From: Akkermansia sp. | Lineage (GTDB): Bacteria > Verrucomicrobiota > Verrucomicrobiia > Verrucomicrobiales > Akkermansiaceae | Direction of reading: 5' to 3' | Assembly: GCA_024405415.1 (NCBI GenBank) | Contig: JAKSOV010000007.1 | Coordinates: 1 to 45,438 of the forward strand | Length of the DNA stretch: 45,438 nt | Shown here: positions 1 to 45,438 of the stretch, in pieces | Numbering within the stretch: position 1 is the first letter of the stretch | Layout of the letters: the number at the start of each line of letters is the position of its first letter | The notes under the pieces: generated by a model | Databases searched by the model: none | Told to the model about the DNA's origin: nothing | Seen by the model: the letters and a program-made list of their open reading frames with translations, nothing else | Position numbers and translations under genes: made by a program

Positions 1-128
1 CCCCCCCCCCCCCCCCCCCCCCGCAAACAAGGAAAAAGGGGAAAGAAAAAAGAAAAAAAACAAAAAAGGAAAGTGGGGGCGCCCCGCCCCCCTTCTTTCC
101 CTTTCCCCCCCCCCCCCCCCCCCCCCCC
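1..128. repeat. Low-complexity poly-C and poly-purine stretch
   Basis: Positions 1-22 are all C and 105-128 are all C, with an A/G-rich stretch and a short GC-rich palindrome between them. No reading frame or RNA gene is visible. The complement would be long G runs able to form quadruplexes, but this kind of sequence at a window edge is also typical of a contig-end assembly artefact. It should not be treated as biology without read support. Confidence 0.6.
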
Positions 129-235
129 TGTCTCGGCGTAGGCAAAGACGAAGACAGATGGGCGTTTTGAGGGAAAAATGTAAGCCACGCGGGGCTGCCC
201 TGGCTGGGCTTGTGGAGCGCCTTAAGTAAAAAATA

Positions 236-286
236 TTGACTATTTTGTCCCATTTTGTTGACTTTTTGTCCCTAATAGAGTAGTAT
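236..286 (+). promoter_or_regulatory. Promoter of ietAS with a 22-bp spaced direct repeat
   Basis: TTGACT at 258-263, a 17-bp spacer and TAGTAT at 281-286 make a good sigma-70 type promoter, with transcription expected near 293 and a leader of about 23 nt before the ATG at 316. The -35 box is part of a direct repeat: TTGACTATTTTGTCCC (236-251) and TTGACTTTTTGTCCC (258-272), offset by 22 bp, about two helical turns. This could be an operator or a duplicated -35 region. Confidence 0.6.
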
Positions 287-315
287 CATAACACGCCTAG
301 CTTACCTCTCGTGCC

Positions 316-1347
316 ATGAAAAAGAAAGATGTTTTGAACTTAATTAGAAGTCATGTCGAACAAAATGATGTGGCGTTTAGAAATGCTGCGTACGTTATCG
401 CAGATGATTTTAAGGCAAATGGTGACATGGTGTTATCTGACTATATTAATGCGTTGATGTCAGATGCTAATGCTTTTGTTCCTCAAAGTTATATGGAACA
501 ACTTGAATTCGTTGAGCCTGTCATGGTTGATAGAAAACCGCTGTTTTTGCCAAACTCAATACATGAGGACATTGTCGGCTTATTAAATGCTTTAAATTAC
601 AATTCCGGCATTCACAAAATTTTATTTCATGGCTCTCCTGGCACTGGTAAAACAGAGACTGCGAAAAATTTAGCGCGCATTTTAAAGCGAGATTTATATA
701 TCGTTAAGTTCTCCTTGCTTATTGATAGCAAGTTGGGGCAGACTCAGAAAAATATTGTCGAGCTTTTTGATGAACTGGCGAATATGAGACAGCCTCAAGA
801 TGTTATTATTCTTTTTGATGAGATTGATGCAATAGCCCTTGATAGAACAAATTCAAGGGATATTAGAGAAATGGGGCGCGTGACTTCTACAATTTTAAAG
901 TCGTTGGACGAACTGAATGATAAGGTTATTCTCATCGCAACAACAAATCTGTTTTCTTGCTTTGATAGGGCATTGGTGCGCCGTTTTGATGCCGTCATAG
1001 ATTTTGATCGTTACGAGATGGAGGATATTTTGGAAATTGCGGAGCGCATATGTGGTGATTACCTCGCACGTGAGCCTAAATTGGGTAGAAATATGCGTTT
1101 GTTGAGAAAAATTGTTAATAAAATGAGCACTCCGCTTTCTCCAGCTGAGTTGGAAAATGCCATCAAGGTGGCAATAGGTTTTAGTAACAAAGAGAATAAG
1201 TTTGAATATTTGCAGAAACTTTTTAATAGAATCGTCTCGGTTGAGAGCAAAGACTATGCAGCAATGAAAGAAATGGGATTTACTCTAAGGGATATTGAAA
1301 TTTTGACAGGCGATTCCAAAAGTAAAGTCGGGAGGGAGTTGAAGTGA
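316..1347 (+). CDS. ietA: AAA+ ATPase of an IetAS-type defence pair
   Basis: This 343-residue protein is an AAA+ ATPase. Walker A is GSPGTGKT at residues 106-113, Walker B ends in LFDE (D168, E169), and an arginine-finger-like RRFD lies at 222-225. The first 100 residues are not recognised and may sense a target or partner. The stop codon overlaps the start of a subtilisin-like protease by one base. An AAA ATPase followed by a subtilase is the layout of IetAS, described first as a plasmid stability and incompatibility module and later as an anti-phage system. The ATPase presumably restrains or directs the protease; that is inference. The gene is clearly AT-richer than the core genes downstream of 10398, suggesting horizontal transfer. 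Confidence 0.78.
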   Translation: MKKKDVLNLIRSHVEQNDVAFRNAAYVIADDFKANGDMVLSDYINALMSDANAFVPQSYMEQLEFVEPVMVDRKPLFLPNSIHEDIVGLLNALNYNSGIHKILFHGSPGTGKTETAKNLARILKRDLYIVKFSLLIDSKLGQTQKNIVELFDELANMRQPQDVIILFDEIDAIALDRTNSRDIREMGRVTSTILKSLDELNDKVILIATTNLFSCFDRALVRRFDAVIDFDRYEMEDILEIAERICGDYLAREPKLGRNMRLLRKIVNKMSTPLSPAELENAIKVAIGFSNKENKFEYLQKLFNRIVSVESKDYAAMKEMGFTLRDIEILTGDSKSKVGRELK

Positions 1348-3608
1348 TGAGTAAGAGAAATAAAATTTTTACATTGGAGGGAAGATTGAGGCCTAAAGGT
1401 GCTCCCTTGGGGCGTCAACCATCCACTTTGCCTGAAAATGAGCGCATATCCTCACAGCACGTCCGTAGTCTGGCAGATATGTTGAAGTCTGTTTTGCAAA
1501 CGTGGGAAAAGAAGTCTTTGATTAATGGGGCTCTTATATCGGTTAAATATGATTGCGTTATAGCCAAGAGTAAAAGAGTTAGTGCGCTGTTTAAAGTAGA
1601 TTCGAGCAGTTCCTCTAACGATTCGATTCGTGGGGCAAAATTTATATATGATGAAAATGGTCCCAAGCACTTAATTACCCACTTTGTTCCGCTTTCTGTC
1701 CTGCGCGCGAATGTAGGCGAATTGTATATTACCGCTGATTACATCGATGAATTTGCAAATGGGGTTATCGATAAAAGTGCGCTTGGACGTTTGAGAATGA
1801 GAAATAAGTTCACATATCATAACTTGACTAAAAGCAAATTAATTAATTTGATTCTTGATACTCGTAGAGTAGAATCTTTTTATGTCGATTCTACTACATC
1901 TCCCGTTGATGGAGATTCTATTGTAACAATCTATCAGACAGGTAAAACTACCGATGAAATTTTGAAGTCTCTCGGAATTGATGCATGTAAGGTGAGAAAA
2001 TTGGATGAGACGACATTGCTCCTTTCTGCTCTTCAGTTGGAAAAAATGCAGAGTGAGGCACCATATCTTATTGCTATGCAAGTTCAAGATTTGGCTGAGC
2101 TCGAAGCGGAGTCGGAGGAAGACTATACATCAAAAGATGAAATGACCATCGAGGAACCGACAAATGAGCCAGTTGTAGGGGTTATTGATACTCTGTTCTA
2201 TGAGGAGGTTTATTTTAAAAAATGGGTGTCATTTGAATCATGTATCCATAAAGATATTCCTATTGAGTATAGAGATTATGTTCATGGAACGTGTGTGACA
2301 TCTCTTATCGTGGACGGCCCTAAACTTAATCCAAAATTAGAGGATGGGTGTGGCCATTTTAGAGTAAGGCATTTTGGAGTGGCTAAAGCTGGGCGATATA
2401 GTTCTTTCGAAATCCTAAAATCGATTAAACGTATTGTTGAGGAAAATAGAGACATTAAGGTATGGAACCTTTCGCTTGGTTCCGTCATGGAGATTCAGCG
2501 AAACTATATTTCGCCAATTGCTGCAGAATTAGACCGTCTTCAAGTAGATTGCGATGTTATTTTTGTAGTGGCGGGAACAAACAAAGAAAGGGTAAACGAT
2601 GAAAGTACCATGCGAATTGGTGCCCCAGCGGACTCATTAAATGCTCTTGTTGTCAATTCTGTTAATACTTGCGGAGCTCCTGCCGAGTACACGCGTGTTG
2701 GTCCTGTCCTTTCTTTCTTCCATAAGCCAGATGTAAGCTATTATGGTGGCACTCGGGATGAAAAGATGGAGACATATAGTCCGTATGGGCGAATGAGGCA
2801 AATGGGAACCTCTTTTGCAGCTCCTTGGATAACCAGAAAGTTGGCTTACCTCATTCACAAGATGCATCTGAGCAAGGAGGTGGCAAAAGCCCTGATAGTT
2901 GACTCCGCTGCTGGTTGGAGAATTAACTATGGGCGGATTAATGAGAAAGGGTATGGGGTGGTACCTATCCGTATATCCGATGTGCTTTCAACTTCTTCTG
3001 ATGAGATAAAGTTCATTTTTTCTGGTCGGACTTCTGCGTATGAGACATATACATACGATATTCCTGTGCCTGTAGCTGCGTTGGGCTACCCATATATTGC
3101 AAGGGCTACTTTGGCATATTCTCCGCAGTGTTCGAGAAATCAGGGTGTGGATTATACCAATACTGAGTTGGACGTACATTTTGGACCTGTGAAAGCAGGC
3201 CGCACCGGCAATCCTTGCATTGAGTCGGTCGATGATAATCATCAGGATGACCCAGAGGAGAAATGTCTATATGAAGGTAAAGCCCGAGAATATTATAGAA
3301 AATGGGATAATGTGAAGTGTATTTGCGATAAGACTACAGGGGAGTTTAGTCACAAGAAGTTCAGAAAAGATTATCTATGGGGAATGAGCCTGAAAATGAA
3401 AGAACGCTTAACTTCTGGAGAAAGACTCCCCCTTCCTTTTGCTGTTGTTGTTACATTGAAGGAAATTCGAGGTCGGAATAATTATGAAAAATTCGTGCAG
3501 CTGTGTCGCTTGAGAGGTTGGAATGTGAATGAAATCGATATTGATTTGAATAATCAGCTCTACCTTGAAGAAGAGGAAGATCTGGTGCTGGAGAGTGAGG
3601 ATATTTAA
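1347..3608 (+). CDS. ietS: Subtilisin-like serine protease of an IetAS-type defence pair
   Basis: This protein of about 753 residues carries the S8 catalytic triad in the usual order: Asp in GVIDTLF (D281), His in YVHGTC (H313) and Ser in GTSFAAP (S489). No signal peptide is visible, so it should act in the cytoplasm, unlike most subtilases. The first 280 and last 200 residues are unrecognised, and the C-terminus is acidic. The ATG at 1347 is preferred because GGAGGGAG at 1331-1338 lies 8 nt upstream; a GTG at 1344 in the same frame is possible. The one-base overlap with ietA implies translational coupling. In the IetAS model the protease is the toxic effector and the ATPase its control. An intact triad suggests it is active. 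Confidence 0.78.
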   Translation: MSKRNKIFTLEGRLRPKGAPLGRQPSTLPENERISSQHVRSLADMLKSVLQTWEKKSLINGALISVKYDCVIAKSKRVSALFKVDSSSSSNDSIRGAKFIYDENGPKHLITHFVPLSVLRANVGELYITADYIDEFANGVIDKSALGRLRMRNKFTYHNLTKSKLINLILDTRRVESFYVDSTTSPVDGDSIVTIYQTGKTTDEILKSLGIDACKVRKLDETTLLLSALQLEKMQSEAPYLIAMQVQDLAELEAESEEDYTSKDEMTIEEPTNEPVVGVIDTLFYEEVYFKKWVSFESCIHKDIPIEYRDYVHGTCVTSLIVDGPKLNPKLEDGCGHFRVRHFGVAKAGRYSSFEILKSIKRIVEENRDIKVWNLSLGSVMEIQRNYISPIAAELDRLQVDCDVIFVVAGTNKERVNDESTMRIGAPADSLNALVVNSVNTCGAPAEYTRVGPVLSFFHKPDVSYYGGTRDEKMETYSPYGRMRQMGTSFAAPWITRKLAYLIHKMHLSKEVAKALIVDSAAGWRINYGRINEKGYGVVPIRISDVLSTSSDEIKFIFSGRTSAYETYTYDIPVPVAALGYPYIARATLAYSPQCSRNQGVDYTNTELDVHFGPVKAGRTGNPCIESVDDNHQDDPEEKCLYEGKAREYYRKWDNVKCICDKTTGEFSHKKFRKDYLWGMSLKMKERLTSGERLPLPFAVVVTLKEIRGRNNYEKFVQLCRLRGWNVNEIDIDLNNQLYLEEEEDLVLESEDI

Positions 3609-3634
3609 GATTTTAACACGCTAGGGCTTTCTGC

Positions 3635-3663
3635 TTGTCGGAAAGGGAAAAATTTGCTATAAG
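3635..3663 (+). promoter_or_regulatory. Leaderless-type promoter of the type III mod gene
   Basis: TTGTCG (3635-3640), a 17-bp spacer and TATAAG (3658-3663) lie so that only 6 nt separate the -10 box from the ATG at 3670. Transcription would begin at or next to the start codon, giving a leaderless mRNA. No Shine-Dalgarno sequence is visible. Confidence 0.55.
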
Positions 3664-3669
3664 AACATC

Positions 3670-5199
3670 ATGCCTATCCTGCATTGGTTAAACCGAGATG
3701 AGTCTCTGACTATTGCTGACAAAACGCCTTATCGGGTGCTTGAAGAGGTGCCGTCATTGTCCAGAGGTGAGGTGGGTACGCAGAATATGCTGGTACAGGG
3801 GGATAACCTTGACGCGCTGAAGTCGTTGCTGCCGTATTATGCGGGGCAGGTGAAGTGTATCTACATTGACCCGCCGTACAATACGGGGCATGCGTTTGAG
3901 CATTATGATGACAATGTGGAACATTCTACATGGTTGTCTCTGATGGTGCCGCGGCTGACTCTACTTCGTGATTTTTTGTCGGAGGAAGGTTCTATATGGA
4001 TATCGTTGGATGATGACGAATTTCACTATGTGAAAGTTGTTTGTGACGAAATTTTTGGGAGAAACAATTTTGTGGCTACGAATATCTGGCAGAAGAGAAC
4101 ATCTCCTGATATGAGAGCATCGTTGAGCGATGCGCACGAGTATGTGTTAACGTATGCTAGGAATAAAGCTGCATTTAAATCGGCTATCAATAAATTGCCT
4201 CTTAGTGAGGAGCATGAAAAGAATTTTAAGAATCCAGACAATGACCCGCACGGGCCATGGACTTCAACCGATTATACAGCGCAGGGATATCGTCCGAATC
4301 AGATGTATGAAATCGTGACCCCATCTGGTGCAGTATATACTCCTCCAACTGGTAAATGCTGGAAGAATATTGAATCTGTTTATTTGGCTCAAAAAGCTGA
4401 GGGCCGTTTTTGGTTCGGGCGTGATGGCTCTGCTATGCCCCGGCGCAAAACGTATTTGTCTGAACGTGAAGGTTTGGTGCCGTGGACATGGTGGACGAAT
4501 AAAGAAGTTGGACATTATCAGGAGTCGAAGAAAGAAATTGTTGCCTTGTTTGGGGTGGATAATGTTTTTGAAACTCCCAAACCTGAGCGTCTTATTAAAC
4601 GAATTATTGAATTGTCAACAAACTCTGGCGATTTGGTAATGGACTCCTTCCTTGGTTCAGGTACTACCGCAGCGGTGGCGCACAAAATGGGGCGTCAATA
4701 CATCGGTATTGAGATGGGCGACCATGCGGTGACGCATTGTGTTCCCCGCTTGGAAAAGGTCATTGAGGGTGAGCAAGGCGGTATTTCTAAGAGTGTCGGT
4801 TGGCAGGGTGGCGGAGGCTTCCGTTTCTACCGCTTGGGTGAAACTGTGTTTGATGAGTATGGGGAGATTAATCCCGATATTTCATTTGAAGCCTTGGCTT
4901 CCCATATTTGGTTTACGGAAACATACCAGCCCCGACAGCTTGGCGCACCTCTTTCAACGTGTTTGGGTGTGCATCAGCGCACAGCGTTCAGCCTCTTGTA
5001 CAATGGTGTGCTGAAAGATAGAAGTGTGTCCGGCGGTAATGTACTGACTCGTAAAACGCTCTCGATTATTTTGGAGGATATCGGTGAAGCCGAGTATGAT
5101 AAAATCGTGGTTTACGGGGAAAGTTGCCGATTGAGCCCCGCAACGCTGCAAGAATATCGCATCGTTTTCAAACAAACGCCGTATGATGTGCGGTCTTAA
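3670..5199 (+). CDS. mod: Type III restriction-modification methyltransferase (Mod)
   Basis: This 509-residue DNA adenine N6-methyltransferase has the beta-class order: catalytic DPPY at residues 67-70 (in IDPPYNTG) comes before the SAM-binding motif FLGSGTT at 327-333. The stretch between them, with many aromatic residues, should hold the target-recognition domain. It would methylate one strand of a short asymmetric site and serve as the specificity subunit for Res, encoded 12 nt downstream. At 509 residues it is somewhat shorter than many Mod proteins (about 600-650). No phase-variable simple repeat is visible in the gene. The recognition site cannot be read from the sequence. Confidence 0.9.
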   Translation: MPILHWLNRDESLTIADKTPYRVLEEVPSLSRGEVGTQNMLVQGDNLDALKSLLPYYAGQVKCIYIDPPYNTGHAFEHYDDNVEHSTWLSLMVPRLTLLRDFLSEEGSIWISLDDDEFHYVKVVCDEIFGRNNFVATNIWQKRTSPDMRASLSDAHEYVLTYARNKAAFKSAINKLPLSEEHEKNFKNPDNDPHGPWTSTDYTAQGYRPNQMYEIVTPSGAVYTPPTGKCWKNIESVYLAQKAEGRFWFGRDGSAMPRRKTYLSEREGLVPWTWWTNKEVGHYQESKKEIVALFGVDNVFETPKPERLIKRIIELSTNSGDLVMDSFLGSGTTAAVAHKMGRQYIGIEMGDHAVTHCVPRLEKVIEGEQGGISKSVGWQGGGGFRFYRLGETVFDEYGEINPDISFEALASHIWFTETYQPRQLGAPLSTCLGVHQRTAFSLLYNGVLKDRSVSGGNVLTRKTLSIILEDIGEAEYDKIVVYGESCRLSPATLQEYRIVFKQTPYDVRS

Positions 5200-5211
5200 T
5201 CCTTTTCTGCC

Positions 5212-7836
5212 ATGCAACTGAAAACTTACCAGCAAGAAGTTTTGGAAACGTTGAAGCGTTTCTTTACTTTGGCGCGTCTAAAAGATCATGAGACCGCATA
5301 CGACGAAATTACCGCAGAGCCTGATTTGAAAGCTCGACTCGGTAAGTTTCGCCACTATGATACATGGGCAAGTATTGCGGATGTGCCGCGTGTTTGTGTG
5401 AAAGTGCCGACCGGTGGCGGTAAAACAATCTTGGCCGCGCACGCTATTCGTGTGGCTGCGGAAACATGGATGGATGAGGAATATCCCATTGTTTTGTGGT
5501 TTACCCCATCGGACACGATTCGCAAGCAGACGGCGCATGCGTTGCAGAATCCTCGCCACCCCTACAGAAAGGCCTTGGATGAACAGTTCGGGGGAAGAGT
5601 GCGCGTGTATGATATTGACGAAAAATTCCAAATTACCCCGCAGGATATTCGCGAGCATTTGTGCATTGTCGTGTCTACTGTACAATCGTTCAAACAGTCG
5701 GACACTGGGAAATACAATGTGTACAAGCACAATGAAAACTTGGAGAGTCACTTCACCCATATTCAGGTGACTCCCCAAATGGAAAGGGATGAGAAGGGGA
5801 ATGTGAAGTTTTCTTTCGCTAACCTCCTGATGGCGCATCGTCCTCTCATGGTGATGGACGAGGCTCATAATGCCGTTACCAACTTGTCCGAGGTGATGCA
5901 GGCAAGATTGTATCCCTCCGCTATCATTGAGCTTACCGCTACGCCGCGTTTGAGAAATAACACGTTGTACAATGTGTTTGCCTATGAGCTCAAACAGGAG
6001 GCCATGATTAAGCTGCCCGTCATGCTGGTCGAGCATGAGGATTGGTCGCAGTGCGTGGTGCAGTCTGTCGCTAAACAGGCTGAACTGGAGCAAATGGCCG
6101 CACACGAGCGGGATTACATTCGCCCGATTGTGCTTTTCCAAGCTCAGGCGCGCGGCGCGGAGGATGCCGTGACGTGTGATGTCCTGAAAAGCTATCTGAC
6201 GGATGAGCTGGGGATTCCCGAGAATCAGATTGCCGTGGCAACGGGCGAACAGCATGAGCTGGATGATGTTGATATGTTTGACCGCTCGTGTCCCATTCGC
6301 TATGTCATCACAGTACAGGCTTTGAAGGAGGGCTGGGATTGCTCATTTGCCTATGTGCTTTGTTCTGTTGCCAACTTGAAGAGCGCGACAGCTATTGAAC
6401 AGCTCTTGGGTCGCGTGCTGCGTATGCCCTATGCACAGGCGCGCAAGGAAGATGCGCTGAATCGTTCCTACGCATTTGTGAAATCTAAGCATTTCGGCGA
6501 AGCCGCAGAAGAACTGGTGGCTCGTCTGAAACAGGGCGGCTTTGAGGATTCGACGGCAGAAGATGCTGTCGTGGAGCAAAAGCCTGTGGAGGATTTGCCC
6601 TTGTTCCGTTCTGTCACAACGGTGACGATTGAACAGGAGGATGGCGAGGGGGATTTGGTGTTGGCTGATGCGGATATACCTGCTTCCATCATCGTGACAG
6701 AGGAAGAAAACGGCGCAACTTCGTATACGTTCACCAAAGAAACAACGGAAGCTGATGTGGAGAAGCTGTGTTCCGTGCATACATCGGAGCAGGCCAAGGC
6801 TAAAATCAAGCAGGGATTCCAAGTGTACCGCAAGGCATACACCGCAGTTCACCCGGAGCCTGTGCAGTCTCCTGCTGCCGTCGGACAGGAGTTCTCCGTC
6901 CCCCGACTCATGGTGAATGTTCAGGGTGAGCTGTTCCCTGCTGAAACTGATGCCCTTTTTGAACGCTGTGAGTGGGATTTTGCCGAATGGGTGTCTTGCC
7001 AGCTTTCGGAAGAAGAGTTCAATATCGTCACAGAAGGTAATGCTTTCCGCGTTGATGTGGAAGGGCAGACGGTGAAGTATACGATTGCCGCTCAGCCTGA
7101 TTATTTGCCCGGTTATGAGAGCGAGCCGTTCACGCCGGAGATGCTGACGAAGTGGCTTGTCCGCAAGGTGAAGCAAGATGATGTCTCACACTCTGTGTTG
7201 CTGCGTTGGGTTTCTGACGCAGTGCATTATCTGACTGTATCGCGCTCCTTGCCGATGGAAGGCTTGTATTTGAACCGCTTCCGCATTATGGACAGGCTAC
7301 TCGCCCATATCAAGGAGGGGCGAAATAAAGCCAAGGCTCAATGCCACCAAATGCTGTTCAATGACATGGAGGATGTGCAGGTGTTTGCTGGTGCAGAATT
7401 GAAATTCTTTGAGTCCATGTACGATGGCGAGAGTTTTTTCAAAGGCTCTTACCAGTTCTCAAAGCATTACACGGGGCCGAACAAAGTACCGGCTTTCGAT
7501 GGTAACGAGGGCGAGGAGTTCCGCTGCGCTCAATATCTGGATGCCATGCCGGAGGTGAAATACTGGATTCGCAATGTCGCCAAGCACCCGCATTCATTCT
7601 GGCTACCGCTCGCGCATGCCCGCTTCTATCCCGATTTCATTGCACAGCTCACGGATGGCCGTATCTTTGTTGTGGAATACAAGGGTTCCCACCTTGCCGG
7701 CAATCAGGATAGTGCCGAGAAACGCCTCATCGGTGAACTCTGGGCGAAGAAGAGTGGTAACATTTTCCTGATGGCTGAGAAAACAAAGAATGGATTGAAT
7801 ACGCAGCAGCAGTTGAGGAAGTTTATGAGTCTGTGA
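5212..7836 (+). CDS. res: Type III restriction endonuclease subunit (Res)
   Basis: This 874-residue protein couples an SF2 helicase-like motor to a C-terminal nuclease. Walker A is PTGGGKT (66-72), the DEAH box is D216-H219, and a motif VI-like QLLGRVLRMP follows in the second RecA domain. Near the C-terminus, YPDF (D808) followed by VVEYK (E822, K824) fits a PD-(D/E)XK nuclease core. Res needs Mod for DNA recognition and cuts after ATP-dependent communication between two inversely oriented unmethylated sites. It follows mod by 12 nt, so the two are co-transcribed. All key motifs look intact, so the system is probably functional. Confidence 0.9.
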   Translation: MQLKTYQQEVLETLKRFFTLARLKDHETAYDEITAEPDLKARLGKFRHYDTWASIADVPRVCVKVPTGGGKTILAAHAIRVAAETWMDEEYPIVLWFTPSDTIRKQTAHALQNPRHPYRKALDEQFGGRVRVYDIDEKFQITPQDIREHLCIVVSTVQSFKQSDTGKYNVYKHNENLESHFTHIQVTPQMERDEKGNVKFSFANLLMAHRPLMVMDEAHNAVTNLSEVMQARLYPSAIIELTATPRLRNNTLYNVFAYELKQEAMIKLPVMLVEHEDWSQCVVQSVAKQAELEQMAAHERDYIRPIVLFQAQARGAEDAVTCDVLKSYLTDELGIPENQIAVATGEQHELDDVDMFDRSCPIRYVITVQALKEGWDCSFAYVLCSVANLKSATAIEQLLGRVLRMPYAQARKEDALNRSYAFVKSKHFGEAAEELVARLKQGGFEDSTAEDAVVEQKPVEDLPLFRSVTTVTIEQEDGEGDLVLADADIPASIIVTEEENGATSYTFTKETTEADVEKLCSVHTSEQAKAKIKQGFQVYRKAYTAVHPEPVQSPAAVGQEFSVPRLMVNVQGELFPAETDALFERCEWDFAEWVSCQLSEEEFNIVTEGNAFRVDVEGQTVKYTIAAQPDYLPGYESEPFTPEMLTKWLVRKVKQDDVSHSVLLRWVSDAVHYLTVSRSLPMEGLYLNRFRIMDRLLAHIKEGRNKAKAQCHQMLFNDMEDVQVFAGAELKFFESMYDGESFFKGSYQFSKHYTGPNKVPAFDGNEGEEFRCAQYLDAMPEVKYWIRNVAKHPHSFWLPLAHARFYPDFIAQLTDGRIFVVEYKGSHLAGNQDSAEKRLIGELWAKKSGNIFLMAEKTKNGLNTQQQLRKFMSL

Positions 7837-7877
7837 TTGATTGTGTTTGTTATTGTATTACAAAATAATAATGTTTG

Positions 7878-8801
7878 ATGTTTGTTGTCCAAATTGGTAT
7901 GGTGGCAAACATGTCATTAGTTGATGATTTGTCTGGTTTAGCATTGGAGAGATTTAGCGAGGCTGATGTTGCTATGGCACCTGGTCGGTCTTGCGCAGGC
8001 GTAAGTTTGGAATCGTGCTTGAGTTGCTTAAAACATGTGCATTTTGGTGACGCCCACCAGCAAAAATATTGGTGTAATAAGATGATAGATCTGTATGTGC
8101 CACAGTTCATATATGCATATGCTAGTGAAATTTATTATGCATTAGAAAAATTATATTGCGGACATGCTCCAACACAAATCAAAGTTGTTTCTATTGGTTG
8201 TGGCGCTGCCCCGGATTTGTTGGCATTAGAGAAAATGAATAGTGAGAAGAACATTGGGTTTGAATATATTGGCATTGATTTAAACGAATACTGGGAACCA
8301 TATCATAGAGTAATTAATGATTCATCACTGAATGCATGTGTGTATCACGCAGATATTTGCTCTTTGAGTGAGAGCTTACAGGAGCAGCTTAAATCATGTG
8401 ACTTGCTAATACTACAGTATTTCTTATCTGCAGTATTCGATAAAGTAACAAGGCGTGTCCCTGAGGAGATTATAAATGCTATATATAAGTCTGTTGTTCA
8501 TTATATGCCTGAAGGCTCCGCTGTCATAGTTAACGATTTGAACAGCGATTATATGGGAAGACCACAATGGGATGCGATATTTTCATGTGATGGGGTGAAT
8601 CGAACTTTCCAACGAGAGGACTTTTGTTTTGATAAGAAGTCTGCAAATGGTTATACTCCTTATGGGAAGGTCTTGAAGCATTACCCTCATGCTTTTTGGA
8701 CTTCTCCTATACCTGTCTGCTTTAATATTTCTGATGCCGTTAAGTCTCGATTTGACCCTCACATGTATTGTAGAAGTTGTTTTTCCCTCTATAGAATATG
8801 A
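7878..8801 (+). CDS. SAM-dependent methyltransferase-like protein paired with a DUF1848 protein
   Basis: The protein has about 307 residues. A glycine-rich SAM-binding motif SIGCGAAPD (G107-C108-G109) is followed by GIDLNEY with an acidic residue (D134) at the end of strand 2, as in class I methyltransferases. The N-terminal 80 residues contain several cysteines (SCAGVSLESCLSCL), and the C-terminus ends in YCRSCFSLYRI, a possible metal site. No DNA methyltransferase motif such as DPPY is present, so the substrate may be RNA, protein or a small molecule. The ATG at 7878 is favoured by a TAATAA box at 7866-7871, 6 nt upstream; ATGs at 7899 and 7911 are alternatives. The stop overlaps the next start by 4 nt (ATGA), showing tight coupling. 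It is AT-rich like the rest of the island. Confidence 0.6.
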   Translation: MFVVQIGMVANMSLVDDLSGLALERFSEADVAMAPGRSCAGVSLESCLSCLKHVHFGDAHQQKYWCNKMIDLYVPQFIYAYASEIYYALEKLYCGHAPTQIKVVSIGCGAAPDLLALEKMNSEKNIGFEYIGIDLNEYWEPYHRVINDSSLNACVYHADICSLSESLQEQLKSCDLLILQYFLSAVFDKVTRRVPEEIINAIYKSVVHYMPEGSAVIVNDLNSDYMGRPQWDAIFSCDGVNRTFQREDFCFDKKSANGYTPYGKVLKHYPHAFWTSPIPVCFNISDAVKSRFDPHMYCRSCFSLYRI

Positions 8802-9730
8802 TTATTAGCGCTAGTCGTAGAACTGACATTCCAGCTTTCTTTTCAGAATGGTTCTTGAAAAGAATTGAGGAGGGATATCTGTGCGTTAGAAATCCGATGA
8901 ATGCGCATCAGGTGAGTAGAATTGATATTTCTCCTGATGTCGCTGATGCTATTGTCTTCTGGAGCAAAAATCCAGAGCCCTTATTATCCTGCTTGGAACA
9001 GTTGCGCGAGTATACGTATTACTTTCAGTTTACTCTGAATGGATATGGATGGGAAATTGAAAAGAATGTTCCATCTCTTGATGACCGTATAGATACATTC
9101 CGAACATTATCAAAACTTATCGGTAGGGAAAGGGTGATATGGAGATATGACCCGATTTTTCTGAACGAACGATTTGGTCTTTCGTGGCATCACGAGTGTT
9201 TTTCTTATATCGCAGAGCAGCTTCATGGATATACAGACCGATGTGTCATGAGCTTTGTTGACTTATACCCTCGCATTGGCAAAAATATTCAAGGCCTCGA
9301 TATCGCAGAGCCGGAGGCTCAGCTAATATATGCTCTTGCCGAGTCTTTTGCTAAGGTCGCAAAAGCGCGTTCGATACGATTGTTCACCTGTGCGGAACTT
9401 ATCGACCTCGCTTCATATGGAATCGAACATTCGCATTGCATTGATGCAGAACTGATTTCAGAGTTTCTAGGAGCAAAATTGAATGTTCAGAAAGATAAAA
9501 TGCAGCGAGCTGTTTGTGGGTGCGTTTCGAGTATTGACATCGGAGCATATAACACCTGCCGTCATGGCTGCGCTTATTGCTATGCGAATCACAGTCTGAC
9601 GACGGTTCAAAAGAATAAGGAATTACATGACCCTGATTCACCCTTGCTTATCGGAAATATAGGCGAAGGGGATATCGTAACTGAACGTAAGGTAAAGAGT
9701 CTTATTACAAAACAAGGAGAGTTGTTTTAA
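8798..9730 (+). CDS. DUF1848 family protein with a radical-SAM-like cysteine motif
   Basis: This 310-residue protein begins ISASRRTDIPAFFSEWF, the signature of DUF1848. The family has no established function known to me. Near the C-terminus are C240 and C242, then C254-X3-C258-X2-C261 (CRHGCAYC), the spacing of a radical-SAM 4Fe-4S cluster but unusually late in the chain. The central part contains barrel-like stretches such as WRYDPIFL. The start overlaps the methyltransferase stop in ATGA, so the two proteins are made together and probably work on one pathway. A strong hairpin follows at 9804-9840. A role as a metal-dependent modifying or repair enzyme is only inference. Confidence 0.72.
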   Translation: MIISASRRTDIPAFFSEWFLKRIEEGYLCVRNPMNAHQVSRIDISPDVADAIVFWSKNPEPLLSCLEQLREYTYYFQFTLNGYGWEIEKNVPSLDDRIDTFRTLSKLIGRERVIWRYDPIFLNERFGLSWHHECFSYIAEQLHGYTDRCVMSFVDLYPRIGKNIQGLDIAEPEAQLIYALAESFAKVAKARSIRLFTCAELIDLASYGIEHSHCIDAELISEFLGAKLNVQKDKMQRAVCGCVSSIDIGAYNTCRHGCAYCYANHSLTTVQKNKELHDPDSPLLIGNIGEGDIVTERKVKSLITKQGELF

Positions 9731-9803
9731 AGAAGTCCTCTCAAATAAAAAAGATTGAGGTAACTGATTTCTCAAGATTTTTATTTGGACGAATTGTCAA
9801 ATA

Positions 9804-9840
9804 CAAGGAAGCACCAAACATATAGTTTGGTGCTTCCTTG
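9804..9840. terminator. Perfect 16-bp hairpin between converging genes
   Basis: CAAGGAAGCACCAAAC (9804-9819) is repeated exactly in inverted form at 9825-9840 around the loop ATATA. It lies between the DUF1848 gene and the converging HNH gene, so it is a good candidate for a bidirectional terminator, although no long U run follows on either strand. Confidence 0.6.
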
Positions 9841-9854
9841 AGCTAAAAATTGGT

Positions 9855-10241
9855 TTATATGTTGTACAAAGCCTTTAATTTAGTTTGAAGAGATTCGGGA
9901 ATTGTTCGTGTAGACGTTTCATTTATATTTTTGTTCCCCTCGCTTGTTTTGACGGCTGTATATCTGGGGTAATCGTTATCTTTTGAATTGTTGTTTTCCC
10001 AATGCATTGGTCTTAAATTGGCCATTTCGTTCCATTTGCTTTGCGGAATGTTCTTCTCTTGCAATTTATCTATAGGGTAAACGTGGTCGATTTCCCACCC
10101 GTACTCGGAACTTCTGTTCCCGTATTCTGTACGGCATATCCATGCATCGCAAAAATCTTTTCTCCATACATCCTTATCGCAACCGGATACTTCCCTTCCT
10201 TTTTCCCAAACAGATTGTATTTTTGAGGTCGTGAAACTCAT
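9855..10241 (-). CDS. Small HNH endonuclease
   Basis: The protein has 128 residues from the ATG at 10241; an in-frame TTG at 10298 would add 19 residues and is less likely. The HNH core is visible as EIDHVYP (D52, H53), then ANLRPMHW (N75), then ENNNSKDN (N83-N85). No zinc-binding CXXC pairs frame the motif. It would bind one divalent metal and nick or cut DNA, or possibly RNA. It faces the defence genes and is AT-rich like them, so it probably came with the island. Whether it is a stand-alone defence nuclease, a homing-type nuclease or a partner of the neighbouring pair cannot be decided. Confidence 0.75.
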   Translation of the reverse strand: MSFTTSKIQSVWEKGREVSGCDKDVWRKDFCDAWICRTEYGNRSSEYGWEIDHVYPIDKLQEKNIPQSKWNEMANLRPMHWENNNSKDNDYPRYTAVKTSEGNKNINETSTRTIPESLQTKLKALYNI

Positions 10242-10397
10242 AATTCTAAAAAAGTATATTGACTTTTTTATGATGGATGCGGATTCGATTTCTTTCAATA
10301 CAAATTATGCGTATTGCGTATAACGAAAACGATAAAACTCCCACTAGCTATTTCATTCATTCATGCGCGATGCCTTTTTATAATTGGCATTGTACAT

Positions 10398-13300
10398 TCA
10401 CTTGAGCGTTTCCTCTGCTGCCTGAAGTTTCTTGACGGAGGCGCGCCCTTTTTGGGCTAATGCCGGAGCAAAGATGGAGAGACGATACTCGGAGAGGAGA
10501 AGTCCGTAGGAAAGCCAAGCGGAATTCGTGAGGTGGCGAAGGTATCCGCCTTCGCTGGGGCTATGGAGTGTCGTGCTTCCGCCGCCGCCAAGGCTATGGC
10601 GTGACAAGGGGGGATAGAAGTCGGGGGCGATAGCGGCGTGGAGGGTGGTGATGCGTTCGAGTTCGCGGGCGGCGGGTTGTTGGCGGAGACGGGAGAGGCG
10701 GTCTTGGAGACCGCGGAGGAAGCGGGAGAGGTCCGTTATGCCGTCCGCGGATACGGCGGTGTGGGTAGACAGAAAATTTTCGCGCGTCAGGTAGTGCCAG
10801 TCGGCGAGGAGGTCGTCGGCAATGGCGGCGGCGTAGCGGTCGGTGGAGGCGGTGACGCAGTAGGTGCGGACGGCGGCGTCGGTGACGGATAGTTGTTCCC
10901 AGAGCTTTTGGAGGGGCCCGGAGAGGGTGTCGTAGACGCGCTCGCGGATGCGGAGACAGGCGGTGTCGAAGTCCGCGGCGGTGCGGGGCAGGGTGGGACC
11001 GAGGGCCAGGAGAATGGCCGCATCCAGCGTGTCGCGGACGTTGTTTTTGGGGGCTGCACCGATGGTCGTCATCGCGAGCTTCGCTTCCATGCTCGTGATG
11101 GGGAGACGCTTGCGGATGCCGTTGATAAAATCCCCGTGGCGCAGGAGGAAGAGACGGCGGATGCCGCAGCGGTGGGTGAAGAGTGCTTCCTCTCGCGTGG
11201 GGCAGACGCGGATTTTCACCGCGCGGTCGCCGTCCTCCGCAAGGGCGGGGTAGCCCGTGCCGTTGCCCACGTCCACTTCCTCCGGCAGGTCGCCGCAGTC
11301 CCAGCGGGTCATGGGGGTGGAAGAGAAAACTTTTTTCGCCTTCTTTTGGAAACGCTTTTGTTGGTAGCCCGCCAGCTTCTCGCGCAGGGCGGCGGCATCC
11401 GTGCCGAGGGCCAGCTCGTCCCCCGCGTCATCGCAGACCCAGATTTTGGTGATATACTCGGGCGGCAGCTTGCTCCACTCAAACTGATCCGCGTTGCAGA
11501 ATTTTTGTGTGCGCTCGCGGACGAACTCCGCCAAGGCGCGGTCCAGCGGGCGGTCGGGCTCGCGGTCGTACCACAGCTCAAAGAAATCCGCCGCGGTCTC
11601 GGAGATGGGCATGAGGAAGGCGCGCAAGTCCTTCGGGAGCGTGCGGAGCAGCATCTCCACGCGCGTGGTGAGCCACGCGGGCACACCCCATTGCGGGAGC
11701 CAGTCGGGGAAGTCCGCCAGCTGGTCGATGTGGACACCGAGGGTCGCGCCGTCATCCGCTTCGTTGGGAGCGTGGTTGTAGTACACGGGGTACTCCTGCC
11801 CCGCGACGGTGATTTCATCCGGGTAGAGGTCGGCGGGGGTGTCGTCCTCCCCGGGGTAGATGCAGTCCTCGTAAGGTATCTCCAGCAGGTGCGGGTCGGC
11901 TTTCTCCGCCTTGTCGCGCCACAAGCGCAACAGTTTTTCGGAATTGATGTCGCGGGGGATGCGCTCGTCGAAGAAGCGGTAGACGGCGGGCTCGCACCAG
12001 ATGAGGTCGCGGCGGCGCAACTTGTTCTCGGCGGTGCGGACTTGCTCCCGCATGTCGGCGAGGTGCGCCAAGAAGGGCGGGGTGTCGCGCAGCTGCATAG
12101 CCATGATGCCGTCGCGTATCATGATGTCGCGCGCGCCCTCGGGGTTGTAGCGGGCGTAGCTCACGCGGCGACCGTCCACGAGCGTGAGCCCGCCGCAGGT
12201 GACGCGCTCCTTGGCGTAGACCACGCCCGCGGCTTTATCCCACGCGGCATCGTACGCATGGTGCGCGCAGAGCTGCGGGGCGATTTGCTCCACCCAAGCG
12301 GGGTCCAGCACGGCGGCGCGGCGCATGTAGAGGCGGGAGGTTTCCACCAGCTCCGCGCCCATGAGCCAGTCCGGGCGTTTGCGGCGGCGGAAGAGCCCGC
12401 TGCCGGGGAAAATCGCAAAATCGCGCCCGCCCGCGCCGCGGTACACTTTTTCTTCTGACCGCCAAAAACCGATTTGCAGAGGGGCACCCGCCAGCAGGGC
12501 GCGGTGGATGCGCTCGGGCGTGGCCTGCTCCGCCTCGGGGGGCAGCTCCTCTATCTTCCAGCGCATGGTGTCGCGCAGGGCGTTGTCGAGGTCTTGGACG
12601 AGGTTGTGCCACTCGATGATGCGGAGGAAAGAGATATAATTTTTGCTGCACCACTTGCGGAGCTGGTTGCGGCGCAGGTTGCGGCGGTCGCGGAACTCCA
12701 GCGTGGCGCGCCACAGGGAGAGTAGGGAGAGGAAGTCGCTCTCCTCGTTCTTCCATTGGGCGTGCGCTTGGTCCGCCTGTGCGGCGGCGTCGCTCGGGCG
12801 TTCGCGCGGGTCCATGATGCTCAGCCCCGCCACGATGACGAGCAGCTCGGGCAGGGCGCGCTCTTTCTCCGCCGCGAGCAGCATGCGGCCGAAGCGCGGG
12901 TCCAGCGGCAGGCGGGCGAGTTGGCGGCCGATGTCCGTGAGGCGTTTATGCTTGTCGATGGCACCGATTTCGCGCAGGGTCTTGTAGCCCTCGTTGATGA
13001 GGCGGGGGCTGGGCGGGTCCGGCAGGGGGAACTCCGCGGGCGGGGGCAGACGCAAATCCGCCATACGCAGGATGACGCCCGCGAGCGCGCTGCGCTTGAT
13101 TTCGGGGTCGGTGTAGGCATCGCGGCTCTCGAAGTCCGCTTCGGAGTACAGGCGGATGCAGACACCCTCCGTCACACGGCCGCAACGCCCCGCGCGCTGG
13201 CGGGCGCTGGCCTGCGAGATGGGCTCGATTTGCAGCCGCTGGATTTGCCGCCCCGGCAGGTAGCGCGAGAGACGCGCGAGCCCGCTGTCGATGACGTAGA

Positions 13301-14174
13301 TGATGCCGGGGATGGTGAGGGAGGTTTCCGCCACGTTGGTGGCGAGCACGATGCGCCGCCGCCCTTTCTGCGGGTGGAAGATGCGCTGCTGCTCGCCCAG
13401 CCCGAGCCGCGCGAAGAGGGGCAGGATGTCGGTTTTCGGGAGGTCGAGGGCGGAGAGCTCGTCCGCGCAGTCGCGGATTTCGCGCTCGCCCGGCAGGAAG
13501 ACGAGGACATCGCCGCGCGCATCGTACTCCGAGAGCCACTGCACGGCGCGGGAGACGTGCGCGGGCAGGTCCTCATCATCGTTGCGCGGAGGCATGTAGT
13601 GCATGTCCACGTGGTAGGTGCGCCCCTCGACGTTGATGACGGGCGCGCCGACGAAGAAGTCCGAGAAGGAGCCCGCATCCATGGTGGCGGAGGAGATGAT
13701 GAGCTTGAGGTCGCGGCGGCGCGCGAGCAGCAGCTTCATGTAGCCGAGCAGGAAGTCGATGTTGAGGCTACGCTCATGGGCTTCATCGAGGATGATGGTG
13801 TGGTACTGCCGCAGGTCGCGGTCGTTCTGCGTCTCGGCGAGCAGAATACCGTCCGTCATGAGCTTGAGCTTGGTGTCGGGCCCCGTGCGGTCATCGAAGC
13901 GGACTTGGTAGCCCACATAGCCGCCGGGCTCGCAGCCGACTTCCTCCGCAATGCGCTTGGCGACCGCCACGGCGGCGAGTCGGCGCGGCTGGGTACACCC
14001 CAGTTTGCCCCGCCGCTCCCCCGCGACCTCCAACGCGATTTTCGGCAACTGCGTCGTCTTGCCGCTGCCCGTCTCACCCACGACCACGACCACCTGATTG
14101 TGGCGAAGCGCGTCCGCGATTTCTCGCCTGTGGCGAGAAATCGGCAAATCAGGATAAGTGAATTGGGGAGCCAT
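10398..14174 (-). CDS. hrpA: HrpA-type DEAH-box ATP-dependent RNA helicase
   Basis: This 1258-residue protein matches full-length HrpA. Walker A is GETGSGKT (33-40), the DEAH box is D130-H133, RAGRCGRV is motif VI, and the long C-terminal region typical of bacterial HrpA follows. HrpA is an SF2 helicase acting on structured RNA or mRNA-ribosome complexes. It marks the left border of the GC-rich core after the AT-rich island. Around residues 1187-1218 (10520-10613) is a low-complexity stretch (SLGGGGSTTLHS) whose DNA resembles an intergenic repeat seen elsewhere in the window, so a repeat seems to have been absorbed in frame; the conserved end (LLLSEYRLSIFA) resumes after it. Repeat element A begins 6 nt upstream of the ATG. 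Confidence 0.92.
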   Translation of the reverse strand: MAPQFTYPDLPISRHRREIADALRHNQVVVVVGETGSGKTTQLPKIALEVAGERRGKLGCTQPRRLAAVAVAKRIAEEVGCEPGGYVGYQVRFDDRTGPDTKLKLMTDGILLAETQNDRDLRQYHTIILDEAHERSLNIDFLLGYMKLLLARRRDLKLIISSATMDAGSFSDFFVGAPVINVEGRTYHVDMHYMPPRNDDEDLPAHVSRAVQWLSEYDARGDVLVFLPGEREIRDCADELSALDLPKTDILPLFARLGLGEQQRIFHPQKGRRRIVLATNVAETSLTIPGIIYVIDSGLARLSRYLPGRQIQRLQIEPISQASARQRAGRCGRVTEGVCIRLYSEADFESRDAYTDPEIKRSALAGVILRMADLRLPPPAEFPLPDPPSPRLINEGYKTLREIGAIDKHKRLTDIGRQLARLPLDPRFGRMLLAAEKERALPELLVIVAGLSIMDPRERPSDAAAQADQAHAQWKNEESDFLSLLSLWRATLEFRDRRNLRRNQLRKWCSKNYISFLRIIEWHNLVQDLDNALRDTMRWKIEELPPEAEQATPERIHRALLAGAPLQIGFWRSEEKVYRGAGGRDFAIFPGSGLFRRRKRPDWLMGAELVETSRLYMRRAAVLDPAWVEQIAPQLCAHHAYDAAWDKAAGVVYAKERVTCGGLTLVDGRRVSYARYNPEGARDIMIRDGIMAMQLRDTPPFLAHLADMREQVRTAENKLRRRDLIWCEPAVYRFFDERIPRDINSEKLLRLWRDKAEKADPHLLEIPYEDCIYPGEDDTPADLYPDEITVAGQEYPVYYNHAPNEADDGATLGVHIDQLADFPDWLPQWGVPAWLTTRVEMLLRTLPKDLRAFLMPISETAADFFELWYDREPDRPLDRALAEFVRERTQKFCNADQFEWSKLPPEYITKIWVCDDAGDELALGTDAAALREKLAGYQQKRFQKKAKKVFSSTPMTRWDCGDLPEEVDVGNGTGYPALAEDGDRAVKIRVCPTREEALFTHRCGIRRLFLLRHGDFINGIRKRLPITSMEAKLAMTTIGAAPKNNVRDTLDAAILLALGPTLPRTAADFDTACLRIRERVYDTLSGPLQKLWEQLSVTDAAVRTYCVTASTDRYAAAIADDLLADWHYLTRENFLSTHTAVSADGITDLSRFLRGLQDRLSRLRQQPAARELERITTLHAAIAPDFYPPLSRHSLGGGGSTTLHSPSEGGYLRHLTNSAWLSYGLLLSEYRLSIFAPALAQKGRASVKKLQAAEETLK

Positions 14175-14179
14175 GAAGG

Positions 14180-14332
14180 ATTTACTATGTACTAGGTACT
14201 ATGTACTATTTAGGAAGTTCGGCGCGGCTGCGCCGCGCAGGGATGAGAAGGAAGACGCTTTGCGTTTGAAAAACCTGTGCGCGGAGCGCACCGAATTTTC
14301 AAATAGTACCTAGTACATAGTACCTAGTAAAT
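14180..14332. repeat. Intergenic element A: 32-bp terminal inverted repeats made of 7-bp repeats
   Basis: The element fills the whole gap between aguB and hrpA. Its ends, 14180-14211 and 14301-14332, are inverted copies differing at about three positions. Each is made of four heptads: TACTATG/TACTAGG on the left (14183-14210) and TAGTACC/TAGTACA on the right (14304-14331). The interior has a GC-rich hairpin near 14220-14240 and shares AAGTTCGGCG with elements B and C. The right end stops 1 nt before the aguB stop codon. Confidence 0.85.
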
Positions 14333-14333
14333 C

Positions 14334-15188
14334 TTACTTTCCCCATCGCTTCGTGATTCCGCTGTAGGAGTCAATGCGGCGGTCGCGGAAGAAGGGCCAG
14401 ATGCGGCGGTGGTCTTCGAGGGCGTGGAGGTCGAGGTCGGCGTAGAGGATGGACTTACTTTCAACGGGGGCTTTGGCGACGATTTGGCCGCAGTAGTCGG
14501 CGACGAAAGACTGACCCCAGAAGGTGGTTTCGCCCTCCTTGCCGCAGCGGTTGACGGCGCAGACGTAGCAGCCGTTGGCGACGGCGTGGCCGCGCTGGAC
14601 GGTTTCCCACGCGCAGTGCTGGGCGGTGTAGAGCGGTTCCTCGCCGGGAATCCAGCCGATGGCGGTGGGATAGAACAGAATTTCCGCGCCCTCCATGGCG
14701 GTGAGGCGGGCGGCCTCCGGGTACCACTGGTCCCAGCAGATGAGCACGCCGATTTTGCCGAAGCGCGTCTCGAAGCACTTGTAGCCGAGGTCGCCGGGGG
14801 TGAAGTAGAATTTTTCCTCGAAGCCGGGGTCTTGCGGGATGTGCATCTTGCGGTACACGCCGAGGAAGGTTCCGTCCGCATCAATGACCCATGCGGTGTT
14901 GTGGTACAGCCCCGTGGCGCGCTTCTCAAAGCCCGCGGCGACGATGACGATGCCCAGCTCGCGGGCGAGCTCGCAGAGCTCATCCGTCCATGCGCCCGGG
15001 ATGGGGTCGGCGGTGTTGAAGAGCTCGCAGTCCTGCGTGCGGCAGAAGTAGAGCGTGGTGCACATCTCCTGCGTGCAGACGATGTTCGCGCCGCCCGCGG
15101 CGGCTTCGCGGATGGACTGCATCTGCAGGCGCTTGTTCTCGGCAGGGTCGGCAACGGCGGGTTGCTGGATGAGGGCGATTTTCGGCAT
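14334..15188 (-). CDS. aguB: Carbon-nitrogen hydrolase, probable N-carbamoylputrescine amidase
   Basis: This 284-residue protein belongs to the nitrilase superfamily. The catalytic triad is E41 (CTQEMC), K114 (YRKMHIP) and C151 (ICWDQWYPEAA); the last motif is typical of AguB enzymes, which hydrolyse N-carbamoylputrescine to putrescine, CO2 and ammonia. No agmatine deiminase gene (aguA) is next to it, so the substrate assignment rests on sequence alone; another omega-amidase or beta-ureidopropionase-like role is possible. It lies between hrpA and the two-component genes on the same strand but has its own promoter with a -10 box only 6 nt before the ATG. The protein is cytoplasmic. Confidence 0.85.
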   Translation of the reverse strand: MPKIALIQQPAVADPAENKRLQMQSIREAAAGGANIVCTQEMCTTLYFCRTQDCELFNTADPIPGAWTDELCELARELGIVIVAAGFEKRATGLYHNTAWVIDADGTFLGVYRKMHIPQDPGFEEKFYFTPGDLGYKCFETRFGKIGVLICWDQWYPEAARLTAMEGAEILFYPTAIGWIPGEEPLYTAQHCAWETVQRGHAVANGCYVCAVNRCGKEGETTFWGQSFVADYCGQIVAKAPVESKSILYADLDLHALEDHRRIWPFFRDRRIDSYSGITKRWGK

Positions 15189-15194
15189 GCGCGG

Positions 15195-15227
15195 ATGATA
15201 ACACAGATTTGCGTTTCACGCAAATCT
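15195..15227 (-). promoter_or_regulatory. Leaderless-type aguB promoter overlapped by a palindrome
   Basis: On the minus strand TTGCGT (15218-15223), a 17-bp spacer and TATCAT (15195-15200) end 6 nt before the ATG at 15188. A perfect 10-bp palindrome, AGATTTGCGT and ACGCAAATCT with a 3-nt loop (15205-15227), covers the -35 box and most of the spacer, so it could be an operator. Confidence 0.6.
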
Positions 15228-15308
15228 GAATGTACAAATCAGTAAGTCCTACTGCTGCTCGCGCGACGTTCCCATCGTTCGCGAGCGGAGCGAGCCGAAT
15301 TTCAGAAA

Positions 15309-15336
15309 TTGTAATTTGTAACTTGTAATTTGTAAT
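15309..15336. repeat. Element F: four tandem 7-bp repeats (TTGTAAY)
   Basis: TTGTAAT, TTGTAAC, TTGTAAT, TTGTAAT follow each other without a gap and end 4 nt from the histidine kinase stop codon at 15341. No matching inverted array is visible on the aguB side. The rest of the gap (15228-15308) has a GC-rich hairpin-like stretch (GCTCGCGCGACG and CGTTCGCGAGC). Confidence 0.8.
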
Positions 15337-15340
15337 TCCC

Positions 15341-16903
15341 TTACAGCGGCAGCGTGAGGAGGAAGACGGTGCCGTGCTCGTCGGATTTTTCCAACGCCAG
15401 CTCGCCGCCGATGGAGCGGGCGAGGTCGCGGGAGAGCGCGAGGCCGAGTCCCACGCCGGGGTGGCGCGCTTTGTCCGACGCGGCGGAGCGCGAGAAGGGG
15501 CGGAAGAGCGAGGCGCGGCTGACGTCCGGTGCAAGCCCCGGGCCGTTGTCCGAAAAGCGGATGGCGAGGCTGTCGTGCTTGCGGAGCACGCTGAGGGTGA
15601 TGGCGGGTTTCTCCGCCGTGCGGGCGTACTTGGCGGCGTTGTCCGCGAGGTTGGTCAGGATTTGCTCCAGCGAGATGAGGTCGGTCTTGAGGGCGATGAG
15701 GTCGGTGTGCTTGTCCTGCGTGACGGTGACGCGGAAGCCCGCGGCGCGCAGGCGGTCGCCCACCTTGGTGAACAGCCCGGCCAGCAGCTCGCGGCAGGGG
15801 CCGCTGTCCGTGCGGCCGCGCACCTTGCCGCGCGTGAGGCGGGCAAAGGCCAGCACGTTCTCGACAAGGTGGCTCAGGCGCAGGCTTTCATTGTAGAGCG
15901 TGGCGTGGTATTCCTCCACCTTCTCGGCGGGGACGAGCTTGTGGTGCAGCATCTCGGCCATGAGCCGGAAGCTGGTGAGCGGCGTGCGCAGCTCGTGCGT
16001 GACGGCGGAGACGAAATCGCTGCGGCGACGCTCCAAACGGGCGTAGAAGGCCAGCAGGGCGAAGAGGATGACGATGGTGCCGCCCGCAACCAGCCAAGAG
16101 GCATGCACCATGCCGCTGACGGCCTGGCGGCGGGCGGCGGTGTCGGGCAGCTCTACCTCGTTGCCCGAGCGCAGCACGAGGGGCAGGGGGGAGAGGTTGG
16201 CGCGCTCGCCCTCGCGGGCGAAGTCCACGGCAGGGGCCTTCAGCCCCGGCTCAGCCAGCGGCAGCAGGTGGGCGGCGAGCTTGGCGGCGTCAATGATAAA
16301 CCCCTCTGCCGCGGAGCCGTAGGTGGTGGGCACGCAGCGCATGTAGACGAGGTTGTCTTTGTAGTGCCAGGCGAAGAAGGGGCCGGGCGTGCCCTTCAGC
16401 TCCATGGGGTGCTCGAAATCGGGGTCGATGGCATCGAACACGCCGAAGACGGGCAGCTGGGTGCGCGGGTCGTAGGCGGTGGGTTTGCTGACATCGTAGA
16501 CGGGGGCGGCGGGGTTGAAGGCCTTGCGGCGGATGGTGTCGATGACGGGGGTGGCGCTGTTGAGCAGCTGCGCAAAGGACTCCTCGCCCTCGGGCACCAT
16601 GAGCCCCGCGGGGCTGAGGAAGAAGAAGCCGCAGTTCCAGTCCGCCTTGCCGCCCTCGGGCATCTCGTAGCTCGCGCCGAGGATGGGGGCATCGCCCAGT
16701 TTGGAGCGCTCCTGCGTGAGCTGGTAGTCCAGCTCTGCCAGCACGCGCGGCAGGGACAGCTCGACAAGGCGTGTGAGTTGTGCCTGCCGGTCAATCTGTG
16801 TCAGGCGGTGCTCCAGCGTGGCGGCCTCGCGCGCCTGCCACGCCGCGCCGCCGAGTGTCAGCAGCGTGAAGAGCAGGAGCATGAGAAGGAATTTTTTGTT
16901 CAT
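15341..16903 (-). CDS. Membrane sensor histidine kinase
   Basis: The protein has 520 residues. An N-terminal membrane segment (residues 5-20) and a second one (about 267-287, WLVAGGTIVILFALLAFYA) bracket an extracytoplasmic sensor domain of about 245 residues that matches no family I know. The HisKA motif HELRTPLT has the phospho-accepting H303, followed by the N box (NLADNAAKYA), G1 (DNGPGLA) and G2 (GVGLGLALS) of the ATPase domain. No HAMP domain is evident. The ATG at 16903 is chosen because the signal-anchor sequence begins there; the frame stays open further upstream, but that part overlaps the response regulator. It follows the regulator by 13 nt and is its cognate kinase. The signal is unknown. 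Confidence 0.9.
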   Translation of the reverse strand: MNKKFLLMLLLFTLLTLGGAAWQAREAATLEHRLTQIDRQAQLTRLVELSLPRVLAELDYQLTQERSKLGDAPILGASYEMPEGGKADWNCGFFFLSPAGLMVPEGEESFAQLLNSATPVIDTIRRKAFNPAAPVYDVSKPTAYDPRTQLPVFGVFDAIDPDFEHPMELKGTPGPFFAWHYKDNLVYMRCVPTTYGSAAEGFIIDAAKLAAHLLPLAEPGLKAPAVDFAREGERANLSPLPLVLRSGNEVELPDTAARRQAVSGMVHASWLVAGGTIVILFALLAFYARLERRRSDFVSAVTHELRTPLTSFRLMAEMLHHKLVPAEKVEEYHATLYNESLRLSHLVENVLAFARLTRGKVRGRTDSGPCRELLAGLFTKVGDRLRAAGFRVTVTQDKHTDLIALKTDLISLEQILTNLADNAAKYARTAEKPAITLSVLRKHDSLAIRFSDNGPGLAPDVSRASLFRPFSRSAASDKARHPGVGLGLALSRDLARSIGGELALEKSDEHGTVFLLTLPL

Positions 16904-16916
16904 GGGGGTGGGGGCG

Positions 16917-17609
16917 TTAATGCGGCGTGTTCCAGCGGTAGCCGCGGCCTCGCACGTTCTCGAAACAGGCGGCGGCCGCCTCGGGCAGCTTGTCGCGCAG
17001 GCGGGTGAGGGTGACGGCGACGGTGCGGGTGCGCGCGGCGGGGGTGTTGCTGCCCCAGACGCGCAGCAGCAGCTCCTCCTGCGACAGCACGCGGTCGGGG
17101 TGGGAGAGAAAGTAGCGGAAGAGCTCGAACTCGCGCTCCGTGAGGGGGAGCGGCGTGCCGTCCGCCGCGGTGGCGGTGCGGGTGTCGCCGTTGAGCACGC
17201 CGCCGGGGAAGGGGAAGCTGCTGCCCGGCGCCATGGCACGGGCGGGGTAGCGGCGCAACACGGCGGCGATGCGCGCCAGCAGCTCCGCAATGCTGAAGGG
17301 TTTGACGACGTAGTCATCTGCGCCCAGCTCCAGGCCCTTCACGCGTTCCTGCTCCTCTCCGTGCGCGGTGAGGATGATGCTCGGCGTGCCGGGGCATTCG
17401 CGTTGCATCATTTTGAGCAGCTTGAAGCCGTTGATTTCGGGCATATTGACGTCCAGCAGGGCGAGGTCGACGGGGTGTGTCAGCAGCTGCTCCAGCGCTG
17501 CGCGGCCGTCCGCCGCCGCCAACACCGCGTAGCCTGCCCCCTCCAGCGTGTCCTGCAACACGCGGCGGATGGCGGCGTCATCCTCGGCTATCAGAATCAG
17601 GCGGCTCAT
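16917..17609 (-). CDS. OmpR/PhoB-family response regulator
   Basis: The 230-residue protein has a receiver domain with acidic pair D10-D11, phospho-acceptor D53 (LLDVNMP), T81 and K103 (VVKPF), then a winged-helix DNA-binding domain (LTEREFELFRYFL, ending in VRGRGYRW). It is the first gene of a two-gene operon with the histidine kinase. The ATG at 17609 is preferred because the receiver fold starts there and because a -35/-10 pair ends 7 nt upstream; the upstream extension is low-complexity. The regulon is unknown. Confidence 0.92.
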   Translation of the reverse strand: MSRLILIAEDDAAIRRVLQDTLEGAGYAVLAAADGRAALEQLLTHPVDLALLDVNMPEINGFKLLKMMQRECPGTPSIILTAHGEEQERVKGLELGADDYVVKPFSIAELLARIAAVLRRYPARAMAPGSSFPFPGGVLNGDTRTATAADGTPLPLTEREFELFRYFLSHPDRVLSQEELLLRVWGSNTPAARTRTVAVTLTRLRDKLPEAAAACFENVRGRGYRWNTPH

Positions 17610-17616
17610 GCTCTGC

Positions 17617-17645
17617 ATCCTAGCACAGCGCGCCCGCGCGGGCAA
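17617..17645 (-). promoter_or_regulatory. Leaderless-type promoter of the two-component operon
   Basis: On the minus strand TTGCCC (17640-17645), a 17-bp spacer and TAGGAT (17617-17622) precede the ATG at 17609, leaving 7 nt after the -10 box. Transcription should start at or beside the start codon. Confidence 0.5.
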
Positions 17646-17786
17646 GCGGAAAAGGAGGGGGAGAAAAGGGCCGCGGGCAAACAATCAGGAAAAGTAAAAT
17701 GTTCCGCGTGGGCGGAATGCCTGGAGAAACAAGATGTGGTACGCAATTTGCTTTTTCTGCCCCATATGCTGTGCTATGCTGCGCGC

Positions 17787-18275
17787 ATGAGATGCATTCA
17801 ATGCGGTTTCATGGATGACAAGGTCATCGACTCGCGCATGTCCAAGGAGGGGACGTGTATCCGCCGCCGTCGCGAGTGTCTGCGCTGCGGCTATCGCTAC
17901 ACGACCTATGAGCAGATTGAGCGCACGGAGCTGCGTGTGCTCAAGCGCGACAACATGCACGAGGCGCTCAACCGCGAGAAAATCCTCAGCGGCATGATTA
18001 AGGCCTGTGAGAAGCGCCCCGTGAGCATGGATCGCCTCGACGTGGCGGTGGATGAAATCATCGCCGATCTGCACCGCGACCACCAGCGCGAGGTGCCCTC
18101 CTATGTCCTCGGTATGCAGGTTATCGAGAAGCTCCAGGGTATCGACCCCGTGGCCTACATCCGCTATGTATCCGTCTACCGCCAGTTCCGCACGGTGGAG
18201 GAGTTTATCGAGCTGGTGCGCCGCATGGAAGTGAAGGCCGCGCAGGATCCCCTGCAGCGCAAGCTCAATCTTTGA
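17787..18275 (+). CDS. nrdR: NrdR transcriptional repressor of ribonucleotide reductase genes
   Basis: The 162-residue protein starts MRCIQCG. Four cysteines (C3, C6, C31, C34) form the zinc ribbon, RRRRECLRCGYRYTTYE is the family signature, and the rest is an ATP-cone domain that senses dATP/ATP. It binds NrdR boxes to repress nrd operons; no nrd gene lies in the window. The frame is open for 1 kb upstream, but the zinc ribbon fixes the start at 17787. A TATGCT box at 17775-17780 lies 6 nt upstream, although its -35 partner is weak. It is divergent from the response regulator. Confidence 0.95.
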   Translation: MRCIQCGFMDDKVIDSRMSKEGTCIRRRRECLRCGYRYTTYEQIERTELRVLKRDNMHEALNREKILSGMIKACEKRPVSMDRLDVAVDEIIADLHRDHQREVPSYVLGMQVIEKLQGIDPVAYIRYVSVYRQFRTVEEFIELVRRMEVKAAQDPLQRKLNL

Positions 18276-18319
18276 TTTTTTCCCCCTCCTCCTTTCTCTC
18301 GCCCTCCCTTTTTTTCGCC

Positions 18320-18844
18320 ATGGTCGCTATCCGCAACAACCGCCCTTTGCTGCAAACGGGGCATTGCGTCATCTCTGATTACGGATGTGACTGGGTGGAG
18401 CGCGTGTTGCAGGAGGCCGCCGATGAGGCAGGGGTGAAGAAGCTCCCCTTCCGCGCGGAGATTGCCCGCGCCGTGATGCTCTACCTTGAAAAGGAGTGCC
18501 CGCTGCCGGCGGTGCCGCTGGAGTATCTCTTTGCGCGCCTGCGCGAGGTGCTGCACCAAGTGGGCCTGCCGCTGATTGCCGACCACCTGCGCTGTCAGAC
18601 TCCGCCCGTGGATATCGACCTGCGCGAGCTGGCCGAGTGCGAGCCGCTGCCGCTCTTCTTCTACACCGAGCTTCAGCAGCGTCTCGACGGCCTGCAGCGC
18701 CTCGGGCTCAACACCTATCACTTCTCGGGCCGCAAGCCCTGTTCCCTTGCCCTCGGCTCCCGCCGCCGCTCCTGCCCCACCCAGCAGCGCGCCTTGGAGG
18801 AGCTGGACGCTTTCCTCTCCGCGCGCCACGTAGTGACGGTTTGA
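18320..18844 (+). CDS. Unknown small protein downstream of nrdR
   Basis: The 174-residue protein starts at the ATG at 18320, 44 nt after the nrdR stop; upstream codons in the frame are low-complexity. It looks all-helical, with alternating charged and leucine-rich stretches (DWVERVLQEAADEAG, YLFARLREVLHQVG) and no signal peptide, membrane segment or motif I recognise. Two cysteines (residues 80-150) do not form a zinc pattern. Codon use matches the neighbours. Co-transcription with nrdR is possible but gives no safe clue to function. Confidence 0.6.
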   Translation: MVAIRNNRPLLQTGHCVISDYGCDWVERVLQEAADEAGVKKLPFRAEIARAVMLYLEKECPLPAVPLEYLFARLREVLHQVGLPLIADHLRCQTPPVDIDLRELAECEPLPLFFYTELQQRLDGLQRLGLNTYHFSGRKPCSLALGSRRRSCPTQQRALEELDAFLSARHVVTV

Positions 18845-18938
18845 GGAAACGGCGCATGGAAAAGAATGCGCGGCGCAAGCCGCCGAACTTCCTGATTTGT
18901 ACATCCCTGCAAATCCCCATTTGTCGGGCGGTTGATAC

Positions 18939-18973
18939 AAAAAAAGGTACCCGCCCTATAGAGAGCGGGTACC
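18939..18973 (-). terminator. Rho-independent terminator of the left PEP-CTERM gene
   Basis: On the minus strand GGTACCCGC pairs with GCGGGTACC around a 10-nt loop (arms 18946-18954 and 18965-18973) and is followed by seven U. It lies 26 nt beyond the stop codon at 19000. The strip from 18875 to 18935 also has AAATCCCCATTTGTCGGG, a remnant of the outer end of elements B-D. Confidence 0.85.
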
Positions 18974-18999
18974 GAAGATAAGAGCCGTAGCTCACCACA

Positions 19000-19343
19000 T
19001 TAGTGGCGCTTGCGACGGGCGCAGAGCGCGGCGAGGGCCAGCAGGCTCAGCGTAGCCGTAGCGGGCTCGGGGGCTACGTAGATTCTGTTGCCGTCCCACT
19101 GCAGGGAGTAGGCAGTGCCGTCGTTCAGCGTGACACCGTCCGCAGCAACGAACACGATGTTGCCCAGCGTGGCCGTCTCCACCGAGGTGAAGAGGTCGTA
19201 GTAGCCGTTGGTGGCAACAGCGTCCACCATGTCCTGCGTGAGCACCACGGTCACGGCCTCGGTCGAACCGATGGTGACAGAGCAGCCCATGGTCAGCGTG
19301 GCGTTGTCAGCGAAGGTGATGGTGCCGCCGTTCACCACGAGGT
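19000..19343 (-). repeat. Conserved 3' module shared with the right PEP-CTERM gene
   Basis: This stretch, coding for about the last 115 residues, is almost identical at DNA level to 27066-27409, with only scattered changes over about 340 bp; the identity is highest in the last 200 bp. Such similarity outside the variable middle suggests recent duplication or gene conversion. Confidence 0.85.
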
Positions 19344-21834
19344 TGGCGTTGATGACAGCGCCGTCTTCCTCTGCCGAGGTCGGAGCATTCACCGTCAGGC
19401 TGGTGATATTGAGCGTACCCTTGTGGTCGTTCACCGTGATGGTCGCATCAGCGCCCAGCGTCAGGCTGCCGATGGTGGCGGTCGTGCCCGTCACCGTCAG
19501 CGCGTGGTTGAGGTTCAGGGAACCAGCACCGGCCAAAGATGCCACGGAGGCATCACCGGAGAAGGTGGCGGCGGAGCCGCTGTTCACCGTGAGGGCCGTC
19601 GTGTCGGACAGGGCGGACTTGATGGTTGTTGTGGTGTTGGAGTTCACCGTCACGGAACCACCTTCAAAGGTGTAGGGACGCAGCACATTGCCCGTCACCT
19701 CCACATTGGTGTTCTTGAAGGTAAGCGCCGTATTATAGCCATCGCTGTTCGAGCCGATCTGTGCCACGCTGTCCGTGGATTTGATGGAGGACTCACCCGT
19801 ACCCTTGCTGATCACCATACCGTCAGCCGTCAGCTTGCCCGTACCGGTGAGGTCGATGTGAGAGCCGGAGTGGAACCAGATACCCTGATTCCCGGCTGTG
19901 CCCTGCACTTCCATGCTGCCGTTGCCGAGGGTCACCGTAGCGTTGTCGGCAAGGTCGAGGTAGGTCTTCACCGTGGCCTTGTTCCCTGTCTGGGTGTAGG
20001 TGCCACCGACAGCCAACTGGGCGTTGGTGGAGAGATTGCCCGCCACCGTCACCGCACCGTTGGCGGTCAGGACGCCGATGTTCGAAGTGCCACCTGTGAG
20101 GTTCAGCGTACCGCCGTTATTCACCGTCACATCACCATTGTTCTCAAGAGTGCTGGAGAAATAAACAGACTTCACATCAACAGCGGCACCGCTTTGTACC
20201 GTCATAGTGGAGCCCGTGTAGACGGCAATACCGGTACCATGATTGGTCAAGTCGTAAGAACCTGCTGCAAAAGTAAGCGTGCCGGTCTTGCCGGTGCCAC
20301 CGACAATGAAAGCAAACGTTGACGTGCCGTTGTCCGTTACACCGTTTTGCAGGGTCAGGCTTGCACCGTTATCAAGAGTCAGCTGGTTGTTGAGCGTGGC
20401 AGCATCAAGGATGACATTACCCTTGATTGTCTGATTACCCATCGTGACACCGGTCAGCGTGCCGCCGTTCACTTCGCCGCTGAGCGTCACAGCCTTGCCC
20501 GTGGCATTCAGCGTCACGTTCGTCAGCTTGTTGGAAATAGTAACAGCCTCTGCGCTGGTCACGGAAACAACCGCATCGGAGATATGGTCACCGGCGTATG
20601 CGGTGCCGCCGAGCTGCACCGTGCCGCCCTCCATGGAAGCGTTGGTGTTGCCGGAGAAAATCACCGTGCTGTTATCAGCGGTGTTGGAATAGGTGCCGGT
20701 CCAGGCCGTGGCATCAACAATGGTGATGTTTTGGTCAGCCTCAAAGGCCTTCACAAACTTGCCGTCACCCGCCAAAACGTTGAAGGTGTAGCTGTTCTTA
20801 CCTGTCTGGGGAGAGCCCGCAGCGGTCAGATGAAGGCCTTCACCCGTCAGCGTGATATTGCGCTGCGTACCGCCGAGCTTCACGCTGCCGTAGGCACCAT
20901 CCATCGTGATGGAGCCGTTGTTGGTGCCGGCATCGAGATTCTCAATGTTGACATTCTTAATGATGCCTGCATTCGCACCGTAATTGGCGTTGTACTTCAC
21001 GTTGGAGGTCACGCCATCCTCGGCCATCACACCTTCCAGCGTCACGGTGGCAGCCATATTGTTGCGCCCGAAAGCCCACTGCGTGCTACCCGTGTACTTC
21101 AGCGTACCCGTGCCCTGAATGGAACCGAGAGAAGACCGCTTGGAAGAATCGGCAAGAAGAATGGTGGAATTGTCGCCCAGCGTCAGCGTGTCGATGGTAA
21201 CATCCTTCTCAAAGCTGTAGGAACCGCCACCGAGAAGCTGTACTTTCGCCGTGCCGCCGTTCTTCTTGATGGCGTTCGTGATGTACACCGTACCGGCAGA
21301 AGCCGCATACTTGTAAACAAGGTCATTTTTATCGGAGGTGAAGGTGATGTCACCCGTGCCGGAAACACCGGCGGTTGCGGTAGAGTTCTGAGACGTCGCT
21401 GCGGTACCATCGTTCACCGCGCCGAAGCACAGGTAGAAGTTTGCGCTGGCACCCAGCGTGATGTTGCCCGTGTAGCCGGTCACATCGCCGGTAAAGGCAT
21501 GCTTCAGATTCGTGCCGTTGCCGGTCTTCTTGATTTCACCGTTACCGGTAATCGTGCCGGAGAAGGTCACCAGATTGCCCCAGCCGTTGTTGCCGATGAT
21601 ACCGCCCTGATTCTCAGAGCCGTCACCGACTTGGATGTTCTGGCTGAAAACGGAGTTTACGCCGTTACCGTAGAAATAACCGCTCGTCAGGTTCAGGATG
21701 AGATCCTTACCTGCATAGGCGGCATCATTCAGGTTGAGGTTGTCTTTGCCTCCGCTGATGGTCACCGTCTCGGCGAACGCGCTGCTGCACAGGGCAGCAC
21801 CGAGTATCGCGCTGAGGAATAGTGTCTTTTTCAT
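19000..21834 (-). CDS. Large secreted PEP-CTERM protein with beta-strand repeats (left copy)
   Basis: This 944-residue protein starts with a signal peptide (MKKTLFLSAILGAALCSSAFA). The body is a long run of Thr/Gly/Asn-rich strands (LTGTGKLTADG, GGTLNLTGG) like autotransporter-associated beta-helix passengers. It ends with a PEP-CTERM tail: APEPATATLSLLALAALCA then RRKRH. Such tails direct exosortase-dependent processing and surface or matrix anchoring; no exosortase gene is in the window. The signal peptide and last 115 residues are nearly identical to the right copy at 24341-27409, whereas the centres differ. The ATG at 21834 is chosen from the signal peptide; no Shine-Dalgarno is visible. 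Likely a surface or biofilm adhesin, by inference. Confidence 0.85.
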   Translation of the reverse strand: MKKTLFLSAILGAALCSSAFAETVTISGGKDNLNLNDAAYAGKDLILNLTSGYFYGNGVNSVFSQNIQVGDGSENQGGIIGNNGWGNLVTFSGTITGNGEIKKTGNGTNLKHAFTGDVTGYTGNITLGASANFYLCFGAVNDGTAATSQNSTATAGVSGTGDITFTSDKNDLVYKYAASAGTVYITNAIKKNGGTAKVQLLGGGSYSFEKDVTIDTLTLGDNSTILLADSSKRSSLGSIQGTGTLKYTGSTQWAFGRNNMAATVTLEGVMAEDGVTSNVKYNANYGANAGIIKNVNIENLDAGTNNGSITMDGAYGSVKLGGTQRNITLTGEGLHLTAAGSPQTGKNSYTFNVLAGDGKFVKAFEADQNITIVDATAWTGTYSNTADNSTVIFSGNTNASMEGGTVQLGGTAYAGDHISDAVVSVTSAEAVTISNKLTNVTLNATGKAVTLSGEVNGGTLTGVTMGNQTIKGNVILDAATLNNQLTLDNGASLTLQNGVTDNGTSTFAFIVGGTGKTGTLTFAAGSYDLTNHGTGIAVYTGSTMTVQSGAAVDVKSVYFSSTLENNGDVTVNNGGTLNLTGGTSNIGVLTANGAVTVAGNLSTNAQLAVGGTYTQTGNKATVKTYLDLADNATVTLGNGSMEVQGTAGNQGIWFHSGSHIDLTGTGKLTADGMVISKGTGESSIKSTDSVAQIGSNSDGYNTALTFKNTNVEVTGNVLRPYTFEGGSVTVNSNTTTTIKSALSDTTALTVNSGSAATFSGDASVASLAGAGSLNLNHALTVTGTTATIGSLTLGADATITVNDHKGTLNITSLTVNAPTSAEEDGAVINANLVVNGGTITFADNATLTMGCSVTIGSTEAVTVVLTQDMVDAVATNGYYDLFTSVETATLGNIVFVAADGVTLNDGTAYSLQWDGNRIYVAPEPATATLSLLALAALCARRKRH

Positions 21835-21953
21835 TTTATAATGATGTAATTTCTTGTATTTGAGCGGATTAGCGCGCACTCGTCTTCTCACGTGCTGAAG
21901 CGCAGGCACACGCGCATCCGCGAGGATTCTACAGCATTGTGAATGCTGTAGCA
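21774..21953 (-). repeat. 180-bp exact inverted copy of promoter, leader and signal-peptide block (left)
   Basis: Read on the minus strand this block appears identical to 24222-24401 over 180 bp; the next base on both sides differs. It covers most of the promoter, an operator-like palindrome (21929-21951), an 85-nt leader and the first 20 codons. The two copies are head to head, 2.3 kb apart. Confidence 0.9.
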
Positions 21954-21954
21954 G
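21926..21954 (-). promoter_or_regulatory. Promoter with palindromic operator for the left PEP-CTERM gene
   Basis: CTGCTA (21949-21954), a 17-bp spacer and TAGAAT (21926-21931) on the minus strand. The palindrome CTACAGCATT-CAC-AATGCTGTAG (21929-21951) fills the spacer. The -35 box differs from the right copy by its first base (C in place of T), so this promoter may be weaker. From 21955 to about 22158 I see no feature. Confidence 0.6.
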
Positions 21955-22158
21955 AGTAAATCGGCGTAAATAATTCATAATGCGCACGTTAGGTTGAATG
22001 CGCCTCTTTTTCGGCAACGAAGATGCTGCTGCACTCATTCGATGCTGACTCAACAGGCTTGCAAGATGCGTGTTATCAACATCTTGCGAACAAAACCCGA
22101 AAATCGGGAGTGTTGGTCCTGTTTTTCGGGAATGATAGTGCATTTTTGCAGATTTGCC

Positions 22159-22188
22159 TTGACAAGACGGCTCACGCGCCGCTATATT
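22159..22188 (+). promoter_or_regulatory. Promoter of the DUF4143 ATPase gene
   Basis: A consensus TTGACA (22159-22164), an 18-bp spacer and TATATT (22183-22188) lie 29 nt before the ATG at 22218, predicting a leader of about 20 nt. Confidence 0.6.
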
Positions 22189-22217
22189 GCCCCTGATAAA
22201 ACGTTTGCCCCCTCGCC

Positions 22218-23444
22218 ATGAACACCCCGCTCCCATACCTCTCTCGTACGATGAGCCGCAGCCTGTCGCGGTTGGCTGCTTTCTTTCCCTGCGTGTTGCT
22301 CACGGGGGCGCGACAGGTGGGCAAATCCACCCTGCTGAAGCACCTGCTCCCGGAAGGAACGCGCTACGTGACGCTGGATAACATAGAGCTGGCGGCAGAG
22401 GCTCAGGAGCGCCCGCTGGCTTTTTTGGAGCGCATGGGTTGCCCGCTCTGTATTGATGAGATTCAATACGCCCCGGCCCTCTTCCGCGCCATCAAGCAAA
22501 AGGTGGATGAGGAACGCCGCCCGGGCATGTATTGGCTCACGGGGTCTCAGCGGTTTCGCCTGATGAAGGGCGTTTCGGAAAGCCTTGCAGGCAGACTCGG
22601 CATCGCGGAGTTGTTTTCCCTCTCCCAAGGCGAAATCGCGGGGAATGGGGAATTCATCCCCCCCTTCCACCCCTGCACGGCGCGAGCAGAGAGCGCCCCC
22701 GTCTGTGACCGAGCTACGCTGTTCCGCCGCATCTTTCGCGGCGGCTACCCTGAGCTGATACAGCACCCCGAGATTGAGCCGGCTCTGTTTTTCCAATCCT
22801 ATGTGCAGAGCTATGTCGAGCGCGATGTGCAGGAGCTGTCGCAGGTGGGCAATAAAAGCGCCTTTATCAAGCTGATGCGCTCTGCCGCGATGCGCAGCGG
22901 GCAGCAGCTGGTATATAGCAATTTGGCCCGCGATGCGGATGTCTCCCCCAAGACGGCGAAAGCGTGGGTTTCCGTGTTGGAGGCCTCGGGCATCATCACG
23001 CTGCTGGAGCCGTACTACATCAACACGACCAAACGCCTCACCAAGGCACCTAAGCTGTATTTTATGGACACGGGCCTTTGCTGTTGGCTGGCGCGCATCC
23101 GCTCGGCGGAGGAGCTGGAGCACGGAGCCTTTGCCGGGGCTATGGTGGAAACATGGGCCTTCGGGCAGCTCATGCGCCGCTTTCACAACACGGGGGAGGC
23201 GCCCCGTCTCTGCTACTATCGGGATGCCAACGGGGCGGAAGTGGATTTTCTGTTGGAGGACGGGGACACTCTGTACCCCATGGAGGTCAAGAGCAGTGAC
23301 AGCCCGCACCTCAACGATCTGAAGGGCTGTCGGGCCATCCCGCTCGGCAAATCCAAGCTTGGCGGCGGACTCGTCCTGTGCACGGCTGAGCATATCTCCG
23401 ACCTCGGCTACGGGCACCGCTCATTCCCCATCTCGGCGCTCTGA
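22218..23444 (+). CDS. AAA ATPase with DUF4143 C-terminal domain
   Basis: The 408-residue protein has Walker A in GARQVGKST (30-38), Walker B in CIDEIQY and sensor-like TGSQRF, all as in the AAA_14/DUF4143 family. The C-terminal half contains YFMDTGL and a PD-(D/E)XK-like core (EVDFLLEDGDTLYPMEVKS). These ATPases are common, often in many copies per genome; their role is not established and both transport-like and defence roles have been suggested. It sits alone between the two divergent PEP-CTERM genes, with its own promoter and a repeat cluster after it. An involvement in those genes is only suggested by position. Confidence 0.85.
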   Translation: MNTPLPYLSRTMSRSLSRLAAFFPCVLLTGARQVGKSTLLKHLLPEGTRYVTLDNIELAAEAQERPLAFLERMGCPLCIDEIQYAPALFRAIKQKVDEERRPGMYWLTGSQRFRLMKGVSESLAGRLGIAELFSLSQGEIAGNGEFIPPFHPCTARAESAPVCDRATLFRRIFRGGYPELIQHPEIEPALFFQSYVQSYVERDVQELSQVGNKSAFIKLMRSAAMRSGQQLVYSNLARDADVSPKTAKAWVSVLEASGIITLLEPYYINTTKRLTKAPKLYFMDTGLCCWLARIRSAEELEHGAFAGAMVETWAFGQLMRRFHNTGEAPRLCYYRDANGAEVDFLLEDGDTLYPMEVKSSDSPHLNDLKGCRAIPLGKSKLGGGLVLCTAEHISDLGYGHRSFPISAL

Positions 23445-24220
23445 GTCCGCAGCGGACCTGTGGCGTGGCCAAGGGGCTGTTTGTTTCTCATGCGTGAGAG
23501 GCAAATGAGGATTTGTCGGGGTCTTGCGCGGCAAGGCCGCGCAAGTATGGGATGCGCCCTAAAGGAGCATCCATGGTCGAGCCTTTAGGCGATAAGAATT
23601 TTAGCCCAAGGCGTAAGCCTTGGGGATAACCCCGGTGATTTTATCCTGTTCATAACCCCGCCGGATGGCGGGGTGGTTGCAGGGCATCGGTGGAACCAAT
23701 CTTGTAGCTTATCCCTCCGGCCGTTTTAATATCAACCGTTGACGCTCCGTCTCCGCTAAGGCTTAGCCGAGACAGGGGCGCGCGGGAGACGTACAAGGAT
23801 GAAGCACCCCGAACCTTGGCACCACCCTGCCATTCGGCAGGGTTATGGAGAGTATAACGCCACCCGCCTTAATCCCAACACTCACGTGTTGGGCTAAAAT
23901 TCTTATCGCCTAAAGGCTCAACGAAGCATGCGCCTAAGAGGCGCATGCCATTAGGCGCGCCTTCGCCGCGCAGGCCCTCGACAAAGGGAATTTGTCGAGC
24001 CTCCGCTTGTGCCTTCATCTATGCATTTATAGCCACTTCCTGAAAATCAGGAGCAACGCTCCCGATTTTTAGCCACGCACCCTGCGCCGTTGGTGCCGAT
24101 TTTCCGCCCTTGTCGGCCCGTTTTCCGCGCCGTTGCAAGGGTTATGCGCTTGTTTGTTTGAAAATTTCACAAAAAATCTCTCTAACTGCATATTTTTTCA
24201 ACGTTTTATGAAGATTCGGC
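23445..24220. repeat. Cluster of palindromic (REP/BIME-like) repeats
   Basis: This 776-bp gap has no plausible gene. It contains many hairpins: TGCGCGGC/GCCGCGCA near 23525-23543, AACCCCGCC/GGCGGGGT near 23656-23674, GCATGCGCC/GGCGCATGC (23926-23948) and CTCGACAAA/TTTGTCGAG (23977-23999). Near 23511 it starts with CAAATGAGGATTTGTCGGG, close to the outer end of elements B-D. At about 23745-23775 it carries a copy of the TGTC(A/T)CGGC-type repeat found in elements B and E. About 24000-24220 holds only short A/T-rich sequence before the right PEP-CTERM promoter. Confidence 0.8.
23579..23919. repeat. Element bounded by perfect 31-bp inverted repeats
   Basis: The left arm 23579-23609 (starting GAGCCTTTAGGCGATAAG) is an exact inverted copy of 23889-23919. 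The 279-bp interior has further palindromes and no open frame. The structure fits a paired REP unit or a small non-autonomous transposable element; no transposase is present in the window. Confidence 0.85.
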
Positions 24221-24249
24221 TTGCTACAGCATTCACAATGCTGTAGAAT
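24221..24249 (+). promoter_or_regulatory. Promoter with palindromic operator for the right PEP-CTERM gene
   Basis: TTGCTA (24221-24226), a 17-bp spacer and TAGAAT (24244-24249). A near-perfect operator shape, CTACAGCATT-CAC-AATGCTGTAG (24224-24246), fills the space between the boxes, so a dimeric regulator bound there would block polymerase. Transcription should start near 24256, leaving an 85-nt leader. Confidence 0.65.
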
Positions 24250-24401
24250 CCTCGCGGATGCGCGTGTGCCTGCGCTTCAGCACGTGAGAAGACGAGTGCG
24301 CGCTAATCCGCTCAAATACAAGAAATTACATCATTATAAAATGAAAAAGACACTATTCCTCAGCGCGATACTCGGTGCTGCCCTGTGCAGCAGCGCGTTC
24401 G
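24222..24401 (+). repeat. 180-bp exact inverted copy of promoter, leader and signal-peptide block (right)
   Basis: This is the partner of the inverted copy at 21774-21953. Identity ends one base inside the -35 box on the left and just after the signal-peptide codons on the right, so the duplicated unit is control region plus export signal. Confidence 0.9.
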
Positions 24402-27400
24402 GCGCGAGTTTGACCACGGATACGTCCGTGATTAACGGGGTCACCTACAACGGTGGTGTGTTCACCATCGCTCAAGCGACCGATAACTTCAGTTCCGTCG
24501 GCAAATCCGCTGATGTGACCAGCACGAACGGTACGATTACTCAGGGCTCCTCCATCAGTTGGCACGCCTTTGCCAGCAATCAGGACATGGATTACGGTCA
24601 CACCGTTCACCTGACGAAAGCCGGGCTCCACAAGTCGGATTTCGGTCCTTTCACCATCGGTGGTTTGATTGTGGACGCTCAGGATTCCCTTGTGCAGCTG
24701 GGACGTATCGATGGCAATACCGTTTTGGAGATTAACGGTGCCCACGATGTCAACATGGACATCAAGGCTGACACCGAGCTTCTTGGTAAGAACGACGTCA
24801 TGGTTTACCAGGGTGGCACTTGGAATGTGGCCTCCGGCAAGACGCTGACGCTGAAAACGGACGGCTCTCATTCTATCACGATTGATGATGTCAGCATCAC
24901 CAACAACGGCGGCGGCACCATTAAGCTGGATACGACGGCCGTCAATGTCAAGATCAGTGAGACAGCAAAGACAGAGGGTAACGGCTTCGGTGCCGTCGTG
25001 ATCAACCGCCAGATTGCCACCGGCACGGTGGATGCAAGCACGGTGACGACGTGGAAGGTCAACGGTACGACCGACGAGAGCCTGAGCTACAACAGCGAGA
25101 CCAACACGCTGACGGGTGACTCCCGCACCACGACCAACTACTACATCAACGATGCTTCTGCGGACTGGAGCCTGACGGGTGCCACCACGGCCACGGTGAA
25201 TATTGAGGGTGAAATGGGCATCAGCAATAACACCTACACGCTGAACACCCTGACCATCAACGGCGGTACCGTGAAGAGCAATCGCAGCAACGGCACGGGT
25301 ATCATCACGGGTGACATTGTCATCAACGGCGGCGGTAAGCTCTCCATTGTGCAGGGCGGCAAGGATGCGTTCGGCTATAATGGCAACGCCACCAAGTCGA
25401 TCACCCTGACGGGTACGGATGCCGACCACAAGGCGGTGCTGGACCTCTCCTTCAACGAGGACGGCGGCACCACGACGATGAGCGCCAATATCGTGATGAA
25501 CGGCTTTGCCGAGATTTCCGGCAACCGCGGTTTCAACACCTTCTATTATGACGCCACGCGCGCCGGCTCCATCACCGTCAACGGTACGAACAATGTCATC
25601 AGCTCCGAGCTTTCGATTCGCAAGGCCTCGACTCTGACGGTGAAGGAAGGCGGCGAGCTGCTTATCAGCGGTAAGGTCTCCCGCTTCGGCGGCTTTGATG
25701 GTGCGCTGACCAAGACGGGTGCCGGCACCCTGACCATCACGGGTAACATCACGGGCGGTTCCATCATCGGCGACGGTGCCAAGACCATCATCAAGGACAA
25801 CACCATCTCGGGCGGTACCTTCCAGAATGTCACCTTCACCAACGCCAAGGTGAACGGCACCATCACCCTGAACAATGTGACGGGCGACGGCAAGCTGCAG
25901 GCGGCTCTCGGCGGCCTGTCGAAGTCTGACGCTCAGGGTGCTACCGGCACCATCAATCTGGGCGGCGGTGAGTACACCTTCAACGCCGACTCGACGGCGA
26001 ACGGTCTCAACTTGGTGTTCAGCGCCAACACGGAGATTAACGGCCACGGCTACGACAGTGATGGTCACATCATCACGCTGAGCAATGGTGCTTCCGTCAA
26101 CACGGGCGCCCATGAGCTGAAGATTGAATCCGAAGCGACGCTGAAGGTTACCAACGGTGCCGTTACATCCGGTACGATTATTCTCGGTCACAACCAGACG
26201 TCGAACCCCGGTTTCCTGTCCATGACCGGCGGCAGCATCACGACCGGCTTTATCAAGAGCAACGCCGGCTATGCTGCTTCGGAGAACACCTTCACGATGG
26301 CGGGTGGTACGCTCACCTTCACGAAGCCCGCTTCTGAAGGCGACACAGCTTACAACGCTATCGACGGTGTGACCGCCACCATCACGGGCGGTACGCTGAG
26401 TACGGCGCAGGCGGCTTGGAAGATTGACAACGAGAACGTCACCCTGAGCGGCGTGACCATCAGCGGTGCCAACGCCGCTACGCTCTCCCATGTGAAGCTC
26501 GGCGACACCACCACGAAGATTCACACCGATACCACCGTTACCGGCGGCATCACGAGCGTTGGATATCGAAACGGCCAGTACGCTTTCCTTGTGGAAAACA
26601 ATCATACACTGACCTTCACGGATGCTGACTACGACTTGAGCAATTCCAGCGCCGGCATCGGCGTCACCGCGGGTTCCAAGGTGGTTGTGGAGTCCGACGC
26701 CTCCCTGACGGTCAAGACCTTCGTCGCCTCCTCGACAAACGTGGCCGGCAACGGTAATCTGACGGTGAAGGACGGCGGTAGCGTGAATGTGCAGGGCGGT
26801 GGTTTCCGCGATGCTTACCTCAACGATATCGTTCTGGATGGCAGCCTGACCGTGGCTAACGGCGCAACCCTCACCACGAACGCGTTGACGGGCGGTGCGG
26901 CTTCCTCCCTCGCCGTTAATGGCACGGTGAATGTCGGCGGCACGGCCCCCGTCACGGTGGGATGCCTGACGCTGGGCTCTAATGCGACCATCACGGTGCA
27001 AAACCACAACGGCTCGCTGACGACCACGGACCTGACGGTGAACGGCACCTCCGAGGTCAACGCCAACCTCGTGGTGAACGGCGGCACCATCACCTTCGCC
27101 GACAACACCACCCTGACCATGGGCTGCTCTGTCACCATCGGCTCGACCGATGCCGTGACCGTAGTGCTCACGCAGGACATGGTGGACGCTGTTGCCACCA
27201 ACGGCTACTACGACCTCTTCACCTCGGTGGAGACGGCCACGCTGGGCAACATCGTGTTCGTTGCTGCGGACGGTGTCACGCTGAACGACGGCACTGCCTA
27301 CTCCCTGCAGTGGGACGGCAGCAGAATCTACGTGGCCCCCGAGCCCGCTACGGCTACGCTGAGCCTGCTGGCCTTCGCCGCGCTCTGCGCCCGTCGCAAG

Positions 27401-27409
27401 CGCCACTAA
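24341..27409 (+). CDS. Large secreted PEP-CTERM protein with beta-strand repeats (right copy)
   Basis: The 1022-residue protein has the same signal peptide as the left copy, a different Thr/Gly/Asn-rich body of beta-strand repeats (LTKTGAGTLTITGNITGG, NGGTVKSN), and the same C-terminal module ending APEPATATLSLLAFAALCA then RRKRH. LTKTGAGTLTITG is typical of autotransporter-associated beta-strand repeats. It is presumably exported by Sec and processed by an exosortase encoded elsewhere. The ATG at 24341 is fixed by the signal peptide. It lies head to head with its paralogue and has the better -35 box, so it may be the more strongly expressed one. Function as a surface structural protein or adhesin is inferred. 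Confidence 0.85.
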   Translation: MKKTLFLSAILGAALCSSAFGASLTTDTSVINGVTYNGGVFTIAQATDNFSSVGKSADVTSTNGTITQGSSISWHAFASNQDMDYGHTVHLTKAGLHKSDFGPFTIGGLIVDAQDSLVQLGRIDGNTVLEINGAHDVNMDIKADTELLGKNDVMVYQGGTWNVASGKTLTLKTDGSHSITIDDVSITNNGGGTIKLDTTAVNVKISETAKTEGNGFGAVVINRQIATGTVDASTVTTWKVNGTTDESLSYNSETNTLTGDSRTTTNYYINDASADWSLTGATTATVNIEGEMGISNNTYTLNTLTINGGTVKSNRSNGTGIITGDIVINGGGKLSIVQGGKDAFGYNGNATKSITLTGTDADHKAVLDLSFNEDGGTTTMSANIVMNGFAEISGNRGFNTFYYDATRAGSITVNGTNNVISSELSIRKASTLTVKEGGELLISGKVSRFGGFDGALTKTGAGTLTITGNITGGSIIGDGAKTIIKDNTISGGTFQNVTFTNAKVNGTITLNNVTGDGKLQAALGGLSKSDAQGATGTINLGGGEYTFNADSTANGLNLVFSANTEINGHGYDSDGHIITLSNGASVNTGAHELKIESEATLKVTNGAVTSGTIILGHNQTSNPGFLSMTGGSITTGFIKSNAGYAASENTFTMAGGTLTFTKPASEGDTAYNAIDGVTATITGGTLSTAQAAWKIDNENVTLSGVTISGANAATLSHVKLGDTTTKIHTDTTVTGGITSVGYRNGQYAFLVENNHTLTFTDADYDLSNSSAGIGVTAGSKVVVESDASLTVKTFVASSTNVAGNGNLTVKDGGSVNVQGGGFRDAYLNDIVLDGSLTVANGATLTTNALTGGAASSLAVNGTVNVGGTAPVTVGCLTLGSNATITVQNHNGSLTTTDLTVNGTSEVNANLVVNGGTITFADNTTLTMGCSVTIGSTDAVTVVLTQDMVDAVATNGYYDLFTSVETATLGNIVFVAADGVTLNDGTAYSLQWDGSRIYVAPEPATATLSLLAFAALCARRKRH
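27066..27409 (+). repeat. Conserved 3' module shared with the left PEP-CTERM gene
   Basis: This is nearly identical to the inverted stretch 19000-19343. Together with the shared 180-bp 5' block it makes the two genes alike at both ends and different in the middle. Confidence 0.85.
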
Positions 27410-27437
27410 AGCGAGTCCTACAAGAGTTTATCTCTTC

Positions 27438-27471
27438 GGCCTCCGCTCATGTTTGAGCGGAGGCCTTTTTT
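27438..27471 (+). terminator. Rho-independent terminator of the right PEP-CTERM gene
   Basis: GGCCTCCGCTCA (27438-27449) pairs with TGAGCGGAGGCC (27454-27465) and is followed by six T. It lies 28 nt after the stop codon. Confidence 0.92.
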
Positions 27472-27484
27472 ATACTGACAGTTC

Positions 27485-27706
27485 GACAAATGGGGATTTG
27501 TAGGGATTTACGAGGTACTATTTATAAAGTTCGGCGGCTTCCGTCTTCGCCTACGGCTACGCCGTGACAGGGACGCCGCGAGATAACGAACCCGTTCTGA
27601 CGCAAGCGTCAGAACGGGTTTTCCATCCTTGCGGCGACAGCCGCACTCTATTCAAAAATAGTACATAGTACCTAGTACATAGTAAATCTACAAATCCCCC
27701 TTTGTA
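27485..27706. repeat. Intergenic element B: nested palindromes with 7-bp arrays
   Basis: The outer ends are GACAAATGGGGATTTG (27485-27500) and its near-inverse at 27689-27706. Inside lie a decayed left heptad array (TACGAGG TACTATT) and a clear right array of TAGTACA/TAGTACC (27659-27686). The centre has a copy of the TGTCACGGC-type repeat (about 27535-27575) and a perfect 15-bp-armed hairpin, AACCCGTTCTGACGC and its complement (27589-27620). It fills the gap between the PEP-CTERM terminator and the GH89 stop. Confidence 0.85.
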
Positions 27707-27712
27707 ACTTCC

Positions 27713-29968
27713 TCACATATCTTTGAGGATTCGCTCGGCAATCTCCACGCTGTCACCTTGGGGGGTGTAAAGCAGGGGAGTGTCGGTCTCGGGGAAGGTG
27801 TTCTGGATGTCATCCACGCCGGCGTTCTGCTCGTAGGAGAAGGAGACGGCCATACCGTTGTTGGAGACGGAGCCGCCGCCCGCTGCGGGGGCGGCAGCCG
27901 CGGGCGCCTTGTCGCCGCTCAGCTCGGCGTTCTTTTCGGCGAAGAATACGCTCCAGCGGGCGAGGTAGTACTGGCTCATCAGCTCGGAGAGCTGGCGGTG
28001 GGCGTAGTCATTGAGCGAGGTGTTGCCCTTGGCCCATGTGGTGATGAGGCGCTTGAGGTTCACGCGCATCTGGCGGCGGGCTTCTTCGTCCTTGCCGCCC
28101 TTATCTTCAGCCCCCTTCAGGTAGGCGCCCAGCAGGAAGTGCTCGGAGGTGGCGAGCATCTCCGCCGTGTCGCGGATGAGCGCCAGATAAGCATCGCTCT
28201 TGGCCTTGAAGGCGGCGGCGTCCTTGGCATCATAGGCCGCCTTGATTTCCGGCAGCAGCACGCGGGCGCGGTCGGCCAGCACCTGGCGCACGACGTCCGC
28301 AAGGTCATAGCGGTAGGTCTCCCGCGCGGCCAGCTCCTTGTCCGCCTTGCCGGCGGCGAGCATCAGCTTGGCGGCCTTCACGGGCTCGGCGTAGTCGTAG
28401 TACTGCTTGCCGTCCGACCAGGTGGAGGCCTTCACGGCATCCAGCTTGGGGCGGGCGCAGAGAATGCTCTCCTGGCAGCCCTCGCGCATGGTGGTGGGCT
28501 TGTACACGCTCTCGGCCAGCACACCCAGCGCCTGCACGAGTTCGGGGGCGTCGGAGCCGTAGCGGCCCTTGGCGTAGTTTTTGAGGAAAGCCTCTTGGTT
28601 GATGACGCCTTCGGCATTGTTCATGCGCTCGGTGAGCAGGGCGTAGAAGAGGGGGTTGGTTTCCACACCCTCGGAAATCATGCCGAGACCGAGGCTCTTG
28701 CGCGCCACTTCGCCCATGAGGCCGGGGGCGGTGCGGTATTGCTCCAGCAGGCCGAAGCCGCCGAAGAGCCCGTGGTTGCCGCCGAAGTTGGAGAGCTCGC
28801 ACCAGACGTAGGGGGTATCGGCCACCTGCGGGCGGCGCAGGTAGCCGTTATCTTTGTAGAAGGGGTCATGCTCGGCGCGCAGGTCCTTGTCGAGCAGCAG
28901 CACGACGAGGTGCTCGCGGTCACAGCCGTCGAGCAGGGCTTTGTGCGGGTTGTGCGCCCAGGCTTGGAGCACCCACACGGCGCCGGGGGAGGCCTTTTGC
29001 ATGCAACTCTGCACCACTTTGGCGCACTCCGTGAGGTTGGCGCCGCCTGTGTTGCCGCCCTCGTGGAAGAGGTCGCCGCCGAAGTATTTGCCGCGGTAGC
29101 CGTAGACGGCCGCAAGGTGCTTGTACCACAGGGCGGCGAGCTTGGGATAGTCGGCGGAGGTGGGGTCAATCACGGTGGGGCGCATGTAGCCCGCCACCCA
29201 GCCGCCCTGCGGCAGCAGCTTGCCGTTGACGGAGGCGGGGTCGGTGTCGCGGGGCAGGAAGCCCACGTAGCCCTGCATGACGGGTTCCATGCCGAGGTCA
29301 AGCATGCGGTGGACGATGAACTTGCCAAGCGCGGCTTCTTCCTCGATGATGACGGGGGAGACGGGGCCGCCCTCGCCCTCCAGATTGCCCATGTTCCACC
29401 ACGCGCTGTAGGCGGGATTGGGGATGAATTTGTCAATGGCGGCAGCCGGGTAGCCCAGTTCCGAGAGGAAGTTTTTCCACACTTTTTCGAGGCCCGCGGT
29501 GACGAGGATGTGGGAGTAGCCGTTGAGGGCGAAGACATCCAGCTCGTGCTCCCAGCGCTTCTTGTCCCAGTGGGTGCAGCTGTAGGAGAGCGTGCAATAG
29601 TTCATCGCGTAGTTGAAGCCCGTGGAGGGCGTCACGGTGACGGGGGCCTCCGGCAGCACAAACTGCGCGGCGCTCGCGTTGTCGCCGTTCCATGAGAAAT
29701 GGACGTGGGCGAGGTTGCGCAGGTAGTAGCCGTAGGCGCGGATGGCCTCGTGCACGTTGGCTGCGGTGATGAGCAGCTTGCCGTCCTTGGTACTGAGGGT
29801 GGGTTGCGCGGCTGCGCTGTCGAGCGCAAAGGTGACTTTGGCAGCAAAATCCGGCGTGATGCGCGCGACAAGTTCCTGCGCGGGGGCAAGGGCTGTCTCT
29901 GTAGCAAAAGCGGGGGCGATGATGGCCGGAACGGCAGCGAGGGCGATGAGGGGGTGAGGGAACTGCAT
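27713..29968 (-). CDS. Secreted alpha-N-acetylglucosaminidase, GH89 (NAGLU-like)
   Basis: The 751-residue protein has a signal peptide (PLIALAAVPAIIAPAFA). The GH89 core is clear: YSAWWNMGNLEGEGGP, GGDLFHEGGNTGG, CELSNFGGNHGLFGG and ISEGVETNP. The predicted catalytic pair is E303 (FHEGG) and E433 (SEGVE); their spacing of 130 equals that of E316 and E446 in human NAGLU. The enzyme removes terminal alpha-linked GlcNAc, as in heparan sulfate or alpha1,4-GlcNAc-capped gastric mucin, which fits a gut mucus degrader. It follows the gspG gene by 80 nt, but a terminator lies between, so it is probably a separate transcript. The ATG at 29968 is chosen from the signal peptide. Confidence 0.92.
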   Translation of the reverse strand: MQFPHPLIALAAVPAIIAPAFATETALAPAQELVARITPDFAAKVTFALDSAAAQPTLSTKDGKLLITAANVHEAIRAYGYYLRNLAHVHFSWNGDNASAAQFVLPEAPVTVTPSTGFNYAMNYCTLSYSCTHWDKKRWEHELDVFALNGYSHILVTAGLEKVWKNFLSELGYPAAAIDKFIPNPAYSAWWNMGNLEGEGGPVSPVIIEEEAALGKFIVHRMLDLGMEPVMQGYVGFLPRDTDPASVNGKLLPQGGWVAGYMRPTVIDPTSADYPKLAALWYKHLAAVYGYRGKYFGGDLFHEGGNTGGANLTECAKVVQSCMQKASPGAVWVLQAWAHNPHKALLDGCDREHLVVLLLDKDLRAEHDPFYKDNGYLRRPQVADTPYVWCELSNFGGNHGLFGGFGLLEQYRTAPGLMGEVARKSLGLGMISEGVETNPLFYALLTERMNNAEGVINQEAFLKNYAKGRYGSDAPELVQALGVLAESVYKPTTMREGCQESILCARPKLDAVKASTWSDGKQYYDYAEPVKAAKLMLAAGKADKELAARETYRYDLADVVRQVLADRARVLLPEIKAAYDAKDAAAFKAKSDAYLALIRDTAEMLATSEHFLLGAYLKGAEDKGGKDEEARRQMRVNLKRLITTWAKGNTSLNDYAHRQLSELMSQYYLARWSVFFAEKNAELSGDKAPAAAAPAAGGGSVSNNGMAVSFSYEQNAGVDDIQNTFPETDTPLLYTPQGDSVEIAERILKDM

Positions 29969-29998
29969 GGGGTGGGGGAGAAGGTGTGGGGTTACATG

Positions 29999-30030
29999 AA
30001 AAACCGCCACCGTCTTGCGGGCGGTGGCGG
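29999..30030 (-). terminator. Rho-independent terminator after gspG
   Basis: On the minus strand CCGCCACCG pairs with CGGTGGCGG (arms 30004-30012 and 30022-30030) and is followed by five T. It lies 18 nt after the gspG stop and separates the gsp genes from GH89. Confidence 0.85.
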
Positions 30031-30048
30031 CGGGGTGTAGTGAGAAGA

Positions 30049-30687
30049 TTACTTCCAGGAGCGGACGTTGGAGATGTTGTCCTCGTTGTCGCCGTCGTTG
30101 GTCTTGCCGTCGCCAAGGCCGTCCGGCCCGAGGGAGAAGATATCGAAGTCGGGGTTCATGCCGGGGCCGGTCTTGCCTCTTTCATCCTCGACGTCGTAGC
30201 CGAGGCGGTAGCGGTAGGGCTTGCCCCAGGGGTCCATGATGATGAAGAACTTGCCGCTGATGCGCTTGCCGCCCTCTTTGGTGGTGAGCTTGGCTCGCAC
30301 GGCGGGGATGCCTTCCTCCTGCTCGGCTTCCTTTTTATTCTTGATGACGACCATGGAGGGGCAATAGGGCATCATCATTGCGCCGTCCTGCTCATCGGGC
30401 TCGCCGTTGTTGTCGTTGTCGCAGTAGAGCGCCTTGTAGAGCACGTGGGAGCTGTACTCGTCTCCGCGGCCGAAGGGCAGGGTGCCGCCGCTGTCGGCGC
30501 GGTAGGCGTTGAGGGAGGTTTCCAGCAGCTGAATCTGGCTGTTGGCTGTGTTCTTCAGCCCCTTGGCCTTGGCATAGGCAGAGGCCTCCCACATGCCTGC
30601 CGCGAGTGCGGCGAGGATGGCGGTGGCAATCAGGATTTCCACGAGCGTGAAACCCTTGCGAACAGCGGTGAAACGCGGAAGTTGCAT
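30049..30687 (-). CDS. gspG: Type II secretion / type IV pilus pseudopilin (GspG-like)
   Basis: The 212-residue protein has a prepilin leader ending in RKG, then FTLVEILIATAILAALA, the classic cleavage and methylation site with Glu at +5 in the mature hydrophobic helix. The C-terminal part has Asp-rich loops (YCDNDNNGEPDEQDG) like the calcium-binding region of GspG pseudopilins. It is longer than typical GspG (about 140 residues). It would be cleaved by a prepilin peptidase (not in the window) and form the pseudopilus. It is last in the gspE2-gspE1-gspF-gspG cluster, 35 nt after gspF. It could also be a minor pseudopilin or a pilin. Confidence 0.85.
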   Translation of the reverse strand: MQLPRFTAVRKGFTLVEILIATAILAALAAGMWEASAYAKAKGLKNTANSQIQLLETSLNAYRADSGGTLPFGRGDEYSSHVLYKALYCDNDNNGEPDEQDGAMMMPYCPSMVVIKNKKEAEQEEGIPAVRAKLTTKEGGKRISGKFFIIMDPWGKPYRYRLGYDVEDERGKTGPGMNPDFDIFSLGPDGLGDGKTNDGDNEDNISNVRSWK

Positions 30688-30722
30688 GAGCGCGGAACGG
30701 GTTGCGGTTGGAGCCTGCGGAG

Positions 30723-32006
30723 TTACACGTTCTTGATGATTTCCATCATCGGCATGAACATGGCCAGCACGATGGAGCCGACCACCACGGCGAGGAACAC
30801 AATCATGAGCGGCTCGAGCATGGCGGTGAGGGCAGTGACGGAGTTGTCCACCTCTTCATCGTACACCTCGGCCACTTTCATGAGCATGTCGGGCAGCTGG
30901 CCGGTCTCTTCGCCCACGTCCACCATGGAAATCATCATGGGCGGGAAGACCTCGCTTGTCGCCATGGGGGTGACGATGGATTCACCCTCGCGCACGGAGT
31001 CGTGAATCTTGGTAACGGCATCGGCTACGATGACGTTGCCGGCCGTATCGCGGGTGATGAGCAGGGCCTGCAGGATGGGCACGCCGGAGGCTACGAGGGT
31101 GCCGAAGGTGCGGGAGAAGCGGGCTACGGCGCTCACCTTGTTCAGCTGGCCGATTTTGGGCAGCTTGAGCATGAGGCCGTCCACCACGCGGCCGCCCTTG
31201 GGCGTGCGCTTCCAGATGGAGATGCCGACGATGGCCGCGGCCAGGAAGGCGAGGAAGAAGACGGCGTTGGGCACGAAGGGAATGATGCTGTCTGCCATGC
31301 AGTTGTCGGAGAAGTTGAACACGAACTGCGAGAGGGCGGGCAGCTCCATGTTTTGACCCTCGAACATCTCCTTGAACTTGGGCACGATGACGAGCATGAG
31401 GAAGACGAGAATGCCCACGGCAATCACCATGATGATGGTGGGGTAGACCATGGCGGAGACAATCTTGCCGCGCAGGCGGTTGGCTTTCTCCTGATATTCG
31501 GCCAAACGGTTGAGCACGACCTCGAGCACACCGCCGACCTCACCGGCCTTCACCATGTTCACAAAGAGCTTGTTGAACATCTTGGGGTAGGCGGAGAGGG
31601 CTTCGGAGAAGGTGGAGCCGCCCTGCACGGCCTCGCCGAGAGCGGTGATGGTGGCCTTGAGGTTGGGGTTGGGCTCCTGCTTGCCGAGCACATTGAGGCT
31701 CTGGAGCAGGGGGAGACCGGCGCTGATCAGCGTGGCGAGCTGGCGCGTGAACACCATCATCTCCTTCTGCTTGATGCCGACACCGGGTTTGCCCTTGGCT
31801 TTTTCTTTCTTGGGGCCTTTGCTCTTGCCGTCCTTTTTCTTGTCAGCCTTGGCGGCGGGAGCGCCCTTGGAGCTTTCTACGCATTCGCGCACCAGTAGAC
31901 CTTGCGCGCGAATCTGCTCCATGGCGGCAATCTTATTGTCCGCTGTCACGAAGCCTGTTTTTTCAGCGCCGTTTTGGTCGAGCGCCGTGTACTTGAAATT
32001 AGCCAT
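30723..32006 (-). CDS. gspF: Type II secretion / type IV pilus inner-membrane protein (GspF/PilC)
   Basis: The 427-residue protein has two copies of the T2SSF domain, with membrane segments near residues 190-220 (VYPTIIMVIAVGILVFLMLVIV), about 240-260 and at the C-terminus (LMIVFLAVVVGSIVLAMFMPM). The N-terminus (ANFKYTALDQNGAEKTGFV) is typical of the family, followed by a charged Lys-rich linker. It forms the inner-membrane platform that couples the ATPase to pseudopilus assembly. It lies between gspE1 and gspG on the same strand; heptad element H occupies the 152-nt gap before it. Confidence 0.93.
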   Translation of the reverse strand: MANFKYTALDQNGAEKTGFVTADNKIAAMEQIRAQGLLVRECVESSKGAPAAKADKKKDGKSKGPKKEKAKGKPGVGIKQKEMMVFTRQLATLISAGLPLLQSLNVLGKQEPNPNLKATITALGEAVQGGSTFSEALSAYPKMFNKLFVNMVKAGEVGGVLEVVLNRLAEYQEKANRLRGKIVSAMVYPTIIMVIAVGILVFLMLVIVPKFKEMFEGQNMELPALSQFVFNFSDNCMADSIIPFVPNAVFFLAFLAAAIVGISIWKRTPKGGRVVDGLMLKLPKIGQLNKVSAVARFSRTFGTLVASGVPILQALLITRDTAGNVIVADAVTKIHDSVREGESIVTPMATSEVFPPMMISMVDVGEETGQLPDMLMKVAEVYDEEVDNSVTALTAMLEPLMIVFLAVVVGSIVLAMFMPMMEIIKNV

Positions 32007-32086
32007 ATGCGGTGAGGGTTAAAGGAATGAAAATTTTTTATTTGATGATGAAAAAATAGCAGATGCGGACGCGAGCGTCAAGGAGG

Positions 32087-32154
32087 AAGTGCGAAGTCCG
32101 AAGGCGGAAGTCCGAAGTTTTTCTGTCGTCCTTCTGCCTTCGTCCTTCGGACTT
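32087..32154. repeat. Element H: inverted arrays of 7-bp repeats inside the gsp operon
   Basis: On the left are AAGTGCG, AAGTCCG, AAGGCGG, AAGTCCG (32087-32114); on the right are GTCCTTC, TGCCTTC, GTCCTTC and GGACTT (32128-32154). The two sides pair into a long imperfect stem. The right side ends 4 nt from the gspE1 stop. The heptad sequence is unrelated to that of elements A-D, but the period is the same. Confidence 0.8.
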
Positions 32155-32158
32155 GGCT

Positions 32159-33823
32159 TTAGGTGTACTTGAGCACTTCTTCGATGGTGGTGTTGCCCTC
32201 AAAGATGTTCTGGATGCCGTCCTGACGCAGGGTGGTCATACCCAGCTCGATGGCCTTTTGCTTGAGCACGATGGAGGGGACGTTCTCGGTGATGAGCTCT
32301 TTGATGGGGTCGGTGACGTTGAGCAGCTCGTGGATGCCCTTGCGGCCCTTGTAGCCCGTGTTGGCGCACTTGTCGCAGCGGGAGCCTGTGAAGAACTGCT
32401 GCTGGCCGATGAGCGCGGGGTTGATGCCGAGCTGGTTGAGCAGGGAGTTCGAGGGGCGGTAGGCCGTCTTGCAGAAGGGGCAGATGGTGCGCACGAGACG
32501 CTGACCGAGCACGCCGAGCAGCGTGGCGGAGAGCAGGAAGGGCTGCACGCCCATGTCGATGAAGCGTGTGACGGCACCGGCGGCGTCGTTCGTGTGCAGG
32601 GTGGAGAGCACCAAGTGGCCCGTCAGAGCAGCCTGGATGGCAATCTGAGCGGTGTCCTTATCTCGAATTTCGCCCACGAGAATGCGGTCGGGGTCCTGAC
32701 GGAGGAAGGCGCGGAGCACGCGGGGGAAGGTCACGCCGATGGCCTCGTTGATGGGCACCTGCACAATGCCGTCGATGTCGTATTCCACGGGGTCCTCGGC
32801 GGTGAGCAGTTTGGAGTCCTCGGTGTTCACCTCGCGCAGGGCTGCGTAGAGCGTCGTCGTCTTACCGGAACCCGTGGGGCCCGTCACCACAAAGATGCCG
32901 TTGGGCTTGTTCACCGTGTCGATGATGTACTCGTGCAGGGCGGGGGCGAGGTTGAGGTTGTCGAGGTTGAGGGACACGCTGCCGCGGTCGAGCACACGCA
33001 TTACGACGGATTCGCCGTACTGGGTGGGCAGGGAGTTCACACGCATATCCACGCTGTGTTCCCCGAGCTTCATCACGATGCGGCCATCCTGCGGCACGCG
33101 GCGCTCGGCGATGTTCATGCCGGCCATCACCTTCACGCGGGAGATGATGGGGTTGGCGAGGTGGACGGGCGGCGGGGCCATTTCGTACAGGGCGCCGTCC
33201 ACGCGGAGGCGGATTTTGAACTCCTTTTCAAAGGGTTCGAGGTGAATATCGGAGGCCTTTTCCTTAATGGCCTGCGTGATGATGAGGTTGACGAACTTGA
33301 TGACGGGAGCGGCGTTGGCTTCGTCCGTGCCGTCGGCGGAGACGGCCATGGCGCTCATCTCGTTGAGGAGGTCGCCCATGGCGGCTTCGGAACCGCCGTA
33401 GCAGTCCTGCAAGCGGGCGCGGACCTCGTAATCGGCGGCCACGTAGAGGTAGATGTCCTGCCCCGTGACGACGCGAAGATCATCCACGGTCTGCGGGTTC
33501 AGCGGGTCCTCCAGGCACACGTAGAGGCCCTCGCCCTCGCGGTATTCCACGGGCAGCGCGCCGTGCAGGCGGGCCTGTGCGGCGGGCAGCATGTCGATGA
33601 CCTCCTGCGGGGGCATGAAGTCCGCCAGGGAGATGAATTGGGCTCCCACCTCGTTGGCGATGATGCTCCAGTAGTCCTCGGGGCCGCTGAGAATGCCGAA
33701 GTCCACGAGCGTTTCCCACAGCTCCTTGCCGCTGTTGGCCATCTCGTCCTTGACATCCTTCGCCACGGACTTGTCCAACATGCCGTTGTTGATGAAAACA
33801 TCAATGGCTACGTCGTTATTCAT
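32159..33823 (-). CDS. gspE: Secretion/pilus assembly ATPase GspE/PilB (first copy)
   Basis: The 554-residue protein has an N-terminal GspE/PilB domain (about residues 1-150), then the hexameric ATPase domain with Walker A GPTGSGKT starting near residue 315, an Asp box (DPDRILVGEIRD) and Walker B/His box (LVLSTLHTND). A zinc-binding tetra-cysteine arm (CPFC, then CDKC) is present, as in GspE. It powers pseudopilus or pilus extension at the inner membrane. It follows the paralogue gspE2 by 39 nt and precedes gspF. Two ATPases in tandem may serve different machines or form mixed assemblies; both have intact motifs. Confidence 0.93.
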   Translation of the reverse strand: MNNDVAIDVFINNGMLDKSVAKDVKDEMANSGKELWETLVDFGILSGPEDYWSIIANEVGAQFISLADFMPPQEVIDMLPAAQARLHGALPVEYREGEGLYVCLEDPLNPQTVDDLRVVTGQDIYLYVAADYEVRARLQDCYGGSEAAMGDLLNEMSAMAVSADGTDEANAAPVIKFVNLIITQAIKEKASDIHLEPFEKEFKIRLRVDGALYEMAPPPVHLANPIISRVKVMAGMNIAERRVPQDGRIVMKLGEHSVDMRVNSLPTQYGESVVMRVLDRGSVSLNLDNLNLAPALHEYIIDTVNKPNGIFVVTGPTGSGKTTTLYAALREVNTEDSKLLTAEDPVEYDIDGIVQVPINEAIGVTFPRVLRAFLRQDPDRILVGEIRDKDTAQIAIQAALTGHLVLSTLHTNDAAGAVTRFIDMGVQPFLLSATLLGVLGQRLVRTICPFCKTAYRPSNSLLNQLGINPALIGQQQFFTGSRCDKCANTGYKGRKGIHELLNVTDPIKELITENVPSIVLKQKAIELGMTTLRQDGIQNIFEGNTTIEEVLKYT

Positions 33824-33862
33824 ATTGTGTCAGAATCGGTTGTGTGTTGTGGGAAGAGGGAA

Positions 33863-35485
33863 TCAGCTTTCGTCGCCGTTGGTGACGCGGATGACTTCAT
33901 CCGCCGTGGTGAGGCCGGCCAGCACCTTGCGGATGCCGTCCTCTCGCAGGGTGCGCATGCCCAGCTCGCGGGCGCGCTTGCGCAGCTGAGCGGAGGTGAG
34001 GTTGGAGTTCACCAGCTCGCGCACGTCGTCGTTGATTTGGAAGATTTCGAAAATGCCGAGACGGCCCTTCATGCCCTTGCCCTTGCAGCGCTCGCAGCCG
34101 CCGGGGCGGGCGGTCATGACCGCGTGAGAGGGGTCGATGCCCAGCGTGCTTGCCTGCTTGGGCGTGAGGCTGCCCTGCACCTTGCAGGAGCAGAGGCTGC
34201 GGCAGAGGCGCTGAGCCATGATGGCGCGCACGGCGGAGGCGATGAGGAAGCGATCCACACCCATATCCGCCAGACGGGCTACGGAGGAGGGCGCGTCGTT
34301 GGTGTGCAGGGTGGAGAGCACCAAGTGACCCGTCATAGCGGCCTGAATGGCAATGGCGGCAGTCTCCGCGTCTCGAATTTCGCCGATCATGATGATGTTC
34401 GGGGCCTGACGCAGCATGGCGCGCAGGGCGGCGGCGAAGGTCATGCCGATTTCGGAGCGAATCATCACCTGGTTGATGCCGCTCATCTCGTATTCGACGG
34501 GGTCTTCAGCGGTGATAATCTTCTTATCGGGGCGGTTCAGGTGGTTGAGGCAGGCGTAGAGTGTTGTCGTCTTACCGGAACCCGTGGGGCCCGTGACGAG
34601 AATCACGCCGTCGGGCTGGGTGACGAGGCGGTCGAAGGTGGCCTGATCATCGGAGAGGAAGCCGAGCTGGGGCAGACCGAGAGCGAGGGCGGACTTGTCC
34701 AAAATACGCATCACCACGGATTCGCCGTGGTTCGTCGGCACGGTGCTGACACGGAGGTCGATGTGGGCGCCGTCTCGCAGGTCCATCTCGATACGGCCGT
34801 CCTGCGGCACACGCTTCTCGGCGATGCTCATGGAGGTGCTCATCACCTTGAGGCGCGCCACGATGGGCCCGAGCAGTTTCTTGGGGTGGTTGGCCACCTC
34901 GACAAGGCGGCCGTCTACGCGGTAGCGGACGCGCACGCGGTCTTCCATCGGCTCGATGTGGATATCCGAAGCGCGCATCTCATGCGCCTCGTTGAAGAGA
35001 TTTTCCACCAGCTCGATGATGGGGCCTTCCGTATCGCCCTTGGCAAACTTGGATTTCTCGGGGAAGTACTTGTCGAGCGCCTTTTTGAGCCCGGCCTCGG
35101 AGCAGACGAAGAAGCTGATGTCGCGGTTGAGGAACTGCGGCAGGCTGTCCATGGTCTGCATGTCGAAGGGGTCGACGATGGCCACCTGCAGGGAGAAGCC
35201 GTCATCCCCGATGGGCAGGAAACCCACGCGGCGGGCCAGCTCGCCCTTCACCCCGGCGATGATGGCGGGATCCACCTCGAACGAGGAGAGGTCAACGTAC
35301 TCCAGCCCGGAGTTGGCTGCGGCGACCTGCGCAATGTATTCGCCGGTCATGTAGTTGTTGTTCACCAGATGCGTGACAACGCTGTCCATCGGCGAAAGCT
35401 GGGCTCGGATGGCGTCCAGAGTGTCCGGCGCAATGGCTCCTGATTCCGTCAGGAGCTGCAGAAGAAAGTCTTCGTTCGAGTACAC
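33863..35485 (-). CDS. Secretion/pilus assembly ATPase GspE/PilB (second copy)
   Basis: The 540-residue paralogue of the downstream gspE has Walker A GPTGSGKT starting near residue 299, an Asp box (APNIIMIGEIRD), His box LVLSTLHTND and an altered zinc arm (CRSLCSC, then CERCKGKG). The predicted start is GTG at 35485; no closer ATG fits the N-terminal domain. The conserved cores of the two copies are close, but the N-terminal domains differ, so this is an old duplication and not a recent one. It leads the gsp cluster, 150 nt after the dprA stop. PilT is excluded by its length and N-terminal domain. Confidence 0.9.
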   Translation of the reverse strand: MYSNEDFLLQLLTESGAIAPDTLDAIRAQLSPMDSVVTHLVNNNYMTGEYIAQVAAANSGLEYVDLSSFEVDPAIIAGVKGELARRVGFLPIGDDGFSLQVAIVDPFDMQTMDSLPQFLNRDISFFVCSEAGLKKALDKYFPEKSKFAKGDTEGPIIELVENLFNEAHEMRASDIHIEPMEDRVRVRYRVDGRLVEVANHPKKLLGPIVARLKVMSTSMSIAEKRVPQDGRIEMDLRDGAHIDLRVSTVPTNHGESVVMRILDKSALALGLPQLGFLSDDQATFDRLVTQPDGVILVTGPTGSGKTTTLYACLNHLNRPDKKIITAEDPVEYEMSGINQVMIRSEIGMTFAAALRAMLRQAPNIIMIGEIRDAETAAIAIQAAMTGHLVLSTLHTNDAPSSVARLADMGVDRFLIASAVRAIMAQRLCRSLCSCKVQGSLTPKQASTLGIDPSHAVMTARPGGCERCKGKGMKGRLGIFEIFQINDDVRELVNSNLTSAQLRKRARELGMRTLREDGIRKVLAGLTTADEVIRVTNGDES

Positions 35486-35635
35486 GGGAGGAAAGGTGTG
35501 AGATGCTGCGATGCGGGTACAGGAATATCCCTATACCTTGTTGCACAGTCTACACGATTCTTTCCGCCGCGTCAACTACACATTCTGCGAAAAAAGCAGA
35601 ATTTTGAGGTGCAGGGGCACCCTTGCGGCAACTCT

Positions 35636-36796
35636 TTATTTTTTCTGCCCTGAACAGGCAAAACGGCCGCCTTCCCGGGGGATGAGATGGTGCAGGATTT
35701 GCAGCTTGATGAGCAGGGGTGTCAGCTCTCTTGCGCCGCGACCGAGAGCGGTGCAGAGGGCATCCAATGTGTCGTGCCCCGCGGCGACCGCCTGTAGCAC
35801 GGCGTATTCCGTCGTGTTCGGGTCCGGCAGGGGCAGGGCGGTGGCGGGGGGCTCTGCCGCAGGGGCGTCCTCGGCAAAGAGGCTGCCGAAGAGCTCCCCT
35901 TGGTGCAGCTCGCCGCTCCGGCCGATGTCGGCCAGCAGTTCCTGCGGCGAGGTGCAGAGAATGGCACCGTCGCGGATGAGAGCGTGGCAGCCCGCGGAGG
36001 TGTCGCGGTGCAGGTCGCCCGGCAGAGCAAAGACGGTGTTGCCGTGCTCTGCAGCCAGTCCGGCCGTGTGCATGGCTCCGCTGTGCATCGGTGCCTCGGC
36101 CACCAGCACGGCGCGGCTCCATGCGGCGACAATGCGGTTGCGCTGCGGAAACGTGGTGCGCGAGGGGCGCAGCATCATGGGAAACTCGGAGACGACGGCG
36201 CCGTGACCGTGGCAGATGGCCTCCGCCAGCTCGGCGTTGGCATCGTTGTACAGCTGTCCCAGCCCGAAGCCCAGCACGGCGATGGTGCGCCCGCCTGCCT
36301 CCAGCGCCCCGCGGTGCCCCTCGGCATCGATGCCGCGCGCGAGACCCGAGATGATGGTGCAGCCTGCGTCCGCCAGCTCGCGGCCGAAACGCCGGGCTTG
36401 CACGCGGCCGTAAGGCGTGGCGAGGCGAGTGCCGATGATGGCCACGCCGCTGCGGCTGTCCTCCTCGCACCACTCGCCGCGGGCGTAGAGCACCATGGGC
36501 GGGTTGCTCATGCGGCGCAGAGCGGTGGGGTAGGCGTCCTCATCGATGGTGACGAGGTGTACGCCCGCTCGCTCCGCGCAGTCCAGCTCGGCGGCGGTGT
36601 TGGTGCAGTGGCGCCAGTCTGCAATGGCTGCGGCGAGAGCGGGGCCGATGCGCGGCACGCGCTCCAGCAGCGAGGGCGGGGCGGAAAGCACCAGCTCTGC
36701 CGAGCCGAAAAACTCCAGCAGCGATTGAATGCGGACGGATCCGAGCCCGGGAATCAGGTTCAGGGTGATGAGGGCTTCTTTCGGCGAGAGCAACAC
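35636..36796 (-). CDS. dprA: DNA processing protein DprA/Smf
   Basis: The 386-residue protein has a helix-hairpin-helix-like N-terminus (NLIPGLGSVRIQSLLEFFG), the Rossmann DNA-binding core with GIIGTRLATPYG, SGLARGIDAEGH and FPQRNRIVA, and a C-terminal winged-helix-like DML1 domain. DprA loads RecA on incoming single-stranded DNA during natural transformation. It starts with GTG at 36796, 14 nt after nadC, so the two are co-transcribed. Having dprA next to type IV pilus/T2SS-like ATPases is compatible with natural competence, though no comEC or comEA gene is in view. Confidence 0.93.
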   Translation of the reverse strand: MLLSPKEALITLNLIPGLGSVRIQSLLEFFGSAELVLSAPPSLLERVPRIGPALAAAIADWRHCTNTAAELDCAERAGVHLVTIDEDAYPTALRRMSNPPMVLYARGEWCEEDSRSGVAIIGTRLATPYGRVQARRFGRELADAGCTIISGLARGIDAEGHRGALEAGGRTIAVLGFGLGQLYNDANAELAEAICHGHGAVVSEFPMMLRPSRTTFPQRNRIVAAWSRAVLVAEAPMHSGAMHTAGLAAEHGNTVFALPGDLHRDTSAGCHALIRDGAILCTSPQELLADIGRSGELHQGELFGSLFAEDAPAAEPPATALPLPDPNTTEYAVLQAVAAGHDTLDALCTALGRGARELTPLLIKLQILHHLIPREGGRFACSGQKK

Positions 36797-36810
36797 GCGG
36801 GCAGCGCAGG

Positions 36811-37677
36811 TCAGCGGTGGACGGTGAAATCAAGCCCGAGGTCCAGCGAGGGGACAGAGTGCGTCAGGCAGCCGAAGCTCATGTAGTCCACGCCTGTCTC
36901 AGCGGCGGCGGGAGCCGTCTCCAGCGTGAGACCGCCGGAGGCTTCAAAGTAGGGCTTTCTGTTTGCTCCGCGCATCTCCACGGCGCGGCGCATCTCGTCG
37001 CAGCTCATGTTGTCGAGCAGGATGTAGTCCACCCCTTCGAGCTTGAGGAAGGCCTCCACCTGTTCCAGCGTATCGGCCTCCAGCTCCACCTCCACACCGG
37101 GCTTGTCAGCCTTCAGCTTAGTGATGCAGGCCTGAAGGTGCGCGGTGTCGCCGTCCGTCATGAGGTGGTTGTCCTTCACCATGGCTCGGTCGTAGAGACC
37201 GAGGCGGTGGTTGTTGCCGCCGCCGTGTACCACGGCTGCCTTCTCCAGCAGTCGATAGCCGGGGGTGGTCTTGCGGGTGTCCAGCAGCTTGCAGGAGGTG
37301 TGGGCAATGGCCTTCACGTACTTGTGCGTCATGCTCGCCACACCCGAGAGGCGTTGGATGAAGTTGAGCGCCGTGCGCTCCGCGCCGAGGATGGACTGCG
37401 CCTTGCCCTCAATGGACATGACGATGGCGCCGGGGGACACCTGCTCGCCGTCGTGCAGGTGGATGGTCACTTTCAGCGAGGGGTCCACGGCCTTAAACAC
37501 CTTGGCCGCTACCTCCACACCGGAGATGACGCCCGCCGTGCGGGGACGCATCAGCGCGCAGGCCTGCAGCTCTGCGGGAACAAAGTATTGGGAGGTGACG
37601 TCACCGTCACCGAAATCTTCCGCCAGCGCCAGCTTCACCAGCGCATCCACATTATCAGAAACCATCTGTGTGCTCAT
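36811..37677 (-). CDS. nadC: Nicotinate-nucleotide pyrophosphorylase (quinolinate phosphoribosyltransferase)
   Basis: The 288-residue enzyme converts quinolinate and PRPP to nicotinate mononucleotide in de novo NAD synthesis. Family motifs are LAEDFGDGDVTS, LDTRKTTPGYR, HGGGNNHRLGLYD, KDNH and the ELEADTLEQ and EASGGL stretches near the C-terminus. Length is standard. The gene begins an operon with dprA and has its own promoter whose -10 box ends 6 nt before the ATG. Confidence 0.96.
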   Translation of the reverse strand: MSTQMVSDNVDALVKLALAEDFGDGDVTSQYFVPAELQACALMRPRTAGVISGVEVAAKVFKAVDPSLKVTIHLHDGEQVSPGAIVMSIEGKAQSILGAERTALNFIQRLSGVASMTHKYVKAIAHTSCKLLDTRKTTPGYRLLEKAAVVHGGGNNHRLGLYDRAMVKDNHLMTDGDTAHLQACITKLKADKPGVEVELEADTLEQVEAFLKLEGVDYILLDNMSCDEMRRAVEMRGANRKPYFEASGGLTLETAPAAAETGVDYMSFGCLTHSVPSLDLGLDFTVHR

Positions 37678-37683
37678 GGCTTT

Positions 37684-37712
37684 ATCATAATAGGGTAGGG
37701 AGCGGATGTAAA
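37684..37712 (-). promoter_or_regulatory. Leaderless-type promoter of nadC-dprA
   Basis: On the minus strand TTTACA (37707-37712), a 17-bp spacer and TATGAT (37684-37689), then 6 nt to the ATG at 37677. The start codon should be at or next to the first transcribed base. Confidence 0.65.
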
Positions 37713-37764
37713 GTCCGAACAGTCATGGCGCGGGGGAATCTAACCGCGTATGCTCCCGGGTGGT

Positions 37765-38277
37765 ATGAAACAGAAAGTAATTGAGGCGTTTAACCGCCAG
37801 ATACAGTTGGAGTTCGAGGCTGCCATGCTCTACCTGCACCTCTCCGTAGGCTTGCAGGAGCTCGGGCTGCACGGTTGCGCGCATTGGCTGCGGCAGCAGT
37901 TTCACGAGGAATGCAGCCACGCGCTGCACCTCATCACCTACCTAGGCGAGCGCCGTGTGGCGGCGCAGGTGCCCGCGCTGGCCGCCCCCGTCGCGCCCGC
38001 CGACTCGGCACTGGGCGTTTTTGAACAGGTGTTGGCGCACGAGCAGAGTGTTTCCGCAGCCGTCGATGCTCTCGTGGCCGCTGCTCGCACCGCCGCGGAT
38101 TACGCCTCAGAGAACCTCATGATGCAGTACGTGCGCGAGCAGGTGGAGGAGGAACACGATGCCGCCGATATCGTCGATTGCCTACGCCTCGCCGAGCGCA
38201 ACCGTGCGGGCTTGCTACGCATCGACCGCCACCTCGGCAAGCGCAAAGCCTACAAGTACAGCAAGGCGTGGAGCTGA
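37765..38277 (+). CDS. ftnA: Non-haem ferritin
   Basis: The 170-residue four-helix protein is an iron-storage ferritin. Ferroxidase ligands are visible as E16 (QLEFEAAMLY), E49 and H52 (HEECSH), with later Glu residues in QYVREQVEEEHD. It should form a 24-subunit shell storing ferric iron in the cytoplasm. The ATG at 37765 gives the usual ferritin N-terminus (MKQKVIEAFNRQIQLE); an ATG at 37750 would add five residues. It diverges from nadC. The conserved hairpin of element E, followed by five T, lies 63 nt downstream and can end its transcript. Confidence 0.92.
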   Translation: MKQKVIEAFNRQIQLEFEAAMLYLHLSVGLQELGLHGCAHWLRQQFHEECSHALHLITYLGERRVAAQVPALAAPVAPADSALGVFEQVLAHEQSVSAAVDALVAAARTAADYASENLMMQYVREQVEEEHDAADIVDCLRLAERNRAGLLRIDRHLGKRKAYKYSKAWS

Positions 38278-38285
38278 GGGGCGTG

Positions 38286-38434
38286 CGGCTTCCGTCTTCG
38301 CCTACGGCTACGCCGAGACAAGCCGCCGCAAGGATTGGTAACACGTTCTGACGCAAGCGTCAGAACGTGTTTTTATCTCGCGGCGTCAGCCGCCTATATT
38401 TTTGATTTGTACATTGTACATTGTACTTTGTCCA
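38286..38434. repeat. Intergenic element E: TGTCTCGGC-type repeat, hairpin and 7-bp array
   Basis: The element runs from a copy of the dispersed repeat (about 38288-38325) through the hairpin at 38341-38370 to four heptads, TTGTACA TTGTACA TTGTACT TTGTCCA (38407-38434). The array ends 4 nt before the peptide-transporter stop codon. The middle is clearly related to elements B and C, but the heptads differ. Confidence 0.8.
38341..38375 (+). terminator. Conserved hairpin with T run after ferritin
   Basis: ACACGTTCTGACGC (38341-38354) pairs with its complement at 38357-38370 and is followed by TTTT. Compared with the hairpins in B and C, one base pair differs on both arms in a compensating way, so the fold rather than the sequence is preserved. 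Confidence 0.75.
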
Positions 38435-38438
38435 TCCG

Positions 38439-40070
38439 TCACTTCACCTCTGTGCGGAAGTAGCGTCGCGTAGTGACGATGATGAAGAGCAGGCCGATGA
38501 TGACAGCCAGCGCACCGTATATCAGGAAGGTGGAGACCGAGGCGGGGTCGCTCACCAAGGAGGTGAGGTAGATGACGAGGAAGTTGCCCAGCGTGCTGGT
38601 GAGGAACCAAAAGCTCGAGACGAGGCTCTTCATGTTTTTGCCAGCGGCGGTGTAGGCGTATTCCAGCCCCGTGGTGCTCACGAGAATCTCAGAGATGGTG
38701 AGCATGAGGTAAGGCACGCCCTGCCAGAGGATAGAGAGTTGCGCGCCGCCGTCGAGGGCATGTTGCAGCCAGGCTACCACGCCGTAGGACAGGCCCGCGA
38801 GCACGATGCCGATGCCCATGCGCTTGAGCGGGCTGCTCCACCGGCCGATGTGGGGGTAGACGAGCAGCGTCATCACCGGCACGAATATCATCACCAGCAG
38901 GGGGTTGAAGCTCTGCATTTCCTCCGCGCCGAAATCAAAGAGAACCCCCTCTGCCGCGAAGTGAAGAGGCACCATCTTCTCTCCTTGCAGCACCCAGCTG
39001 GTCATCGTCTGGTCAAAGAGGCTCCAGAAGGGGATAATCATCGTAAAGACGATGAGCACGCGCAGCAGGTTGTGAGCGCTGTGGCGCTCCTCCTCGCTGA
39101 AGCGCGTTGCGGCCGCCTCGGGCAGGAAGAGCATGCTGCCCATCAGCCCGAAGAAACCTCCTGCCCCGCAGGCCGCAGCCAGACGCAGCGCCGCGGCCAG
39201 CATGGCGGCGATGTAGAGCAGCAGCGCCGCCAGGCCGCAGAGGGAAGCGGCGGTTTCCCCCGCGCCCGCCAGCGAGGCGAGGGTGATGGCGCCGCTTTGC
39301 GTCTGCTGCCCGAGCATCAGGATAAGCGGTGCAATGACGATGAAAGCGAGAATGCCGATGGCTGTGTTGACGGCGGCGGATACCGCCTCCTCACCGTAGC
39401 GCGCGCAGGCTGCTGCACGGCCGTTCAACACACGGGTGATGAGCGCGGGCAGGAAATGCGGCTGCGTCGGCTCCTTGTGGCGGTATTGCTTGCGGCCGCA
39501 CCAGAAGATAAAGGTGGCGATGCCCATGAAGATGCCGGGGATGCCGAAAGCCCAGCTGTAGCCCCAGTTCTGGCGCACCCACGGGATGATGAGGAAGGAG
39601 AAGAAGGAGCCGAGGTTGATGGACCAGTAGAAAGCGGCGTAGACGCGCGTCATGACGCTCGCATCGCGCTCGCCGTCCACCTGGTCGCCCACGAAGGCGG
39701 AGACGCAGGGTTTGATGCCGCCCGCACCCATGGCGATGATGAAGAGACCCAGGAAGAGGATGAGCTGTCGCGCCGCCACGGAGTCCGCCAAATCTGCCGT
39801 GGCGAGCACGGCATGGCCTACGCAGTAGAATAGCGAGATGAAAAGAATCGTCTTGTAGCGGCCGAGAAAGCGGTCGGCTATCCATGCGCCGAGCAGCGGC
39901 AGGATGTAGATGCCTGCATTGAAGAGGTGGGCAACCTCAATGGCCTGGCTTTCGCTCATGAGCAACATGTGGGTCATGTAGAGCGTCAGGATGCTGCGCA
40001 TGCCGTAGAAGCTGAAACGCTCGCATGCCTCATTGCCGACGATGTATTTGGTCTGGGAGGGTAAGGACAT
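38439..40070 (-). CDS. Proton-dependent oligopeptide transporter (POT family)
   Basis: The 543-residue membrane protein has about 12-14 hydrophobic segments and the POT signature near the N-terminus: E14-A-C-E17-R18-F19-S-F-Y22-G, the ExxERFxYY motif that couples proton and peptide. LLGAWIADRFLGRYKTI is the MFS loop 2-3 motif, and WSINLGSF matches the helix-5 region. It imports di- and tripeptides driven by the proton gradient. It appears to be a single-gene transcript between ferritin and the folding factor. Confidence 0.92.
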   Translation of the reverse strand: MSLPSQTKYIVGNEACERFSFYGMRSILTLYMTHMLLMSESQAIEVAHLFNAGIYILPLLGAWIADRFLGRYKTILFISLFYCVGHAVLATADLADSVAARQLILFLGLFIIAMGAGGIKPCVSAFVGDQVDGERDASVMTRVYAAFYWSINLGSFFSFLIIPWVRQNWGYSWAFGIPGIFMGIATFIFWCGRKQYRHKEPTQPHFLPALITRVLNGRAAACARYGEEAVSAAVNTAIGILAFIVIAPLILMLGQQTQSGAITLASLAGAGETAASLCGLAALLLYIAAMLAAALRLAAACGAGGFFGLMGSMLFLPEAAATRFSEEERHSAHNLLRVLIVFTMIIPFWSLFDQTMTSWVLQGEKMVPLHFAAEGVLFDFGAEEMQSFNPLLVMIFVPVMTLLVYPHIGRWSSPLKRMGIGIVLAGLSYGVVAWLQHALDGGAQLSILWQGVPYLMLTISEILVSTTGLEYAYTAAGKNMKSLVSSFWFLTSTLGNFLVIYLTSLVSDPASVSTFLIYGALAVIIGLLFIIVTTRRYFRTEVK

Positions 40071-40091
40071 GGTGGGGAAAGGGAGGGGAAG

Positions 40092-40121
40092 AAAAACGGT
40101 CTGACGGGGTGCGTCAGACCG
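40092..40121 (-). terminator. Rho-independent terminator of the PpiD/SurA-like gene
   Basis: On the minus strand CGGTCTGACG pairs with CGTCAGACCG (arms 40097-40106 and 40112-40121) and is followed by five T. It lies 30 nt after the stop at 40152. Confidence 0.88.
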
Positions 40122-40151
40122 TGCGGAAAGGGGTGACGTGCGGCCTTCGGC

Positions 40152-41900
40152 TTACTTGTTGAGCTTGATGTGCTCGGAGAGCTGCACGTTGTAGCGCGTG
40201 TAGGCGGTGTGCAGCCAGTCGAGCAGCAGAGAGGTGCTCAGCTGCGCATTCTGCGAGGGAATGAGGGAGAAGGCCTTCATCATGTCGTAGTCCGCGCTTT
40301 CCTCCAGCGTGCGCTTAGTCACAGCTGTGAAGCGGGCGCCCTCTGCATTGACGACGAGCGGGGCCATCTTGCCCGTGGGCACGCTGATGAGCGCCTGCGG
40401 CTCCAACCCGGCGGGCAGGTCAGCCTCGGCAAGGCCCACACTCACGGGGCCGAAGGTCTCCTTCTTGGCACCCGCCTGTTCGGCGAGGGCGAAGGCGGCC
40501 TCGGCGTTCTCCGCGGACTCCATGCGGGAGAAGAGCTCCTTGGCAGCGATATCAAGGGCGTTGTCGGCTCGCTCCTTCTTCAGGTCGGCCAGGGCGGCCT
40601 CGCGGGCGGCCTCAAACTCCAGCTCGGCGGGAGCCTCAGCGGCCTCCACGCGGATGAAGACGAGCTTGCCGTCCTTGGTGGGGAAGTAGCCACGCACCTG
40701 CGTGATGGAGGCGAGGTCATCGGCCTTACCTTCTGCAGCCGCCTGCTCATATTCGGCGGGAGCGGGGGCGCCTTCTACCTCGTTGTAGGCAATGTGCGCC
40801 AGCGTGGTGGTGTTGCCGTTGTGCTCCACCTGCTGTTGCAGGGGGGCGGCGGCCTCGGCCAAGGTGCTCAGGGCAAAGGTCTCGTGGGACTTACCTTCGG
40901 CGTTCAGGTAGGTGAATGCCTCGTTTTCGGGGTTCTCGGCGGCGGAGGCCAGCAGGTTGTCAAACCCCTTGCCGTTGGCGGCGGAGAGGTCCTGCATCAG
41001 GGCGTCGGCCGTGCTCATCAGGCCTTCGAGCGATGCTCCCTGCGCAGGCGTCAGCGTGTAGAGGGAGACGATGCGGCGCTCCTCCGTTTTGTACTGTTCG
41101 CGGTGCTGCTCCCAGTAGGCTTTAAGCTCTTCCTCGGTAGGTTCCGCGGGGGCGGAGACGGCCTCGGCGGGCAGCCAGGCCGTCAGGCCGCTCACCTTCT
41201 GGCTGAACATGTCCATCAGGTCGGAGAGGCTCTTCGTCTGGTAGCGCACACCCTCGGTGAGCATGTTGCTGAGGCACTCCCACACCATCATGTCGGCCAC
41301 CACTTTGCGGAAGGCGGCCTCCTGCGCGTTGTTGCTCATGCCGTTGTGGTAGCCCGTGAGGCGCTGGTAGAGGGCCTGATCAAAGCTGCCGTCCTCCTGA
41401 CGGAAGGCGGGCATGTTGCTGATGTAGCTGTCGAGCTGCTCCTTGGAGGGGGAGATGCCCAGCGCGGCGGACTCCTCGTGCAGGATGGCGCGGTTGATGG
41501 CGGCGTTTACGCCCGCATCCCCGGCATAGCCGTAGCTCCAGGCCTGCAAGACGGTGCTGAGGAAGGCGGTGAACTCCTGATATTCGGGATGCTCGGTGAG
41601 CCAAGCGTTCATGGCGGCCTGCTCGTCTGCACTCAGAGCGTCATCCTCGTTCTTATCGAACTTGTTGCGCAGCTTGCTCGTGGTGGCGGAGTAGAGGGAT
41701 TGGATGTACTGCTGGCCGTTCTCGCCCAGTGCAGCCGTCTCGGGGTAGGAGTAGCCGGTGCCGTTCACCTGAATGTAGAAATCGCGGGAGAAATAGCTGC
41801 CCTTGCCGCTGTAATCCATCATCACCAGGCCGAGGCCCACGGCGGCAATTACGATGAGAACGAGCAGCGAGTTCTTGCGGATAAATTCGAGAACAGTCAT
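40152..41900 (-). CDS. Membrane-anchored PpiD/SurA-like periplasmic folding factor
   Basis: The 582-residue protein has one N-terminal membrane anchor (SLLVLIVIAAVGLGLVMM) after a short cytoplasmic stretch, as in PpiD, then an alpha-helical SurA_N-like chaperone domain (about residues 110-260, with INRAILHEESAALGISPSKE). A standard parvulin domain is not clear, so peptidyl-prolyl isomerase activity is uncertain. Residues 82-93 (DKNEDDALSADE) match the EF-hand calcium loop pattern D-x-N-x-D-x-x-L-S-x-x-E, unusual for this family. The ATG at 41900 is chosen because the membrane anchor follows it. A terminator ends the gene. It probably helps outer-membrane or exported proteins fold. Confidence 0.8.
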   Translation of the reverse strand: MTVLEFIRKNSLLVLIVIAAVGLGLVMMDYSGKGSYFSRDFYIQVNGTGYSYPETAALGENGQQYIQSLYSATTSKLRNKFDKNEDDALSADEQAAMNAWLTEHPEYQEFTAFLSTVLQAWSYGYAGDAGVNAAINRAILHEESAALGISPSKEQLDSYISNMPAFRQEDGSFDQALYQRLTGYHNGMSNNAQEAAFRKVVADMMVWECLSNMLTEGVRYQTKSLSDLMDMFSQKVSGLTAWLPAEAVSAPAEPTEEELKAYWEQHREQYKTEERRIVSLYTLTPAQGASLEGLMSTADALMQDLSAANGKGFDNLLASAAENPENEAFTYLNAEGKSHETFALSTLAEAAAPLQQQVEHNGNTTTLAHIAYNEVEGAPAPAEYEQAAAEGKADDLASITQVRGYFPTKDGKLVFIRVEAAEAPAELEFEAAREAALADLKKERADNALDIAAKELFSRMESAENAEAAFALAEQAGAKKETFGPVSVGLAEADLPAGLEPQALISVPTGKMAPLVVNAEGARFTAVTKRTLEESADYDMMKAFSLIPSQNAQLSTSLLLDWLHTAYTRYNVQLSEHIKLNK

Positions 41901-42043
41901 GGCTAAATAGAGTAAAAGATGCACTGAGGCACGCGCATTCCCCGTGCCACGCGGTTATTCTACCGCAAAGCCGCTTCGTTGCAAGCACGAAAAAACGCAC
42001 CGCGTGTCATCCGCACCGGCGGAAAACGCGAGAGGCGATAAAA

Positions 42044-42231
42044 GAGGATTTGTAGATTTACTAGGTACTAGGTACTATTTTTGAATAGAGTGCGGCTGTC
42101 GCCGCAAGGATGGGAAACCCGTTCTGACGCTTGCGTCAGAACGGGTTCGTTATCTCGCGGCGGCAGCCGCCGAACTTGATAAATAGTACCTAGTACATAG
42201 TACCTAGTAAATCCCGACAAATTCTCATTTG
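42044..42231. repeat. Intergenic element C: inverted relative of element B
   Basis: Read on the other strand this is element B without its TGTCACGGC segment: same hairpin (42116-42147), same flanks and the same outer ends. Heptads lie at 42059-42079 (TACTAGG TACTAGG TACTATT) and 42184-42211 (TAGTACC TAGTACA TAGTACC TAGTAAA). From 41901 to 42043 I see no other feature. The right array ends 33 nt from the tsaD stop. Confidence 0.88.
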
Positions 42232-42244
42232 CCGCTCTCCGCCG

Positions 42245-43297
42245 TCACTTGCGCGTTTGCGCGCCCGCGAGCTTCAGGTTCGGGTCCACGGGGGTGTCGA
42301 GGGGGGAGAAGTCGCCGCTGCGGGCGCGGAGGAGACCGGCAAAGGCAATCATGGCGGCGTTGTCCGTCGTGAGGCTGTTGGGGGGCAGCACCAGCTCCAC
42401 ACGGCGGCGCTCACAGGCGCTTTTCAATTGCTCGCGCAGGGCAGAGTTGCAGGAGACGCCGCCCGAGACGGCGAGCACCTTGTGCCGCGTCTTTTTGAGC
42501 GCCTTCATCGCCTTGTGGATGAGCACGTCTATGATGGCTTGGCGCACACCGGCGCAGAGGTCGCACATCGTTTGGCGGTCGAGGTCGTGCGGGTCGCCGC
42601 TCGGCGTGAGCTTGGGCAGGGTGTAGAGAACAGCCGTTTTGAGGCCCGAGAAGGAGAAATCGAGGTGGTCCTCGTGCATCATCGGGCGGGGGAAGGCAAA
42701 GCGCGTCGGGTCGCCCTCGGCGGCGAGTTTGTCAATCTCGGGTCCGCCGGGGTAGGGCAGCGCAAGCATTTTGGCCACCTTGTCGAAGGCTTCGCCCGCC
42801 GCGTCATCGCGGGAGCGGCCGAGCAGGGTGTAATCGCCTGCTCCGCGCACGTCCACGAGCAGACTGTGCCCGCCCGATACCACGAGGGCGAGATGGGGCG
42901 TCAGCCCCTCGGGGCGGGTGATAAAGGGGGAGAGCATGTGCCCCTCCAGATGGTTGACGGCGATGAAGGGCTTTTTCGCGGCCAGCGCCAGCGCCTTGGC
43001 GGCGGTGTTGCCCACCAGCAGGGCGGCCACGAGACCGGGCCCGGCGGTGGAGGCAAAGACATCGACATCATGCACGCTGCGCCCCGCCTTTTCCAGCGCC
43101 TCTCGCAGCACGGCGGGCAGGTTGGCGGAGTGGTTGCGGGAGGCCAGCTCGGGGATGACACCGCCGTAGAGGCGGTGCAGGGGAATTTGGGTGGAGATGA
43201 CGGAACTGAGCAGGGCGGGCTGCACCTGCCCCGCAACTTCCTCCATCAGCGCGACGGCTGTCTCATCGCAGCTGCTCTCAATACCCAGCACCAACAT
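42245..43297 (-). CDS. tsaD: tRNA threonylcarbamoyladenosine synthesis protein TsaD
   Basis: The 350-residue ASKHA-fold protein starts MLVLGIESSCDETAVAL, the family signature. Metal ligands are H116 and H120 (NHLEGH), and GGHSLLVDV, GDAAGEAFDK-like DDAAGEAFDK and SGGVSCN are also present. Within the TsaBDE complex it transfers threonylcarbamoyl to A37 of ANN-decoding tRNAs. It is third in clpP-clpX-tsaD, 17 nt after clpX. Confidence 0.96.
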   Translation of the reverse strand: MLVLGIESSCDETAVALMEEVAGQVQPALLSSVISTQIPLHRLYGGVIPELASRNHSANLPAVLREALEKAGRSVHDVDVFASTAGPGLVAALLVGNTAAKALALAAKKPFIAVNHLEGHMLSPFITRPEGLTPHLALVVSGGHSLLVDVRGAGDYTLLGRSRDDAAGEAFDKVAKMLALPYPGGPEIDKLAAEGDPTRFAFPRPMMHEDHLDFSFSGLKTAVLYTLPKLTPSGDPHDLDRQTMCDLCAGVRQAIIDVLIHKAMKALKKTRHKVLAVSGGVSCNSALREQLKSACERRRVELVLPPNSLTTDNAAMIAFAGLLRARSGDFSPLDTPVDPNLKLAGAQTRK

Positions 43298-43314
43298 GGC
43301 GATAAAAATCGTTC

Positions 43315-44652
43315 TTACTTCTTCTTGGCGGTCTTCTTGTGGGTGACGGTCGGCTCCGCCTTGCCGTGCACGACGTCGGCCGTGATGGTGACGGTGTCGA
43401 TGGTCTTGTCGCTCGGTGCCTTGTACATGACATCGAGCATGAGGCGCTCGAAGATGCCGCGCAGGGCGCGCGCACCCGTGCCTCGTTCAATGGCGAGCTT
43501 CGCCATGGCTCTCAGAGCTTCGTCCTCCACCACGAGTTTTACGCCGCTCATAGCCAGCAGCTTAGTGTATTGTTTCACCAGCGCGTTTTTCGGCTCCGTC
43601 ATGAGCTTCACCAGCTGTTCCTCTGTGAGGGTGGTGAGCGGGGCGAAGATGGGCAGACGGCCCATCAGCTCGGGAATCATGCCGAAGAGGAAAAAGTCCT
43701 CGGGCATGGCTTTGGAGAGGATTTCCTCTTCGGTGTATTCCTTAGCGTCGCGGTCGTCCTCGATGGCGGCAAAGCCCATGGCCGAGGAGCCGAGTCGCTT
43801 GCGGATGATGCCTTCCAGCCCGACGAAAGCACCGCCGCAGATGAAGAGGATATTCTCCGTGTTGACGCGGATGTACTGCTCATTCGGGTGCTTGCGTCCG
43901 CCCTTGGGAGGGATGTTGCATTCCGTGCCTTCCACGATTTTCAGCAGAGCCTGCTGCACGCCCTCGCCCGAGACATCGCGGGTGATACTGACGTTCTGCG
44001 TCTTGCGGCCGATTTTGTCGATTTCATCCACGTAGATGATACCGCGCTCGGCCTTGGCTACGTTCATGTCCGCCGCCTGCAGGAGGCGAAGCACGATGTT
44101 TTCCACGTCTTCGCCCACGTAGCCCGCTTCCGTCAGCGTGGTGGCATCCACGATGCAGAAGGGCACATCCAGAATGCGGGCAAGTGTCTTGGCCAGCAGC
44201 GTCTTGCCGCTGCCCGTGGAGCCGGCCAGCAGGATGTTGCTCTTTTCAATCTCGGTGCCGTCCTCGCTCTTGGCTTGGCGCAGGCGCAGGTAGTGGTTGT
44301 AGACGGCCACGCAGAGGGTGCGCTTGGCGAGGTCCTGCCCGATGACATAGGCATCCAGCCCCTTGTGCAGCTCCTCGGGCGTGGGCAGGTCGGTGAGCTT
44401 GCGCGTTTCGACCTCCAACACGGGGGTGCCGTCCCCTTCCTCCTGCGGCAGCAGCTCGGGGTGCGTGGCGCGGATGAGGGAGAGCACACGATCTGCGGCG
44501 ATATCGCCCATGTTGGGCGAGGAGAACATGTGGTAGTCCAGATTTTCGATGCAGGGGTAGCAGATGTGCAGGCTGCCGCCGAGGCTGAGCATCGGGCGGC
44601 CTTCTTCCTCTCGTTGGCCGCAGAGTTGGCAGGTCTTGACTTTGGGTGCCAT
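43315..44652 (-). CDS. clpX: ATP-dependent Clp protease ATP-binding subunit ClpX
   Basis: The 445-residue AAA+ unfoldase has the N-terminal zinc domain (C8, C11, C31, C34), Walker A GSTGSGKT (144-151), Walker [11 protein letters not shown], and the RKH pore loop ([10 protein letters not shown]). The ClpP-docking loop reads AMGFAA where most ClpX have (I/L)GF, so Met replaces the usual aliphatic residue. It unfolds substrates and feeds them to ClpP, encoded 16 nt upstream. The C-terminus is Lys-rich (KKTAKKK). Confidence 0.96.
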
Positions 44653-44668
44653 GGTCGCGTCGTGTGGG

Positions 44669-45277
44669 TTACTTGCCCTGCGGCTTGTGCTCGAGAATGC
44701 GGTCCACGAGACCGTAGGCGAGGGATTCCTCTGCGGTCATATAGTTGTCGCGGTCCTGATCCTTCTTGACGGTCTTGAAATCTTTGCCCGTGTGCTTGGC
44801 AAGGATGCCCGTGAGGCGCTTGTCGAGGCTGAACATGAAGTTAATGGTGCGCTCTACATCCGCCGCTGTGCCCTGCGCGCCGCCGCGCACCTGGTGAATC
44901 ATCACGTGGGAATTCGGCAGACAGAAGCGCTTGCCTTTGGTCCCCGCGGCCAGCAGCACGGAGGCCATGGAGGCTGCAATGCCGATGCAGTAGGTGTTGA
45001 TGTCGCAGGAGATGAACTGCATCGTGTCGTAGATGGCGAGGCCCGCCGTCACGGAGCCGCCGGGGGAGTTGATGTAGATGTGGATGTCTTTCTTCGGGTC
45101 CGTCATCTGCAGGAAGAGCAGCTGTGCAATCACCGAGTTGGCCACGGTGTCGTCAATCTCCGTGCCGATGAAAATGACGCGGTCGAGCAACAGGCGGGAG
45201 TAGATGTCGTAAGCACGCTCGCCTTGGTTCGTCTTTTCAATGACCGTGGGGATGTAGTAGTTCTGGGGCATGTTCAT
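44669..45277 (-). CDS. clpP: ATP-dependent Clp protease proteolytic subunit ClpP
   Basis: The 202-residue serine peptidase has its triad at S103 (AASMAS), H128 (MIHQV) and D177 (DQDRD); the S-D spacing of 74 equals that of E. coli Clp[18 protein letters not shown] is the substrate-binding strand. It forms the 14-subunit degradation chamber docked by ClpX. It is the first gene of clpP-clpX-tsaD; a second Met two codons later is an alternative start. Confidence 0.96.
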
Positions 45278-45291
45278 GGCGTATGGATGGG

Positions 45292-45318
45292 ATTATAGCA
45301 CAGCTCGGGCGGAAACAA
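45292..45318 (-). promoter_or_regulatory. Probable clpP promoter
   Basis: On the minus strand a consensus TATAAT (45292-45297) lies 14 nt before the ATG at 45277. A TTGTTT (45313-45318) is the best -35 match, with a short 15-bp spacer. The predicted leader is only about 8 nt. Confidence 0.5.
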
Positions 45319-45384
45319 AGAGAGAATGCCGCCATTACGGGCAGTATGCCACAGAAAGGTAGGGGCGGAGGGAGGACAGGGGGT

Positions 45385-45438
45385 GACAAATGGGGATTTG
45401 TCGGGATTTACTAGGTACTATGTACTAGGTACTATTTG
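45385..45438. repeat. Intergenic element D (cut by the window edge)
   Basis: The same outer end as B and C (GACAAATGGGGATTTGTCGG) is followed by heptads TACTAGG TACTATG TACTAGG TACTATT (45409-45436). The rest lies beyond the window. The strip 45319-45384 shows nothing recognisable. Confidence 0.85.

Follow-up and report, generated by a model that had tools for sequence, protein, structure and literature searches.

Two entries of the PADLOC defence catalogue stand closest to the locus described here, and each covers one half of it. RTasDUF1848, listed under DRT, is catalogued alone or, by its name, with reverse transcriptases, and includes no methyltransferase unit. C3a159, a "methyl transferase", has no DUF1848 partner in its entry; we take its name to stand for CRISPR type III accessory, and the C3a models were reportedly defined by Shah in 2019. 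By fold, the nearest relatives are the mitoribosome assembly factors METTL17 and Rsm22, which are likewise cysteine-bearing methyltransferase-like proteins. METTL17 binds a [4Fe-4S] cluster and rRNA and may be no active methyltransferase (PMC11046306), and Rsm22 proteins contain an OB fold and a loop whose cysteines bind metal (PMC8171064). A further likeness is to the radical-SAM superfamily (MqnE, PFL-activase, HydE, RlmN, Cfr), which has the barrel fold and the CX3CX2C motif in common with DUF1848, but carries that motif at the N terminus, whereas in DUF1848 it is C-terminal, in what would be a circular permutation. Prokaryotic viperins are radical-SAM enzymes of antiviral defence; to our knowledge they are not permuted and have no methyltransferase partner. 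Searches of titles and abstract openings found nothing on the methyltransferase/DUF1848 pair, and DUF1848 was named in none of the papers searched. Thus what is known already is both halves as separate PADLOC candidates, and what is new is the unit, the apparently swappable methyltransferase, the predicted permuted radical-SAM fold and the link to METTL17/Rsm22. An earlier note on this DNA held that neither gene has a known role, to which the two PADLOC models, as separate entries, have to be added.

The window, by which we mean the whole stretch of 45,438 nucleotides of Akkermansia sp. DNA that was analysed, contains both halves as adjacent genes on the forward strand. The first encodes a methyltransferase-like protein of 307 amino acids (7878..8801, from the ATG at 7878, with an alternative TTG start at 7875 and a TGA stop at 8799-8801), and the second a DUF1848 protein of 310 amino acids (8798..9730, ATG start at 8798). 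The ORF coordinates agree with the earlier note that the genes overlap by ATGA (bases 8798..8801, + strand), and this overlap suggests that they are translationally coupled. Upstream, on the same strand, lie an IetA-like AAA ATPase (316..1347; PADLOC IetA, E 3.9e-43) and an IetS-like subtilase (1344..3608; PADLOC IetS, E 2.5e-67), followed by the methyltransferase (Mod) of a type III restriction-modification (R-M) system (3670..5199; PF01555, E 9.2e-51; PADLOC MTase_III, E 8.5e-180) and its restriction subunit (Res) (5212..7836; PF04851, E 8e-15; PADLOC REase_III, E 3.8e-156), whose stop is 41 bp from the ATG of the methyltransferase-like gene. Downstream and convergent with the DUF1848 gene is a possible HNH protein (9855..10298, - strand), for which the Pfam search gave no family and PADLOC only a weak HEC-05 match (E 0.0013). 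The earlier note had placed the pair between a type III system and an HNH nuclease; the upstream side is as described, the system being type III R-M, and the HNH label is a motif read by eye. The right boundary of the island is a host core gene for an HrpA-like helicase (10398..14174, - strand), present in 21 of 21 genomes of the genus; the name HrpA is our own reading of the sequence, with no library match behind it. The G+C content is approximately 0.38-0.54 over the first 10.4 kb and 0.60-0.69 after that, with a rise from about 0.40 to 0.65 at the HrpA-like gene, and for this reason the pair probably sits in an acquired, foreign low-GC island, the left end of which is cut by the contig end. 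The site beside the HrpA-like gene did not appear as an insertion hot-spot for this island in 10 regions from other genomes of the genus (eight of them 10 kb in length): none has the island, and the gene order differs. No CRISPR array, tRNA or Rfam RNA was found in the window, no cas gene was found among the window genes scanned with Pfam and PADLOC, and no reverse transcriptase was noticed there in an unsystematic look. As to CRISPR, the window copy differs from the accessory genes that the name C3a159 implies.

The second protein is a DUF1848 member along the whole PF08902 profile (353.4 bits against a gathering threshold of 30.5, E 1.3e-105; residues 2-263 on profile positions 1-262 of 262), and RTasDUF1848 likewise matches it at full length, with an E value of 8.5e-52. 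It has cysteines at 29, 65, 134, 149, 198, 214, 240, 242, 254, 258 and 261, of which seven are invariant in 36 of 36 aligned proteins: C254, C258 and C261, forming the CX3CX2C motif, and C198, C214, C240 and C242, possibly the ligands of a second metal site. Profile searches of the PDB with the DUF1848 and methyltransferase alignments gave repeat-protein or marginal matches only. The structure model (pLDDT 93.0, pTM 0.91) has as its top 15 PDB matches radical-SAM enzymes, at Z 10.3-7.7 over 162-196 aligned residues; these include MqnE (Z 10.3, 194 residues, rmsd 3.4), PFL-activase (8.8), HydE (8.7), RlmN (8.6) and Cfr (7.7). The margin is modest, as unrelated TIM barrels among the matches listed start at Z 7.6. 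The predicted barrel is that of radical-SAM enzymes and the CX3CX2C motif is present, yet at the C-terminal end. The radical-SAM profile PF04055 scores 15.4 bits, below its gathering threshold of 29.5, as expected for a permuted protein, and the sole stretch that resembles it, residues 251-275, corresponds to the start of the profile (positions 4-26). Residue 1 of the model aligns with approximately residue 71 of PFL-activase, 119 of MqnE and 171 of RlmN, positions that we take to be beyond the CX3CX2C loop of those enzymes. The C-terminal motif, the match to the profile start and the alignment offset together suggest that DUF1848 is a circularly permuted radical-SAM barrel in which the CX3CX2C loop has moved to the C terminus.

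The first protein has no strong match in Pfam or NCBIfam; a weak one to the methyltransferase model PF03291 (E 0.002) is below the cut-off of that model. C3a159 matches it with an E value of 7.9e-9 and is the sole PADLOC family matched within the methyltransferase alignment, where 23 of 27 members match. The SAM motif SIGCGAAPD includes G107 and G109, both present in all 27 rows, and position 134 is D or E in all of them (D134 in the window). The Rossmann-like predicted fold, the GxG and the acidic residue after strand 2 are those of class I SAM methyltransferases. The N-terminal cysteines C39, C47, C50 and C66 are invariant in the 21 cysteine-type rows; C47, C50 and C66 are absent from five rows of a second subtype and from the outlier L145. 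The structure model (pLDDT 82.1) has METTL17/Rsm22 as its top six PDB matches, at Z 18.2-15.2 over 241-249 residues aligned from residue 11 or 12, the best with an rmsd of 3.6 over 241 residues and 8% identity; the next methyltransferases start at 14.2. The first four of these entries are titled human mitochondrial small-subunit intermediates, and we presume the matched chain to be METTL17, from the matching Rsm22 entries and from general knowledge. A viral fold library returned generic methyltransferases. The likeness has limits: a Pfam search of the window protein at E 0.1 did not bring up Rsm22 (PF09243), the part that can be aligned with true Rsm22 by profile comparison is confined to the Rossmann core (probability 87.8), the cysteines are N-terminal rather than clustered after a methyltransferase fold with an OB fold, and the main family lacks the APCxH..CP motif.

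These results bear out what the earlier note had read from the letters, namely a class I SAM fold with a cysteine cluster in the first protein and, in the second, a late CX3CX2C motif with C240 and C242, at positions that are correct. The note had also taken the cysteine motif as a sign of iron-sulfur chemistry and proposed structure prediction for a cluster-binding barrel; the DUF1848 model, a predicted radical-SAM barrel with Fe-S-type cysteines, is in line with both.

A search with the DUF1848 alignment gave 80 named genome loci and 32 loci on viral contigs, which a single-sequence DUF1848 search of the viral contigs had failed to find, and a profile built up by iteration, with the window methyltransferase as its seed, picked up 38 family ORFs. 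Of the 80 named loci, which are the closest ones, 23 have a methyltransferase of this family immediately upstream of DUF1848, at gaps of -4 to +15 bp, and two more (L057 and L074) have one nearby; nine have less than 800 bp of upstream DNA, and 46 have no family member. Two of the 46, L050 and L065, have instead a different, Rsm22-like methyltransferase directly upstream. The viral-contig loci comprise seven directly paired at gaps within the same range (some of them near-copies), two with the family nearby, two uninformative and 21 unpaired. Seven plasmid or phage records with DUF1848 include two direct pairs, again with gaps in that range, one (L034) with a convergent family gene and four without. 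The closest DUF1848 proteins (51-53%) are on two phage-labelled faecal scaffolds, and in both a methyltransferase-like gene comes immediately before. In the phylum of the window itself, none of 28 informative DUF1848 loci is paired.

The methyltransferase family is found in 18 of 18 genomes of paired loci and in none of eight genomes of unpaired loci. It was matched in 11 of 398 sampled genomes of the phylum of L041, two of the matches (G514 and G782) being generic. Seven of the remaining nine have DUF1848 adjacent (G387, G590, G591, G616, G756, G689 and G713), the methyltransferase of G689 and G713 being a fragment, and two, G564 with an intact methyltransferase and G735 with fragments, have no DUF1848 next door. 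DUF1848 itself is present in 90 of 299 genomes of that phylum sample and in 56 of 387 of the phylum of the window. Hence DUF1848 is common, and the methyltransferase is rare and usually adjoins DUF1848 in the sampled genomes. A single-sequence search with the window methyltransferase found no relative in genome contigs, plasmids or viral contigs; in the window's own phylum it matched two of 288 genomes, its own and one with a weak match, and an alignment search of 194 genomes gave the window genome and one generic weak match only. In the phylum of the L109 genome, nine of 247 genomes matched, eight of them weakly (1e-7 to 1e-4); we read these eight as generic methyltransferase domains, one of them (L198) being a helicase ORF with such a domain.

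The survey of DUF1848 neighbourhoods that the earlier note proposed thus yields recurrent pairing with the methyltransferase and enrichment near defence genes. The note would have given up its proposal if DUF1848 were usually alone in housekeeping contexts and the pair occurred only here. The first part is what we observe; the second is false, because the same coupled pair is found widely elsewhere, and the pairing is therefore beyond chance. The two-component modification or defence module that it suggested can be restated as a recurring, tightly coupled unit enriched beside defence and mobile genes, and, judged from sequence, as a candidate immune module.

On a DUF1848 tree of 149 rows, the 38 paired rows need 23 state changes, against a mean of 34 for shuffled labels, and at least 15 of these are forced by well-supported branches. 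The pairing is clustered on the tree, yet often gained and lost. Given this frequent gain and loss, DUF1848 must also be able to function by itself or with some other partner. The DUF1848 proteins of L071 and L038 are 92% identical, yet their methyltransferases fall into different subtypes, with 25% identity over a part of the sequence; accordingly, the methyltransferase appears to be an exchangeable specificity subunit, with DUF1848 as the constant enzyme. In a further locus of the second subtype, L083, the methyltransferase gene is apparently truncated by stops. Profile comparison shows the partner in L050 and L065, distinct from the main family, to resemble Rsm22 (probability 96.6, E 4.9e-10, 252 columns), and the SPC motif of this partner aligns with the APC motif of Rsm22. 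In genome G497, one of three strong Rsm22 loci, a true Rsm22 gene is convergent with DUF1848 at a distance of 23 bp. Together with the fold match, these lines point to a METTL17/Rsm22-type companion for DUF1848.

The paired copies are found beside varied defence systems. In L182, a type III-B locus, the pair has a CRISPR array on one side and, on the other, cmr1, Cas10/Cmr2, cmr3 and more cmr-like genes, with the CARF-type Cas_APE2256 at the end. Type III-A-like loci are L183 and L187, where the pair is followed by Csx1 (CARF-HEPN), arrays and Csm1/Cas10 (the L187 methyltransferase is broken), and L186, with a RAMP gene, arrays, the pair and Csx1 further on. Such loci could suggest a viperin-like role, in which DUF1848 would make a modified nucleotide or signal by radical chemistry and the methyltransferase would finish or sense the product, which, rather than a modified RNA, would block the invader. 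The predicted radical-SAM fold fits this role, as does the presence of the pair in type III CRISPR loci, which signal by means of nucleotides; SAM-AMP is one such signal (PMC10600005). However, no CRISPR array is seen in the examined flanks of many paired loci, and the predicted methyltransferase fold is nearer to the macromolecule-binding METTL17/Rsm22 than to small-molecule enzymes, so that we consider this explanation improbable.

Outside CRISPR loci, the pair is found behind hsdR of a type I R-M operon (L126) and behind a type II methyltransferase gene (L109). Type II/IIG methylases, a ResIII helicase and a large STAND-like gene are in the vicinity of L038, and other neighbours are RmrT (L066), AbiH (L071), and MkoC (Mokosh) with SIR2 (L074); over the 122 paired neighbours, RmrA models match five proteins and RmrT models four. 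With so many different nuclease systems adjoining it, the pair might mark or repair host nucleic acid and so limit the harm done by nearby nucleases (R-M, HNH, Csx1), and AlkB-family genes, which are found beside two methyltransferase-family genes (L034 and L198), would suit such self-protection. We hold this to be as improbable as a viperin-like role: the systems beside the pair are too diverse to share a single cognate antidote, and pairs are also found away from any nuclease system.

Neighbours of paired and unpaired copies were compared over 122 proteins each (of 128 paired neighbours, all but the six from L076, where GC is high and the ORFs are doubtful; of 152 unpaired ones, the first 122). 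Three viral loci are on the paired list, as are L050 and L065, with their Rsm22-like partner, but L057 is not. The paired and unpaired neighbours match 189 and 34 PADLOC families, respectively, a crude measure, as one protein can match many models and ABC-type matches inflate both lists. In Pfam, the paired neighbours include integrase, resolvase, recombinase, N6_Mtase and M78 families, and the unpaired ones ABC, GNAT, AraC and metabolic families; unpaired DUF1848 copies have mostly housekeeping neighbours. Some paired loci also have ordinary neighbours, such as GMP synthase, ABC transporters and TrmA-like genes. Given that DUF1848 is common alone in ordinary contexts, as in the phylum of L041, the pair could be a metabolic or housekeeping one that merely travels on mobile islands. 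The far poorer defence content around unpaired copies argues against such hitchhiking, as do the insertion inside the type III-B locus and the fusions with effector-type domains: in L128 an RnlA-toxin-like N-terminus is fused to the methyltransferase, and in L057 an SF1 helicase beside DUF1848 carries the methyltransferase domain. We regard this explanation as slightly less probable than the two preceding ones. The weakest alternative, a DNA modification module added on to restriction-modification, has in its favour the position of the pair, which in the window, in L126 and in L109 comes straight after R-M genes of type III, type I and type II, respectively, but no DPPY/NPPY or cytosine-methylase motif is found, the equivalent position reading QY or PK, and the fold is nearest to the RNA-linked METTL17/Rsm22.

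The reading that we prefer, with a probability of about 0.45, is that of a mobile two-enzyme SAM/radical-SAM module that would modify RNA in two SAM-dependent steps and has been recruited to defence. It builds on the pairing, the spacing, the context, the predicted folds and the invariant cysteines, and from these we infer the metal content, the RNA substrate, the two-step modification and the antiviral effect. An Rsm22/METTL17-like, cysteine-bearing class I methyltransferase would be translationally coupled to a permuted radical-SAM DUF1848. The task of the methyltransferase-like subunit is most likely to recognise and bind an RNA target, which it may also methylate; DUF1848 most likely cleaves SAM by means of a [4Fe-4S] cluster at the C-terminal CX3CX2C and then performs radical chemistry on the same target, and it may carry a second metal site of four cysteines. 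Together the two would modify tRNA, rRNA or invader RNA, the one pointer to RNA being the fold resemblance. The unit would be carried in defence islands as an add-on to R-M, CRISPR type III and other systems, and its position beside such varied systems suggests that the benefit is probably protection against mobile elements. A more specific form, which we hold to be possible but doubtful, is that an RNA-recognising Fe-S subunit of METTL17/Rsm22 type, swappable among at least two subtypes, directs the permuted radical-SAM enzyme to modify tRNA, rRNA or invader RNA, and that the module acts in defence on its own as well as in support of type III CRISPR and R-M systems. Several observations sit uneasily with the mobile module: DUF1848 is mostly unpaired, its pairing is often gained and lost, the methyltransferase has no Rsm22 Pfam match, its cysteines are placed otherwise than in METTL17, and one subtype is without them. 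METTL17 itself may not be an active methyltransferase. In addition, broken copies occur among the pairs, and at several paired loci the neighbours are ordinary.

If the mobile two-enzyme module is real, two loose candidates of the defence catalogue would become one testable module, and there would be a functional handle on DUF1848, a family found in both phylum samples. Bacterial immunity would gain radical-SAM chemistry coupled to an RNA-binding methyltransferase fold and, in the more specific and doubtful form, a new kind of enzymology in which an RNA-recognising subunit works with a permuted radical-SAM enzyme. Bacterial relatives of the METTL17/Rsm22 fold would also be tied to a radical-SAM partner, which could bear on the original role of that fold.

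The low-GC island that carries the pair occupies the whole left part of the window (positions 1-10400), where it contains IetA/IetS, a type III restriction-modification system, the pair itself and a possible HNH gene; on its left side the island runs off the end of the contig. Among the compared loci (L), the methyltransferase family also occurs fused to other domains. In L057, an SF1 helicase (AAA_11/AAA_12) of 1118 aa (4116-7472, + strand) bears a methyltransferase-family domain in its C-terminal part, and its gene lies immediately 3' of DUF1848. The methyltransferase of L128 (6569-7999, + strand), encoded immediately 5' of DUF1848, has an RnlA-toxin-like stretch near its N-terminus (residues 91-162, E = 1.1e-5). 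AlkB-type 2OG-Fe(II) oxygenase genes of L034 (8864-9547, - strand) and L198 (2169-2792, + strand) each directly adjoin a gene of the methyltransferase family, which in L198 is a helicase ORF that includes a methyltransferase domain; these oxygenases are perhaps a third partner.

Regarding Rsm22-type companions, a true Rsm22 gene (1366-2328, + strand) and DUF1848 (2352-3296, - strand) are convergent in L192 of genome G497, with a spacing of 23 bp; DUF1848 was not seen at the other two of the three strong Rsm22 loci. Genes of 541 aa (L050, 436-2058) and 599 aa (L065, 4831-6627) each precede an Rsm22-like methyltransferase and DUF1848, a possible three-gene system. The two proteins are comparable in size, and their N-termini look alike by eye.

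Other neighbours of DUF1848 were also identified. On viral contigs, DUF1848 overlaps by 4 bp with a gene that differs from the methyltransferase family (L131/L132, 7540-8004; L133, 4919-5389); its product, about 155 aa long, contains a cysteine motif and is another putative partner. On a Roseburia plasmid (L035, 5322-7942), DUF1848 immediately follows ADP-ribose hydrolase and Sir2-type genes. A divergent DUF1848 of the MIINTGGRTD type, from the same genus as the window, is found in a row of overlapping genes (L011, 440-2792); by eye, this row includes a MarR-regulator-like gene upstream and a second radical-SAM-like gene. Finally, two genomes (G591 and G564) each contain several broken DUF1848 copies, which suggests rapid turnover.

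Follow-up and report, generated by a model that had tools for sequence, protein, structure and literature searches.

A predicted promoter-flipping switch of the Akkermansia inverton type between two head-to-head PEP-CTERM genes

Capsule and surface loci of Bacteroides carry many short promoter invertons per genome, which are flipped in trans by global recombinases. In Akkermansia muciniphila, both orientations of an inverton have been seen in sequencing reads and were tied to the capsule state (PMC13343947), and PEP-CTERM genes are enriched near the invertons of this species (PMC11892184). Their repeats have been described by the motif CGGATT..AATCCG of Jiang et al. 2019, as cited in PMC13343947. 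In the vpma locus of Mycoplasma agalactiae, the tyrosine recombinase Xer1 inverts DNA between sites in near-identical 5′ regions, and one promoter is thereby linked to alternative surface genes (PMC2268961). Here we describe a locus with two PEP-CTERM genes in a 45,438-nt stretch of Akkermansia DNA (the window), which we interpret as a probable inverton, namely an Akkermansia-type phase switch that acts by flipping promoters. The window lies on contig C90 of a 1.98-Mb assembly in 122 contigs that is 95% complete, and comparisons within the genus were made with 76 Akkermansia genomes, one per species.

Two surface-protein genes with common ends

The two genes, here called A and B, lie head to head around a DUF4143/AAA_14 ATPase gene and a hairpin region (Table 1). 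This layout, as well as an identical 5′ block, a near-identical 3′ end and differing bodies of the two genes, had been reported in a preliminary description of this DNA, and all of these features were confirmed. Both proteins carry an N-terminal signal peptide and, at the C terminus, a PEP motif followed by a hydrophobic stretch and a basic end. Although their Pfam scores for PF07589 (PEP-CTERM; 18.6 and 16.1 bits) were slightly under the cut-off of 20.7, the C-terminal tail PEPATATLSLLALAALCARRKRH is clear in both, and both proteins end in PEPATATLSLLA(L/F)AALCARRKRH. The genome contains a single exosortase (PF09721, 151.9 bits, C91:1324-2067).

Counted from the ATG, A and B are identical over 119 nt on the upstream side and over the first 61 nt of the coding sequence. 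Within the 3′ blocks nine codons differ, five of them synonymously and four nonsynonymously; the edge of the block is fairly sharp in the alignment, and a further stretch of 94 nt directly before it shows 78% identity. The bodies, by comparison, share 21-31% identity per 60-column block and about 27% overall. Their local alignment score of 360 exceeds that of shuffled controls (192 ± 19), which indicates that they are distant relatives or share a common repeat style. The structure of B, predicted without an alignment, consists of nearly all short strands at low confidence (mean pLDDT 49). A search for relatives of the bodies in the genus gave no more than partial matches, most of them to the PEP-CTERM end. 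An Rfam search of the leader and the hairpins yielded sub-threshold matches only and no known RNA.

Table 1. Features of the locus, in positions of the window
Feature	Position	Strand	Details and basis
PEP-CTERM surface protein A	19000..21834	-	944 aa; ORF, signal peptide, PEP-CTERM tail; inner flank CTCTGC without -35; predicted OFF as assembled
3′ block, copy A	19000..19352	-	353 nt, 97% identical to copy B
5′ block, copy A	21774..21953	-	180 bp; 3 nt, site, -10, leader, first 61 nt of CDS
Incomplete promoter of A (predicted)	21926..21954	-	-10 TAGAAT 21931-21926; CTGCTA at -35 position 21954-21949
Recombination site A (predicted)	21930..21950	.	TACAGCATT-GTG-AATGCTGTA (+ strand); site family with matched cores genus-wide
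Invertible segment (predicted)	21951..24224	.	2274 bp; flanked by inverted sites whose cores match; a -35 at only one of its ends
Promoter-like TTGACA-18-TATATT of ATPase gene	22159-22188		Consensus scan
AAA_14/DUF4143 ATPase gene	22218..23444	+	Pfam; inside predicted invertible segment
Imperfect inverted repeat and hairpins	23547..23951	.	Arms 23547-23684 and 23814-23951
Split promoter of B (predicted)	24221..24249	+	-35 TTGCTA 24221-24226, 17-bp spacer within site, -10 TAGAAT 24244-24249
5′ block, copy B	24222..24401	+	180 bp; full identity to copy A
Recombination site B (predicted)	24225..24245	.	TACAGCATT-CAC-AATGCTGTA (+ strand); core reverse-complementary to that of site A
PEP-CTERM surface protein B	24341..27409	+	1022 aa; ORF, signal peptide, PEP-CTERM tail; TTGCTA-17-TAGAAT promoter; predicted ON as assembled
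3′ block, copy B	27057..27409	+	353 nt, 97% identical to copy A

Paired palindromic sites and a split promoter

Three nucleotides short of its upstream edge, the 180-bp block contains the inner edge of a perfect 21-bp palindrome, TACAGCATTNNNAATGCTGTA, for which 100 shuffles of the window gave no chance match. When the whole 180-bp block was searched in the genus, the matches outside the window consisted almost solely of this palindrome. The TACAGCATTNNNAATGCTGTA pattern was present in 32 of the 76 genomes with up to 20 copies each, while a reversed-pattern control gave zero matches in the genus search. Contig records with the pattern belong mostly to Akkermansia or Akkermansiaceae, many of them from animal guts, and the scattered others are single matches at about chance level. 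The source genome itself has two sites on each of the contigs C15, C56, C94 and C90 (the window), plus one with a single mismatch on C59, and nearly all of them are located upstream of secreted, mostly PEP-CTERM, genes. One of these pairs (C15, 258 bp) is also placed between two head-to-head PEP-CTERM genes and has one ON end.

Throughout the genus, the sites occur as inverted pairs, most often at a distance of 123-258 bp. The central three nucleotides, which differ from locus to locus, are the same within a pair in inverted register in 62 of the 67 distinct pairs with less than 400 bp between their sites, compared to a mean of 3.2 and a maximum of 10 upon partner shuffling (2000 trials); none of the 67 close pairs matched in direct register. 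A site-specific recombinase needs identical overlap regions in its partner sites, whereas an operator does not. Since a core of odd length cannot equal its own reverse complement, the core alone would give the otherwise symmetric site a direction. As in Akkermansia-type invertons, the window has an inverted site pair with a matching core (GTG/CAC), a match that follows from the identity of the 180-bp blocks and hence is not independent evidence.

Promoters were assigned on the basis of consensus. A consensus scan found TTGCTA-17-TAGAAT at B and no promoter match at A, where the inner flank reads CTCTGC. The window thus also has the promoter element that Akkermansia-type invertons carry on their segment, with TTGC inside site B only. 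In 59 of 63 pairs, the window included, just one of the two ends has TTGC, TTGCC, TTGAC or TTGA immediately interior to the site, and in the other 4 both ends have it, where 31 one-ended pairs were expected (P about 6e-14, a value to be taken as a guide only because the motif pattern was chosen after inspecting the ends). TTGC together with the first two bases of the site makes TTGCTA, and the last two bases of the site together with four outer bases make the -10, which is TAGAAT in the window; the outer position that closes the -10 is a T at 75 of 126 ends. The recombination site would therefore serve as the 17-bp spacer of the promoter, such that the -35 moves and the -10 stays.

Signs of inversion were found in relatives. 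In one genome (G018), the interiors of two paralogous loci match at 113 of 123 positions only with one of them reversed, while the outer leaders and gene starts of the same two loci match at 129 of 150 positions in the same orientation. The same pattern of opposite interiors and same-oriented leaders was observed between genomes (L164 versus L165). Furthermore, the published inverton repeat of A. muciniphila, CGGATTNNNAATCCG, is present 44 times in one and 74 times in another of two further genomes of the genus, and in nearly all of the pairs examined there the cores match and a TTGAC lies immediately interior to one of the ends. As this layout is shared with the sites of the window type, the latter would represent a diverged class of the known system.

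With respect to a possible recombinase, the source genome encodes XerC/D-like proteins and about eleven further, mutually related tyrosine recombinase matches, and no recombinase gene was seen at the window locus. Two of the recombinase genes (C53 and C54) lie next to paired ATTGGGAAT sites of the CAG(T/C)ATT kind, another (C13) lies next to a CATCATT pair, and in several genomes a CAGCATT pair is located beside a relative. This suggests that these recombinases flip their own promoters, with diverging specificities. The presence or absence of the C53-type recombinase was uninformative with regard to that of the sites, as relatives were found in nearly every genome.

The proposed switch and its alternatives

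Probably, the two inverted 21-bp sites sit within the promoters of the two divergent PEP-CTERM genes, each site being the 17-bp spacer and a TAGAAT -10 being fixed outside beside each gene. The sole good -35 (TTGC plus TA) would be positioned on the movable segment, just inside one site. Inversion of 21951-24224, catalysed by a tyrosine recombinase of the Akkermansia inverton family, would bring this -35 from B to A. Since the 180 bp from the site are identical in A and B, the promoter, leader and signal peptide present at B would thereby be reproduced without any difference at A. The outcome would be an either/or surface switch, in which B is on and A off in the assembled orientation and the reverse applies after inversion; the same product would arise if RecA, instead of the recombinase, acted on the 180-bp repeats. 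The assembled orientation may be arbitrary given the short-read assembly. Apart from setting the direction of the site, the 3-nt core would discourage exchange between loci. The common gene ends would be secondary, reflecting duplicated paralogues of which the ends were kept alike by recombination while the bodies diverged. We regard the chances as evenly balanced for this scheme in all its parts, that is, a two-way switch with a half-promoter (the -35) on the invertible segment, the promoter spacer as site, the core as address code, the ATPase travelling inside, and paralogue ends kept identical so that either body uses the same promoter and leader. The interval for inversion named in the preliminary description, 21954-24221, fits what the sequence grammar predicts.

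The preliminary description had favoured an exchange of passengers, as in antigenic-variation cassettes: homologous recombination or gene conversion would swap the PEP-CTERM bodies while the common 5′ and 3′ ends stay in place, and further silent or active copies would exist. We consider this explanation of the locus rather unlikely, although the identical 5′ block, the near-identical 3′ block and the diverged bodies are in agreement with it. The same holds for three tandem PEP-CTERM genes behind inverton-type sites in another genome (G050), which show mosaic identity, two of the copies being 100% identical over their final ∼200 codons, and for two otherwise unrelated pairs of which the last 75 nt, encoding the PEP-CTERM tail, are 93% alike in DNA. 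However, the 95%-complete assembly holds no further copy of either full end. The 180-bp block is present in two copies only, with the palindrome alone matching a third place; outside the window locus, the 3′ block is matched solely along 38-86 nt of its PEP-CTERM end; and the only recurring elements are the 21-bp site and the PEP-CTERM tail of ∼75 bp. A full cassette repertoire was therefore rejected after both ends had been searched in the source genome. Moreover, exchange of bodies leaves the paired sites, the matched cores and the one-sided -35 unexplained. The G050 mosaic and the 93% tails do imply that diverged bodies with homogenised ends arise repeatedly, through a slow process atop the switch, and a slow exchange of bodies is plausible. 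The patchy identity and the mosaic array with its identical 3′ end thus lend some support to the earlier idea of passenger exchange, and its theme of surface-protein variation was the right one, but the main mechanism that we predict is promoter inversion.

It is likewise improbable, to a similar degree, that the locus is a former inverton locked by insertion of the DUF4143 gene, which would have expanded the segment to 2.3 kb and put an end to flipping, with B on and A silent. The spacing is indeed unusual, as the sites of the window are 2295 bp apart, about 10 times the usual distance. DUF4143 relatives are present in 36 of the 76 genomes, and no site pair was found around the 29 other loci examined; the ATPase passenger therefore seems particular to the window locus, and the idea that DUF4143 is a regular inverton passenger was rejected. 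In addition, the C94 pair of the same genome, of which the cores differ and neither end has a -35, looks locked or decayed. Conversely, both sites of the window are perfect, their cores match and a good -35 has been kept at one end. Tyrosine recombinases are able to join sites that are kilobases apart.

Lastly, the palindrome had been taken for an operator in the preliminary description, and an ordinary repressor operator between -35 and -10, common to PEP-CTERM genes via shared regulation and recent duplication, would account for a perfect palindrome that overlaps a promoter and for own-genome sites that nearly all precede secreted, mostly PEP-CTERM, genes, but it would require neither inverted pairs with a locus-specific matching core, nor a -35 at one end only, nor oppositely oriented interiors, on which grounds we rejected an operator-only function as highly improbable and prefer a recombination site.

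Comparison with known systems

If the locus is an inverton as proposed, a grammar of site as spacer, -35 inside one end, -10 outside and matching 3-nt core would be readable across animal-gut Akkermansia, and the ON and OFF states of surface-protein genes could be read from assemblies or sequencing reads. The CAGCATT site class, with its relatives CAGTATT and CATCATT, would join the published CGGATT class and would point to a recombinase family with diverging specificities. The locus would also offer a concrete two-gene switch with which surface variation in these bacteria can be tested.

The invertible promoters of Bacteroides differ from the window in their sites and promoter type, and are likened to it here by description and not by sequence comparison. 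The vpma locus resembles the window in that the sites of both lie in the 5′ regions of surface-protein genes, which are identical in the window. At vpma, however, several clustered genes have one whole promoter in common and a dedicated recombinase is part of the locus, whereas the locus in the window comprises two genes, shows no recombinase gene and is predicted to move the -35 alone.

Closest are the A. muciniphila invertons (CGGATT..AATCCG; the cps1 inverton, PMC13343947; inverton group 138, PMC11892184), which have a palindromic site with the ATTNNNAAT centre and PEP-CTERM genes among their targets, both as in the window. Genomes with the A. muciniphila-type repeat share the layout as well, in that the two cores of a pair agree and a TTGAC directly adjoins one of the sites on the inside. 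The arms differ, being TACAGC/GCTGTA in the window class and CGG/CCG in A. muciniphila, and the site of the window, TACAGCATTNNNAATGCTGTA, shares with the published motif CGGATT..AATCCG, in the form cited, only the ATTNNNAAT centre. Judged by its sequence, the window site is thus a variant class of the Akkermansia-type inverton rather than an instance of the published motif, and it further differs from the A. muciniphila invertons in that its predicted segment is 2.3 kb long, carries an ATPase gene and would serve two genes with identical leaders.

Recombinase genes and spacing of the site pairs

In the assembly from which the window derives (GCA_024405415.1), inverted pairs of inverton-type sites, which are predicted recombination sites, lie 5′ of the tyrosine recombinase genes at L233/L207, L234 and L237. 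This arrangement suggests that the recombinases' own promoters flip. The adjoining sites are of the kinds CATCATT-GCG-AATGATG and ATT-GGG-AAT, the latter of the CAG(T/C)ATT kind. Genus-wide, the spacings of site pairs fall into two clusters, 142-147 bp and 152-158 bp; no pair has a spacing of 148-151 bp. These clusters differ by about one helical turn, and may reflect helical phasing or merely lineage.

Locations of site pairs, site arrays and hairpins
Feature	Location	Sites or strand	Description
L233/L207	own genome, C13		tyrosine recombinase gene, site pair upstream
L234	own genome, C53		tyrosine recombinase gene, site pair upstream
L237	own genome, C54		tyrosine recombinase gene, site pair upstream
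L205	own genome, C94	2681, 2828	head-to-head PEP-CTERM genes
L219	G052:C28:33000-40000	2590, 2744, 4315, 4467	two adjacent invertons
L212	G050:C13:32000-40000	2658, 5012, 5169, 7805, 7962	inverton-type sites, PEP-CTERM array
Hairpin	window, 23597-23624	-	
Hairpin	window, 23874-23901	+	

The ATPase and the window repeat

Roughly half of the Akkermansia genomes carry DUF4143 ATPases of the window gene's subfamily, with up to eight matches in one genome, and the remainder have none (L285-L314). The inverted repeat at 23547-23951 contains two mirror-image hairpins with a weak likeness to Acido-Lenti-1 RNA (28.6 bits in one and 28.7 bits in the other; cut-off 37).

Cores within and between pairs

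The cores of L205 differ (GCC versus TCA), and no −35 box was found at either end of this site pair; the locus is probably a decayed and locked inverton. At L219, two invertons about 1.6 kb apart carry identical cores, and exchange between them would be allowed under the matching rule. At L212, three tandem PEP-CTERM genes (728, 719 and 719 aa) lie behind inverton-type sites and point in one direction; their last ~200 codons are 100% identical in two copies and the remainder is mosaic. Because three of the five L212 sites share one core, entire genes could be inverted there.
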